This document shows, piece by piece, positions 1-51,974 of a stretch of 51,974 nucleotides of DNA (its first letter is position 1; the number at the start of each line of letters is the position of its first letter). A program made the translations under genes and the position numbers. The stretch comes from a bacterium (lineage in GTDB: Bacteria; Patescibacteriota; Minisyncoccia; Phycocordibacterales; SBAW01): the NCBI GenBank assembly GCA_005239955.1, contig SBAW01000024.1, positions 1 to 51,974 of the forward strand, in the 5' to 3' direction. The notes beneath the pieces were generated by a model that saw nothing but the letters and a program-made list of their open reading frames with translations, was not told the origin of the DNA and ran no database searches.

Positions 1-33
1 AAGTAGAGATTTCGGTTGCGAATGATGTGCATA

Positions 34-1362
34 TTAGTTACGGATTCCGCTTCTCATGAGGAATCCTGCAATGCCCTTCCCTTCCTTAAACCCAACCGCA
101 AGAAGGAGGCTGCGCGACACCAGGAGCGCTGAAACGAGCGAGAGAACGGTACCGATGATGAGCGTAAAGGCGAAGCCTTCAATAAAGACGTCACCAAACC
201 AAAAGAGGATAACGCCACAGATGATGTTGATGACGTTCCCGTCGCGAATGGAACTCCAGGCGCGCGAAAACCCTTCCTCAATGGCGTCATAGGGCTTCCG
301 GCCAGCGCGCAATTCTTCTTTGAGGCGCTCGGCAATAAGGATGTTGGCGTCAACCGCGAGGCCAATGGAGAGAATGAGAGCAGCAATACCGGCCGCAGTA
401 ATGGTGACCGGAATAAGTTTAAAGATCGCGAGCATGAGGATGATATAGATAAGGAGGGAGAGTGCGGCGACGAAGCCCGGCAGACGGTACCACAAGAGCA
501 TAAAGAGTGAGACCGCCAAGAGACCCACAAATCCTCCCAAGACTCCTGCCTGCGTTGCGCGCTCGCCAAGTGTTGCGCCAATAGTTTGTGTTGAAACGAG
601 CGAAATGGGAACCGGGAGCGCACCAAAGTTGAGATTACGCACCAGAAGGCGGGCCTCATCTGGTGTAAAGTTTCCTTGAATAATGGCGCTCCCCCCATCA
701 ATCTTTTGGCGAATGACCGGAGCCGACTGGAGTTCACCATCAAGGAAAATGGCGAGGAGGCGGCCAACATTCTCTCCCGTTATTTTTGCGAAGAGCTCGG
801 CACCTTGAGCGTCAAAATTAATAAGCACCACAGGTTCGTTCTGGAGACCCGTCCCACTGCCATCGCCAAACTGGAGCGCAGCGCTCTCCAGGTAGCGGCC
901 GGTGAGCCCTGTATCCGCAAACGCTTCCCCGTTGAGGGTTCCGTCATCGTTGACGAGCTTCTCTTCAAAGCCCGCTTTAATGAGTTTGAATTCAAGAAGC
1001 GGCGTTTCTCCAATGATGCGTACCGCCTCCGCAACATCGGTTACGCCAGGAAGCTCGATAATGAGGCGATCGGCCTCGCCCTGACCCAAGGTGCCACTTC
1101 GCTCCACTTGCACGAGCGGTTCTGAGACCCCGAAGAGATTGGTACGCCGCTCCACCACATCGCGAAGCGACGCCATGGCGTCGCTTCGGTTTCCCGCCTC
1201 AACGCCCGAGAGATTGGCTTGATAGACCAAATGCGTGCCGCCTCGCAAATCAAGACCGAGTTTAAACGCAAATGACGACGGCACGCTTTCGGTTCGGTAG
1301 ACGAAATATCCCACCGCCACGGCGGTAAGGAGGATGGCGATTGCGGCTATGCGTGGCCACAT
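34..1362 (-). CDS. secD: Protein translocase subunit SecD
   Basis: Protein has FKLGLDLRGGTHLVYQ and a C-terminal SecD/SecF membrane domain (GLAVDANILIAERLKEEL). Confidence 0.95.
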   Translation of the reverse strand: MWPRIAAIAILLTAVAVGYFVYRTESVPSSFAFKLGLDLRGGTHLVYQANLSGVEAGNRSDAMASLRDVVERRTNLFGVSEPLVQVERSGTLGQGEADRLIIELPGVTDVAEAVRIIGETPLLEFKLIKAGFEEKLVNDDGTLNGEAFADTGLTGRYLESAALQFGDGSGTGLQNEPVVLINFDAQGAELFAKITGENVGRLLAIFLDGELQSAPVIRQKIDGGSAIIQGNFTPDEARLLVRNLNFGALPVPISLVSTQTIGATLGERATQAGVLGGFVGLLAVSLFMLLWYRLPGFVAALSLLIYIILMLAIFKLIPVTITAAGIAALILSIGLAVDANILIAERLKEELRAGRKPYDAIEEGFSRAWSSIRDGNVINIICGVILFWFGDVFIEGFAFTLIIGTVLSLVSALLVSRSLLLAVGFKEGKGIAGFLMRSGIRN

Positions 1363-1400
1363 ACGCCCGCCATACTAGCAAAAAGGCGAAGGCCGCACCA

Positions 1401-2204
1401 TCATGAGCGCACCGTGGCCAAGGTGAGCAGATTTTTGTAAATCATCGCAACGGCAACGGGTCCCACGCCTCCCGGTACCGGGGTAAAGACACTCGCGATG
1501 TCGGCACAGGAAGGATGCGCATCGCCAACAACCTTCCCCGCCGATTCGCTGGTACCCGCATCAATGAGCGCAACACCTTTTTTGAGCATCTCCGGCGTCA
1601 CAAAGCCCGGCTTCCCTACTCCAAGAACGACAATGTCGGCTTCTTTAAGTTCTTCCATCGATCCCTGCCGGCGCGTCACAGTCGAAACGTTGGCGCCACA
1701 TGTTTTAAGCAAAACGGCCGCAGGCGCGCCGACGAGTCTTCCTGCCCCCACCACAACCGCACGTGCATTTCTTTGGGGAATGTTTGAACGATCAAGAATT
1801 TCAAGAACCGCAAGTGCAACCGGTGCATGGACGGGCCGGCTATCTTCGGAGATGGTTGGGTTAATCGCGTCCACATCCTTTTCTGGAGGAATAGCTGCAA
1901 GGACTACCTCGGTGTCAACCTGTGTTGGTAGAGGCAGCTGGACAATGAGTGCATCGGTATCTGCCACCATTCGCTTGGTTTCAACAATAACTTCTTCTGT
2001 GGTCGCTGTTACGGGCAGATCATGCCGTACCACAGTCACTCCAAGACGTTTTGCTGCCCGGGTTTTAATACGCACAAATGACTCAATAACGGGGTCATGC
2101 CCGACCACAATAATGCCGAGCCGGAGAGGCTCGGGCAACTTCTCCATAGCAGCCGTAAGCTGCTGATAGATATCTCTTGCAATCGCCCTGCCGTCGATAA
2201 TCAT
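1401..2204 (-). CDS. folD: Bifunctional methylenetetrahydrofolate dehydrogenase/cyclohydrolase FolD
   Basis: FolD-like motifs IVQLPLP, KDVDAINP, VTPVPGGVGPVAVAM. Confidence 0.95.
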   Translation of the reverse strand: MIIDGRAIARDIYQQLTAAMEKLPEPLRLGIIVVGHDPVIESFVRIKTRAAKRLGVTVVRHDLPVTATTEEVIVETKRMVADTDALIVQLPLPTQVDTEVVLAAIPPEKDVDAINPTISEDSRPVHAPVALAVLEILDRSNIPQRNARAVVVGAGRLVGAPAAVLLKTCGANVSTVTRRQGSMEELKEADIVVLGVGKPGFVTPEMLKKGVALIDAGTSESAGKVVGDAHPSCADIASVFTPVPGGVGPVAVAMIYKNLLTLATVRS

Positions 2205-2326
2205 CCGGTAGTGAAATTTCGGCTTGATAAATCGATGGATGATGCGGATTTGATCATAGGTGGCATTGTGACGATAGATGGCATTTGGTGCAACACGCGA
2301 AGCGCGAGCCGAAATTCTACTACGGG
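2205..2326 (-). promoter_or_regulatory. Candidate structured leader element type 1, copy a (between epimerase stop and folD start)
   Basis: Arms 2205-2226 (CCGGTAGTGAAATTTCGGCTTG) and 2305-2326 (CGAGCCGAAATTCTACTACGGG) are complementary; the same architecture recurs at 13471-13608. Confidence 0.5.
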
Positions 2327-2332
2327 ATCATG

Positions 2333-3280
2333 TTACGAAAGTCCGAATGCACGCTTCAGCGCCGCAATACCCTCTTCAAGACGCACGGTCGGCGACCACC
2401 CGAGAAGTTCCTTGGCGCGGGTAATATCAGCTTTGGTATGCGCCGGTTCATGGCGAGGTTCGATGGATATAGTCTCGCCGCCGATCATAGCAGCAAGATC
2501 ACGTATCGAAACATTTCTCCCCGCCCCAATGTTGAGTACTTCTCCTTTCCCGACCGCGTCACTTTCCATTGCTAAAAGATTTGCTCGTACGACGTCCGAG
2601 ACATGCGTAAAATCGCGGGTATTCGTGCCATCTCCGGTGATGGTAAGCGGTTTCCCATCCCTCTTTTGTGTAAGGAATTTTCCAATAACCAGCGCATAGG
2701 GACCCTCGGGATCAAAACGTGGTCCATAGACGTTGAAATAGCGCAAACTCACGGTTGGCAGGTCATACATCTCGCTCCAATTCGAGCACAAGAGTTCGCC
2801 TATATGCTTCTGAAGACCATAGGGGCTTTTAGGGAGTGCCGGCAAGTCTTCAGAAAGTGGCAGACGCTCCTGATCGCCATAGGCCGAACTCGAGGCTGCA
2901 TAGATAACACGTTTCACTCCTCCTTCCTTTGCCGCACGCAAGACAGAGGCCGTCCCCTGAACGTTGACTGAGTACGTGAGGAGTGGTTGCTCAATTGAAT
3001 ATTGTACGCGCGGAAGCGCCGCTCCATGAAAGACATAGGTGGCTCCGTTGATGATGGGAGCGAGTTTGTCATAATCGCGAATATCAACCTCGTGATAGGT
3101 AGCGCCCTCGTGGATTCGATCCTCTCGCTTTCCACCGGCATAATTATCGACAACGTGGACGTCAAACCCTTCTTTGAGAAGCGCCTCAACAAGATGAGAG
3201 CCGATAAACCCGGCTCCTCCCGTAACAACGACTTTCTTTTTTGTAGCCATAGATAGATATTTTATCAGTACATACTTCAA
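2333..3280 (-). CDS. NAD-dependent epimerase/dehydratase (UDP-glucose 4-epimerase-like); start probably at internal Met near 3250
   Basis: VTGGAGFIGSHLVE Rossmann motif; YGLQKHIGE matches the SDR YxxxK motif. Confidence 0.9.
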   Translation of the reverse strand: MKYVLIKYLSMATKKKVVVTGGAGFIGSHLVEALLKEGFDVHVVDNYAGGKREDRIHEGATYHEVDIRDYDKLAPIINGATYVFHGAALPRVQYSIEQPLLTYSVNVQGTASVLRAAKEGGVKRVIYAASSSAYGDQERLPLSEDLPALPKSPYGLQKHIGELLCSNWSEMYDLPTVSLRYFNVYGPRFDPEGPYALVIGKFLTQKRDGKPLTITGDGTNTRDFTHVSDVVRANLLAMESDAVGKGEVLNIGAGRNVSIRDLAAMIGGETISIEPRHEPAHTKADITRAKELLGWSPTVRLEEGIAALKRAFGLS

Positions 3281-4662
3281 ACGCCGCTTCGTGACAAAAG
3301 GGTGCGAATGGTTTTCAGTGCAATGTGGAGATCGAGGAGAAGCGAGCGATGTTTAATGTAGTAGAGGTCGTAGGAGAGTTTGCGACTCGTTTTGACGCTA
3401 TCGGGCATGCCTTTGGGTGGCAATTCACCGTCCTTAATTTGCGCCCAGCCAGATACCCCCGGTTTTACCAGGTGACGCAAGTTGTAGTATGGCACTTCTT
3501 GTTCATATATCCTCGCTATAGAAGGTATTTCAGGACGCGGACCAACCAATGAAAGCTCGCCGCGCAGGACATTGAGGAACTGGGGAAACTCATCAATCCG
3601 CGTCTTCCGTAAAAACTCCCCCACCCTGGTGACCCGATTTTTAGCATGAAGGGTGGGGTCACCTTTATCGTCGAAAAGCATGGTGCGAAACTTAATGAGT
3701 TTAAAGAGCCGTCCATCTTGTCCGACACGCTCCTGGAAAATGAAAAGCGGACCCTTTCCCGAAAGAGCGATCGCGACCCCGGCAGTGAGAGTAAACGGAA
3801 GCGTCACCAGAAGACCAACAAACGCGCCGCTGTAATCAATAAGTGCTTTGAGCGCTCCATAAAGTACCGTTGCAGTCTTAAAGGTTTGCTCAAAAAACCA
3901 GTGGCGCCGTACGAACGAGAGTGGAATGCGCTCAAAAATGTTCTCGTAGAGACTGCCGACGTCAACGAAACGTACGCCGCGAAGCATGAGCGTGTACCAA
4001 TTGGGAAGCTTCTCTTCAAGAATGCCACCCTCAGTGTCCATCACAACGATTTGGACGCCCCCGTCTCGCACGCGCGTCGTAATGTAGGACCCCAGCGACG
4101 GATCACGAAGGTCCTTGTAGCGCAGAAGAAAATGCATCGTATACCTTGAATTCGCATTGATTTCAAGGTAGAGCTCCTCATGTTCCGGGCTGTCGCCGAC
4201 CAGTATGGCGCCATAGCGGCGACGCGATCGCAGGAGCGAAAAAAGCCACAACCGCCAGAGTAAGATGAGCGCCGAAGAAAAAAGAAGGTAGAGTGCCAAG
4301 GTGATTTTTGGTGTGATACCAAATCCGGTAATAAAGAAAAAGAACAGTGCGGCAACAATAATGTTGATAACCTGTGCCGTGAGAATGGTCTCTCGGAGCG
4401 CTGCTCTAAGCACCATGGTGTGCTTGTCATAGAGGCCCGCGATAAAAAACACGATAACAGAAAAGAAAAAGAGTAACGAAAACGGCGTCAGATGGTTATA
4501 GAACACATCAAGTGAGGGGAGCGCAAAAGAGCGCGCGAAAAGCGCTAGCCACAGCGCACAGACGAACGCCGCGACGTCGCCTATGAGCAGTACGAAAAAT
4601 TCTCGCCTCGTGATGCCGTACATATAACCCGCGCATTGTATAACAGTATTTCGCTCTGACAA
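3277..4662 (-). CDS. Exopolysaccharide sugar transferase (polyprenyl glycosylphosphotransferase, WcaJ/WbaP-like)
   Basis: N-terminal TM helices plus C-terminal KLIKFRTM...RVGEFLRKTRIDEFPQFLNVLRGELSLVGPRPE. Confidence 0.92.
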   Translation of the reverse strand: MSERNTVIQCAGYMYGITRREFFVLLIGDVAAFVCALWLALFARSFALPSLDVFYNHLTPFSLLFFFSVIVFFIAGLYDKHTMVLRAALRETILTAQVINIIVAALFFFFITGFGITPKITLALYLLFSSALILLWRLWLFSLLRSRRRYGAILVGDSPEHEELYLEINANSRYTMHFLLRYKDLRDPSLGSYITTRVRDGGVQIVVMDTEGGILEEKLPNWYTLMLRGVRFVDVGSLYENIFERIPLSFVRRHWFFEQTFKTATVLYGALKALIDYSGAFVGLLVTLPFTLTAGVAIALSGKGPLFIFQERVGQDGRLFKLIKFRTMLFDDKGDPTLHAKNRVTRVGEFLRKTRIDEFPQFLNVLRGELSLVGPRPEIPSIARIYEQEVPYYNLRHLVKPGVSGWAQIKDGELPPKGMPDSVKTSRKLSYDLYYIKHRSLLLDLHIALKTIRTLLSRSGV

Positions 4663-4695
4663 GATACACGATCCTATAGAGTAGACTAGAGAGAT

Positions 4696-5823
4696 ATGCG
4701 TGTCCTTATAGTAGTCACGAAAGGAACCTTAGGAGGCGCCCAACGGTATGTGTTTGATATCGCGAGTGCCGCAAAAAAACGCGGCATCAAGGTGACTGTT
4801 GCGCACGGCACGGGAGGTTGGCTCGGAACCGAGCTCGATCGCATCGGCGTAAAACGCATCACACTCCCTCATCTCGGACGCGATGTGAAGGTGCGTAATG
4901 ACCTCGCTGCCTTCGTTGAATTGTGGCAAGTAATTTCCCGTGAACGACCTGAGGTACTCCACCTCAATAGTTCAAAAGTGGCAGCGATGGGGGCGTTTAT
5001 CGGGAGGCTTCGTGGCGTTCCACGCGTCATTACAACCGTCCACGGGTGGGCCTTCCATGAACACCGCAACTCTTTTGAGCGTTTTGCTATTTTTCTTATT
5101 CAATGGCTCGCCACCCTTCTCTCCCACCAATCGATAGTCATTTCTTATGCTGACGTACGTGCGGGGCAGCGTATGCCGTGGTGTAAGAGAAAAATAACTC
5201 TCATTCACAATGGCGTCGAACAATTTGGACATTTGGCGAAACAAGAAGCCCGTGGCGCACTCTCTGCACATGCGCGAAACATCCCTCGCGACGCACTCTG
5301 GGTTGGTACGGTGGCAGAGCTTACCCGCAACAAAGGCCTCGATATTCTCATCCGAGCCTTTGATGAGTTTGCACGAAAGAACGTCAATGCTCATCTGGTG
5401 GTTGTAGGAGAAGGTGAGTTATGGGGAACGCTCACGGCGCAGGCGCGTGATTCTCATGCGACAAAACGCATCCATCTGGTATCCCTAAAGCATCAGGCGG
5501 CGCGAGAAATTCTCAGTGCGTTTGATATCTTCGTTCTTTCCTCGCGCAAAGAAGGCCTGCCGTATGCACTATTGGAGGCGGGACGAGCGGCGCTGCCGGT
5601 TATTGCAACACGGGTGGGTGGAAATTCTGACATCATTGAACATGGGGCATCGGGTCTTTTAGTACCCCCTGAAGATCCGCACGCACTCGCGAGCGAACTT
5701 TCGAGCCTTGCACCTAACGTACCAATGCGCGTTGCGTTTGGACGAGCGCTACAGAGTCGTGTGGGATCTCTCTTTACGCTCTCTCGAATGGCCGAGGAGA
5801 CCTTTGCACTCTACGAGCGATAA
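4696..5823 (+). CDS. Glycosyltransferase family 4 protein
   Basis: GGAQRYVFDIA N-terminus; C-terminal FVLSSRKEGLPYALLEAGRAALPVIATRVGGNSDII. Confidence 0.92.
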   Translation: MRVLIVVTKGTLGGAQRYVFDIASAAKKRGIKVTVAHGTGGWLGTELDRIGVKRITLPHLGRDVKVRNDLAAFVELWQVISRERPEVLHLNSSKVAAMGAFIGRLRGVPRVITTVHGWAFHEHRNSFERFAIFLIQWLATLLSHQSIVISYADVRAGQRMPWCKRKITLIHNGVEQFGHLAKQEARGALSAHARNIPRDALWVGTVAELTRNKGLDILIRAFDEFARKNVNAHLVVVGEGELWGTLTAQARDSHATKRIHLVSLKHQAAREILSAFDIFVLSSRKEGLPYALLEAGRAALPVIATRVGGNSDIIEHGASGLLVPPEDPHALASELSSLAPNVPMRVAFGRALQSRVGSLFTLSRMAEETFALYER

Positions 5824-5827
5824 GTCT

Positions 5828-6958
5828 CTACATTCCCAAGAATTCGTTTTTCATGTCCTCTTTGTGAACTGCCCGGCTGTAGCGACGCATGCCCATGAGG
5901 ATGCCGAGTGCGACAAACTCAGTGATGAGATGCGAACCTCCGTAACTCATAAAAGGAATCGTGGTGCCCGTAACGGGTAGGAGTCCTACATTAATCCCCA
6001 CGTGAATCACAATGTGGCTCATAAAGTAGATTGCGAGACCAACGCCATAGAGGACTTCAAAATTGGTAGCGCCTCGCATCGCCGCCGCCAGGATCCGCAC
6101 AATAACAATGCCATAGAGCACAAAGAGGAGGGTGACGCCGACAAAGCCCCACTCCTCCGCAAATGCAGCGAAAATAAAGTCGGTCTCATACTCAGGCAAA
6201 AATTGGAGTTTGCTTTGGGTGCCGTACCCAATCCCCTTTCCCCACCATTCTCCTGATCCAACGGCAACGGTTGATTGGTACGCGTTATAGCCCGCGCCAT
6301 GAAGATCGGTTAAAGGATGAAGGAATGTGAGGATGCGTTGTTTTTGATAGTCTTCAAACCCAAACGACCACAGGAGAGAGAGGGCCAGAGTTCCCAGAAA
6401 TAAAACACCAAGAAGGTGCTTGGCGGAGATCCCTGCAAGGAGCACCATGCCAAACCAAATGGCCACAATAATGATCGCTGATCCAAAGTCTGGCTGGAGA
6501 AAAATGAGGATCGAAAGGAATCCCGCGTAGGCACCCGAGACAATAATGTGGCGGATGTGTGCGATCTCGACGTGGCGCCTCGAGAAGTATTTCGCCAAAA
6601 GAAGAATGAGGACCAATTTAACCAGATCGGTTGGCTGAAAATCAAAAAAGCCAATATCGAAACGGCTTTGTGCTCCTTTGGTTATTTCGCCAAGTCCAAA
6701 GAGAAGAATAAGTAGTCCAGACGAGACGACAAAAAGAGCCACAATGACGTCACGACGTCGAAGAAACCGCCAATCAATGAGGCTCGCGAATACGAAGGCT
6801 ATGAGCGCCACGGCGCCCCAGATGAGTTGTTTGTCAAAGAAATAATTGTCATCTACGAACGAGTTCATAGTGACAAGGCCGGCTGCCACAAGAAGGACGC
6901 TCGCACCCAAGAGAACCCAGTCTATATGGAAGAGTCGTGGGAAAAGACGTGCAAACAT
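5828..6958 (-). CDS. rodA: RodA/FtsW/SpoVE family peptidoglycan polymerase
   Basis: QPDFGSAIIIVAIWFGMVL, GKGIGYGTQSKLQFLPEYETDFIFAAFAEEWGFVG, IPFMSYGGSHL. Confidence 0.93.
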   Translation of the reverse strand: MFARLFPRLFHIDWVLLGASVLLVAAGLVTMNSFVDDNYFFDKQLIWGAVALIAFVFASLIDWRFLRRRDVIVALFVVSSGLLILLFGLGEITKGAQSRFDIGFFDFQPTDLVKLVLILLLAKYFSRRHVEIAHIRHIIVSGAYAGFLSILIFLQPDFGSAIIIVAIWFGMVLLAGISAKHLLGVLFLGTLALSLLWSFGFEDYQKQRILTFLHPLTDLHGAGYNAYQSTVAVGSGEWWGKGIGYGTQSKLQFLPEYETDFIFAAFAEEWGFVGVTLLFVLYGIVIVRILAAAMRGATNFEVLYGVGLAIYFMSHIVIHVGINVGLLPVTGTTIPFMSYGGSHLITEFVALGILMGMRRYSRAVHKEDMKNEFLGM

Positions 6959-6994
6959 GGGGTTAGAACCTATCCCAAAAATAATCGCAAAGAA

Positions 6995-7038
6995 ACTCCC
7001 ATTCCTGACCGCTCGACTATGCGGTCAGGAATGGGAGT
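6995..7038. terminator. Large perfect hairpin, ACTCCCATTCCTGACCGC-loop-GCGGTCAGGAATGGGAGT
   Basis: 18-bp perfect inverted repeat just upstream of the rodA-like gene; no clear T-tract, so terminator versus attenuator is unresolved. Confidence 0.5.
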
Positions 7039-7216
7039 GCTTGCCTGCTCAACGAGCAGGCTTTCTACTGCAAATCGCTCATCACTCATCGTCGAAGCAC
7101 CACTTCGCCTCTTCGCGCTTCGCGCTTGTCGTGACGAAATACTGCTGTTTCGCATAGGCATTCTTTTCGAGGTAGGTTCTAGCCTACCCTAAAAAGGAAC
7201 GGGGTGCGATTCCTCT

Positions 7217-8008
7217 TTAGAGTGGTGGGAGTGCAATGAGGGGGACAATTTCGCTCCGGCTCGGCCTCCCCTCAAACGGAATGGGCCAGGTAAAGACAAG
7301 CTCTTCCCTCCCATCTCGCGGGAGTGAGGGCAAGATGGTTTGGGAGGCGCCAATCGCGTTGTCGCTCGTGTCATAGATAATAGCGGTCACCAACTGCGCC
7401 GGAAGCGTTGCTCGCGTCGTGTTTTCAATGAGCGTCGTAAGGCGCGGGGCCGTTTGTTCATTTTCCAGGCGCGACTGTGCCACACGAATGGGGGAGGTTG
7501 GTGTATCCATACGCTCCCACTCGACGGGGCGGTCAAACTCAAAAAAAGTTTGTCGCGGAGTGCGGCTGCCGGTTGGAATATTCGCATAAAAGACGGCGGT
7601 CACACTGTTAGGGGCGAGCGGTGTTTCTCCTTCTTTGATGGCGACAATGACATTTTCTTCATCAAAAAGTTTAATGACGTAATGCGCACTACGTGTCCCC
7701 GCGCCTTGGTTTTGGTTTTCAACATAGGCAACCGCGCTCCAAAGACCCTCTTTCACTTTAAAAGAGCGGCTCCACTTGATAATGGGCGCCTGCGCCTCGT
7801 GCGGACAGATTTTGACGCACGCGCCCCCACAATCAATACCCGTTTCCATCCCGTTACGAATGCCATCGTCACATGTCGCCTCACGGTAGAAAAAGAGAAA
7901 CATCAAAAGCGCAATCGTGATAAGCGAGATGGTCCCGAAGGTAACAAGGTAAAGATTGCGACGGCGCGAGGCCCACGACATATAAAAAGTGTAACACCAC
8001 ACGCACAA
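7217..8008 (-). CDS. Hypothetical protein with one N-terminal TM helix and a Cys-rich segment (CDDGIRNGMETGIDCGGACVKIC)
   Basis: Long ORF; N-terminal hydrophobic helix followed by an extracytoplasmic-looking region. Confidence 0.7.
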   Translation of the reverse strand: MCVWCYTFYMSWASRRRNLYLVTFGTISLITIALLMFLFFYREATCDDGIRNGMETGIDCGGACVKICPHEAQAPIIKWSRSFKVKEGLWSAVAYVENQNQGAGTRSAHYVIKLFDEENVIVAIKEGETPLAPNSVTAVFYANIPTGSRTPRQTFFEFDRPVEWERMDTPTSPIRVAQSRLENEQTAPRLTTLIENTTRATLPAQLVTAIIYDTSDNAIGASQTILPSLPRDGREELVFTWPIPFEGRPSRSEIVPLIALPPL

Positions 8009-8134
8009 ACGCGCCTCCGTACGGAGGCGCGTTTGTTACTTTCAGTGCTTTAAACTGGCGGCTACCTATTGCCGAGCGAGTGAGTGAAATGGCTCGCGTG
8101 CGTAGACATTTCCGAGCGAGTGATGGCTATATGG

Positions 8135-8170
8135 TATGCCATACTCTTGCCCCGAAGGAGTACCATCGGC
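8135..8170 (-). pseudogene. Partial 5S rRNA-like fragment
   Basis: CGATGGTACTCCTTCGGGGCAAGAGTA (minus sense) matches the adjacent 5S CGATGGTACTCCTTCGGGGGAAGAGTA with one mismatch; the rest of the 5S is absent. Confidence 0.6.
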
Positions 8171-8235
8171 GGGCTGAAGCAACCCCGTTGCTTCAGCCGG
8201 CTGCACTTCTGTGCCTGTCCCGTACTAAAAATTTC

Positions 8236-8362
8236 GGTACACTGTACCCGGCATCTAGCTACTCTTCCCCCGAAGGAGTACCATCGCCACTAGTGGGCTT
8301 AACTGCTGTGTTCGGAATGAGAACAGGTGTGTCCCCACCGTTAAGACACCGAGAACGGTACA
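8236..8362 (-). rRNA. rrf: 5S ribosomal RNA
   Basis: Minus sense has TCCGAACACAGCAGTTAAGCCC and GGCGATGGTACTCCTTCGGGGGAAGAGTAG; ends pair (GGTACACCGAAATTTT with AAAATTTCGGTAC). Ends approximate. Confidence 0.88.
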
Positions 8363-8530
8363 CCGAAATTTTTTAGTACTGGGATTCGGAATTGTAGGGT
8401 GTGTCACGCATCATTTTCTGCTGAAAATGTGCGCGACCCCGCCTCGTCTGCCTTCGCAGACTCCGGCTGCAAAACACTCCGTGTTTTGCCCCCACCGCCA
8501 AACCACCAGATTGAAGCACTGAAAAACAAC

Positions 8531-8569
8531 ACACATTATTGCGATTCTCACGTTCCCAAGTGGGATCGG
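8531..8569 (-). other. 3' arm of 23S precursor processing stem (pairs with 13374-13411)
   Basis: acacattattgcgattctcacgttcccaagtggga is nearly the reverse complement of cacactgggaaacgtaagaaccgcaataatgtgt at the 5' end of the 23S gene. Confidence 0.8.
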
Positions 8570-8670
8570 ATCATTAGTACTCCTTGGCTAAGCGCGTTAC
8601 CGCGCGTACACCGAGAGCCTATCAACGTCATCATCTCTGACGATCCTTAACGATTCCTCATCTTAGGGTT

Positions 8671-8703
<33 letters not shown>

Positions 8704-8782
8704 ATTCCCGACTTAGCTACGAGGCGATGCCGTTGGCACGACAGCCCCCACACCAGAGGTCAGTTCATTCCGGTCCTCTCGT

Positions 8783-9605
8783 CACGTACATCCGACTTCG
8801 CTCAGTATCGTGAGCCTGTCGAACGATATCCCCCACTTTCATGGAGCGTAGACTATATCTTCTTCCGTCCGATAGGTATCGGCGAGGAAGGCGGCATCTT
8901 ACCTGTATGAGCCGTCGCTCTCTGTGGAGCGATTCGCCGTCATACAAGTCCGAGTGTCTTTCAACTCAAGTCGTTACGGGGTCAAACCAAGAACCGTAAG
9001 CAGCTCTGGTAGCGTTCTTTTGCGCCTTGTTGCGTAATTCTCATTTTGAATCACGAGCATAAGCGCCGCTAACCGTCTCAGCTGCTTTTCACCTAGCTTT
9101 TTGTGTGGAGATTCAGAAAGAATATGTGCCGCCGTATACAGGGCACGTGCTTGCGCACGTTTAAACCGTATATGCGGCATGAGCATACGGAGTATGTTCC
9201 GTACTTGGGCATGCCCGTTTACTCGGAGCTCGGTCATGCCGTCGTTTCGTCTTGAAACGTAGCCGATACCAAGCACCTTTTGAATCCAATACAACTCTTT
9301 TTCATGCCGAGTATCTTGATAGAAGCAGATCGTAGTCATGAAGCGTCGCTTCAGGGCTCCATCTTTTCGCTTTTTGATTTGGAGCATCAGACTACCATCG
9401 CCATCAAGAAAACCGGCAATGTACGCTAGGGATGTTTTTGGTCGACTTCCCACGGTATTATCGTATCGCTTTTCTGGTCCTCAAGCAAGTCTCTTATCCA
9501 CGGACTAGGGGGATAAAAGACTCTCGGACCAAAACGCGATAGACGACTTCACCGTTATAAGCCGCATTGTCATCGCGCATCTCTGCGCGAAGTAGCAATT
9601 TATTT
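8783..9605 (-). mobile_element. Group I-like intron in 23S after U2656 (sarcin-ricin loop), encodes a LAGLIDADG ORF
   Basis: 5' exon ends CCTAGT, intron ends ...GTACGTG, 3' exon ACGAGAGGACC. Contains AAGATATAGTC, a typical group I P7 3'-strand sequence. Confidence 0.87.
8974..9453 (-). CDS. LAGLIDADG homing endonuclease (intron-encoded)
   Basis: Motif LAYIAGFLDGDGSLMLQI at the N-terminus, single-motif size (159 aa), located inside a 23S intron. Confidence 0.9.
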   Translation of the reverse strand: MGSRPKTSLAYIAGFLDGDGSLMLQIKKRKDGALKRRFMTTICFYQDTRHEKELYWIQKVLGIGYVSRRNDGMTELRVNGHAQVRNILRMLMPHIRFKRAQARALYTAAHILSESPHKKLGEKQLRRLAALMLVIQNENYATRRKRTLPELLTVLGLTP

Positions 9606-9668
9606 ACTAGGAACGAATCCCTTCAAGAATCAACGCCTGCAGTAGATAGGAGACCAACCTGTCTCACG

Positions 9669-9984
9669 CATGTTCTCACAGATTGCTCTGTGCATTGGAC
9701 TGTAGCTTTGTCTGCGTACGCAGACATCTGACGTTCAGTCTCTACGGGTCGATTCTTATCACTCGTGGTGAGCGAAGTCGAACCATTCCCTCGGTATAGC
9801 CCTTCGCTTGCGCTCAGGATTCCACCGATATTAGTCAGCTTGTTTGTACTGATGCGCAATGCGCAGAAGTACAACCGCCGTGATGTGATTGGTTTATCTT
9901 TTTGATGACGAAAAAACATTTTTTAACGATAACTCTCTCAATGGGATTCAGACTGTCCTGAAGCGAAACGTATTTCGCTGAAGG
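9669..9984 (-). mobile_element. ORF-less group I-like intron in 23S at position 2593
   Basis: Exon junction GGTTCAGACCGT/CGTGAGACAG; intron ends in G; near the 3' end AAGCTACAGTCC resembles P7 3'. The first ~40 nt form a P1-like pairing with the 5' exon. Confidence 0.83.
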
Positions 9985-10647
9985 ACGGTCTGAACCCAGC
10001 TCGCGTACCTTTTTAATTGGCGAACAGCCAAACCCTTAGGACCTTCTCCAGCCCCGGGATAAGGTGAGCCGACATCGAGGTGCCGAACTCCGCCGTCGCT
10101 CTGGACGCTTAGGCGGAACTAGCCTGTTATCCCCAGAGTAGCTTTTGTCAGATGGTCTTCCGCCGCGTCTAACGCGTACGGTCGGTTCACTATGTCCTGC
10201 TTTCGCACCTGCTCGGCACTTACGCCTTACAGTCAAGCCCTCTTATGCCATTGCACTATCGGCACGGTTTCCATCCGCGCCTAGAGGACCTTAATGAACT
10301 CCTCCGTTACTTTTTAGGAGGATAGCGCCCCACTAAAACCGCCTGCCAGATACTGTCTCCGCTCGTTTTTGCCGCTCGGGTTAGTGCATACAACTAGAAA
10401 GAATGGTATTTCACTGACGAGTCCATACCAGCCGAAACCGATACTTCAATCTCTCCCATCTATGCTACGCAGTCACGTCGTATACACAATATCAAGCTAC
10501 AGTAAAGCTTCTGGGGTCTTTTCGTCTAACTGCAGGTAACCGGCATCTTCACCGGTACTGTATTTTCACCGGGCTGTTCTCCGAGACAGTCCCCCACTCA
10601 TTACACCATTCGTGCGCGTCGGAACTTACCCGACAAGGTATTTCGCT

Positions 10648-11331
10648 CTTCGATACCTTCACGAAGGACTCTATCTTCATCCCGCAGTAGCGGGAGCATG
10701 GCGTTTGGTCTCTGAGGATTTCAAGAATTGAGATTTTTGCTTACGGTTCATCGACTCAATTGTACGAGCAATTAACCGCAAACCAGACATTGTGAGATGT
10801 CTCTTTTGATACACTAGCTTCACAATATCCGCGAATAACTCAAAATCTTTTTGTTTTGCAGTACGCAATCGATGTGCACGGAAGAAAGGAATTATTTTCT
10901 CCTGTAGGTCCACAATGGATCTCACACAAAAACGATAGAGATTCTCACGATGATTGTCGTATCGCTTATTCCGAAAGATTTTTCCACATTGGAAATATCG
11001 TTCGAAGATTTCAAGTGCTGGCAAGCTTTTCTGACCTTGTGTTATCACAAATTCAGGAAATACTTGCCATCCGTACTTAGTGGTTTTGTTTCGAAAGATG
11101 CTGACGGTAAAGCATCCTTCTCCGTCGGTAAATCCGACGATCCACTGCTCAATTCTTGACCTTTCCTGCTGATTAATCATCTATGGGATAAATATACCAT
11201 AGACACTTTCTAGCATATGGCCATGTTTGGACTGACTATACATTGCTGTATAGCGAGGTAGCTTATTCGTTTACCATCCATAATCGTCCCAGTCCTACGC
11301 CGCACGTGCGCGTTGTGCGCACCCGCGGCAT
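10648..11331 (-). mobile_element. Group I-like intron in 23S after U1931, encodes a LAGLIDADG ORF
   Basis: Exon junction GTCCTAAGGT/AGCGAAAT; intron ends GTATCGAAG; GAAGATAGAGTCC near the 3' end resembles P7 3'. Confidence 0.87.
10677..11180 (-). CDS. LAGLIDADG homing endonuclease (intron-encoded)
   Basis: IEQWIVGFTDGEGCFTVSIFRN motif, 167 aa, inside a 23S intron. Confidence 0.9.
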   Translation of the reverse strand: MINQQERSRIEQWIVGFTDGEGCFTVSIFRNKTTKYGWQVFPEFVITQGQKSLPALEIFERYFQCGKIFRNKRYDNHRENLYRFCVRSIVDLQEKIIPFFRAHRLRTAKQKDFELFADIVKLVYQKRHLTMSGLRLIARTIESMNRKQKSQFLKSSETKRHAPATAG

Positions 11332-12807
11332 ACCTTAGGACGATTATAGTTATCGCCGACATTCACCAGGGCTTATACAGCGTCAGCACAACATCTTGCG
11401 ACATTGCACCGGCCGTAGTTGACCTTCTGGCATTGGTCAGGTGTCACCCCCTATACATCCTCTTACGAGTTCGCAGGGAGCTGTGTTTTTGGTAAACAGT
11501 TGGCAGGGGTACTTTCGCTGCGGCCCCGCCCCGCTTGCGCGGGAAAGGGCAGGCCTTATTCCGAAGTTACGGCCGCTTTTTTGCCGAGTTCCTTGGAGAA
11601 CACTCACCCGTTCGCCTTACTCTTCTCGAGCAGACCACCTGTGTCGGTTTGTGGTACGGATTTAGCTGTCATGAGTTTAGAAGTTTTTCTTGGAAGCGTG
11701 CTTTGTCGATTCGCCACGGCCTAAACCGCGACTAACCGCAGGGCTCGCGATTGCCATTAAAGGCGGATGCCGGATTTGCCTAGCACCCTCACTTACCGCA
11801 CGGACGCAAATCCAATAATGCGCCCGACATACTACGCTCCGTCACTCCATCACTGACAGCCAAAGTCACGGAATATTAACCGTGTATCCATCAGGTCCGG
11901 CTTTCGCCATACCCTTAGGACCGACTAACCCTTCGCTGATCACCGTTGCGAAGGAAACCTTGGTCTTTCGGCGTGCGGGGATCTCACCCGCATTGCGGTT
12001 ACTTGTGCCTGCATTCTCACTTCCATGCACTCCAGTATGGGTCACCCCTTTACCTTCATCGCAGCATGGAACGCTCTCCTACCACGCCACCTCGACGGAT
12101 CGAGATAGCATCCTCAGTTTCGGTACGACGTTTGAGCCCCGATTATCTTCGGCGCGAAATCTCTGGATGAGTGAGCTGTTACGCTTTCTTTGAATGATGG
12201 CTGCTTCTAAGCCTACATCCTCATTGTCAGAGAAATTTCACCTCCTTGTGATGCACTGAACGTCGATTTTGGGACCTTAACTTGAGATCCGAGCTCTTCC
12301 TCTTTTGACCACCGGAGCTTAGCCCCCGGAGTCTGACTGCATGCTAGTGGCCGCGGGTATTCGGAGTTTGATAGGATTAACGGGCTTTCGCTCTATTTAA
12401 TCCTTCCAGTGCTCTACCCCCCGCGGGTACGGCATACGCTAGTCCTAAAACTATTTCGGAGAGAACCAGCTATTACCAGATTCGATTAGCTTATCACTCC
12501 TTACCACAGGTCATCCGATAGTTTTGCACGGCTAACCGGTTCGGGCCTCCCTCCCGCTTTCGCGGAAGTTCACCCTGCCCATGGCAAGCTCATCTGGCTT
12601 CGGGTCTTTTTTGTGCTACAGGGTCGCGCTATTCACACTCGCTTTCGCTATGGCTCCGGGGGTTCGCCCCTTAGCCCAAAGCAGCACAAAAAAACTCGCA
12701 GGCTCATTCTTCAATAGGCACGCCGTCGAGGTCTCGCTTGCGCTTAACCTCTTCGACTCATTGTAAACACATGGTTTCAGATCTATTTCACTCCCCTTAT
12801 CGGGGTG

Positions 12808-12847
<40 letters not shown>

Positions 12848-13373
12848 TCCGAGAGTATTTAGCCTTACCGGTTAGTTCCGGCAGATTCACCCGAGCTATT
12901 CGTGTCTCGAGCTACTCAAGAACGATAACGAGAGAGATGATTCCTTTTCGTCTACGGGCCTATTACCCTCTGGGGCTATGCTTTCCAGCATATTCGACTA
13001 AAAAATCATTTTGTAACTCTCCGCACGTATAAGGTGCCGTTATCGCCTTACAACCCCCAGCATCAGTTACGCCACTCATCTTTCGATAAGTAGCTTAGCT
13101 GAAGCTAGGTTTGGGCTTCGTCCGTTTCGCTCGCCGCTACTTAGGACATACCAATTGGTTTCTTTTCCACCAGGTACTGAGATGTTTCACTTCCCTGGGT
13201 ATGCTCCGTGCGTCTATTGACGCTCGGTTCCTGTGATTTCTCACAGGAGAGTTTCCTCATTCGGAAATCTCCGGATCGAAGGTTGCTTGGCACCTCCCCG
13301 GAGCGTATCGCCGCCACGCTACGTCCTTCTTCGCCTCTCATGAGCCTAGGCATCCACCATGTGCTCTTGTTTC

Positions 13374-13411
13374 CACACTGGGAAACGTAAGAACCGCAAT
13401 AATGTGTTTTG
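13374..13411 (-). other. 5' arm of 23S precursor processing stem (pairs with 8531-8569)
   Basis: Long complementarity to 8531-8569. Confidence 0.8.
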
Positions 13412-13470
13412 TTTTCTTTTGCTTCCCCGCATCGTGTCCGCAATGCATGGGAAGTTACAGTTACTTGTTA

Positions 13471-13608
13471 TCCCGATAGTGAATTTTGCCGTTGATGCGC
13501 TTTGCATTTCCACGAACATACGGACCTTCGTTATAGATGGCGCGTAGTCAAAGATATGCAGAGTACACCGCGTCGCATCGAAATGCGACGGCAAAATCTA
13601 CTACGGGA
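13471..13608 (-). promoter_or_regulatory. Candidate structured element type 1, copy b (23S leader)
   Basis: Arms TCCCGATAGTGAATTTTGCCG (13471-13491) and CGGCAAAATCTACTACGGGA (13589-13608) are complementary; shares ATAGATGGC and CTACTACGGGAT with 2205-2326. Confidence 0.5.
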
Positions 13609-13730
13609 TTGTTACCTTGAGCATGTCTGCTGTGATGCAGCATGCTCTTCCACCTCCGCATCAACTAGACCCCAAACGTTGTTTGAGTCAGATGCGTGAT
13701 GGGATTCTGTTGTCAATGACCACGTTTGAA

Positions 13731-13847
13731 GTCAAGTAAAAATCGATGAGATGCGCGGCGCAGGCGAGGAGTGAACCGAGCAATAGTTGTCGCTATTGCG
13801 AGGGAACACCGGAGCCTGCAACAAAGCAGATCGCGATTTTCACTGAC
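13731..13847 (+). ncRNA. Candidate structured RNA element type 2, orphan copy
   Basis: Closing stem GTCAAGTAAAAATCG/CGATTTTCACTGAC; internal ATCGATGAGATGCGCGG...GAGGAGTGAACCGAGCAATAG-loop-CTATTGCGAGG...CAACAAAGCAGAT shared with 38938-39046 and 32855-32977. Confidence 0.55.
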
Positions 13848-13862
13848 GTCGATATGAGAACA

Positions 13863-13888
13863 AAAAAACCGCTCTTGTGAGCGGCTCG
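13863..13888 (-). terminator. Rho-independent terminator of the ABC transporter gene
   Basis: Minus sense GAGCCGCTCACAAGAGCGGTTTTTTT. Confidence 0.75.
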
Positions 13889-14037
13889 GCTAATCTCGCA
13901 TATGCGAAATCACCAAGGCCGCGCCGTGAGGTTTTTAATAGTAACCATATCGATAAAAAACAGTATATGCGCCGCGAAAACCTTTGTCAAATATGGGCGA
14001 AAATAGGCTTCGGGGGACAATGGTGGGGATAGTGGCG

Positions 14038-15942
14038 TTAGGCCGCACTCCCTCGTTTTTTAGGCCCAAAAGAAGGGGTTTTGTCATCCGAGATTGAGGG
14101 AGAGATATCCTTCCGCTCCGCTTCATCTTCAAGACGCGGCGCGGCGAATGTCTCCTCTTCCTCTCCCACACCAACAAAACCGCCGGCTTGAATGTTCCAA
14201 AGCTCGGCATAGAGCCCGCCGGCACGAATAAGCTCGTCGTGGGTACCGCTCGTCGCAACTCTCCCCTTCTCCATGACCACAATGCGATCCATAGAACGAA
14301 TAGTTGAGAGGCGGTGCGCAATGACAATCGTTGTTTTTCCTTTCATAAGAGTGGCGAGCGCTTCTTGAATAAGACGTTCCGATTCGGAATCGAGGCTCGA
14401 CGTTGCTTCATCGAGAATAAGAATGGGTGCGTTTTTAAGAAGCGCCCGTGCGATTGCAATACGCTGACGCTCGCCTCCGGAAAGCCTCACCCCGCGCTCA
14501 CCGACATAGGTCTGGTAACCTTCTGGAAATTTTTCAATAAACTCTGTGCAGTGTGCCAGCCGCGCAGCTTCAAAAACCTCCGTATCGGTCGCGTCACGAC
14601 GGCCGTAGCGAATATTGTCCATAAGGGTACGATGAAACAAAATGGGGTCTTGTGGTACTACCGCAATCGCATCACGGAGACTCTCTTGCGTGACATGCGC
14701 AATATTTTGTCCGTCAATAGAAATCATTCCGCTCCCAATGTCATAAAAGCGCAGGAGAAGTTTTATAACCGTCGACTTCCCTGCCCCGGAGGGACCAACA
14801 AGCGCAATTTTCTCGCGCGGTAGAACGGAGAGTGAGTAACCATCAAGAACTCGTCGTGTTTTTTTAAAATTAAAAGTAACGTTGCGAAATACAATAGCGC
14901 CTTCTTTGACAACGAGTGTGCTCGCCCGGGGCTTATCAGCCACTTCGTAGGGTTTCTCCATAATGGCGACCGTCTCCGCCGCGTCAGCAAAAGCCTCGAA
15001 CATCCGGCGCATCGTGCTCCCCAGGTTCCAGAGCCGTTCAAACAAGACCAGGAGGTACGCCTGAATAAGTGCAAAATCGCCGATTGTGAGAACCCCTCGC
15101 TGCCAGAGTTTTATTGCGGCGAAAAAGAGAACGAATTGAATGACGAGCATAAGGAGGCCGGTAACGCCACGTATAGCCTCATCAATATTCCACGAGAGTA
15201 CGCTCGCTCCCCGGAGCTCCTCGGTGACCTTCGAAAACCTTGCCGCTTCAGCTCTCCGCCCTGAAAAGAGTTTGACATTTGTCTCATTGGTAATGATGTC
15301 GGCGAGCACGCCGGTCTGCTCGGTATCTTTTGCCGATTTACGTTCATTGTATTTTTGCTTCCAGCGCGTTACGAGGTACTCTGCAGTCAAAAAGAGCGCG
15401 AGCCATATTGAAAGTGCTGCGCCAAGAAACACGTGACGATTGAAGAGAACGATCAAAATGCCCACCATAGAAATGGTAAGGGGGAAGAGATGGAAGAATA
15501 CCTGATCATAAAATTCCTCGTATGACCGTGCGAGACGACCTACTCTGCGCACCAATGAGCCGGCAAAATTATGGACAAAGAAATCGTAGGAGTGACCAAT
15601 CATATAGGAGAACGCGGCAGTAGAAAGATCGGCCATACCTCGTGCTTCGGAATACGTGAGCGCAACATGACTAATGCGCCGCCAGAACCATCCAAAGAGG
15701 CCAAGCAGGGATATGGTGATGAGGATTGCCAGGAGCGACTCAATGACGTTTGGCGTAGCGACGTCCGCCCCTGCCACAATATCGAGGAGTTTTTTAAAAT
15801 AGAGCGGAAGGATGATTTCGGTGAGGTGGACAAGACATGCGCCGCCGAACACAAGAAGGAGGAGCACGGGGTGCCGTGCCGTAAACCCCCAAAAGAGGCG
15901 GAGAATACTTTTTATTGAAGCGCGTTCGTACATGGGAACCAT
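14038..15942 (-). CDS. ABC transporter, fused permease and ATP-binding protein
   Basis: Walker A GPSGAGKST, signature LSGGERQRIAIARALL, Walker B ILILDEATSSLD; six-TM N-terminal half. Confidence 0.95.
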   Translation of the reverse strand: MVPMYERASIKSILRLFWGFTARHPVLLLLVFGGACLVHLTEIILPLYFKKLLDIVAGADVATPNVIESLLAILITISLLGLFGWFWRRISHVALTYSEARGMADLSTAAFSYMIGHSYDFFVHNFAGSLVRRVGRLARSYEEFYDQVFFHLFPLTISMVGILIVLFNRHVFLGAALSIWLALFLTAEYLVTRWKQKYNERKSAKDTEQTGVLADIITNETNVKLFSGRRAEAARFSKVTEELRGASVLSWNIDEAIRGVTGLLMLVIQFVLFFAAIKLWQRGVLTIGDFALIQAYLLVLFERLWNLGSTMRRMFEAFADAAETVAIMEKPYEVADKPRASTLVVKEGAIVFRNVTFNFKKTRRVLDGYSLSVLPREKIALVGPSGAGKSTVIKLLLRFYDIGSGMISIDGQNIAHVTQESLRDAIAVVPQDPILFHRTLMDNIRYGRRDATDTEVFEAARLAHCTEFIEKFPEGYQTYVGERGVRLSGGERQRIAIARALLKNAPILILDEATSSLDSESERLIQEALATLMKGKTTIVIAHRLSTIRSMDRIVVMEKGRVATSGTHDELIRAGGLYAELWNIQAGGFVGVGEEEETFAAPRLEDEAERKDISPSISDDKTPSFGPKKRGSAA

Positions 15943-15965
15943 CTTACTCTACGGCGTACGGCCTT

Positions 15966-15998
15966 CATGCGGGAAACGCATGAAGGCCGTCGCATCTT
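15966..15998. repeat. Palindromic hairpin upstream of the ABC transporter
   Basis: acggccttcatgcg-ggaaa-cgcatgaaggccgt perfect inverted repeat. Confidence 0.6.
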
Positions 15999-16044
15999 AA
16001 TCGAGAGAAACCTAACCTATTGTCTCTTGGTGAGCGAGAGGCTC

Positions 16045-16737
16045 TTATTTGCCGTTCTTACCGACCTCTTGTCGCATCTTCTCGAGGAAACGCTGTGCTG
16101 CATCCTGGCCTCCGAGGCCAAACGCAAGACCGAACGCCAGCGAGATTGCAACGACAATGCCGGTAAAGAGCGTTTGGACGAAGGGAGTTGCAACACCTAG
16201 TTGTCCAAGAGCGGTGAGCGCAGCGAAGATCCAGATTGCCCACTGCGTGGTCGTACCAAGGAAGTTTGCTGACATCATCCCCGCGGCTTTTGCAGCCCCG
16301 GTGACGACATTGCGCATAACTTCCGCGACAACAGCGGAAACGAGTAGGATAAGAACCGCGACGATGACCTGTGGAAGGTAGAGAAGCACGACCTGCTGCA
16401 GGAAGACGTTGACTTGGCTAAGGCCCAAGACTTCAAGAGCCGTAACCAAGAAGACGATGATGACGAACCATTTCACTAAGGCGCCAAGGAATCCGCCTGA
16501 ATTAAGTGAAAAGCCCGCGCGACTAAGAACTTCGTCGACTCCTGCACTCCTGAGTGCATTGTCGATCTTCACCGCTTTGACCACCTGCTCAATGACGCGA
16601 GCAAGGATCGATCCAATAAGCCAGCCAATGACGAAGATGACTATTGCGACAATGAGATTGGGCAGGAAGTTCACTACCCCTGAGAGCAGGTCCTGAAACG
16701 ATTGCTGAAGGACCTCAAGCCATGTTTGCAATAACAT
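16045..16737 (-). CDS. Membrane protein with conserved TM-helix repeats (MscS-like TM_helix family)
   Basis: LPNLIVAIVIFVIGWLIGSILARVIEQVVKAVKID and a repeated second unit; Gly-rich C-terminus LAFGLAFGLGGQDAAQRFLEKM. Confidence 0.8.
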   Translation of the reverse strand: MLLQTWLEVLQQSFQDLLSGVVNFLPNLIVAIVIFVIGWLIGSILARVIEQVVKAVKIDNALRSAGVDEVLSRAGFSLNSGGFLGALVKWFVIIVFLVTALEVLGLSQVNVFLQQVVLLYLPQVIVAVLILLVSAVVAEVMRNVVTGAAKAAGMMSANFLGTTTQWAIWIFAALTALGQLGVATPFVQTLFTGIVVAISLAFGLAFGLGGQDAAQRFLEKMRQEVGKNGK

Positions 16738-16915
16738 AAAGGTTGTTGATATGCCGAAAATCCGGCATATGCAAGTTAGTAATGGATTCAGAGCTCCGTT
16801 CGCACGAAACGGAGGCTATCGACCTTTTACCCTCTTCATTTTATCAACTCTCCCCCATCCTCGGTGAGCATCCTGTGGATAGTCTGTTGAAATGGTGCGG
16901 AAAGGTTGTGGAGGC

Positions 16916-17539
16916 TCAGTTGAGACCGATGCGGTCAAACGCGACGCGGTGGGGATAATCAAATACATCCCGGACCAGTCGATCGTTAATCCCCATGCGA
17001 TAGGTGAAATCAGGCGTTGAAAAAACAACGTAGCGCAACTCCCGTCCAAGCTCCGCCTCAACCGAGCGCATGATGCCGTCGAGTCGGCGCATTTTTATTC
17101 TGTCTCCCACAATGAGAAGGTCGATGCGACTATCCCACTCCCCCAAAAAGAGACCGGCCATCACAATGAGTTTAATTCTCCCGGCCTTCCCCACACGCTT
17201 TTTGAGCTCTGGCCCTGAAAGCGCACTACTGATAAGCAGCCGCTGAAGTGAGAGTGTGTACGGAAAGGCGCTGTGTAAGACGGCACCCGAGAATCGTTTT
17301 CGTTTGAGGATCTTCCTGCGCCGAGTGCGCACCAGAACCTCTCGAGCAACTCTTTTGCGCTTCAGAAGTCCGCTCGCAAGGAGAATAGGAAATTCTTTCC
17401 GAACTTCTTTGGGGGCGCTTTTGATGCGCACGGCTGCACCATCGGGATCGAACGCAACTCCTGGGTTAAAGAGAAAGAGACGCAAGAGTTTAACGCGAGT
17501 TCCCGATCCGAATAGCTTCCCTAACTGCGTAACGCCCAT
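16916..17539 (-). CDS. Hypothetical protein, winged-helix-like N-terminus with nucleotidyltransferase-like C-terminus
   Basis: LGKLFGSGTRVKLLRLFLFNP resembles an HTH N-terminus; DSRIDLLIVGDRIK resembles an NTase core. Weak assignment. Confidence 0.5.
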   Translation of the reverse strand: MGVTQLGKLFGSGTRVKLLRLFLFNPGVAFDPDGAAVRIKSAPKEVRKEFPILLASGLLKRKRVAREVLVRTRRRKILKRKRFSGAVLHSAFPYTLSLQRLLISSALSGPELKKRVGKAGRIKLIVMAGLFLGEWDSRIDLLIVGDRIKMRRLDGIMRSVEAELGRELRYVVFSTPDFTYRMGINDRLVRDVFDYPHRVAFDRIGLN

Positions 17540-17586
17540 ATATTCAGTATTGCGCCGATTGTACCACCGCTTGGGATGGAATCCAG

Positions 17587-18462
17587 TCAGGAAGGGGCGC
17601 GAGGGCTCCGTGTTACCGCATCGCTAAACCGAGCCACACGGACCATTTGCTCTACATCGTGAACTCGGACAATATCAGCCCCTCGATCAATCGTGAGAGC
17701 AACTGCGGCTCCTGTCCCCTCAAGCCGCTCTTCCATCGGGAGATTAAGCGTATACCCAACAAATGATTTCCGCGATGGCCCCACGAGAAGCGGAAATCCG
17801 AGGGATCTAAATTCGTCTAACCGGTTGATAATTTCGAGATTTTGTTCGACGGTTTTCCCAAACCCGAGCCCCGGGTCAACGATGATGCGGTCGGACGAAA
17901 CTCCGGCCCTAAGAGCCCACGATACCGACTCCATGAGCTCGCGTTTAATATCTTCAATAAGGTTTTCATACACAACTCCCACATATCTGCCTCCCAGTTT
18001 GTTTTCTTGCTCAGCATCTTTTGGGCGACTGCGATTGTGCATAAGCACGAGGTAGACACCTGTTTCTGCCGCCACTTTTGCCACTTCTCTATCCATGCGA
18101 AGTCCCCACACATCATTAATAATCTGTGCTCCTACCGCGACGGCCTGCCGCGCTACTTCCGCTTTGTAGGTATCAATAGAAATAGGGACGTTGATGGTGC
18201 GCGAAAGTTCACGAATAACCGGAATGACACGCGCCAACTCTTCCTCGAGGGACACGGGAGTTCCTCCTGGTCGCGTTGACTCGCCTCCGACATCAATGAT
18301 GTCAGCGCCCTCTTTCACGTGCGCCTGTGCTTGCGCCAGAGCGTTCGCTACCACATCGCCTGAAGACGTCATGACGCCGTCGCCTGAAAAAGAATCGGGA
18401 GTAACGTTCACGATCCCCATCACATACGTGCGCGTGCCCCACGAAAAGAGCGGCTCTTTCAT
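17587..18462 (-). CDS. folP: Dihydropteroate synthase
   Basis: VMGIVNVTPDSFSGDG, DVGGESTRPG, IIVDPGLGFGKT. Start set at internal Met; the tracked ORF runs to 18498. Confidence 0.95.
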   Translation of the reverse strand: MKEPLFSWGTRTYVMGIVNVTPDSFSGDGVMTSSGDVVANALAQAQAHVKEGADIIDVGGESTRPGGTPVSLEEELARVIPVIRELSRTINVPISIDTYKAEVARQAVAVGAQIINDVWGLRMDREVAKVAAETGVYLVLMHNRSRPKDAEQENKLGGRYVGVVYENLIEDIKRELMESVSWALRAGVSSDRIIVDPGLGFGKTVEQNLEIINRLDEFRSLGFPLLVGPSRKSFVGYTLNLPMEERLEGTGAAVALTIDRGADIVRVHDVEQMVRVARFSDAVTRSPRAPS

Positions 18463-18953
18463 AGAGAAATACCGGCAGGCCAGACCTGTCTGTGCCAATT
18501 CCCGAGCCCATCCAATAGTTCTTGTACTGTTTTCTTGCTTGGAAGAAGCACGAGCCGAGGATTAAGGTCGCGAAGCGGCACCAACACAAACGCACGTTCA
18601 GAAATTCGAGGATGAGGAATAGTTAGTTCATCTGTCTCTATGCACTCCGACCCATAGAACAAAATATCGATATCAATAACGCGAGGGCCGAAACGCTCTC
18701 CCGCTTCGCGCCCGAGCTTCATTTCTATGTTCTTTGCTTCCATGAGAAGCTCTCGCGGAGAATAAGTGGTAACGCCCTGACACACCATGTTGTAAAAAGC
18801 AGGCTGGGTGGTGAGATAGAGTGGTGCAGTTTCATACAACGGAGAGAGACGCTCAATCGTGACATGAGTCCCAAGGGCCGTCAGCGCTTGTTGGATGTTT
18901 TTCATCCGGTCACCAAGATTTGAGCCGAGGGCGAGATATACCGTTTCGGTCAT
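18459..18953 (-). CDS. folK: 2-amino-4-hydroxy-6-hydroxymethyldihydropteridine diphosphokinase
   Basis: LALGSNLGDR, LYETAPLY, FGPRVIDIDILFYG, IPHPRISERAFVLVPL. Confidence 0.95.
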   Translation of the reverse strand: MTETVYLALGSNLGDRMKNIQQALTALGTHVTIERLSPLYETAPLYLTTQPAFYNMVCQGVTTYSPRELLMEAKNIEMKLGREAGERFGPRVIDIDILFYGSECIETDELTIPHPRISERAFVLVPLRDLNPRLVLLPSKKTVQELLDGLGNWHRQVWPAGISL

Positions 18954-18978
18954 GCGTAGCTCATAGTAGCGACCGAAG

Positions 18979-19018
18979 AAAAAGAAAACAACCGCGAACG
19001 GGCGGTTGTTTTCTTTTT
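18979..19018. terminator. Bidirectional intrinsic terminator after rplL
   Basis: aaaagaaaacaaccgc-gaacg-ggcggttgttttcttttt. Confidence 0.8.
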
Positions 19019-19170
19019 GCCTGCGGCTGCAAGGTCTACTTTAATTCGACCTTGCCACGTGTTTTCTATTCGCCGTCGCTCATAGAAACTCGCGGCCCCA
19101 CCTCACTTCTGAGCCCTACTGGGCTCAGCCTGCGGGCGTTCCGGTCGAAAAGTCCTCTAAAACAACTCCG

Positions 19171-19569
19171 TTATTTTAGCTCGACTTTTCCACCCGCAGC
19201 TTCAATCTTTTTCTTGATTTCTTCAGCCTCTTCTTTCTTTACCCCTTCCTTGAGGTTTGTCGGAGCGCTATCAACAAGATCCTTTGCTTCCTTAAGACCA
19301 AGGGCAAGTGCCTCTTTCACTACCTTAATAACTTGGATCTTCTGTGCTCCCCCATCCGCGAGGTGAATCGTAAAGGAGCTCTTTTCCTCAGCCGCTTCAG
19401 CCGCCGCTGCCGGTGCGGCAACCGCAACCGCCGCTGCCGAAACACCAAACTTCTTCTCAAGCGTCTTCACGAGTTCGTGAAGCTCGAGGACTGACATTTT
19501 CTCTACCTGGTCGATGAGTGCTTTGAATTTCTCTGGCACTTCAACCGTTACCTGTGCGTCATCTGCCAT
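19171..19569 (-). CDS. rplL: 50S ribosomal protein L7/L12
   Basis: Ala-rich hinge and C-terminal [26 protein letters not shown]. Confidence 0.96.
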
Positions 19570-19590
19570 AACGTTATTGTTTGCTGTTAA

Positions 19591-20085
19591 TTAACTGCCG
19601 CGTTTCTCTCTCATCCGATCAAGCGCCACGACAAAACCCTTAAGCGGCGAATTGATGAGGTAGACAAACTGTGTAATAAGCGAGTCGCGAGACGGAATGG
19701 TTGCGACACTCATAATGGCGGGCTTATCCATGTAGCGTCCTTCAAAGACACCGCCAAGGAGCGAGAGCACGCCCTCCACCTTCTTACCGAAGGCAAAGAC
19801 TTCACGTGCAGGCGCCACCTGATCGCTGTCGCTCCACGCAAGAGCAAGTTCGCCCGGAAGCTCTGGCTGATTTCCTTCGTAGGACATTTCGCCAAGCGCT
19901 TTCTTAATGAGGGTCTTTTTTGCGACGAGGAACCGCACCCCATTCTCGCGAAGCTTACGGCGCAACGCCGTAATGTTCCCGATCGTGAGGCCATGGAAAT
20001 TCACAAACGCAACCGCCTGCGCACCCGAGAGCGCGCCGCGGACTTTGTCAAGAATCTCCACTTTCTTTTGTTTATTAACTGCCAT
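19591..20085 (-). CDS. rplJ: 50S ribosomal protein L10
   Basis: L10 N-terminus VAFVNFHGLTIGNITALRRKLRENGVRFLVAKKTLIKKAL; adjacent to rplL. Confidence 0.95.
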   Translation of the reverse strand: MAVNKQKKVEILDKVRGALSGAQAVAFVNFHGLTIGNITALRRKLRENGVRFLVAKKTLIKKALGEMSYEGNQPELPGELALAWSDSDQVAPAREVFAFGKKVEGVLSLLGGVFEGRYMDKPAIMSVATIPSRDSLITQFVYLINSPLKGFVVALDRMREKRGS

Positions 20086-20108
20086 TGTTTTTTCTCTGGA
20101 ATAAAAAC

Positions 20109-20200
20109 AGCCAGAGTGCTAATCCCCTGGCATTAGAGTCGACCTTGCGTAGGGCTTATGGGGTGCCTACGGTCTTGAGGCCAGGTACAAGCATCTTAGC
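20109..20200 (-). promoter_or_regulatory. Ribosomal protein L10 leader (autoregulatory RNA)
   Basis: Minus sense CAAGACCGTAGGCACCCCATAAGCCCTACGCAAGGTCGAC upstream of rplJ, matching my memory of the L10 leader consensus. Confidence 0.75.
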
Positions 20201-20289
20201 GGACAGAAAAATTTCGTCAATCATCATTGACTTTTCATGAAAAAATGGTACTATTGCTTGGTTGAGTTCACAATATCGGGGGTATAAAC

Positions 20290-20658
20290 ATGGACATCGG
20301 GTTGAGGAACGCAATCGCGGTCGATCTTGGAGGAGCGCTTCGAATCTGCCATCGACTGCGTGTCTTGCTATGGAAGGATTCGCAATTGGCGCTACGGCTG
20401 GTTTCTCTCGCCGATCGTGACGCTGAGTCGGACTCCACCCTTTTTGACGCGAGCGACCTGGAGACGCTGCGCGAATTGGACTTCTTTTATACGACAGCTA
20501 CCGGCGTGTTTCACCAGGACATCCGGGCGGTCGTTCACGCAATGAATGTCCGCCTCCAAGGGGAACTCGTCGTATTCGATTATCCGGTGAAGCCGGATAG
20601 CCCCTACTACAACGTGTTCGCGGAAATCTTCCGCACTCCACATACGTTGGTTGCCTAG
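20290..20658 (+). CDS. Small hypothetical protein (122 aa), cassette 1
   Basis: ATG preceded by GGGGG SD-like run; promoter TTGACT-16-TACTAT at about 20228; hairpin after the stop. Confidence 0.65.
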   Translation: MDIGLRNAIAVDLGGALRICHRLRVLLWKDSQLALRLVSLADRDAESDSTLFDASDLETLRELDFFYTTATGVFHQDIRAVVHAMNVRLQGELVVFDYPVKPDSPYYNVFAEIFRTPHTLVA

Positions 20659-20775
20659 CGGACCACGGCCGGCTATCCCCCAAAGGAGCCGGTCGTTCGC
20701 TTTTCCACACCCTAAGGAAGCATCATTTTTCTTATTTGAAATACTTATTGTAGGACTATCATAGCGAGGGGTGCC

Positions 20776-20970
20776 ATGAGTAGTGATGCAACTTCCCCCG
20801 CTGATATTCGGCTTAAAAAGGCCTGTGACGAGCTGCGACCTCAAGGCGACAAAGTAGTAGAGCGGTTCAAGGCGTGGGTCGGCGGCAATGATGCCGCGCC
20901 GATTGACGAGACTGAGCGTTCTCTATTCTTCGAAGCCGTCCGGACGTATCTCACTATCAGCGAATTTTAG
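20776..20970 (+). CDS. Small hypothetical protein (64 aa), cassette 2
   Basis: SD GAGGGG 5 nt before ATG; TTGAAA...TATCAT upstream; GGCCGGCCTTGGAGGACCGGCC hairpin after the stop. Confidence 0.65.
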   Translation: MSSDATSPADIRLKKACDELRPQGDKVVERFKAWVGGNDAAPIDETERSLFFEAVRTYLTISEF

Positions 20971-21085
20971 TCAATGGGGGCCGGCCTTGGAGGACCGGCC
21001 CTGAACGTTTTTAAAGAAGAGTTGCTTTTTCGTTCTCCAATTTGTTATACAGAATGTATCCGGTCTTTTAGTTAGGGAGGCGGCC

Positions 21086-21286
21086 ATGGCCACGCTAAAT
21101 CGGAGGCGTGCCAGCGGCCGCCTCGCCAGAGAAACCAACAAACGGGGTAGACGCGCCCGCGAGTTCGTGAGGCACGATTTCGGTCGCGCCGCACTCGGGC
21201 GGTTTGACGCTGGGAGACCGGCAGACCGTCTCGAGCAGATGTTTTTCGCCACGCTCCGGACGTTCATCGGCCACAAACGCCGATGA
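21086..21286 (+). CDS. Small basic hypothetical protein (66 aa), cassette 3
   Basis: SD GGGAGG before ATG; TTGCTT...TATAC upstream; GC-rich hairpin after the stop. Confidence 0.65.
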   Translation: MATLNRRRASGRLARETNKRGRRAREFVRHDFGRAALGRFDAGRPADRLEQMFFATLRTFIGHKRR

Positions 21287-21298
21287 ACTCCAAAGCCA

Positions 21299-21324
21299 AA
21301 GGCCCGCGCACCGCGGGCCTTTGT
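21299..21324. terminator. Terminator of cassette 3 / folB (convergent)
   Basis: aaaggcccgcgcaccgcgggcctttgt. Confidence 0.75.
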
Positions 21325-21325
21325 A

Positions 21326-21673
21326 CTATCGCGACCTTGTAATCGTGAGCCCGGGGATGCCGTTTGGAAGCACTGACGGTTTTCGTATTGTCACGGACAC
21401 TTCAGTAACCTTGTTATCTTCTAACACTTTTGTAGCAATCTTTTCAGCAAGTGTTTCGATGAGGTAACAGGACTCGCCCTTAACTACCTCCTCGGTGATT
21501 TTCCGAAAGAGAAGATAATCAGCGGTATCAGAAAGAGCGTCGCTCTTTGCCGCCTGGCGCGTATCAAGTGTTGCGGTTATGGAGACCTCAAACTCTTGTT
21601 CGATGTTGCGTTCTTCGGGAAACACTCCATGAACGCCGGATATCTTGAATCCGTTGAAGAAAATTTTATCCAT
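21326..21673 (-). CDS. folB: Dihydroneopterin aldolase
   Basis: KIFFNGFKISGVHGVFPEERNIEQEFEVSITATLDT. Confidence 0.9.
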   Translation of the reverse strand: MDKIFFNGFKISGVHGVFPEERNIEQEFEVSITATLDTRQAAKSDALSDTADYLLFRKITEEVVKGESCYLIETLAEKIATKVLEDNKVTEVSVTIRKPSVLPNGIPGLTITRSR

Positions 21674-21675
21674 GA

Positions 21676-21831
21676 TTACTCGACTGCTTTGATGGGAGCT
21701 GCAACCTCTTGATCAGCAGTTTGATACTCATTGGCAAGCCCGGCCGCCACAATGAGCGCGAAGGAAACGGCAAGAATGGTAACAAATCCGAAGAAGAATT
21801 TGAAGAATGTTTTGGTGAGTATCTTGCGCAT
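21676..21831 (-). CDS. Small single-TM membrane protein (51 aa), not in the supplied ORF track
   Basis: Translation MRKILTKTFFKFFFGFVTILAVSFALIVAAGLANEYQTADQEVAAPIKAVE*; fits between folB and the next gene. Confidence 0.65.
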   Translation of the reverse strand: MRKILTKTFFKFFFGFVTILAVSFALIVAAGLANEYQTADQEVAAPIKAVE

Positions 21832-21833
21832 GA

Positions 21834-22580
21834 TTATTGTGGGGGTGCTTTGAGCTCGGCATCAATTTGACCAACAAGTCTGGTGTTTCCTAATGCAGCT
21901 GCGGCCGCACGCGCTTTGAGGAAGTATTCGCGCGCTTTGGCGTTATCCTTCGCGACATCGCGATAGTAGTTCGCAAACGGAATGAGGAGGTCTGTGTTGT
22001 TGGGGTTCGCGACAAGCCCCTCCTCGAGAGGCGCGATCATGGTTGAGGCATCGCTTTCGATGTTATAGCGATACAAGTAGTGAAGCTCGCGATAGGCGGC
22101 AATGAAGTCGGGTTTCAGCGCAACAACCTTACGCCAGTACGTTACAGAATCATCGTATTGTTTGAGCTCATACCGGTACATATCGGCAAGATTGCCATAA
22201 GCTGTTACTTCCTCTGGCCACTTTTCTATCACATAGAGGTAAATTTCTTCCGCGAACTCGTAATCGTACACGCCTTTATATTGGGCCGCGAGCTCAAGCC
22301 AGCGACTCATAAGCTCGGGGTTATCCCGGAGTTCCGTCTTTGCTTGTGCTACTTTTGCCGCCGACTCCTCTTGAACGGACTCCGGAAGGTCCGCGCGCGG
22401 CGTGTATGGATAATCAAGGTCAGGCGTCGTTTCGCGCAACAGCAGGTACCATGCCGCACCCGCTACGGCGAGAATAAGAACCGCGGCAATAAGATAACTG
22501 GTAAGGCTTTTTCGGGGAGCTTCAGGAGCTCCGGTTGGTTCTATGTCATTCATGGGAGCTATTTTACACCGACCTTTCAC
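21834..22580 (-). CDS. TPR-like membrane-anchored protein (start probably internal MNDIEPTG)
   Basis: N-terminal TM helix and repeated helical pairs (YDYEFAEEIYLYVIEKWPEEVTAYGNLADMYRYELKQYDDSVTYWRKVVALKPDF). Confidence 0.75.
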   Translation of the reverse strand: MKGRCKIAPMNDIEPTGAPEAPRKSLTSYLIAAVLILAVAGAAWYLLLRETTPDLDYPYTPRADLPESVQEESAAKVAQAKTELRDNPELMSRWLELAAQYKGVYDYEFAEEIYLYVIEKWPEEVTAYGNLADMYRYELKQYDDSVTYWRKVVALKPDFIAAYRELHYLYRYNIESDASTMIAPLEEGLVANPNNTDLLIPFANYYRDVAKDNAKAREYFLKARAAAAALGNTRLVGQIDAELKAPPQ

Positions 22581-22642
22581 TTCAATCTAGCGAACGCTAA
22601 GTAGTTTGAGTTTTATGAAAATCGATATCAAATCCATATAAC

Positions 22643-22686
22643 CGTCGCTCGTTCGGGAATGAAAGACTAGCCTTTCATTCCCCTCA
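22643..22686. repeat. Dispersed hairpin repeat, copy 1
   Basis: gtcgctcgttcGGGAATGAAAgactagccTTTCATTCCCC; compare 27052-27096. Confidence 0.6.
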
Positions 22687-22739
22687 CTCTGCTAGGTTAT
22701 GAAATGCGCGGAGAGGCGCGGAGTGGATGAGGGCCGCAA

Positions 22740-22757
22740 CCTGCCTGCGCAGGCAGG
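22740..22757. repeat. 18-bp palindrome CCTGCCTGCGCAGGCAGG (intergenic copy)
   Basis: Exact copy of 36410-36427. Confidence 0.8.
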
Positions 22758-22789
22758 CAAAGCAGCCAGCGTTTTCTGCGAGCGAAAAA

Positions 22790-22821
22790 CAGAAAACCGC
22801 CCCTTGCGGGGCGGTTTTCTG
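22790..22821 (-). terminator. Terminator of the large surface-protein gene
   Basis: cagaaaaccgcccc-ttgc-ggggcggttttctg. Confidence 0.8.
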
Positions 22822-22870
22822 CATTCTGACGACTACTACAAGACGTAGCCAGTCGGTTGCCAGACGAAGG

Positions 22871-25800
22871 TTAGTTCGTCGAGGTGAGGGAGACCGAACC
22901 CATGCTTGAGCTCGGGAGACCCTGAACCTGGTAACCGTTGGTGAAGTCGAGATCGTAGATCGTGTTCGCCGTTGTCGTTGAGATCGGCGACCAGATGAAG
23001 TCGTCGTTCGTGTCAGCGTCAACACCAGCGGGGATACCTCCCGTCGTCGCCGTCATGTTCATGAGCGTCGAAGCGTTTACCGGGAAGGCTGCATCGCCGA
23101 GGAGATCAACAGTGACCGTCTCAGAACCCGAGGCCGTCTCCGTGCGGTTCACGGTTGCCTGGAGTTCGAAGTAGCGCGTTGAGCCCTTCGGAATGATGTA
23201 GGTCGTCGTTGCCGACGCCTTATCCATGTACACCTCAATCACGACTGGGCGAAGCGCATCTGCCAGAGCGTCTGCGTTCACACCCAAACCGTTGATGTAG
23301 TTGTTGGCGTTGAGAAGACCCGTTGACGAGAACGTCGTGTCAGCCTGGCTGAAACCAGAGTCCGTGTAGGCGTAGAGGCCGTACGCAGACGTGGTTGCAG
23401 AACAGATCGAACAGGTCGTTGACGGGATATCGAAGGTCACTTTGAAGAGTGAGACATCGTTATCCACGGCCGTTACCTTGAAGCGGTAGAGCTTCTTGTT
23501 CGAGCCGTCAGTGAGAAGCGTCGACGAGAGATCCAACTTCGCGAGGACTGGGTAGCCCCTCATGATGCGGACTCCGGACGATGCGCTGTCGCTGGCTGCT
23601 GGCGTGACGTTGCTGCCTGAGGAAACACCGACACCGTAGTTACCGTTCGTGCCCTCGTTGTCACCGTCGTAGTCAACGACCAGAAGGTCGCCGGAGGCGG
23701 TGAGAGGACCAGAAGCGGTAATGGCGGCGATATCACCCTTGATGACGAGGACTTTCGAACCATTCTTGAGGACCCGGAAGGCGCCAGAAGCGATGGCCGA
23801 AGAAGTCGCGTTGTCACCGGTTGGGAAGACTGCGGTACCAATCAAGGTTCCTGCCTCGTCGTAGAGCTTCACTTCGCGGTTGACGAGGTCAACCGGCGTG
23901 TTTGAAGCAACGCTCGAAAGCTGGAGAGCAACTTGACGGATATCAATGTCTTCGTTGGTTGCCGAGTACTTGATGCGCGCGAGTTCAACCCCCGTCGTGC
24001 CAGAAGATACGATCTTGTAGCCTGGGCTGTTTGCATCAAGCGCTGGGGTGAGAGATCCACCAGAAGCTGCGGTCATGATCTGACCGGAACCGTCGGTGAA
24101 GGTCTCTGCAATGGTGGTACCGCTCGTGAGGCCCGAGACTCCCGTGAAGGAGCTGTTCTGGCCTGCGTCGATACCCCACCAGTAGGTACCCGTTGCACCG
24201 GAGCGAAGATCACACTTCATTGAGAAGGTCTTCGAGGTGCCCTTCGGGATCGTCACACCCGCACCACTGAAGGTGAGCGTCGTTGAGGACGCCGTGTCAG
24301 AGGTTGATGGGTTGAGCGTGTTGCTGTCGTTGAGGACCGTGGTGCCATCGTACATCTTGCAGTTCGTGAGGTCCGTGCGCGTACCGCTCGTGTCGTAGTA
24401 GAGCGGAACCGACGTGATGCGGACATCCTCACCGGAGCTCGTAGCGTCGAAGATGTAGCGAGCGAACTCAAACTGCGATGAACCGGCAATAACGGTCTGT
24501 GCGATCGGCACCGAGGAGACTGACACCGTGAGGGCGCCAGCTTTGACCGTCATCGTCGGACCGGTAAGGACCGAAGATGGCGTTGGTGTGATCGTGTTGC
24601 CTGTTACCTGGCCGGTAACGGAGGTCCAGCCTGAACCCGGCGTCGTCGACGCGGCGATTGTGTCGTTCGTGTCGAAGTCGCTGGAGAGTTTGGCCTTGAG
24701 CGTCACATTCGTGACACCAACCGGGAAGGTAACCGTGTCGGTGAAGGTCAGCGTGCCGTTAACGGCGTCAACGCCACCGTCGCCTGCGTCTTTTGGACCG
24801 GCGAGAACGGTACCATTTTGGTCAACCAAGGAGACGTTCGTCACGTCTGCGTAGGTGACTGCGGAGCCTGAAGATTCTACGTGGTAGAGGTTGAACACCA
24901 TGGAGGCGACCGAAATCGGCTCGCCTTTGACGTCAACCGCAAACCCCGCGATTGTCTGGTTGTTCTGATTTGACGAGATGTTCTGGGCGGAGACACCGGT
25001 CCAGACGGAAACCGTCATGGAACCAGTCGAAACCGTGACCTGGAACGCATCGTAGTAGTAGTCGTCAGCGTTGTTGACTGCGCCGCTATCGGCAGACGCC
25101 GCAGAGCTCGCGAGCCCGGCCGTAATGCCGTAGCCGAAGGTTTCGCCGACCATGTAGATGTCGGTTCGCTTCGCGATGTCGAAGTCTACCGTGCGACCTG
25201 AGCCAGAAACGATGTCGCCCTTGATCGTGATGTCCTTGCTGGCGCCCTTATCAATGAGGATACCGTTACCGGGGAAGACTGTTGTGTAGTACTTGCCATC
25301 TGCCGAGACAACCGTGTCGTACGACGTGCCATCAACCGTCGTCTTGACGTTTTTGATGTCGTTGTTGGCAGAGGCGGAGCCTGTCTGGTTCCAGCGGATC
25401 GACTTGAGAAGAATCTTCTCAGCCGAGCCGGCCGTGAGCTTGATTGACGAGAAGTTGTAGTTCAGCGTACCAACTTCCTTGGTTTGTGATGCACCAGGAT
25501 CAAGCGCGCCGCGCGCAGCCGTTACCGAGCCAAGCGTGAGCGTTGTGTTGATCGTGTGGTTCGCACCGACGATCGGAAGTGACCCAACGACTGACGCCGA
25601 GGCATTGACCGCGACAACAGACATGGACATGACCGCACCAGCTTCATCGCCCGATGACGAGCGATTGACCGCGATCGTAAAGGTTTTCGATGTACCCTTT
25701 GCAATCGTGACTGGCTCACCGACCGTAGTCTGGTGATTGCTATTAAGCGTGCGAGTCACGCCGATCTGAGTACCGTTCTCATCGAGAAGCATGACGCCTG

Positions 25801-26419
25801 AGACGTTGCCGTCTGAAGCGAGGCCGGTGCGCTCGGCGACGACGCTGTTGAGCGTCACATCGCCGTCAGCACCTGCGGTAACCGTGAAGCGAGTGAACGG
25901 AACGCGTGTCGCACCGCGAGGCGCGATCGAGTTCGCCGGCTGGCTAGCCGCTGTGACCGTGAGGCTCGTGCCTGCCGACGGAGTCGGAGTCGGGCCCGGA
26001 GTCGGGGTCGGAGACGCCGTCGAGCAGAGGCTGTTTGCCTTTGCGCGGGACGATGCGAAGAAGTTACCGGTACCAAGTGAAAGGCCAACCGGTGTCAGGA
26101 TGTCTGCAGTGTATTTCTGCTGGAATTTGATGACGGCTGCTTTGGTGAGACCACCGAAGTAGCTCGTCTCGCCTCCCGGAGAACCGGCGCCGGAGGCAGC
26201 AACCTGCGTATCCGACATCGTGTTGAGGAACTGCTGGAGCGCTTTGACATCAGCACCCGTTGAACCCTGTCGGAGATTTACCGAGAAGGTGTAGGGGCAC
26301 GGAGATGCCGCTTCCGCCGTCGTGGTGAAAACACCACCGACAAGCGTGAGCGCAACAGCAACACCCACTGCGACCGCCGCGAACTTGAAGGCGGACGTGT
26401 GTGTAATGCTAAGACTCAT
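22871..26419 (-). CDS. Large secreted surface/S-layer-like protein with N-terminal peptidoglycan-binding-like domain
   Basis: Signal-type N-terminus; LRQGSTGADVKALQQFLN...AAVIKFQQKY PGB-like repeat; TPTPGPTPTP linker; repetitive beta-rich Ser/Thr-rich body. Confidence 0.85.
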   Translation of the reverse strand: MSLSITHTSAFKFAAVAVGVAVALTLVGGVFTTTAEAASPCPYTFSVNLRQGSTGADVKALQQFLNTMSDTQVAASGAGSPGGETSYFGGLTKAAVIKFQQKYTADILTPVGLSLGTGNFFASSRAKANSLCSTASPTPTPGPTPTPSAGTSLTVTAASQPANSIAPRGATRVPFTRFTVTAGADGDVTLNSVVAERTGLASDGNVSGVMLLDENGTQIGVTRTLNSNHQTTVGEPVTIAKGTSKTFTIAVNRSSSGDEAGAVMSMSVVAVNASASVVGSLPIVGANHTINTTLTLGSVTAARGALDPGASQTKEVGTLNYNFSSIKLTAGSAEKILLKSIRWNQTGSASANNDIKNVKTTVDGTSYDTVVSADGKYYTTVFPGNGILIDKGASKDITIKGDIVSGSGRTVDFDIAKRTDIYMVGETFGYGITAGLASSAASADSGAVNNADDYYYDAFQVTVSTGSMTVSVWTGVSAQNISSNQNNQTIAGFAVDVKGEPISVASMVFNLYHVESSGSAVTYADVTNVSLVDQNGTVLAGPKDAGDGGVDAVNGTLTFTDTVTFPVGVTNVTLKAKLSSDFDTNDTIAASTTPGSGWTSVTGQVTGNTITPTPSSVLTGPTMTVKAGALTVSVSSVPIAQTVIAGSSQFEFARYIFDATSSGEDVRITSVPLYYDTSGTRTDLTNCKMYDGTTVLNDSNTLNPSTSDTASSTTLTFSGAGVTIPKGTSKTFSMKCDLRSGATGTYWWGIDAGQNSSFTGVSGLTSGTTIAETFTDGSGQIMTAASGGSLTPALDANSPGYKIVSSGTTGVELARIKYSATNEDIDIRQVALQLSSVASNTPVDLVNREVKLYDEAGTLIGTAVFPTGDNATSSAIASGAFRVLKNGSKVLVIKGDIAAITASGPLTASGDLLVVDYDGDNEGTNGNYGVGVSSGSNVTPAASDSASSGVRIMRGYPVLAKLDLSSTLLTDGSNKKLYRFKVTAVDNDVSLFKVTFDIPSTTCSICSATTSAYGLYAYTDSGFSQADTTFSSTGLLNANNYINGLGVNADALADALRPVVIEVYMDKASATTTYIIPKGSTRYFELQATVNRTETASGSETVTVDLLGDAAFPVNASTLMNMTATTGGIPAGVDADTNDDFIWSPISTTTANTIYDLDFTNGYQVQGLPSSSMGSVSLTSTN

Positions 26420-27051
26420 AATTGAGTATATGTGTAAGTTCTAATGCTAATGACTGATTCCGACAGATACCTGTCGGATGTAATGAACACGGGATTCTCG
26501 TTTGTTTCGACCATACGAGACTCGACGTGCTGTTTTTGGCTGATACAGAACGCGGGTTAGGCGCCTCAGCTTTTCTCCACCCTCCCACGCCACTCTTGTT
26601 ATCGACACGAGAAACGTGGGGCGAGTTTGCGTAAGTAATGACGGGAGTTTGACGTTACGGTTACATGAATCGGGACAGTGCTTCATTCCTCCCATGAGAG
26701 TTTCTGTTGACTGATATTCGCTATTGCCTAAACGAGCGAGGGTAATGAAAACTTGTTTTCATACCCCTGCGAGTAACGGCAATATGGAATTTCTTTTCCA
26801 TATTCAATTGTCAACGAGCGTTTCCGCCCTCCGCTTACGGAGTCCGGCTGCCCGCTTTTCACCCCCTAAAGGTTTGATGAAACGTTTCTGCTTCACCCCC
26901 TGTTTACGTATGTGATGAAGAGCAAGCGGGACACGACGCACGACAAACTGCCGCGCCGTGGGCTCCCGCCATTATACGAGGCAAAGACGGGCTCCAAAGG
27001 CGACCGTGTGGATAAGGTTTTTTATGCCTGAGGCATAAGAGACCTTTGTGC

Positions 27052-27096
27052 TATCGCTTGTTGGGGAAATGAAAGCCTGCTTTCATTTCCCCCGCA
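27052..27096. repeat. Dispersed hairpin repeat, copy 2
   Basis: tatcgcttgttGGGGAAATGAAAgcctgcTTTCATTTCCCCC. Confidence 0.6.
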
Positions 27097-27228
27097 CAGC
27101 TCAGACAATAACAAACAGGCAGGAAAGGCCTTGGGGAGGCCCTTTTGCATGTTCCACACGTATCGGCACAGTACGAAAAAAGGGGCCAATCGTCAATTTT
27201 TTGGCCATATATATTGGTTTTGTCTAGA

Positions 27229-28110
27229 TTAGGCTGTTTTGGCGAGGCTATATTGGCTCCAGCGACGCTCACCTTCCCTTTTGAGAGTCCCCCGAGAGAC
27301 AAGGTCCGCAAGGAGCCTCTGGATCGTCTTTTCACTACACCCAGGGATGCCGTGAGCTATTTCCTTAATTCCGAGAGGCCCCTTCTCCCCAACAATCTTC
27401 AAAATGGTTACTTCTCGATTTTTCTTTTCAGAATGTCCTTTTTCCGGGAACTCAGAGGGATGCTTTTCAAGGACACTTTTGGGGGTTTTATAGGACACCT
27501 GTTCGGGATTTGTATGGAGCCTCCCTCTGATGACAGGAGCCTCACTTCTTGAGGGGGATTGTGGGTTACGTACTCCGGTGCTTGAAATATAGAAATTCGA
27601 ATGGCTCGAAGAAGAAGTGCCCGGTATAGGTTCCATTCGGACCGAAAGGAGTTCGGGGGAAAGAATCTCCTCAGATGCTTCTCCTCCGGTAACTAACAGA
27701 AGATTTCGAAGCAGGTTCTCATACTCTTTTTCAAGGAGCGTAAAATTCATCCGGGAGGCACCTGGATTTGTCAAGGCAATACGACATAAAGAGCTTATTT
27801 CTTGGACTATTGCCAAAGCGTCCTGCCGTCGCTCATCCACCCCCATCCTCGAACGGAGGGCAAGTACAAAATCAAGAATGAGGGAGAGCGCAGAAAGCGA
27901 AGAATGACGAAGGTTCTGTTTGAGTGGATTTGATTCAGGAACAAGCTCGGTAACAAGAAAGACTGCACTCGCGAGCTTTTCTGCCTTTGCGTAAACAAAA
28001 TAAAGCTTCCGGGAACTAGAGAAAAGACTGGCCTCCAGTGATTTATAAAGGACAAGATCCTTATCGGACTTTTGTTCATTCTTGGCGCTGCTTGTGTCCT
28101 TTATATCCAT
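27229..28110 (-). CDS. Hypothetical regulator: helical N-terminus, C-terminal winged-helix domain
   Basis: C-terminus VTILKIVGEKGPLGIKEIAHGIPGCSEKTIQRLLADLVSRGTLKREGERRWSQYSL is a typical wHTH. Confidence 0.7.
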   Translation of the reverse strand: MDIKDTSSAKNEQKSDKDLVLYKSLEASLFSSSRKLYFVYAKAEKLASAVFLVTELVPESNPLKQNLRHSSLSALSLILDFVLALRSRMGVDERRQDALAIVQEISSLCRIALTNPGASRMNFTLLEKEYENLLRNLLLVTGGEASEEILSPELLSVRMEPIPGTSSSSHSNFYISSTGVRNPQSPSRSEAPVIRGRLHTNPEQVSYKTPKSVLEKHPSEFPEKGHSEKKNREVTILKIVGEKGPLGIKEIAHGIPGCSEKTIQRLLADLVSRGTLKREGERRWSQYSLAKTA

Positions 28111-28281
28111 TTTGTCCTTTATAAGTCCTTGAGAAATTCAAGGACGTTTTGTCGGACAATTATATAAGGGACATTGCGCTCCGCAATACATTTCCTCATT
28201 AGGGAACAGCAAAAAACGAAGCGCAATACAGGCCTCGTTTCTGCCTCGTGACCTGCCGGCCCATGATAGTATTCCCTTGAC

Positions 28282-30435
28282 ATGGCAAAGAGACGACGAG
28301 GCAGAGAGGAATCAGCTTTAGAGAAACTATCGGCAGGCATAGGGTCAGAGACCGGACGCACCATACTCGCTATCTTCTTTTTCGTTGCCGGCATCTTCCT
28401 TACGCTCGGAGCATTTGGCGTTGCGGGGGTAGGCGGCGCCGCTACCTATAGCCTCCTCACGAGCGCGGTCGGGGTGGGGTATTTCCTCCTCCCTCTTTTC
28501 TCCCTTGGCGCCTCGATTCTCCTCATCCGGAACACGACTGCGGGGATTGGGAAGCTCAAAACCATTATGGGCATACTTGCACTCCTCGGAACCCTCGGGC
28601 TCTTGGGACTATTCAGTTCCCAAGGCGGCATCGTAGGAGACGCTATTGCAGCGCCGCTTGAGGGACTTTTTGATTTCTATGCCTCCCTCCTTCTTTTGGT
28701 AGCGACCGTGACCATTGCCCTTCTCATTCTCTTTGACGCCTCCCTTCCCCCAGAACTTTTTGCACTCCTCCAAAGCATGTTTACGAGACGAAAAGACAAA
28801 GAACGCGAAATAAAAATTACGGGCGCTCCAGAGGATAGTGAGGAAGCCGTTGATGACGAAGAGTTCGTCGACGATGAAACGGAGAACGATGACGAGGAGC
28901 CGCAGATTGCCGAGCCTCGTCCCCTTAAAAAGCCGATCATTATTTCCGGTAATGTGGGAGCGTACACTCCCCCTCCCCTCTCGCTCCTTGAACGCGATCG
29001 CGGCAAACCGGGAGTGGGCGATATTAAAGCAAACGCCAACATCATTAAACGCGCGCTCCAAAACTTTGGCATTGACGTAGAAATGGATGAGATATCGATT
29101 GGTCCCTCCGTCACACGGTACGCCATAAAACCGGCAGAAGGTGTGCGGCTTTCAAAAATTGTCTCGCTCCAAAACAATCTCGAACTCGCACTTGCCGCTC
29201 ACCCGGTGCGCATTGAGGCGCCTATTCCGGGGAAATCGCTCGTTGGTATCGAAGTTCCCAATTCGACAAAGGTTACGGTCGGACTTGCGAATATGTTTGA
29301 GGCCGTCGACTTCCAAAATGCACCAAAGCCCCTCACGGTTGCTCTTGGTCGGGATATCGGGGGGGCTTCTCATTTCGCCAATCTCGCAAAGATGCCGCAT
29401 ATGCTCATTGCTGGTGCGACTGGTTCAGGCAAATCAGTTGCTATCCACGTCATCATTAATTCCCTCCTCTTTCGCAATTCCCCCGAGGCACTTCGGTTTA
29501 TTATGATTGATCCTAAGCGTGTTGAATTAACGCTCTACAATAAAATCCCCCACCTCCTCACCCCGGTCGTCACTGATGCCAAAAAGGCCATCCTCGCACT
29601 GAAGTGGGCCGCGAAAGAAATGGACCGACGCTACGACATTCTCGAAGCCGAATCCGTGCGTGACATTGAGTCCTACCACACCAATGTCTATATTCCCGCA
29701 ACAAAAAAAGGCACCAAGGGGGATGAGAAAGAGCGTGCGCCTGAACCCCTCCCCTACATTGTCATTATTATTGATGAGCTCGCTGACATTATGCAGGCCT
29801 ACCCGCGGGAATTGGAGGCAGCGATAGTGCGTCTTGCGCAAATGAGTCGTGCGGTCGGCATTCATCTCCTCCTGTCAACACAGCGCCCGTCAGTGAATGT
29901 CATAACGGGTCTCATCAAAGCAAATATTCCTGCCCGTGTGGCGCTTCAGGTAGCATCTCAAATTGACTCGCGTACCATCCTTGACGGCAGCGGCGCAGAA
30001 AAGCTTCTGGGGGCTGGTGACATGCTCTATCTCTCAGGCGATATGGCAAAGCCGACACGCCTCCAGTCTCCCTACATTGGCGAAACAGAGGTGAAGAAAG
30101 TGGTGCAATTCATTGCGTCACATAACGATCCGGAACTCCCCAGCGACCTGGGGTTCACGGGTAGCAATGAATCGTCGTCGGTATCTGACGAAATGTTTTC
30201 CGACGTGGGAGAGGGGGACGACGACGAGCTTTATGAAGAGGCGCGCAAGGTAGTCATGGAGGCGGGGCGCGCATCAACATCCTACATTCAACGAAAACTT
30301 CGGGTTGGTTACGCACGCGCGGCACGTCTTATGGATATGCTTGAGGAGCGCGGCGTTATTGGGCCCCAAGACGGCGCACGACCGCGCGAAGTGGTGCAGG
30401 GCGGCGTGCCTACCGACGAGTCTGTATCAACATGA
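28282..30435 (+). CDS. ftsK: DNA translocase FtsK
   Basis: Four N-terminal TM helices, Walker A AGATGSGKSVAIH, Walker B VIIIDELADIM, C-terminal gamma domain SYIQRKLRVGYARAARLMDMLEERGVIGP. Confidence 0.96.
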   Translation: MAKRRRGREESALEKLSAGIGSETGRTILAIFFFVAGIFLTLGAFGVAGVGGAATYSLLTSAVGVGYFLLPLFSLGASILLIRNTTAGIGKLKTIMGILALLGTLGLLGLFSSQGGIVGDAIAAPLEGLFDFYASLLLLVATVTIALLILFDASLPPELFALLQSMFTRRKDKEREIKITGAPEDSEEAVDDEEFVDDETENDDEEPQIAEPRPLKKPIIISGNVGAYTPPPLSLLERDRGKPGVGDIKANANIIKRALQNFGIDVEMDEISIGPSVTRYAIKPAEGVRLSKIVSLQNNLELALAAHPVRIEAPIPGKSLVGIEVPNSTKVTVGLANMFEAVDFQNAPKPLTVALGRDIGGASHFANLAKMPHMLIAGATGSGKSVAIHVIINSLLFRNSPEALRFIMIDPKRVELTLYNKIPHLLTPVVTDAKKAILALKWAAKEMDRRYDILEAESVRDIESYHTNVYIPATKKGTKGDEKERAPEPLPYIVIIIDELADIMQAYPRELEAAIVRLAQMSRAVGIHLLLSTQRPSVNVITGLIKANIPARVALQVASQIDSRTILDGSGAEKLLGAGDMLYLSGDMAKPTRLQSPYIGETEVKKVVQFIASHNDPELPSDLGFTGSNESSSVSDEMFSDVGEGDDDELYEEARKVVMEAGRASTSYIQRKLRVGYARAARLMDMLEERGVIGPQDGARPREVVQGGVPTDESVST

Positions 30436-30788
30436 AGCGCTTTCCTGCCCGGTGGTACGCCGGCATGGCGGCTATCATTCTCTTTGGCACTGGATTGGTG
30501 GTATATACCGGCATTAAGGCAGGCCCGCTTCTCCGGGGTCCGCAAATTACCGTTACTTCCCCTGCCCCCGGAGCAGTTAGTAGTGGGGGGCGCGTTGCCG
30601 TCATTGGTACAGCTGAGAATGTCTCCTACTTGACGCTTAGTGGCCGTCAAATATTTGTCGACGAGCGGGGCATTTTTAACGAAGTAGTCCTGGTGCCATG
30701 GGGGTATACTATACTTGAGATTGTCGGAAGCGATCGGTTCGGACGAGAGACGAGAGAGTATGCAGAGATAGTCAGAAAATCAGAGTAA
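30432..30788 (+). CDS. Hypothetical membrane-anchored protein with Ig-like domain
   Basis: N-terminal TM helix then [50 protein letters not shown]; overlaps the ftsK stop. Confidence 0.7.
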
Positions 30789-30804
30789 TCAGAATAAAAA
30801 AATT

Positions 30805-31863
30805 ATGGCAAAAAAAGATACGACCAAAGGTGAAGGAGGCAGTGTATCTCCGGCAGCGATTGAAGCGGCACTGCGGCAAATAAAAACAAAATTCGGCGAG
30901 GAAGCTATTATGAAGCTCGGCGAGCGACCAAAAGTCGCGGTGGGGGCCATCCCCACGGGCTCTATTGGTCTTGATTGGGCCTTGGGTATTGGCGGATTCC
31001 CCCGTGGTCGCATTATTGAAATTTTTGGGCCAGAATCATCCGGGAAAACAACGCTGGCCCTTCATGCAGTTGCGGAAGCACAAAAAGCGGGAGGTATTTG
31101 TGCCTATGTCGATGCCGAGCATGCGCTTGACCCTGACTACGCAAAACGTTTGGGGGTAAAAACAGATGATCTCCTTGTTTCGCAACCTGATACCGGCGAG
31201 CAAGCGCTTGAAATTGTTGAATCACTCGTGCGAAGCGGTAAGGTAGACATTATTGTTATTGACTCGGTTGCCGCCCTCACGCCAAAAGATGAAATCGAGG
31301 GAGAGATGGGGTCGTTTCATGTGGGAAAACAGGCGCGCCTCATGAGCCAAGCACTCCGGAAGTTGACCGCGATTGTTGCAAAAAGTAAAACCATCGTTAT
31401 TTTTATCAATCAAATTCGCATGCAAATTGGGGTCATGTTCGGCAACCCCGAAACGACGCCCGGCGGCAAAGCACTGAAGTTTTATACCTCGGTGCGGCTT
31501 GATATTCGCCGTATCGCTCAAATTAAGAAGGGGGATGAAATTATGGGTGGGCGTGTTCGCGTAAAAGTCGTTAAAAACAAAGTTGCGGCGCCTTTTAAGG
31601 TGACGGAGTTTGACCTCATGTACAACGAAGGAATATCGCGTGAAGGTGAACTTATTGCACTCGGTGAGAAACTGGGCGTCATTGAAAAATCAGGTAGTTC
31701 CTACTCCTTTGGAGAAGAAAAGCTTGGTCGCGGCTACGATGCCACCAGGGTGTACCTCCGTGAACACACCAAGACTGCCAATCAAATCCTCAAGGAAATC
31801 AGAAAGCGGCTCGAGGAAGGCGCGCCAGTTGTGGCGAGTAGTAGCTCCGAAGGAAGCGACTAG
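30805..31863 (+). CDS. recA: Recombinase RecA
   Basis: [71 protein letters not shown]. Confidence 0.98.
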
Positions 31864-32183
31864 CGCGTTGCGAGTACGCGCGTACGCGAAAGTGACTGAA
31901 GGTCGCGAACCATTAAGACGAAGGCGAGCGCAGCGGTTATAAGGAGAAGCTGCACCGACATTTCAGTATTGAGGACAGCGGACGCGGCAAAATCAAAGAG
32001 ACCAGTGATTCCTTTCACTCGAAGCGCATTTTCAACAATATGAGCGAGCGACACCGCAAAGGCCATCGCGCCAAGGGAAATCCCCAGAACGTATGCTTTA
32101 ATCGCGGTTGCCGAGTAGGCCTTCCGTAAAAGATAGACCGCGTATATACCCCCCATAATTTTGCTTCGCAGTGGCTGTTTCAT
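31860..32183 (-). CDS. Small polytopic membrane protein overlapping the sigma-factor gene
   Basis: 107 aa, about three hydrophobic helices; start overlaps the sigma-factor stop. Confidence 0.65.
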
Positions 32184-32785
32184 AATGATGAATTGTTAGT
32201 AACCTTTCTAAACGCTTCTTTTGCCCGGTGAATGCGGGTCTTAATTGCCCCCACTGATCCCTTTTCTTTTTTGGCGATCTCCGCTTGCGAATAGTTCTCC
32301 AAAAAATGTAGGGCGAGTGCCTTACTCATGTGCTCGGGAATCTTTGAGAGCCCGCGCGCCACGAGATCGCCTACCTCACGCTTCTCTACCTCATCAATGG
32401 TATCGGGGAGGCTCTCATAGAACTCCGTATCAAGTACTACGGTTGCAGTACGATCGCGCTTCTTTTTCTTGTAGTGGGTAAGCGCCGTATTAATGAGGAT
32501 GCGGTACCCCCAGGACTTAAACGTCGCCCCTTCAACCTTTTTAAAGCGCTTCGCATTGAGATAGATCTTCGTGAATGCTTCCTGGACGATGTCTTCCGCC
32601 TCCGCTTCATCCTTAATAATGGAAAGTGCTTTGCGCAAAAACGCATCCTGATAGCGATCAAGGAGGAGCTCAAAATGGCGTGGATCCTCTAGGGAGCCGG
32701 CTAACACCTCTTCATCAGACCGCGTACTTTCCTCCGCGTTCTCCTCGAGTCGTAGATATTCCATTGCCGCAATCGTAGCTGCCAT
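32180..32785 (-). CDS. ECF-type RNA polymerase sigma-70 factor (start set at internal Met)
   Basis: DAFLRKALSIIKDEAEAEDIVQEAFTKIYLNAKRF (sigma2) and HMSKALALHFLENYSQAEIAKKEKGSVGAIKTRIHRAKEAFR (sigma4). Tracked ORF extends to 32968. Confidence 0.88.
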   Translation of the reverse strand: MAATIAAMEYLRLEENAEESTRSDEEVLAGSLEDPRHFELLLDRYQDAFLRKALSIIKDEAEAEDIVQEAFTKIYLNAKRFKKVEGATFKSWGYRILINTALTHYKKKKRDRTATVVLDTEFYESLPDTIDEVEKREVGDLVARGLSKIPEHMSKALALHFLENYSQAEIAKKEKGSVGAIKTRIHRAKEAFRKVTNNSSL

Positions 32786-32854
32786 TCCTCCCCTATGCAA
32801 CTGTAAAGGAACACAAAAGGTTGCAAAACCACTCTGTGTAGGTACAATGCAGCC

Positions 32855-32977
32855 AGAACTTCCGCGGTTGGATGCAGTTCGCGAAGGCGAGGAACAATAC
32901 CGTCGAGCAATACGTATCTGTATTGTGAGCGGTTTGTAACGATGCCGACAATGAAATGCGCCGACCACGGAAGTTCT
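32855..32977 (+). promoter_or_regulatory. Candidate structured RNA element type 2, efp leader copy
   Basis: Closing stem AGAACTTCCGCGGTT/GACCACGGAAGTTCT; internal GAGCAATAC-loop-GTATTGTGAG hairpin; upstream promoter TTGCAA-16-TACAAT; efp ATG starts 6 nt after the stem. Confidence 0.6.
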
Positions 32978-32982
32978 TATTT

Positions 32983-33552
32983 ATGCTCCAGTACAATGAA
33001 GCAACATCTGGCAAATACATCATCCAAGACGGAGAGCCCTACGAGGTGCTTTCTTCCCATGTATTTCGCAAGCAACAGCGAAAACCGGTCAATCAGGTAA
33101 AGATGAGGAATCTCATTACGGGAAAAGTTGCTGACCGCTCGTTTCATCACACCGATAAGCTTGAGGAAGCGGAGATCACCACCAAGACCATTAAATATTT
33201 GTATACCAATCGTGGGGAGTCGTGGTTTTGTGAAGAAAACAACCCATCCGCGCGCTTTACTCTCCCCGGGGCGGTTGTGGGCGACGGCGTCCACTACCTT
33301 ACTGGCAATACGCTCATTGAAGCGCTCATTTTTGACGATAAAATCATCAGTGTTCACATACCAGTTAAGGTTGAGCTAAAAGTAAAACAATCCGCTCCTG
33401 CAGTACGGGGTAATACCGCACAAGGCGCGTTTAAAGAAGCGGTTCTTGAAACAGGCGTCACGATTCAAGTCCCTCTTTTCATTAACGAAGGCGACATCAT
33501 TCGCCTCAATACGGACACTGGCCAGTATGTGGAGCGGGTGAGTAAGCTATAG
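32983..33552 (+). CDS. efp: Elongation factor P
   Basis: MLQYNEATSGKYIIQDGEPYEVLSSHVFRKQQRKP; C-terminal GDIIRLNTDTGQYVERV. Confidence 0.93.
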   Translation: MLQYNEATSGKYIIQDGEPYEVLSSHVFRKQQRKPVNQVKMRNLITGKVADRSFHHTDKLEEAEITTKTIKYLYTNRGESWFCEENNPSARFTLPGAVVGDGVHYLTGNTLIEALIFDDKIISVHIPVKVELKVKQSAPAVRGNTAQGAFKEAVLETGVTIQVPLFINEGDIIRLNTDTGQYVERVSKL

Positions 33553-33576
33553 AAGCACACTGCTGTGCTTCTATAG
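33547..33576 (+). terminator. Hairpin at the efp 3' end
   Basis: ctatagaagcaca-ctgc-tgtgcttctatag perfect inverted repeat overlapping the stop codon; no long T-tract. Confidence 0.6.
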
Positions 33577-33719
33577 CTATACGAACCGGCCGGAGACATG
33601 TTTTTGCAGCAGCAAAAAACAGTCGAGGCGGGGTCGCGGAATTTTGTGAGCTGGCGAGCAAAATATCCGTGACTAGAGAAGTCGTGATGCTCCGCTTTCA
33701 GGATCTCTTCACCTGCTGG

Positions 33720-33820
33720 AGGTATAGTGTCTTTGGTACGTCACGGCTCGTCTAGGGAGGACCGCGCTGAAGGGCCCGCCGCAGAATGTGTCAAAACACA
33801 CGCGGCGGCCCTTTTTTATT
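33720..33820 (+). ncRNA. Putative small RNA 1 with intrinsic terminator
   Basis: TATAGT -10-like element, no convincing ORF, ends GGGCCCGCCGC...GCGGCGGCCCTTTTTT. Confidence 0.4.
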
Positions 33821-33859
33821 CATTGCATAACTTCCTCGCATGCTTTCTATGAAACGCTA

Positions 33860-33978
33860 TGCTTATGCAACAAACTGGCTTTGTGAGACGCCCCCGCAAA
33901 GTCGGCAACGGGCTTCACCAAAGCCCACCTGAGAGCCGTTTGCTTCTGTGGGAGGAGAAACGGCCCTCTTTCTTTTAG
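33860..33978 (+). ncRNA. Putative small RNA 2 (or 27-aa ORF) with intrinsic terminator
   Basis: GGGCTTcaccAAAGCCC hairpin then GAGAGCCGTTT...AAACGGCCCTCTTTCTTTT. Confidence 0.4.
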
Positions 33979-34031
33979 TAGTTATCCCCACGTACGCCCG
34001 AGGCCGGTAGGTATTCCTGCTATGTTGGCGT

Positions 34032-34130
34032 TATAGGCTCAGCCGTCCCGACTCCTCCCTCTCCTCCCGGGAGTCGCGGAACTGGCCACCACTCGTCCTG
34101 CGGCAGGACGAATAGTGGTGGCCACTTTGT
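34032..34130 (+). ncRNA. Putative small RNA 3 with C-rich loop and strong terminator
   Basis: CCGACTCctccctctcctcccgGGAGTCG hairpin, then nested terminator TGGCCACCACTCGTCCTGCGGCAGGACGAATAGTGGTGGCCACTTTGTTT. Confidence 0.45.
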
Positions 34131-34136
34131 TTATGG

Positions 34137-34164
34137 TTAACGTTGAACGTAAGGCAAAAGCCCA
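34137..34164 (-). repeat. Duplicate of the rpsR 3' end (encodes GLLPYVQR*)
   Basis: ttaacgttgaacgtaaggcaaaagccca versus rpsR end ttatctttgaacgtaaggcaagagcccc at 34320-34347 (24/28 identical). Confidence 0.7.
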
Positions 34165-34319
34165 CATGTCGGCCCGCGGCAAGCGGGCCACACGCAGGCC
34201 CCGCCTCGCGATCCCAAGCGCCGTCGCGCTTGGGGCCCTCGCTCCGGCCGCTCTTGCCTTTCAAACGCTGCGCGTTCTCCAGGAAATCAAAAGCCCGGCG
34301 AATGCCGGGCTTTTGGTAT

Positions 34320-34556
34320 TTATCTTTGAACGTAAGGCAAGAGCCCCATAAAGCGCGCGCGCTTCACGGCCTGCGAGAGAAGTTTTTGATGCTTTGCAGA
34401 GAGCCCGGTCTTCTTTCGGGACATAAGACGGGCATGGGGATTAAGAAACTTCCGCAAAATCTCGATATCTTTGTAATCGATGTGGCGGATATTATTGCTC
34501 GAAAAGAAGTCGCTCTGTTTCGATAAGGTCTCTTTTGTTTCTTTTACTTCTCGCAT
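34320..34556 (-). CDS. rpsR: 30S ribosomal protein S18
   Basis: NIRHIDYKDIEILRKFLNPHARLMSRKKTGLSAKHQKLLSQAVKRARFMGLLPYV. Confidence 0.93.
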   Translation of the reverse strand: MREVKETKETLSKQSDFFSSNNIRHIDYKDIEILRKFLNPHARLMSRKKTGLSAKHQKLLSQAVKRARFMGLLPYVQR

Positions 34557-34570
34557 GTCTTCAATGATAA

Positions 34571-35029
34571 TTAAAATGGAATGTCGTCGGGATTGATATC
34601 TTCTTCTGGATATTCAATGGTGTCAAGGTCTTTGCCTTTTCCTTTCGCAGGAGCGCTTTCATCAGCGACTGCTGCGGGAGCTGTGCTACCGCCTCCCCCA
34701 CCGCCTCCGCCGCGTGGTCCAAATTGGACACGCTCTGCGACAATTTCCGTGCGATATTTCTTTTCGCCATTACTTTCCCAGCTTCTCGTTTGCATGCGGC
34801 CTTCAACAAAAACACCGCTCCCTTTTTTGAGGTACTGCGAAACAATCTCGGCCTGTCGGCCAAAAACCACAATGTTGTGGTAGTCGGTATTCTCTTGTTT
34901 CTGTCCATCCTTCTTCCACACTCGATTCGTCGCAACAGAGAACGTTGCCACCGCCATACCGGAAGGGAGGGAGCGCATTTCAGGATCGCGCGTCAAATTT
35001 CCGTAGACAAGAGCTTTATTGAAGTACAT
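34571..35029 (-). CDS. ssb: Single-stranded DNA-binding protein
   Basis: NKALVYGNLTRDPEMRSLPSGMAVATFSVATNRVW; acidic tail EEDINPDDIPF. Confidence 0.95.
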   Translation of the reverse strand: MYFNKALVYGNLTRDPEMRSLPSGMAVATFSVATNRVWKKDGQKQENTDYHNIVVFGRQAEIVSQYLKKGSGVFVEGRMQTRSWESNGEKKYRTEIVAERVQFGPRGGGGGGGGSTAPAAVADESAPAKGKGKDLDTIEYPEEDINPDDIPF

Positions 35030-35033
35030 GCGA

Positions 35034-35555
35034 TTACTCTACCACCATTTTCTCGATGCTTCGATCGAGCTCTTCTTCTGAAACTGGAGCGGTAGAAGTT
35101 TCTTTTTTGACTTCGCGGCGCTTAATAGTCTCCCCTTCCATGCGATCGGAAACGAAAATGCGCTTCCCAAGCATCGTATTCTCGCGCACCGTCTTAATGA
35201 GAATGGCGCGGAGCACCATTGGCATTGCCTCTACGTTCTTGAGGATTGTAGCGGCTTCAGCAGGGTTAGCCTCAAACTTAAACCAGCCAAAATAGGCTTT
35301 GCTGTGGCGAGACCGCTTCCCCACCGAAACTTTTACCATCTCATAGGAGAGTGGGGTTTCTTTGGGGAATTCATCAGCAACGAAAACGCCGCCGCGAGCT
35401 TCTATAGCGGCACGAATGGCCGTCACTTCGGCTCCGAGATCTGCTTCGGTAACCGAGGAGAGGATATGGTAGCCAAGTTCATACACGCTGGACTCACTTG
35501 CGCCGCTCTCTTCTGTCGTCGTCACTTTTCCTTCTTGCATTTCTGATTCTGGCAT
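35034..35555 (-). CDS. rpsF: 30S ribosomal protein S6
   Basis: YELGYHILSSVTEADLGAEVTAIRAAIEARGGV; rpsF-ssb-rpsR order. Confidence 0.88.
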   Translation of the reverse strand: MPESEMQEGKVTTTEESGASESSVYELGYHILSSVTEADLGAEVTAIRAAIEARGGVFVADEFPKETPLSYEMVKVSVGKRSRHSKAYFGWFKFEANPAEAATILKNVEAMPMVLRAILIKTVRENTMLGKRIFVSDRMEGETIKRREVKKETSTAPVSEEELDRSIEKMVVE

Positions 35556-35578
35556 TGCAGGAAGAGCCTACCAAAAGC

Positions 35579-36400
35579 CTACGCGGTGCGCAACTGAAAG
35601 GTGCGCACCGCGTTCGCGACGGCGGCTGCCTCTATCTCATCTATCGAGCGTCCTTTTATCTCTCCTATACGCTTTACTACTTCCCGTACGTGGAGCGGTT
35701 CATTGCGCTCTCCACGATGAGGCGCGGGGGTTACATAGGGCGCATCGGTCTCGGTAAGAAACATATCCAAGGGTACGTTTCGTACGACCTCGTCATAATC
35801 CTTGGTAAAGGTAATGACACCGGTAAATGAGAGTGTAAATCCAAGATCAAGAAACCATGTTGCCTCCTCCCACGAGCCGGCAAAAAAATGAACGTTCCCT
35901 TTAACCTTTGCGAGACGCTTCACCATATCAAACGCATCTTTATACGCCTGCCGAATGTGAAGCATCAAGGGCTTCCCGACTTCGTTTGCAAACGCAATCT
36001 GCGCTTCAAAGGCAGCGAACTGTGCTTTTCGTGTTTCCGGTGTAAGACGGTAGTAGTCAAGGCCACACTCCCCTATGCCGACAACCTTGGGGTCACTCGC
36101 AAGTGCGCGATACATCGCGCTATCGAAAACTTCACCCGCGGAATTAAATCCTTTATGATCGCCGCCGCCAATCTCAGCGACATCGTGATAAGACTTTGAG
36201 GTATGAATTGGGTGGAGCCCAATGGTTGCCCATACATTCTCGTGTGTTCGTGCAAATGCAACCGCTTCTTGTGAAATCGACAACTTAGTCCCAACCGTTA
36301 TGAGCCCCACGTCTTCACTTCGTGCACGCAGAAAGGCAGCCTCCCGGTCTTCTCCATAGGCGGCAAACTGGAGATGCGAATGAACATCGACAAATTTCAT
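35579..36400 (-). CDS. tatD: TatD family metal-dependent hydrolase
   Basis: FVDVHSHLQF, ATIGLHPIHT, GIGECGLDYYR, LTETDAPYVTP. Confidence 0.93.
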   Translation of the reverse strand: MKFVDVHSHLQFAAYGEDREAAFLRARSEDVGLITVGTKLSISQEAVAFARTHENVWATIGLHPIHTSKSYHDVAEIGGGDHKGFNSAGEVFDSAMYRALASDPKVVGIGECGLDYYRLTPETRKAQFAAFEAQIAFANEVGKPLMLHIRQAYKDAFDMVKRLAKVKGNVHFFAGSWEEATWFLDLGFTLSFTGVITFTKDYDEVVRNVPLDMFLTETDAPYVTPAPHRGERNEPLHVREVVKRIGEIKGRSIDEIEAAAVANAVRTFQLRTA

Positions 36401-37854
36401 TAGTCTTTACCTGCCTGCGCAGGCAGGCGCGGAAAGAGATTTTCCGGCTTCTTATTTGCTTTGATGGCCTCTTTAATGGCCGCAGCGGTGCCGGGCACAA
36501 TGGGGGTAAGCATCCGCGCAATGGTATAGAGATCGACTACCAGTTCCTCAATGATTTTCTTTGCTATCTCCGGATCCGTTTTTACCATTTTGAATGGTTC
36601 AGTCTCTTGAATTTTTCGATCGAGCCGGCCAATCCACTCCCAGACAATGTTCGCGCCCGCATTTACATTGAAGGCTGCGAGTGCATTTTTATACTCGTCA
36701 GGAATGGTCATTTCGGGAATAGTGGGAGCGGTAGGGAGCTCTTTTTGTGCCATGGTGAGGATACGTGACGCGAGATTGCCGATCCCATTTGCCAATTCTG
36801 CATTATAAGCCTCTTTCACACGCTCCATCGTAACGTCACTGTCTTCAAAAAAGGATACGTGACGCGCGAGAAACCACCGCGTTGCGTCAATACCGTATCC
36901 ACTGACCAAATCCGTCGGAGCAATGACGTTCCCGAGCGACTTACTCATCTTCTGTCCCCCACTCGTAATAAATCCGTGATAGACAACGGTTTTTGTAGTT
37001 GGAAGATCCGCAGACATAAGCATCGCCTGCCACATAATTGACTGGAATCGTACTTGATCCTTGCCGGCAAACTGAATCGTATTGCCGTTTACCCAAAAGG
37101 TTTTAAAATCGCCCGATTCATTCGGCCATCCGAGGGTGGAAATATAATTCGTGAGCGCATCGAACCACACGTACATCACCTGCGAGTCATCTCCCGGCAC
37201 CGGCACACCCCACGGCAGACGTGCCTTATCGCGCGAAATACTGAAGTCCTCCAAACCCTTCTTCACGAACTGAAGAGCTTCTTCGCGTCGCCAGTCAGGT
37301 ATGACTGAATCTTCTTTCGAGAGATACGTAAGAAGTCTTTCTTGATACGCACTGAGACGAAAAAAATGATTCTCCTCGGCAATTTCAATTGGATCTAGGG
37401 TCGGATGGTTCGGGCACTTCCCCTCCACCAGCTCTGTCTCTTTTATAAACGCCTCATCGCCCACACAGTAAAGCCCTTGGTACTTTTTCTTATAAATATC
37501 TCCCTTAACAGCGCACCGCTGCCAGAGTTCTTGCGCGGCTTTTTTGTGAGCGGGATCAGTCGTCCGAATGAAGTGGAGATCTGGGGAGAGGTTGAGGAGC
37601 GGCTGAAGCTGTCTGAATTTTTCTGCATACTCGTCCACATAGGCATGCGGATCTTTTTTCTCCTCAAGCGCCTTGCGGTAAATCTTAAGCCCGTGCTCGT
37701 CAGTTCCGGTATTAAAAAAAACGTTATTCCCCGAAAGCTCCTGCCACCTTGCAATGATGTCCGCGTGTACTATTTCAAGCGCAAAACCGATATGCGGGTC
37801 GGCATTTACATACGGAAGTGTCGTCGTGAGATATAGATTGCGCGCGCCGTGCAT
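36400..37854 (-). CDS. metG: Methionyl-tRNA synthetase
   Basis: TTTLPYVNADPHIGFALEIVHADIIARW; KMSKSLGNVI. Confidence 0.96.
   Translation of the reverse strand: MHGARNLYLTTTLPYVNADPHIGFALEIVHADIIARWQELSGNNVFFNTGTDEHGLKIYRKALEEKKDPHAYVDEYAEKFRQLQPLLNLSPDLHFIRTTDPAHKKAAQELWQRCAVKGDIYKKKYQGLYCVGDEAFIKETELVEGKCPNHPTLDPIEIAEENHFFRLSAYQERLLTYLSKEDSVIPDWRREEALQFVKKGLEDFSISRDKARLPWGVPVPGDDSQVMYVWFDALTNYISTLGWPNESGDFKTFWVNGNTIQFAGKDQVRFQSIMWQAMLMSADLPTTKTVVYHGFITSGGQKMSKSLGNVIAPTDLVSGYGIDATRWFLARHVSFFEDSDVTMERVKEAYNAELANGIGNLASRILTMAQKELPTAPTIPEMTIPDEYKNALAAFNVNAGANIVWEWIGRLDRKIQETEPFKMVKTDPEIAKKIIEELVVDLYTIARMLTPIVPGTAAAIKEAIKANKKPENLFPRLPAQAGKD
36410..36427. repeat. 18-bp palindrome CCTGCCTGCGCAGGCAGG in the 3' end of metG
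   Basis: Exact copy of 22740-22757. Confidence 0.8.
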
Positions 37855-37863
37855 TGCGAAAGA

Positions 37864-38928
37864 CTACACGCCCGCCTTTCGGTGAGCAACCGCCTCTGCT
37901 TTCTCGCGCTGAATGTCACTCACAAACTCTTGAATGGCCGCTGCAATAGGAACAGAAAGTAAGATACCTAAAAAGCCGGCAACTTGGGCGCCAATAATAA
38001 GCGCGAGAATGACGAGAAGTGGCGGCACGCCGACGACTTTTTTAACGACCAGAGGGTAAATGAGGTGGTTCTCGAACTGTTGAATAATGAGATAGAAGCC
38101 AATGACGAGAAACCCGAGGCTGGTACCACCATCCACAAATCCGAGAATGACCGCCGGCACCGCAGCGATGATGGGTCCAAAGAGTGGGATAAGCTCCGCA
38201 ATTGCCGCAAGGACCGCCAGAAGGAGTGCGTAGCGAACTCCTAAGACCGTAAGGCCAAGGTAGGTGAGAACACCAATGATGAGTGCCAGGATGAGTTGCC
38301 CTTGCATCCACAAGCCAATTTTCTGCTGAGCCCGACGCCAAAGTCCCACCACGTATTCTTGATGCCGCACCGGCGTAATGACACGCAAAAAGTCATCAAT
38401 CCCTGTCTCTTGCATGGCGAAATAGAAGGAAAAGACGATGACAAGCACGAGCGAGAGAACACCGCCAAACACCCCCGACACGGTCTGAAGAAAACCACCG
38501 GAGAGGTTGGAGAGCGATGATTCAAGATTGCGAAGGATATCGGGAATCGAAATGTTCCCTCCAATTGCCCCCGCACCTTCAATGGCTTCTCGCGCGCTTT
38601 CTGGCACGTTGAAATTTTCGAGGAACTGCGGTACGAGGCTAAAGAAATTTGACGCTTCATTGAGAACCGGCGGAATGAAGAGGTAGAGAACGCCAAAAAT
38701 AGCACCAAAAACAATGACGTAGACAAGGAGGACTGCGAAAACACGCGGGACTCTATGTCCTACAAACCATTTCGCGCCCGGCTCAATAGCAGAGGCAATA
38801 ACAATAGCGGTGAGGAGAATGAGCACGAGGTCGCGAAGATAAAAGAGGAGCGCGACAAGAAGAACCAGCAAAATGACGTTGACTATTGTTCCGGAGCTTA
38901 TAGTGATCGTAAAATGCCTGTCGCTCAT
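37864..38928 (-). CDS. AI-2E family transporter (PerM/YdiK-like)
   Basis: Eight-TM pattern; LAAIAELIPLFGPIIAAVPAVILGF and QQFENHLIYPLVVKKVVGVPPLLVILALIIGAQVAGFLGILLSVPIAA. Confidence 0.92.
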   Translation of the reverse strand: MSDRHFTITISSGTIVNVILLVLLVALLFYLRDLVLILLTAIVIASAIEPGAKWFVGHRVPRVFAVLLVYVIVFGAIFGVLYLFIPPVLNEASNFFSLVPQFLENFNVPESAREAIEGAGAIGGNISIPDILRNLESSLSNLSGGFLQTVSGVFGGVLSLVLVIVFSFYFAMQETGIDDFLRVITPVRHQEYVVGLWRRAQQKIGLWMQGQLILALIIGVLTYLGLTVLGVRYALLLAVLAAIAELIPLFGPIIAAVPAVILGFVDGGTSLGFLVIGFYLIIQQFENHLIYPLVVKKVVGVPPLLVILALIIGAQVAGFLGILLSVPIAAAIQEFVSDIQREKAEAVAHRKAGV

Positions 38929-38937
38929 GTGGAGTTA

Positions 38938-39046
38938 GGTAAACATCCCAATCTGCTTTGTCGCCGCCTCCGGTCCTCCTTCACAATAGGCTCGCTATTG
39001 CTCAGTTCAGTCCTCGACCGCTTCGCGCATCTCATCGATGTTTTCC
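38938..39046 (-). promoter_or_regulatory. Candidate structured RNA element type 2, AI-2E transporter leader copy
   Basis: Minus sense closing stem GGAAAACATC/GATGTTTACC; GAGCAATAGCGAGCCTATTGTGA hairpin; upstream promoter TTGTGG-16-TACACT; transporter ATG 9 nt after the stem. Confidence 0.6.
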
Positions 39047-39092
39047 AAGCTCCAGTGTAGCATGGCCCTATTGCGCCACAACACAAGGCTCT

Positions 39093-40397
39093 TTAAGCTT
39101 TAAGTTTAGAGATGAGCTCACCAATGGCGACGCGCTCCTGCTCTCCTGAGTCGCGGTCGCGAACCGTCACCGTATTATTTTCGAGCGTATCGAAATCGAT
39201 CGTAATGCAATAGGGCGTACCGATCTCATCTTGGCGACGGTAGCGCTTCCCAATATTCCCGTTGTCATCCCATTCAATCTGCGGGATTTCTTTTTTAAGC
39301 ATTGCATATACCTCACGCGCTTTTTCGACAAGCTGTGGTTTGTTTTTAAGAAGCGGAAAGACCGCCGCTTTCACGGGTGCCAAATGTTTGGGGAGTTTAA
39401 GGTATGTGCGCTTCTCTCCCCCAAGCTCATCCTCGGTGTACGAGGAGAGGAGCACCGCAAGAAGAGTCCGACCAAGGCCAAACGTAGGTTCGATGACGTG
39501 CGGCCAGAAGCGGTCGCCGGTTTCTTCGTCGGTAAACTTTAGATCAACAGCACTGAACTCTTCGTGATTACGAAGGTCGTAGTCGGTGCGATAGGCAAGG
39601 CCGTAGAGTTCTTTGCGACCAAATGGCCAATCAAATTCAAAATCGACGGTGCGCAAACTATAGTGTGCGCGCTCACCATCAGGAACCTCAAGCTCATGGA
39701 CTTTCCCGCTATCTATGCCGACTTTGGTAATCCAGTCGTGCATTTGTCCTCTCCAGTATTCAAAAAGATCTTTCCACGCGGACGGTTTTACGAAATATTC
39801 AATCTCCATTTGCTCAAACTCACGCACACGGAAAAGAAAATCGCGCGGCGCAATTTCGTTACGAAACGCCTTTCCTATTTGTGCGGTTCCAAACGGGAGC
39901 TTGGGGTGGAATGAGTCGACTATATTTTTAAAATTCACAAACATACCGCCGGCTGTTTCGGGTCGAAGGTAGGTCACCGATGAGGAGTCCTCGGAAGCGC
40001 CAATCGATGTCTTAAACATCATATTGAACTGACCTGCCTCTCCGAGTTTTCCCCCACACTCAGGACATTTCGGCCCTTCCACATGGTCCGCGCGGAACCG
40101 TCGCTTGCACTTCGCACACTCGACCATGGGGTCGGCAAACCCACTCACATGCCCCGACGCTTCCCACGCTTTGGGGTTCATAAGAATCGCGGCGTCAACG
40201 CCGTACACATCTTCCCTATCTTCAACAAACATCCGCCACCACAAGCTCTTAATGTTGTTATTCAGCGCCACACCATAGGGTCCTAAATCCCAGGTGCCCG
40301 CGAGGCCGCCATAAATTTCCGAGCCTTGGTAGACAAAACCACGACGCTTCGTGAGCGCGATAAGTTTTTCCATAAGAGCCGAGTCGTGTGTTGTCAT
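39093..40397 (-). CDS. glyQS: Glycyl-tRNA synthetase (class II, dimeric type)
   Basis: RGFVYQGSEIYGGLAGTWDLGPYGVALNNNIK; VIEPTFGLGRTLLAVLLSSY. Confidence 0.95.
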   Translation of the reverse strand: MTTHDSALMEKLIALTKRRGFVYQGSEIYGGLAGTWDLGPYGVALNNNIKSLWWRMFVEDREDVYGVDAAILMNPKAWEASGHVSGFADPMVECAKCKRRFRADHVEGPKCPECGGKLGEAGQFNMMFKTSIGASEDSSSVTYLRPETAGGMFVNFKNIVDSFHPKLPFGTAQIGKAFRNEIAPRDFLFRVREFEQMEIEYFVKPSAWKDLFEYWRGQMHDWITKVGIDSGKVHELEVPDGERAHYSLRTVDFEFDWPFGRKELYGLAYRTDYDLRNHEEFSAVDLKFTDEETGDRFWPHVIEPTFGLGRTLLAVLLSSYTEDELGGEKRTYLKLPKHLAPVKAAVFPLLKNKPQLVEKAREVYAMLKKEIPQIEWDDNGNIGKRYRRQDEIGTPYCITIDFDTLENNTVTVRDRDSGEQERVAIGELISKLKA

Positions 40398-41827
40398 CGA
40401 CTCGACTGTACCAGAGAGTCGCCCATCTGCCCAATGATTGAGCCGTAAGCTTCGGAGAGCTGGCTCGCCCCCTCCCGCTCACCCATAAAGAGGATGAGTT
40501 TATCCCCGTCTCGAAAGCCAAGTACCACCGTCACAATCCCGTCGCCAAGCGTATAACCAAAACCAAAGGTGGGAAGACCGCCTCCGGAGGTAAAGACGCG
40601 CGGCTCGCTTACCGAGCCGTCCGGATTATCACTGAGGAGTGCGAGCGCAAAGGCGTTTGCGTAGGCCGAAAGGGAGAGGTCAAACGGCTCGATAATGGTG
40701 AGCGAGACGTTTTCCTGAAAGAGGTCGAGTGCGCTTTCAGGTGGCGCCGTGAAGGTAATCATGGTGCCGTCTTCGTTTTCTTCGATCTTCCACGAGGCCG
40801 GATATTGGAGCGCGACGTCCCACCGATCAATGGAGTGGGTAACAAAATCGCGCACATCAGGATCAGGTTGGTACGTTGCCTCATCGGTAACGCCAGCGAT
40901 AAAATCGCGAATGAACGACGTCGAGAGAATGAGACCGAGGTTCGAGCCGGAACCATCAAAGTCTGTCGTCGTCCACGTCGGTACACCAATAAGGCATCCT
41001 TGCTCCGCATCAATGGCGATGCCGCCGGAATTTCCTTGATTGATGGAGACCGATGATTTGACGACCTCTCCATTATCTCCTCTGAAACCAGAGACGACTC
41101 CCTCCGTAAAGGTAAGGCTGTTCCCCCCAACGCCAGGATACCCAAGCGCCACCAACTTATCCCCGAGCTGAAGTGCACTGCCGCTCTCGTGGCAAATATC
41201 TTTCCATTTTGGTCCCAAGTCGGCACCGAAACCGGCCTGTGCCGGTGGCCAGGGGTAATCAATACCTTGATCCGTTTGACGAGGTGCGGTGAGATATACT
41301 TCTGCGAAATCGATGCCCGATACCTTGGTGCCATTTACGACGGCAATTTTATTGTGATGGAGCGTCGCGGCGCCCGCAAAGTAGGCCGCATTATAGAAAC
41401 CACCATCATCGGGGTGCGGGAAGTAAATGTTACATCCATGGAATGCCCCATCGCTTCCCACAACCACATGCGCGTTGGTTTCCACAACACCGCCATCCTC
41501 ATTCCAATAGTAGATACCACTGCCATGCCCCGCCTCCTCTCCCCCCTCTTCATCCATGCACGCCACCATAACGACATTAGGCACATAGGCTTCCCGAATG
41601 TACTGAAGGACTTCCGCTTCGGTATATGTCGTAGGGCCACCGAGGAAATAGTAGGCGGCCGCACCTCCTCCGCCAACCACCAAAAGTGCTAAAATTCCCG
41701 AAATAATTTTCCAAACCCCGCCGCGCCGCGGCGGAGTGGGGAGCGGAGGAGAAGCAACGGGAGCGCTGCTATTTTGCAAAGGAGCGGGCGGTGGCGAAGG
41801 GGGCGGAGGAAGAGGATTTGCTTCCAT
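40394..41827 (-). CDS. Membrane-anchored trypsin-like serine protease
   Basis: Pro-rich cytoplasmic N-terminus, one TM helix, VETNAHVVVGSDG (His) and SSVSINQGNSGGIAID (Ser). Confidence 0.85.
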   Translation of the reverse strand: MEANPLPPPPSPPPAPLQNSSAPVASPPLPTPPRRGGVWKIISGILALLVVGGGGAAAYYFLGGPTTYTEAEVLQYIREAYVPNVVMVACMDEEGGEEAGHGSGIYYWNEDGGVVETNAHVVVGSDGAFHGCNIYFPHPDDGGFYNAAYFAGAATLHHNKIAVVNGTKVSGIDFAEVYLTAPRQTDQGIDYPWPPAQAGFGADLGPKWKDICHESGSALQLGDKLVALGYPGVGGNSLTFTEGVVSGFRGDNGEVVKSSVSINQGNSGGIAIDAEQGCLIGVPTWTTTDFDGSGSNLGLILSTSFIRDFIAGVTDEATYQPDPDVRDFVTHSIDRWDVALQYPASWKIEENEDGTMITFTAPPESALDLFQENVSLTIIEPFDLSLSAYANAFALALLSDNPDGSVSEPRVFTSGGGLPTFGFGYTLGDGIVTVVLGFRDGDKLILFMGEREGASQLSEAYGSIIGQMGDSLVQSSR

Positions 41828-41842
41828 GAAAGGCGAGGAATT

Positions 41843-43771
41843 TTATTGTACTACGGTTTCCTGGCCATTCTTAAACGACGGATCGTTATCAAGCCTTGTT
41901 GAAAGTGACGGAGCGCTATCCTCTACTTTCGTACTGGTAAAGCGATCGTCTCCCACTGCCTGTGCTGGTCCAATAAGATTTGGAATTTGATTGATCTGGC
42001 TCGTTGATGGCACGAGAACCACTTGGAATGCCGCTTCGCGGGCGGGCGAACCAAAACCAACTCCTGCTTTGAGGTCCCCAACATCCCAGACAATGGTGCC
42101 GCCTACTTCACTGAAGGTAATGCGCTCGCTTCCTGGCGACACGCGTCCACTCCACTGCATATAGGGTGGAAGTGCTGCGGACACTTTTACATTGGAGAGT
42201 GCATTACTTCCGTTCGCCAGGGACCAGACAATCGTATAGGTTGTTTGTTGTTCAACTTTAGGCGGCAGTGGCCCAGTGTTGCTAAAAGGTCCGGTGCTGT
42301 GAAGTGCTTTGGCAGAGAGGACGAGATCTGAGGCGACAACGACTTCCCGGCTGACGAACGAGCTCACTTCCTCCGGTACGTTATCTTCTCCGAGTCGCTG
42401 ACCTTTTACGCTTACCTCGAGAATCATTTTGGGATTACGGAGCGAACTTCCCCCTGACCCCACCGAAAGCGGTGCGAAGGTAAAGGACACGACTCCTTGC
42501 GCACCTGCGGCAACTGACATGAGGCTCGGGTCGCTCGTTTTATCCCACACGATGGTTGAATCTGCAGAGCGGTAGAATCCTCGCGAGACTGAAACACTTC
42601 TTTTATCAAGTGCTGACCCGGTAAGTTTCGCTTCGATCGCAACTTCCTGAATTTGATTAGGTAAGTTGTTGGTCCAGGTGATGTCCCCTCGCACGGTTTC
42701 GCCTCCCTCGGCCACCGTCGTCTTACCACTCTCACCATTGAGGGCTAAGGTAATGCCAATAAACGGGCGCTTCAGCACGATCGACTCAGTGGTTGTCAAA
42801 AAGGCAGTGCCAAGCGTTCGCACATCTTTCGGGTTTGCGGTACCAGCACTAAATCGAAAGATGCGCTCTTCGTTATCCTGCCCCTCGAGTCTCCCGGTAA
42901 TTTTTACGATGCGCTTGTCGCGTGGCTGTAAGGTCCCCAGCGCAAACACACTGTTTCCGTAGGAAGGTTGCGGGGTGGCAGTGGTAAAGGTAAATCCAAA
43001 TGGATATTCAAGCCGGAGCATCGCCGCTTCGATGGGTGCTGTGGCATTGCTTGCCACCGTGACGGAGATGACGGTGTCTTGGCCGGAGGTTAACTCTTCA
43101 ACGCTATCAACGGTAATGGATACAGGTGAAGTGCCAATGGTGATTTCATAGGCAGTGTCTTTTACAAAGATGGCATTTGACCCCTCAACGCGGTACTCCA
43201 GTTCAATAGCAATCGTGTGTGTACTCCCCGATTCACCAAACAGCACGGCTCGAACCGTTTTTTTAATTTCTTGTCCCGGCAAAATAGTGCCGATTGACTC
43301 GCGATGGCGCGGCAAAGGTACATTCACATCTTCAGCGCTTCTTGTGCCCTCGGGGTATTCAAGCAAAAGATCAGCGAGCTGGAGCGCTGCCGCATTATCA
43401 TTGCGGATACTAATTTCAAGAGAGAGTTCTTGCCCGCCATCAACGCTCGAGGGGCCATGTACTTCGAAGGCGACTTGAGAAGAAGAGACGATGTTTCTCC
43501 CACCAAAAAAAACAAAGAGTGCGACCGCAAGAGAGACCACAAAAAATGCCCCCGACAGAAGAAGGAGAAGTCCGGTATGAGAGCGTTTGCCGCGAGAAGG
43601 CGTCAGGAATGGATTGAGCGAGGTCTTCGGCCGCTCTCGATCTTCCCAGTGTTCCCGCGTCGACGAAGCGCCGGGGGATAGTGGCGCACGCGATGGCGGA
43701 ACTGCACTTGGTGTTCTGGAATAAAGCCCCTTCTTGAGGCGCTCTAAACTATGATTGTCTCCCGCATTCAT
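41843..43771 (-). CDS. Hypothetical surface protein with one TM helix and repeated Ig/DUF11-like domains
   Basis: Beta-rich repeats (VSNVKVSAALPPYMQWSG, TYTIVWSLANGSN) after an N-terminal TM segment. Confidence 0.75.
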   Translation of the reverse strand: MNAGDNHSLERLKKGLYSRTPSAVPPSRAPLSPGASSTREHWEDRERPKTSLNPFLTPSRGKRSHTGLLLLLSGAFFVVSLAVALFVFFGGRNIVSSSQVAFEVHGPSSVDGGQELSLEISIRNDNAAALQLADLLLEYPEGTRSAEDVNVPLPRHRESIGTILPGQEIKKTVRAVLFGESGSTHTIAIELEYRVEGSNAIFVKDTAYEITIGTSPVSITVDSVEELTSGQDTVISVTVASNATAPIEAAMLRLEYPFGFTFTTATPQPSYGNSVFALGTLQPRDKRIVKITGRLEGQDNEERIFRFSAGTANPKDVRTLGTAFLTTTESIVLKRPFIGITLALNGESGKTTVAEGGETVRGDITWTNNLPNQIQEVAIEAKLTGSALDKRSVSVSRGFYRSADSTIVWDKTSDPSLMSVAAGAQGVVSFTFAPLSVGSGGSSLRNPKMILEVSVKGQRLGEDNVPEEVSSFVSREVVVASDLVLSAKALHSTGPFSNTGPLPPKVEQQTTYTIVWSLANGSNALSNVKVSAALPPYMQWSGRVSPGSERITFSEVGGTIVWDVGDLKAGVGFGSPAREAAFQVVLVPSTSQINQIPNLIGPAQAVGDDRFTSTKVEDSAPSLSTRLDNDPSFKNGQETVVQ

Positions 43772-43807
43772 GGAATCTATGTATTCTACGACAAGAATAT
43801 GAAGGCC

Positions 43808-44389
43808 CTAGAGAGAGGATGCGTTGAGGGAATCATTAATCCGCGCAATCGCACTTTGCCGGATGGGCGAAACAGCCTCGAGAAGTTCGCGCGAGAGAGG
43901 CCGGTCGAGGTAGGACGCCAGCGGCTCTTCTCTTCCCAGGTAGCCAAGATGAAAGAGGATGCGAAGTACAATGACGCACTCCATGTTTTTCAATTCCTCG
44001 GTGGTCAAAGATGAGGTGGTTAAAAAAGAAAGTGAGTCAGAAAGGGTGGTAAAGAGAAGCGGCGCCGCCTCTTCTCCTTGAAGAAGCCGTCGGAGAAGAC
44101 GCGCCGCATTGCCGACAACCGCAAGGGTCGCCGGCGAGAGATTCTCCATACTTCTCTCGCTCTCCACTCCGACCAGTCGCCACTGCGCCTTCCCTCGAAC
44201 GAGTGAGACCATAACAAAGGTGCGCAGAAGGAGATGGTAGCGTAATTTTGATTTTTCGAGCCGTACACCACGCGCAAGTGCGCGGAGGCGTCCATGAGAC
44301 TCGGTAAAAAGATCAATGAGACGATTTGCTTCGCCGACCGATGTGCTTCCCAAAATAAAGGCCCGCGTTGTATAGAGATGCTCCGCCAT
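43808..44389 (-). CDS. recO: DNA repair protein RecO
   Basis: YTTRAFILGSTSVGEANRLIDLFTESHGRLRALARGVRLEKSKLRYHLL. Start set at MAEHL. Confidence 0.85.
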   Translation of the reverse strand: MAEHLYTTRAFILGSTSVGEANRLIDLFTESHGRLRALARGVRLEKSKLRYHLLLRTFVMVSLVRGKAQWRLVGVESERSMENLSPATLAVVGNAARLLRRLLQGEEAAPLLFTTLSDSLSFLTTSSLTTEELKNMECVIVLRILFHLGYLGREEPLASYLDRPLSRELLEAVSPIRQSAIARINDSLNASSL

Positions 44390-44391
44390 AC

Positions 44392-47300
44392 CTATTTTGA
44401 AATCGCGATCGAGACGCTCCCGCAAGAGAGCTCAATACTCTCTTCCCCCTTCCCTTCCGTAAGACTCCGGAGGCCTGCTGCCTTCTGGAGTTCATCTTTG
44501 TGGGCAAGTGCGAGAGCTGCGCCATCTCCTTCAACAAAAAGAGCGGGGCGATCGGTTGGGGTGAGTCCGGCGCGTTTACGCAGATCTTGAATCGCGCGAA
44601 TAAGTTCACGGAGGTCTCCTTCCTCCCGGAGCTTTGGAGTAAGGACCACATCGAGGAGGATTTCGTCCTTCTGTTTCTCATCTATACGAACCTCCTGGAC
44701 ATTCACCTCGTCCTTAAGGAGCATTCGATAGGCATCTTTAAGCGCGTATCGCAGCGTCAGCCGGGAGAGCGGTTGTCGGATTTTGATGCCAGCCGCACTC
44801 CTCGCCTCAAGCGCAAGCGATACGGCGTGTCGTGTTTTTTGCATCTCTTCAAGAACAACCGTATCCGGCGTTGACGCCTTTGGCCATGACGAGAGATGCA
44901 CACTTTCTTCCTTTCCTCCAACTCCTCGGTAAACCATTTCTGCAATAAAGGGGATAAGTGGCGCAGCAAGAACGGCAACGGTCTCAAGAACCTCTCGTTG
45001 TGTGGCAAGCGCGAGCGTTTTGTCGCGCGCATCATCTCCTTTGGTGCGCTCTCTCGAGCGACGCACGTACCAGGTGGAATAATCCTCAACAAAGGCACGC
45101 AGCGTCTTAACGGCGCGCGGCATATCGTAGGCATCAAATGCTGCGGTCAGGGTATTCGTCGTTTCATCAAGACGCGCAAAAATCCATCGATCAAGGACGT
45201 GGGTGCTCGTGCGCCCCAAAACCGTCGCGTCCTGTTCTTGTCGGTACAAATCGAAGAATTTATACGAGTTCCAGAGGATGCCAATAGTGCGATTGTGCGC
45301 CTCCCGCACGTCATCGTCACGAAAATTAAGGTCCTCTGCCTGCATAACGACACTCCCCAATAGATAGAGGCGCAGCGCATCAGCGCCGAATCGGTCCATC
45401 AACACAAGCGGATCGGTATAATTTCCTTTCGACTTACTCATTTTTGAACCATCCTGCGAAAGGATGGTGCCGGTCGAGACAACGGTTTTAAATGCGCGTG
45501 CATTGAAAAGAAGCACTCCCATGGCGTGCATGTAGTAAAACCAGGTGCGTGTTTGCGCGATGTACTCCGCAATAAAATCACCCGGGAATCGTTTACGCTT
45601 CTTTAGAAGTCCGCCGCGCGGATCAAAGTGTGGGAGAGGATGCCCAACATAATGCTCCGCCGCAAAAGGCATCGAGCCCGACTCAACCCAGCAGTCAACG
45701 ACTTCCGCAATGCGCGTCAGTGGCTCGCCCCCCTCATCTTCAAGCGGCAGTTCATCAATGTAGGGGCGATGGAGATCGAGGTCAAATTCTTCATTGTGTG
45801 GGTAGGGCGTAAATGACAGGACGCGGTATTCAGCGTTTTGAAGATATGCTTCTTGCTCGTGATAGGGTTTCTCTTTTGGTGCGAAGACGCTACAGGACTG
45901 ACACGCCGCAACCTGCTCGAGAATAAACCCGGGTTCCGCATGGGTCACCATAAGAATTTTTTTGTTGGCATACGTCGCATCAACCGCAAAGAGGAACGCT
46001 CCCATGCGACGACGAAGATCATTCATGGTCTCTGCGGCATCAATCTTTTTATGGAGGCGTTCAAAATAATTTGAGAAAAGCGCAATCCAATCGGCGCGTG
46101 ACTGCCCTGAATAGGCCCCAAACCCGACTTCTCGCAGTCGCGGATCAACGACAAGCGCGCTCTCGGAGAGTCCAAGCGTATGCCGAACCAATTCAGCAGT
46201 TTCTTTGGCACGTGGAAGCGGAGAGGAAATGATGAGATCAATCTTCTCGTCGCGAAGTGTAAGCGCTGACGCGCGCACTTGTTCCTTTCCTTTCGTGGTG
46301 AGGTGGTTGTCTGCCATCGTGCCGGAGTCAACGAGCGCTTCGACATTACTTTTCGCCTCTCCGTGTCGCATGACGATATAACGATTGCCGGAGGGCTTCA
46401 CGAGGGAGAGGAATTCCGCAACTGAACCGATAACCCGCAACGCGCCGTTTTTTGTTTTCCAAATAGGAAGGGGTGAGGCCCAGTAGCGGTTCCGAGAGAT
46501 CGTCCAGTCAGGCGCACTCTCCACAATATTCTTAAAACGCCCTTGTTTAAGATGCGCCGGCACCCACGTTACCTTCTCGTTTTCTGACAGCATGGCTCCT
46601 TTCACTTTTTGAATATTAAGAAACCACGATGTGACTGCGTTATAGATAAGGGGGGTCCCACAACGGTAGCAGTGAGGATAAGAGTGAGTATTCATTTCGC
46701 GCGCAAAAAGAAGCCCGCGCTTCTCAAGATCGGCAACAATGTCCTTTTCTACCTTCTTGATGTACTGCCCGCGCAAAAATGTCGGAGCGTTCTCGTTGTA
46801 ATTCGCTCCTGCGTCAAGGAGCTGTACCATCGGAAGATTTTCTTTCTGCCCGAGCGCAAAGTCATCTTCGCCGTACATAACGGCGGTATGGACAATCCCC
46901 GTTCCCTCTTCGGTTGAAACAAAATCCGCATCATATACTTTGTACGATGTGGCGGAGCGAAGCACGGGTATGTCAAAAAGTGGCTCGTATTCTATACCAA
47001 CCAAGTCTTTCCCAAGAACTTTTTTTTGAACCTCCATCCCTGCGGGAGTTAAGGCTTCGGCAGCAATGACCGTGCCTCTCCCGTCTATTCCAACTGCATA
47101 GCTCATATCAGATTTAACTGCCAGAGCGACGTTACCGGGAAGCGTCCACGGTGTCGTCGTCCACGCAAGCAGATAGGTATTTTCCGGAAGTCCGTGCTTT
47201 GAAGGATTGTTTGCTTTAAACTTCACCGTCACCGCTTCTTCGGTGAGGTCTTTGTAGGTGTGGTCCATCGCGATTTCCGCTTTCGCTAAGGGTGTCTCGC

Positions 47301-47850
47301 AGTGCGGGCAGTACATGAGGACCTTCCGTCCTTCATAGAGAAGCCCCTTCGTGTAGAGTTCTTTGAGGGCCCACCACACGCTCTCGATGTAGGAGGAGTC
47401 CATCGTTTTGTAGGAGTTTTCAAAATCCACAAAGCGGCCCACCCGATCGACATATTGCTTCCAGTCATCAACATACTGAAGAACCGAGAGACGGGCCTCA
47501 CGATTAAAGGTACCCACGCCAATCTTTTCGATATCTTTTTTTGTTTTGAGTCCTAACTTTTTTTCAATGAGGCTTTCAATGGGGAGCCCATGGCAGTCCC
47601 ACCCCCAGCGACGCGGTACACGATACCCCTGCATTGTTTTGTAGCGGGGCACCACATCTTTAATAATGAACGAAAGAAGATTGCCGACATGGGGGAGCCC
47701 TGTGGCGAACGGCGGCCCGTCGTAGAAGACAAATTCGCCTTTGGGCGCATCCTTTTTGAGTGACTTCTCGAAGATGTGATGTTTTTTCCAAAAGGAAACA
47801 ATGTCTTCTTCCCGCTTCGCCGTCTCTGATTTCTGTTGATTTTCGGCCAT
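44392..47850 (-). CDS. ileS: Isoleucyl-tRNA synthetase with inserted histidine-phosphatase domain
   Basis: GLPHVGNLLSFIIKDVVPRY and KMSKSKGNY; inserted RYIVMRHGEAKSN...SSPLPRAKETAELV...ILMVTHAEPG at about 45815-46390. Start set at MAENQ. Confidence 0.95.
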   Translation of the reverse strand: MAENQQKSETAKREEDIVSFWKKHHIFEKSLKKDAPKGEFVFYDGPPFATGLPHVGNLLSFIIKDVVPRYKTMQGYRVPRRWGWDCHGLPIESLIEKKLGLKTKKDIEKIGVGTFNREARLSVLQYVDDWKQYVDRVGRFVDFENSYKTMDSSYIESVWWALKELYTKGLLYEGRKVLMYCPHCETPLAKAEIAMDHTYKDLTEEAVTVKFKANNPSKHGLPENTYLLAWTTTPWTLPGNVALAVKSDMSYAVGIDGRGTVIAAEALTPAGMEVQKKVLGKDLVGIEYEPLFDIPVLRSATSYKVYDADFVSTEEGTGIVHTAVMYGEDDFALGQKENLPMVQLLDAGANYNENAPTFLRGQYIKKVEKDIVADLEKRGLLFAREMNTHSYPHCYRCGTPLIYNAVTSWFLNIQKVKGAMLSENEKVTWVPAHLKQGRFKNIVESAPDWTISRNRYWASPLPIWKTKNGALRVIGSVAEFLSLVKPSGNRYIVMRHGEAKSNVEALVDSGTMADNHLTTKGKEQVRASALTLRDEKIDLIISSPLPRAKETAELVRHTLGLSESALVVDPRLREVGFGAYSGQSRADWIALFSNYFERLHKKIDAAETMNDLRRRMGAFLFAVDATYANKKILMVTHAEPGFILEQVAACQSCSVFAPKEKPYHEQEAYLQNAEYRVLSFTPYPHNEEFDLDLHRPYIDELPLEDEGGEPLTRIAEVVDCWVESGSMPFAAEHYVGHPLPHFDPRGGLLKKRKRFPGDFIAEYIAQTRTWFYYMHAMGVLLFNARAFKTVVSTGTILSQDGSKMSKSKGNYTDPLVLMDRFGADALRLYLLGSVVMQAEDLNFRDDDVREAHNRTIGILWNSYKFFDLYRQEQDATVLGRTSTHVLDRWIFARLDETTNTLTAAFDAYDMPRAVKTLRAFVEDYSTWYVRRSRERTKGDDARDKTLALATQREVLETVAVLAAPLIPFIAEMVYRGVGGKEESVHLSSWPKASTPDTVVLEEMQKTRHAVSLALEARSAAGIKIRQPLSRLTLRYALKDAYRMLLKDEVNVQEVRIDEKQKDEILLDVVLTPKLREEGDLRELIRAIQDLRKRAGLTPTDRPALFVEGDGAALALAHKDELQKAAGLRSLTEGKGEESIELSCGSVSIAISK

Positions 47851-48032
47851 ATATTGGCCATATGGTATCACGAATACAGCGAAATTTATTAAAGGTACCC
47901 ATCTTTTTCTAAATTTCCCTAAACACACCAGTGAGGAGTTCTCCTTTGGAATCCTCGCACAGGCGAGTAGCCGAGCGGAGCGGCCAGTATCAAGTGGGAC
48001 GCGTGATTTCAAAGAAGAACTCCGAGCGCCTT

Positions 48033-49700
48033 TTACATCCGCTCCAAGGCCTTGATACCAAGAAGCTCGAGGCCGTTTCGCATCGTGATACGAAAGGCGT
48101 CGGTGAGCGCAAGTTTATACGGACCAAATTCGGTATCCTCAATAATCCGCTCCTCGGCATAAAAGCGATTAAACGCCGCCGCAAGGAGCGTGAGATATGA
48201 CACGACGTGGTGCGGTTCAAATTCCGCCGCAGCTCGCTCCACCACTTCGGGGAATCGGTACAAAAGTCGCTCCAACTCGCCGGGCTCTTTTGGTTTTGCG
48301 GTTGAGGCGCGCATACTCGCTTCTCTTGCTTTGCGTAGAATTGAAACACTGCGAGTGTGCGCGTACTGAAGGTAGGGCCCTGAGTCGCCTTCAAGTGAGA
48401 GCGATTTTTCGTGATCAAACACAATATCCTTTCCCGTTCCCTGCTTGAGGACCGCGTACTTAATTGCGGCGACACCAATCGCGTCGGCAATGTCATCTGC
48501 TCCGGGAGCGTTGCGCTCTTTCATTTTAAGAAGCGCCACCGCTTTCAGTTCATCAAGAAGATCTTCACTACGCACAATATTTCCAGTTCGCGACGACATT
48601 TTTCCAGAGGTTAAACGCAGCATGCCGTTACTTATCTGCACAATCTTTCCGGCGAGCTTCGCGTCAACCAACTCGAGTGCTTTTTTTACCACTTTGAAAT
48701 ACTCCGCCTGCTCCGTCCCCGTAACCGTAATCGACTGATCAAAAGGAAACGCTTTCTTTTTTAAGTGTGCGAGCCCCAGATCTTTTGCCTCGTAGGTAGG
48801 CAACTCTTCTTTGGTAAGGAAGACGCGCGTATGAAGGCCATAGCGCTCACCGCGAAACACCACCGCATCGTCGCTTTTCTCAAAAACGCCTTTGTTGAGC
48901 CATTCTAAGACAATTGCTTTACCGACAGGACCCGTCTCACTTTCAAAGAAGTAAAAATCAAAAGTGGTTCCCAGGCGCTTATACATCACTTCAAATTGAT
49001 CGAGTGAAAGTTTGCGCCCCTTCGTGTAGAGTTCGTTTACGTTCGAATCGCTCTTGGTATATACCGCACGATTAATCGCGACAATTTCTTCCTTTGCCTG
49101 ACTGCTTTCTTCATACGCGGCGGCTCCTTCTGCATAGCCCCGCCCCAGATCCCCTGCGGTCTCTGCTTTTCCTAATTTTTTGATCCCCCAAATCGCCTTC
49201 GCAACATGGAGCCCCACATCGCCTTGGTAGTTGGCGCGCGCCACTTTCGCACCGGAGTGTTCAATAAGGCGCGACAGCGACTCTCCAAGCGCGTTTGGAA
49301 CAAGGTGGCCGATATGAAATTCTTTAAACGGATTGGGGTCGGTATACTCAACCATTATCCTTTCGCCTTTGCGTGACGTGTTGCTTCCCCACTTTTCATC
49401 CGCGGAAACAATTTCGCGTATACTTTTGTGAAGAAAATCGGGTGAAAGCGTAATGTTAATAAACCCCGGTCCCGCAACTTCTGTTTTTGCGATGAATCCT
49501 TTTTCATCGCGGATAAGTGAGGCGATCCGCTCCGCAAGCGCGCGAGGTTGCTCGCCGGCTTGTTTGCCGACCATGAGCGCAACATTGGTCGCATAATCCC
49601 CAAAGGAGAGTTCCGGATGTTCAAGGTGAATGTCGGGCACCGGAAGAGTGAGGCTCTGGAGTGCCTTGGTAACGATGTTCGTAATGTGTTGCTTGATCAT
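48033..49700 (-). CDS. argS: Arginyl-tRNA synthetase
   Basis: VEYTDPNPFKEFHIGHLVPNALGESLSRLIEHSGAKVARANYQGDVGLHVAK. Confidence 0.96.
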   Translation of the reverse strand: MIKQHITNIVTKALQSLTLPVPDIHLEHPELSFGDYATNVALMVGKQAGEQPRALAERIASLIRDEKGFIAKTEVAGPGFINITLSPDFLHKSIREIVSADEKWGSNTSRKGERIMVEYTDPNPFKEFHIGHLVPNALGESLSRLIEHSGAKVARANYQGDVGLHVAKAIWGIKKLGKAETAGDLGRGYAEGAAAYEESSQAKEEIVAINRAVYTKSDSNVNELYTKGRKLSLDQFEVMYKRLGTTFDFYFFESETGPVGKAIVLEWLNKGVFEKSDDAVVFRGERYGLHTRVFLTKEELPTYEAKDLGLAHLKKKAFPFDQSITVTGTEQAEYFKVVKKALELVDAKLAGKIVQISNGMLRLTSGKMSSRTGNIVRSEDLLDELKAVALLKMKERNAPGADDIADAIGVAAIKYAVLKQGTGKDIVFDHEKSLSLEGDSGPYLQYAHTRSVSILRKAREASMRASTAKPKEPGELERLLYRFPEVVERAAAEFEPHHVVSYLTLLAAAFNRFYAEERIIEDTEFGPYKLALTDAFRITMRNGLELLGIKALERM

Positions 49701-50341
49701 AGAAATTTCCTGACTGCGGTATATATTTTTTCGTGCACTGCTTCACGCGAAAGAACGCGACCGCGCAATTCACAAGAAATAGTGATCCATCCTTCTTTTT
49801 TTGCGAGTTCCTTCCCTGTCTTAAAGCTTGCTCTATTGTATCTCGTACTTCGTTCGACGTGGTCTTTACGTGAGAGAAGCGCCATCGCGAGAACTGGCGA
49901 GAGTGAGAGATAGAGTGTGGCAGTGGGGCGCGGAAGTTTAAAGATGCCGTACTCAATCTTCTGAAGCCATGAGAAAAAACGTGCGCGTTCTTTTGGTGAA
50001 GAAATTTTCCCTCCCTGGTGCATTTTATTGGCACTCACATAGCGATCACAAATAACAATGGTGCCTTTCGCGAGCCACCCTTCAAGTTTCGTTTTCGTTT
50101 CAAATCGATCAGCGGCATAGAGCGCCGCCGAAAGATACGGATCGGTTTTCGTTGGGTCACCGTGTCGTCCATCGAGAAACTCCCGAATAAGGCGCCCAAA
50201 CACGTTCTCCTTATACTGCGGAAAGCTTAAAAAACGAGCGCTGTAGCCTTCCTTTTGGAGACGACGCAACAGAAGGCGCCCTTGGGTCGTCTTTCCCGAA
50301 CCGTCAACGCCATCAAGCACAATGAGTTTTCCGCGCCGCAT
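49697..50341 (-). CDS. tmk: Thymidylate kinase
   Basis: LIVLDGVDGSGKTTQGRLLLRRL; VICDRYVSANKMHQG. Confidence 0.92.
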   Translation of the reverse strand: MRRGKLIVLDGVDGSGKTTQGRLLLRRLQKEGYSARFLSFPQYKENVFGRLIREFLDGRHGDPTKTDPYLSAALYAADRFETKTKLEGWLAKGTIVICDRYVSANKMHQGGKISSPKERARFFSWLQKIEYGIFKLPRPTATLYLSLSPVLAMALLSRKDHVERSTRYNRASFKTGKELAKKEGWITISCELRGRVLSREAVHEKIYTAVRKFL

Positions 50342-50371
50342 AGCGCTTACGCTATCACGCGATTCCCTCCT

Positions 50372-51472
50372 TTAAAACACACTCCATGTGAGAGGCGGGG
50401 TTGAGGTTGCAGAGATAATGGTAAAGCTTTCGCGCCCAATGAGGGCACCGCGCGGAGTCTCCACACTACAACGCCATTCTCCAGCCGAGAGTGCAGTTTT
50501 TATGCTGTAGCCGCGATAACCGGTCTCGCGCCCGCCCACAATTGAAAAGGAAACGAGGGAAAGCGTTTTCCATTCTCCCGATGCTTCTTGGCGCTCCCAC
50601 CGATGATTAATAGAAGTGCTAAGGCCTGTGGGGGCGAAGACAGAGGAAAAACAGTAGGCGTGGGCTCCGGGCGAGGCGGTAAAGGTATTGGAAGTCGTAT
50701 TAAAAAATTCATACCAGCGCGGCGCCTCATAGGCGGCGATGTAGGAACCGTCCGTCTCTCTGGTGAGCCCATGATAAATTCCGATCTCCCGAAGCGCGAG
50801 CGGCACCGGCGGCAAAATATTGACGAAGTAAAGAAAGTTAAAGACGCCATAGACTCCCCCAACCACGAGTCCAAGTGCAAGAAGGTTCTTTGCCATCACG
50901 CGCCGATTGACCGCAAAAAGAACTCCAACAAACGCCGCAATGGTAAGGAGTGCGGTCGCACCGCTAATGAGAAACGCCTGCGTGCTGATGTCATTGAGCG
51001 CAATCGGCACAACGAGCGCAAAGTACGCAAAAAGAAGGAGGAAGTAGGCGCCGATGTGGGCACGAATGAGTGAGTAGCGATCGCGCAAAAATTCATTTCC
51101 GATTAAAAACCCGCCAAGAATGAGGAAGAAGAGAAGACTCCCCTCAAATGTTCCGCTGTGCCCATAGAGGACCAAAAGTGCTGATGCAAGGTTACCAAAA
51201 GAAAATTGAAGAAGGGCGACCAGAGGGAGTGTGTTCCCTTCTTCGCCACGTCGTTGCTTGAGGTTAAGGAGAAGAATCGTCCCGCCCGCAATAATGAGAT
51301 AAGAAATGATGACAAGATTCTCAAAGAGCCGATCAGGACGTCCGAGCGTGAGAAGATCCCACACAAAACCAAAAAGGAGTGCCGCCGCCGGAATGTGCCG
51401 ACGATATTTGAAGAGAAATTCTTTTATGGGCTTAAGTCGCGGATGTTCAAACCACCCCCCAGGTGTATCCAT
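50372..51472 (-). CDS. Membrane protein with C-terminal DUF2914-like domain
   Basis: Multi-TM N-terminal half; C-terminus HRWERQEASGEWKTLSLVSFSIVGGRETGYRGYSIKTALSAGEWRCSVETPRGALIGRESF. Confidence 0.8.
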   Translation of the reverse strand: MDTPGGWFEHPRLKPIKEFLFKYRRHIPAAALLFGFVWDLLTLGRPDRLFENLVIISYLIIAGGTILLLNLKQRRGEEGNTLPLVALLQFSFGNLASALLVLYGHSGTFEGSLLFFLILGGFLIGNEFLRDRYSLIRAHIGAYFLLLFAYFALVVPIALNDISTQAFLISGATALLTIAAFVGVLFAVNRRVMAKNLLALGLVVGGVYGVFNFLYFVNILPPVPLALREIGIYHGLTRETDGSYIAAYEAPRWYEFFNTTSNTFTASPGAHAYCFSSVFAPTGLSTSINHRWERQEASGEWKTLSLVSFSIVGGRETGYRGYSIKTALSAGEWRCSVETPRGALIGRESFTIISATSTPPLTWSVF

Positions 51473-51510
51473 ATCGTTTCCACCATATCACACCGCCCCA
51501 AACCACCATC

Positions 51511-51552
51511 TCACAACATTCTAACATTCTATAGAATATTAGAATGTTGTGA
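51511..51552. promoter_or_regulatory. Palindromic operator-like site, downstream of the ArsR-like gene
   Basis: TCACAACATTCTAACATTCTATAGAATATTAGAATGTTGTGA, near-perfect 42-bp palindrome. Confidence 0.75.
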
Positions 51553-51817
51553 AGAAGCGAAAAAATGCTTTGCCGTAGGGAGACAAGGAATGTCGCACCT
51601 CTCTTCCGTCATATTTTTTATTGAGAAGCCCTGCGTGAACCAGTTTGCTCGTGTGTGCTGAAATATTTTTGATGTCGCATTGGAGATGCGAGGATATGTC
51701 ATCAAGGCTCAAACCCTCTTCCTTCCCCAAAAGCTGCACAATCTCAATACGCCAATGATTTGCGACTCCTTTAAAATGGCGTTCCAATTGCCGCGATGTT
51801 CGAGTTTTCTCTTTCAT
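51539..51817 (-). CDS. ArsR-like winged-helix transcriptional regulator
   Basis: ANHWRIEIVQLLGKEEGLSLDDISSHLQCDIKNISAHTSKLVHAGLLNKKYDGREVRHSLSPYG. Confidence 0.85.
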   Translation of the reverse strand: MKEKTRTSRQLERHFKGVANHWRIEIVQLLGKEEGLSLDDISSHLQCDIKNISAHTSKLVHAGLLNKKYDGREVRHSLSPYGKAFFRFFTTF

Positions 51818-51849
51818 ACCTCAATAATACCTCAGCACCTCAATACTAA

Positions 51850-51883
51850 AACATTCTGACATTCTATAGAATGTCAGAATGTT
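51850..51883. promoter_or_regulatory. Palindromic operator-like site, upstream of the ArsR-like gene
   Basis: AACATTCTGACATTCTATAGAATGTCAGAATGTT, perfect 34-bp palindrome. Confidence 0.8.
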
Positions 51884-51974
51884 GATAATGTGTGGAGATA
51901 ATGTTGGTAGCTTGTGGGTAATATGTGCAACCTTTAAGCGGACTGTGGGTGATACGATTCGTTCATGAAGTTCT

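Follow-up and report, generated by a model that had tools for sequence, protein, structure and literature searches.

A histidine phosphatase inserted in the type 2 isoleucyl-tRNA synthetase of Patescibacteria

Aminoacyl-tRNA synthetases are essential and, as a rule, conservative enzymes. Patescibacteria are a large group of bacteria with tiny, host-dependent cells. In a contig from one of them (51,974 nt, analysed in full and here called the window), an initial annotation made from the sequence placed a histidine phosphatase inside isoleucyl-tRNA synthetase (IleRS), in a continuous frame, and proposed a bifunctional enzyme. What kind of phosphatase is this, how did it come to reside in a synthetase, and what could it do there?

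The synthetase and its insert

The ileS gene (44392..47850, minus strand) encodes a type 2 IleRS of 1152 aa plus stop with an inserted histidine phosphatase. The frame runs uninterrupted from 47850 to 44392, and Pfam finds tRNA-synt_1, His_Phos_1, the rest of the synthetase and Anticodon_1 in this single protein (1153-aa query). Together with the motifs described below, this confirms the architecture that was first proposed. The NCBIfam ileS model (TIGR00392) scores 797.5 bits against a cut-off of 621.4, and an AlphaFold 2 (AF2) model of the whole protein reaches a pLDDT of 91.1 and a pTM of 0.85. The best fold matches of the body are the type 2 IleRS structures 8c9d/8c8v, yeast IleRS (8wnd) and 1ile (TMt 0.91). 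Like the enzymes of Priestia megaterium (IleRS2), T. thermophilus (1ile) and yeast, it has the whole body, the KMSKS loop, and editing and anticodon domains, but those type 2 enzymes lack the phosphatase, and the HVGN signature belongs to the window's IleRS. The protein is the only IleRS-type PF00133 protein found in its genome, the remaining ones resembling ValRS, LeuRS and MetRS.

The anticodon-binding domain (PF08264, 3.1e-27) is encoded at 44764..45192 and the KMSKS loop (residues 803–807, read from the sequence) at 45430..45444, both on the minus strand. Both catalytic signatures had initially been called intact, which holds for KMSKS but not for the HIGH-type motif (47680..47691, minus strand; residues 54–57, likewise read from the sequence). 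This motif is altered to HVGN, with Asn for the fourth His, while close relatives of the body have HSGS, HAGS or HYGS. Mupirocin hyper-resistance in IleRS2 has been linked to GXHH, an altered motif different from HVGN (PMC10485003).

The insert spans 45778..46401 on the minus strand (residues ~484–691, ~208 aa), with boundaries set against IleRS that are insert-less or differently filled; the earlier span of 45815–46390 was roughly right, if slightly narrow. It is flanked by IGSVAEFLSL and DLHRPYID, and the corresponding VGSxxEL–DLHRPxxD stretch holds a short linker in insert-less relatives. In type 2 IleRS, this loop connects the WGxPxPxW motif with DxWxESG. The insert sits past the CP1 editing domain and within the catalytic core, which corrects a placement in the editing region. 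The PF00300 (His_Phos_1) match covers residues 493–640 (7.1e-29), and all named motifs are found: RHGEAKSN, SSPLPRAKETAELV, REVGFGAYSGQ and VTHAEP. The RHG motif contains the catalytic Arg495-His496 pair (46363..46368, minus strand), whose His is the predicted phospho-acceptor; the pair is invariant in all 86 inserts compared and in two alignments.

Modelled alone, the insert reaches a pLDDT of 94.7 and a pTM of 0.91 (AF2). Its fold matches in the PDB are headed by PspA, followed by GpgP, TIGAR and PhoE, the top ones all being branch-1 members, while its best profile matches are PhoE (1.7e-30) and PspA (2.4e-28); the nearest characterised relatives are the small-molecule phosphatases PhoE, PspA and CobC. 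PhoE (1h2e/1ebb) and the metal-independent phosphoserine phosphatase PspA (4ij5) share the fold, RHG, second His, Arg and Glu with the insert, but they are stand-alone enzymes with ~20% identity to it. With RHG, a second catalytic His, an Arg, an acidic residue and the fold, the insert has the defining features of branch 1 of the histidine phosphatase superfamily. Profiles and predicted structure show it as a complete PhoE/PspA-like branch-1 phosphatase, predicted to fold as an independent module within a type 2 IleRS.

None of the NCBIfam equivalog cut-offs is reached by the insert. The nearest curated model is dPGM_arch, and the window's genome has no PF00300 match besides the insert, which together could suggest the cell's phosphoglycerate mutase, or another enzyme of central metabolism, fused by chance. 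We consider this highly improbable: the dPGM_arch score of 78 bits lies far under the cut-off of 225, and both profile and fold point to PhoE/PspA. Neither enolase nor a PF01676 mutase was found in this genome (92% complete), and lower glycolysis is thus apparently absent, which makes a mutase role more unlikely still.

Distribution and repeated gain

To measure prevalence, IleRS was searched first, with the insert not used as a query, and 143 of 147 genomes of the order matched. Two of these 143 genes are broken at contig ends; of the 141 that can be scored, ~135 have an insert-sized frame or carry the insert on a broken contig (44 were inspected residue by residue, the others judged by frame size and PF00300 matches). 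Carriers include Adlerbacteria, Zambryskibacteria, Taylorbacteria, Nomurabacteria, Kaiserbacteria, Vogelbacteria, Yonathbacteria, Lloydbacteria and Campbellbacteria, and named MAGs from other projects share the architecture. Chance is ruled out, and so is an assembly artefact, which had been named as an outcome that would overturn the observation: ~135 independent genomes share the architecture, and the MAGs from other projects agree.

Six genomes of the order (G021, G028, G053, G054, G072, G138) have an IleRS that lacks the insert, in short frames of 847–980 aa. G028 combines an insert-less IleRS with zero PF00300 matches and G054 with a single, very weak one (7.8e-4), and the activity is thus dispensable in some lineages. 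Beyond the order, IleRS relatives in other genomes and viral contigs were gathered with an IleRS alignment. The insert is common within the window's class and patchy across the phylum; it is absent from the sampled IleRS of Berkelbacteria, Microgenomates, DPANN archaea and spirochaetes, and from all 25 IleRS loci on viral contigs.

The fusion partners are restricted. Among the PF00300 matches listed for 74 genomes of the order, every frame above 500 aa either has the size of an IleRS, is a fragment of one, or is a ValRS (G011, G034), most of the large ones being attributed to IleRS from their location and length rather than read individually; the remaining matches lie in frames of 91–391 aa. 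Outside the order, three frames of 437–462 aa have PF00300. The one that was read (L253 in G370, 437 aa) joins His_Phos to a DedA-like membrane protein.

Within IleRS, three insertion sites occur: that of the window's IleRS; a second after DLHxDxVDD, used by the second copies in double-insert IleRS (~1450 aa) and by L176; and a third that follows the KMSKS region and precedes the anticodon-binding helices (L107, L088). In ValRS, the phosphatase lies either before DTWFSSG (L069, L077, L080, L090, L091, L245–L247, L252) or after it (L063, L070). One IleRS of 1572 aa (L088 in G432) has three histidine phosphatase domains, each at another site. The insert tree contains several clades, and as single-gene trees of ~190 columns have weakly supported deep nodes, the differing insertion sites are the stronger evidence for repeated gain. 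As read from these sequences, phosphatases joined IleRS (three sites) or ValRS (two sites) repeatedly, in unrelated clades.

Other synthetases are also enlarged. In the order, LeuRS (L258, L260–L266) is often ~930–1340 aa long vs 800–830 aa, with inserts that comprise NUDIX in seven of the eight scanned, Ser_hydrolase in L261 and L263, a Ham1-like domain in L263 and DUF559 in L265. One ValRS (L076:3-3257 in G420) contains HAD, Ser_hydrolase and His_Phos in one protein. The ValRS of the window's own genome (L133, G000:C9) has ~130 aa extra between WGIAIPAWF and DTFDTWFSSG, a segment that by eye is ASCH-like, with no Pfam support.

In the window, argS (48033..49700, minus strand) lies directly upstream of ileS and a recO-like gene (43808..44425, minus strand; an open reading frame named by sequence resemblance) downstream. 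The argS-ileS-recO order recurs at L254 and L257. In three genomes of the window's class (G534, G517 and G461, with L254, L255 and L257), whose IleRS is insert-less, a related phosphatase is encoded by a gene of its own on the same strand, directly between argS and ileS.

Active-site conservation and separate histories

All 86 first IleRS inserts (a few of which share one genome) retain the six catalytic residues (R, H, S, R, E, H), as do eight of nine further copies, seven of nine ValRS copies and 21 of 23 stand-alone phosphatase genes. Loss of the catalytic His among homologs had been set as the other refuting outcome, and its invariance favours the original observation. An alignment of 42 inserts, from the window and the named genomes, has just eight invariant columns (R17, H18, G19, S65, R69, E96, R137 and H159), with the six catalytic residues all among them. 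For the L039/L043 pair, dN and dS are 0.12 and 0.84 in the insert, and 0.07 and 0.79 in the body. Purifying selection acts on the insert.

Loop insertions are common in large enzymes. The insert might accordingly be taken for a purely structural or neutral addition without enzymatic function, especially with the domain shortened to ~170 aa and a middle segment gone in L141, L152 and L178. Even these shortened domains retain RHG, the second His and the Glu, the active site is invariant over several clades, and decay looks different, as in the ValRS L077, where the six residues read RHSRDS. We regard a neutral insert as very improbable.

Insert and core do not share one history. In the body tree, a single family, or even a single genus, can be spread over different IleRS types. 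For two proteins of the same genus (L010 and L016), insert windows have 45–62% identity and the C-terminal part mostly 45–60%, whereas the catalytic core, its N-terminal end and two conserved windows excepted, has mostly 33–48%. L006 and the window's IleRS share 53–83% in N-side core windows (after the first window) but just 28–55% in the insert, and the L006 insert is about as close, or closer, to that of its congener L005. Conversely, L025 and L043 have bodies with 70% (N half) and 56% (C half) identity and inserts with 25%. Cores have thus been swapped around resident phosphatases, and different phosphatases have come to occupy one site; the direction assigned to each exchange is provisional.

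The separate evolution of insert and core would fit a generalist house-cleaning phosphatase, active but unconnected with aminoacylation, for which the permissive loops of large class Ia synthetases serve as a chassis in streamlined genomes. The NUDIX, Ham1-like and Ser_hydrolase domains in LeuRS of the same order, the ValRS with HAD, Ser_hydrolase and His_Phos, and the lack of another PF00300 match in the window's genome speak for it too. The choice of partner is non-random, however, with the phosphatase in IleRS and ValRS and NUDIX the commonest insert in sampled LeuRS; moreover, stand-alone His_Phos genes are also kept in many genomes of the order, and stand-alone relatives adjoin ileS. We treat such a chassis as a serious minority possibility.

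A possible phosphatase step at tRNA charging

The idea of a bifunctional enzyme draws strong support from the invariant active site, the purifying selection, the confidently predicted fold and the recurrent fusion, which would make the window's protein a synthetase with a second, putative phosphatase activity. In our preferred reading, held at even odds, this is an active phosphatase tied to the work of the synthetase. It would act as an ordinary two-step phosphomonoesterase, in which His496 takes the phosphate from the substrate, the Glu of the LRE motif serves as acid/base, and water then frees the phosphate. With less certainty, keeping the phosphatase on IleRS may benefit the cell because branched-chain aminoacylation produces the substrate, holds it close by or is inhibited by it. 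Candidate substrates would be small molecules or nucleotides that carry a phosphate, or phosphorylated synthetase or tRNA. None of the substrates suggested at first (aminoacyl-AMP, pyrophosphate-type or nucleotide phosphates) has so far found support, nor has a part in editing. A soluble pyrophosphatase of the normal kind is encoded in the genome, which makes a pyrophosphate-rescue role unlikely, and the insert is located outside CP1.

Some histidine phosphatases act on phosphoproteins. The insert might protect the synthetase, removing phosphate from the enzyme (e.g. from the KMSKS loop) or the 3′ end of the tRNA and so undoing kinase- or pyrophosphokinase-type toxins aimed at charging. Its position in the catalytic core and the use of KMSKS by both IleRS and ValRS are consistent with this, but its closest structural and profile matches are small-molecule phosphatases, and we consider self-protection improbable.

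Domain-augmented synthetases are already known, and an IleRS with a phosphatase belongs among them. The nearest demonstrated case that we found is the MetRS of Mycoplasma penetrans, whose appended aminotransferase is active and supplies methionine (PMC7694997). It is likewise a bifunctional synthetase of a reduced bacterium, but with an N-terminal appendage, another synthetase, other chemistry and a single lineage. The NCBIfam model ileS_w_GNAT (NF040702) also describes an IleRS with an extra enzyme domain, in that case an acetyltransferase, and the window's IleRS scores 303 on it, under the cut-off of 1999. The bifunctional RNase H/acid phosphatase (NF005567) likewise joins a branch-1 phosphatase to a nucleic-acid enzyme, but as a tandem fusion with another partner rather than an insertion; the insert scores 76 bits, under the cut-off of 326. 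A search of the open-access full-text literature (subscription papers and preprints being outside its scope) returned no report of a phosphatase–IleRS fusion, and standard annotation overlooks it, labelling the protein plain ileS.

More broadly, and only tentatively, branched-chain aminoacylation in Patescibacteria may be coupled to a phosphatase step that has escaped notice and for which fusions with IleRS and ValRS (and, by analogy, NUDIX–LeuRS) were selected repeatedly, with the synthetase as a local site of repair or detoxification. A complete phosphatase that is kept in an essential synthetase throughout an order, was gained several times and was retained through exchange of the core points to a step near tRNA charging.
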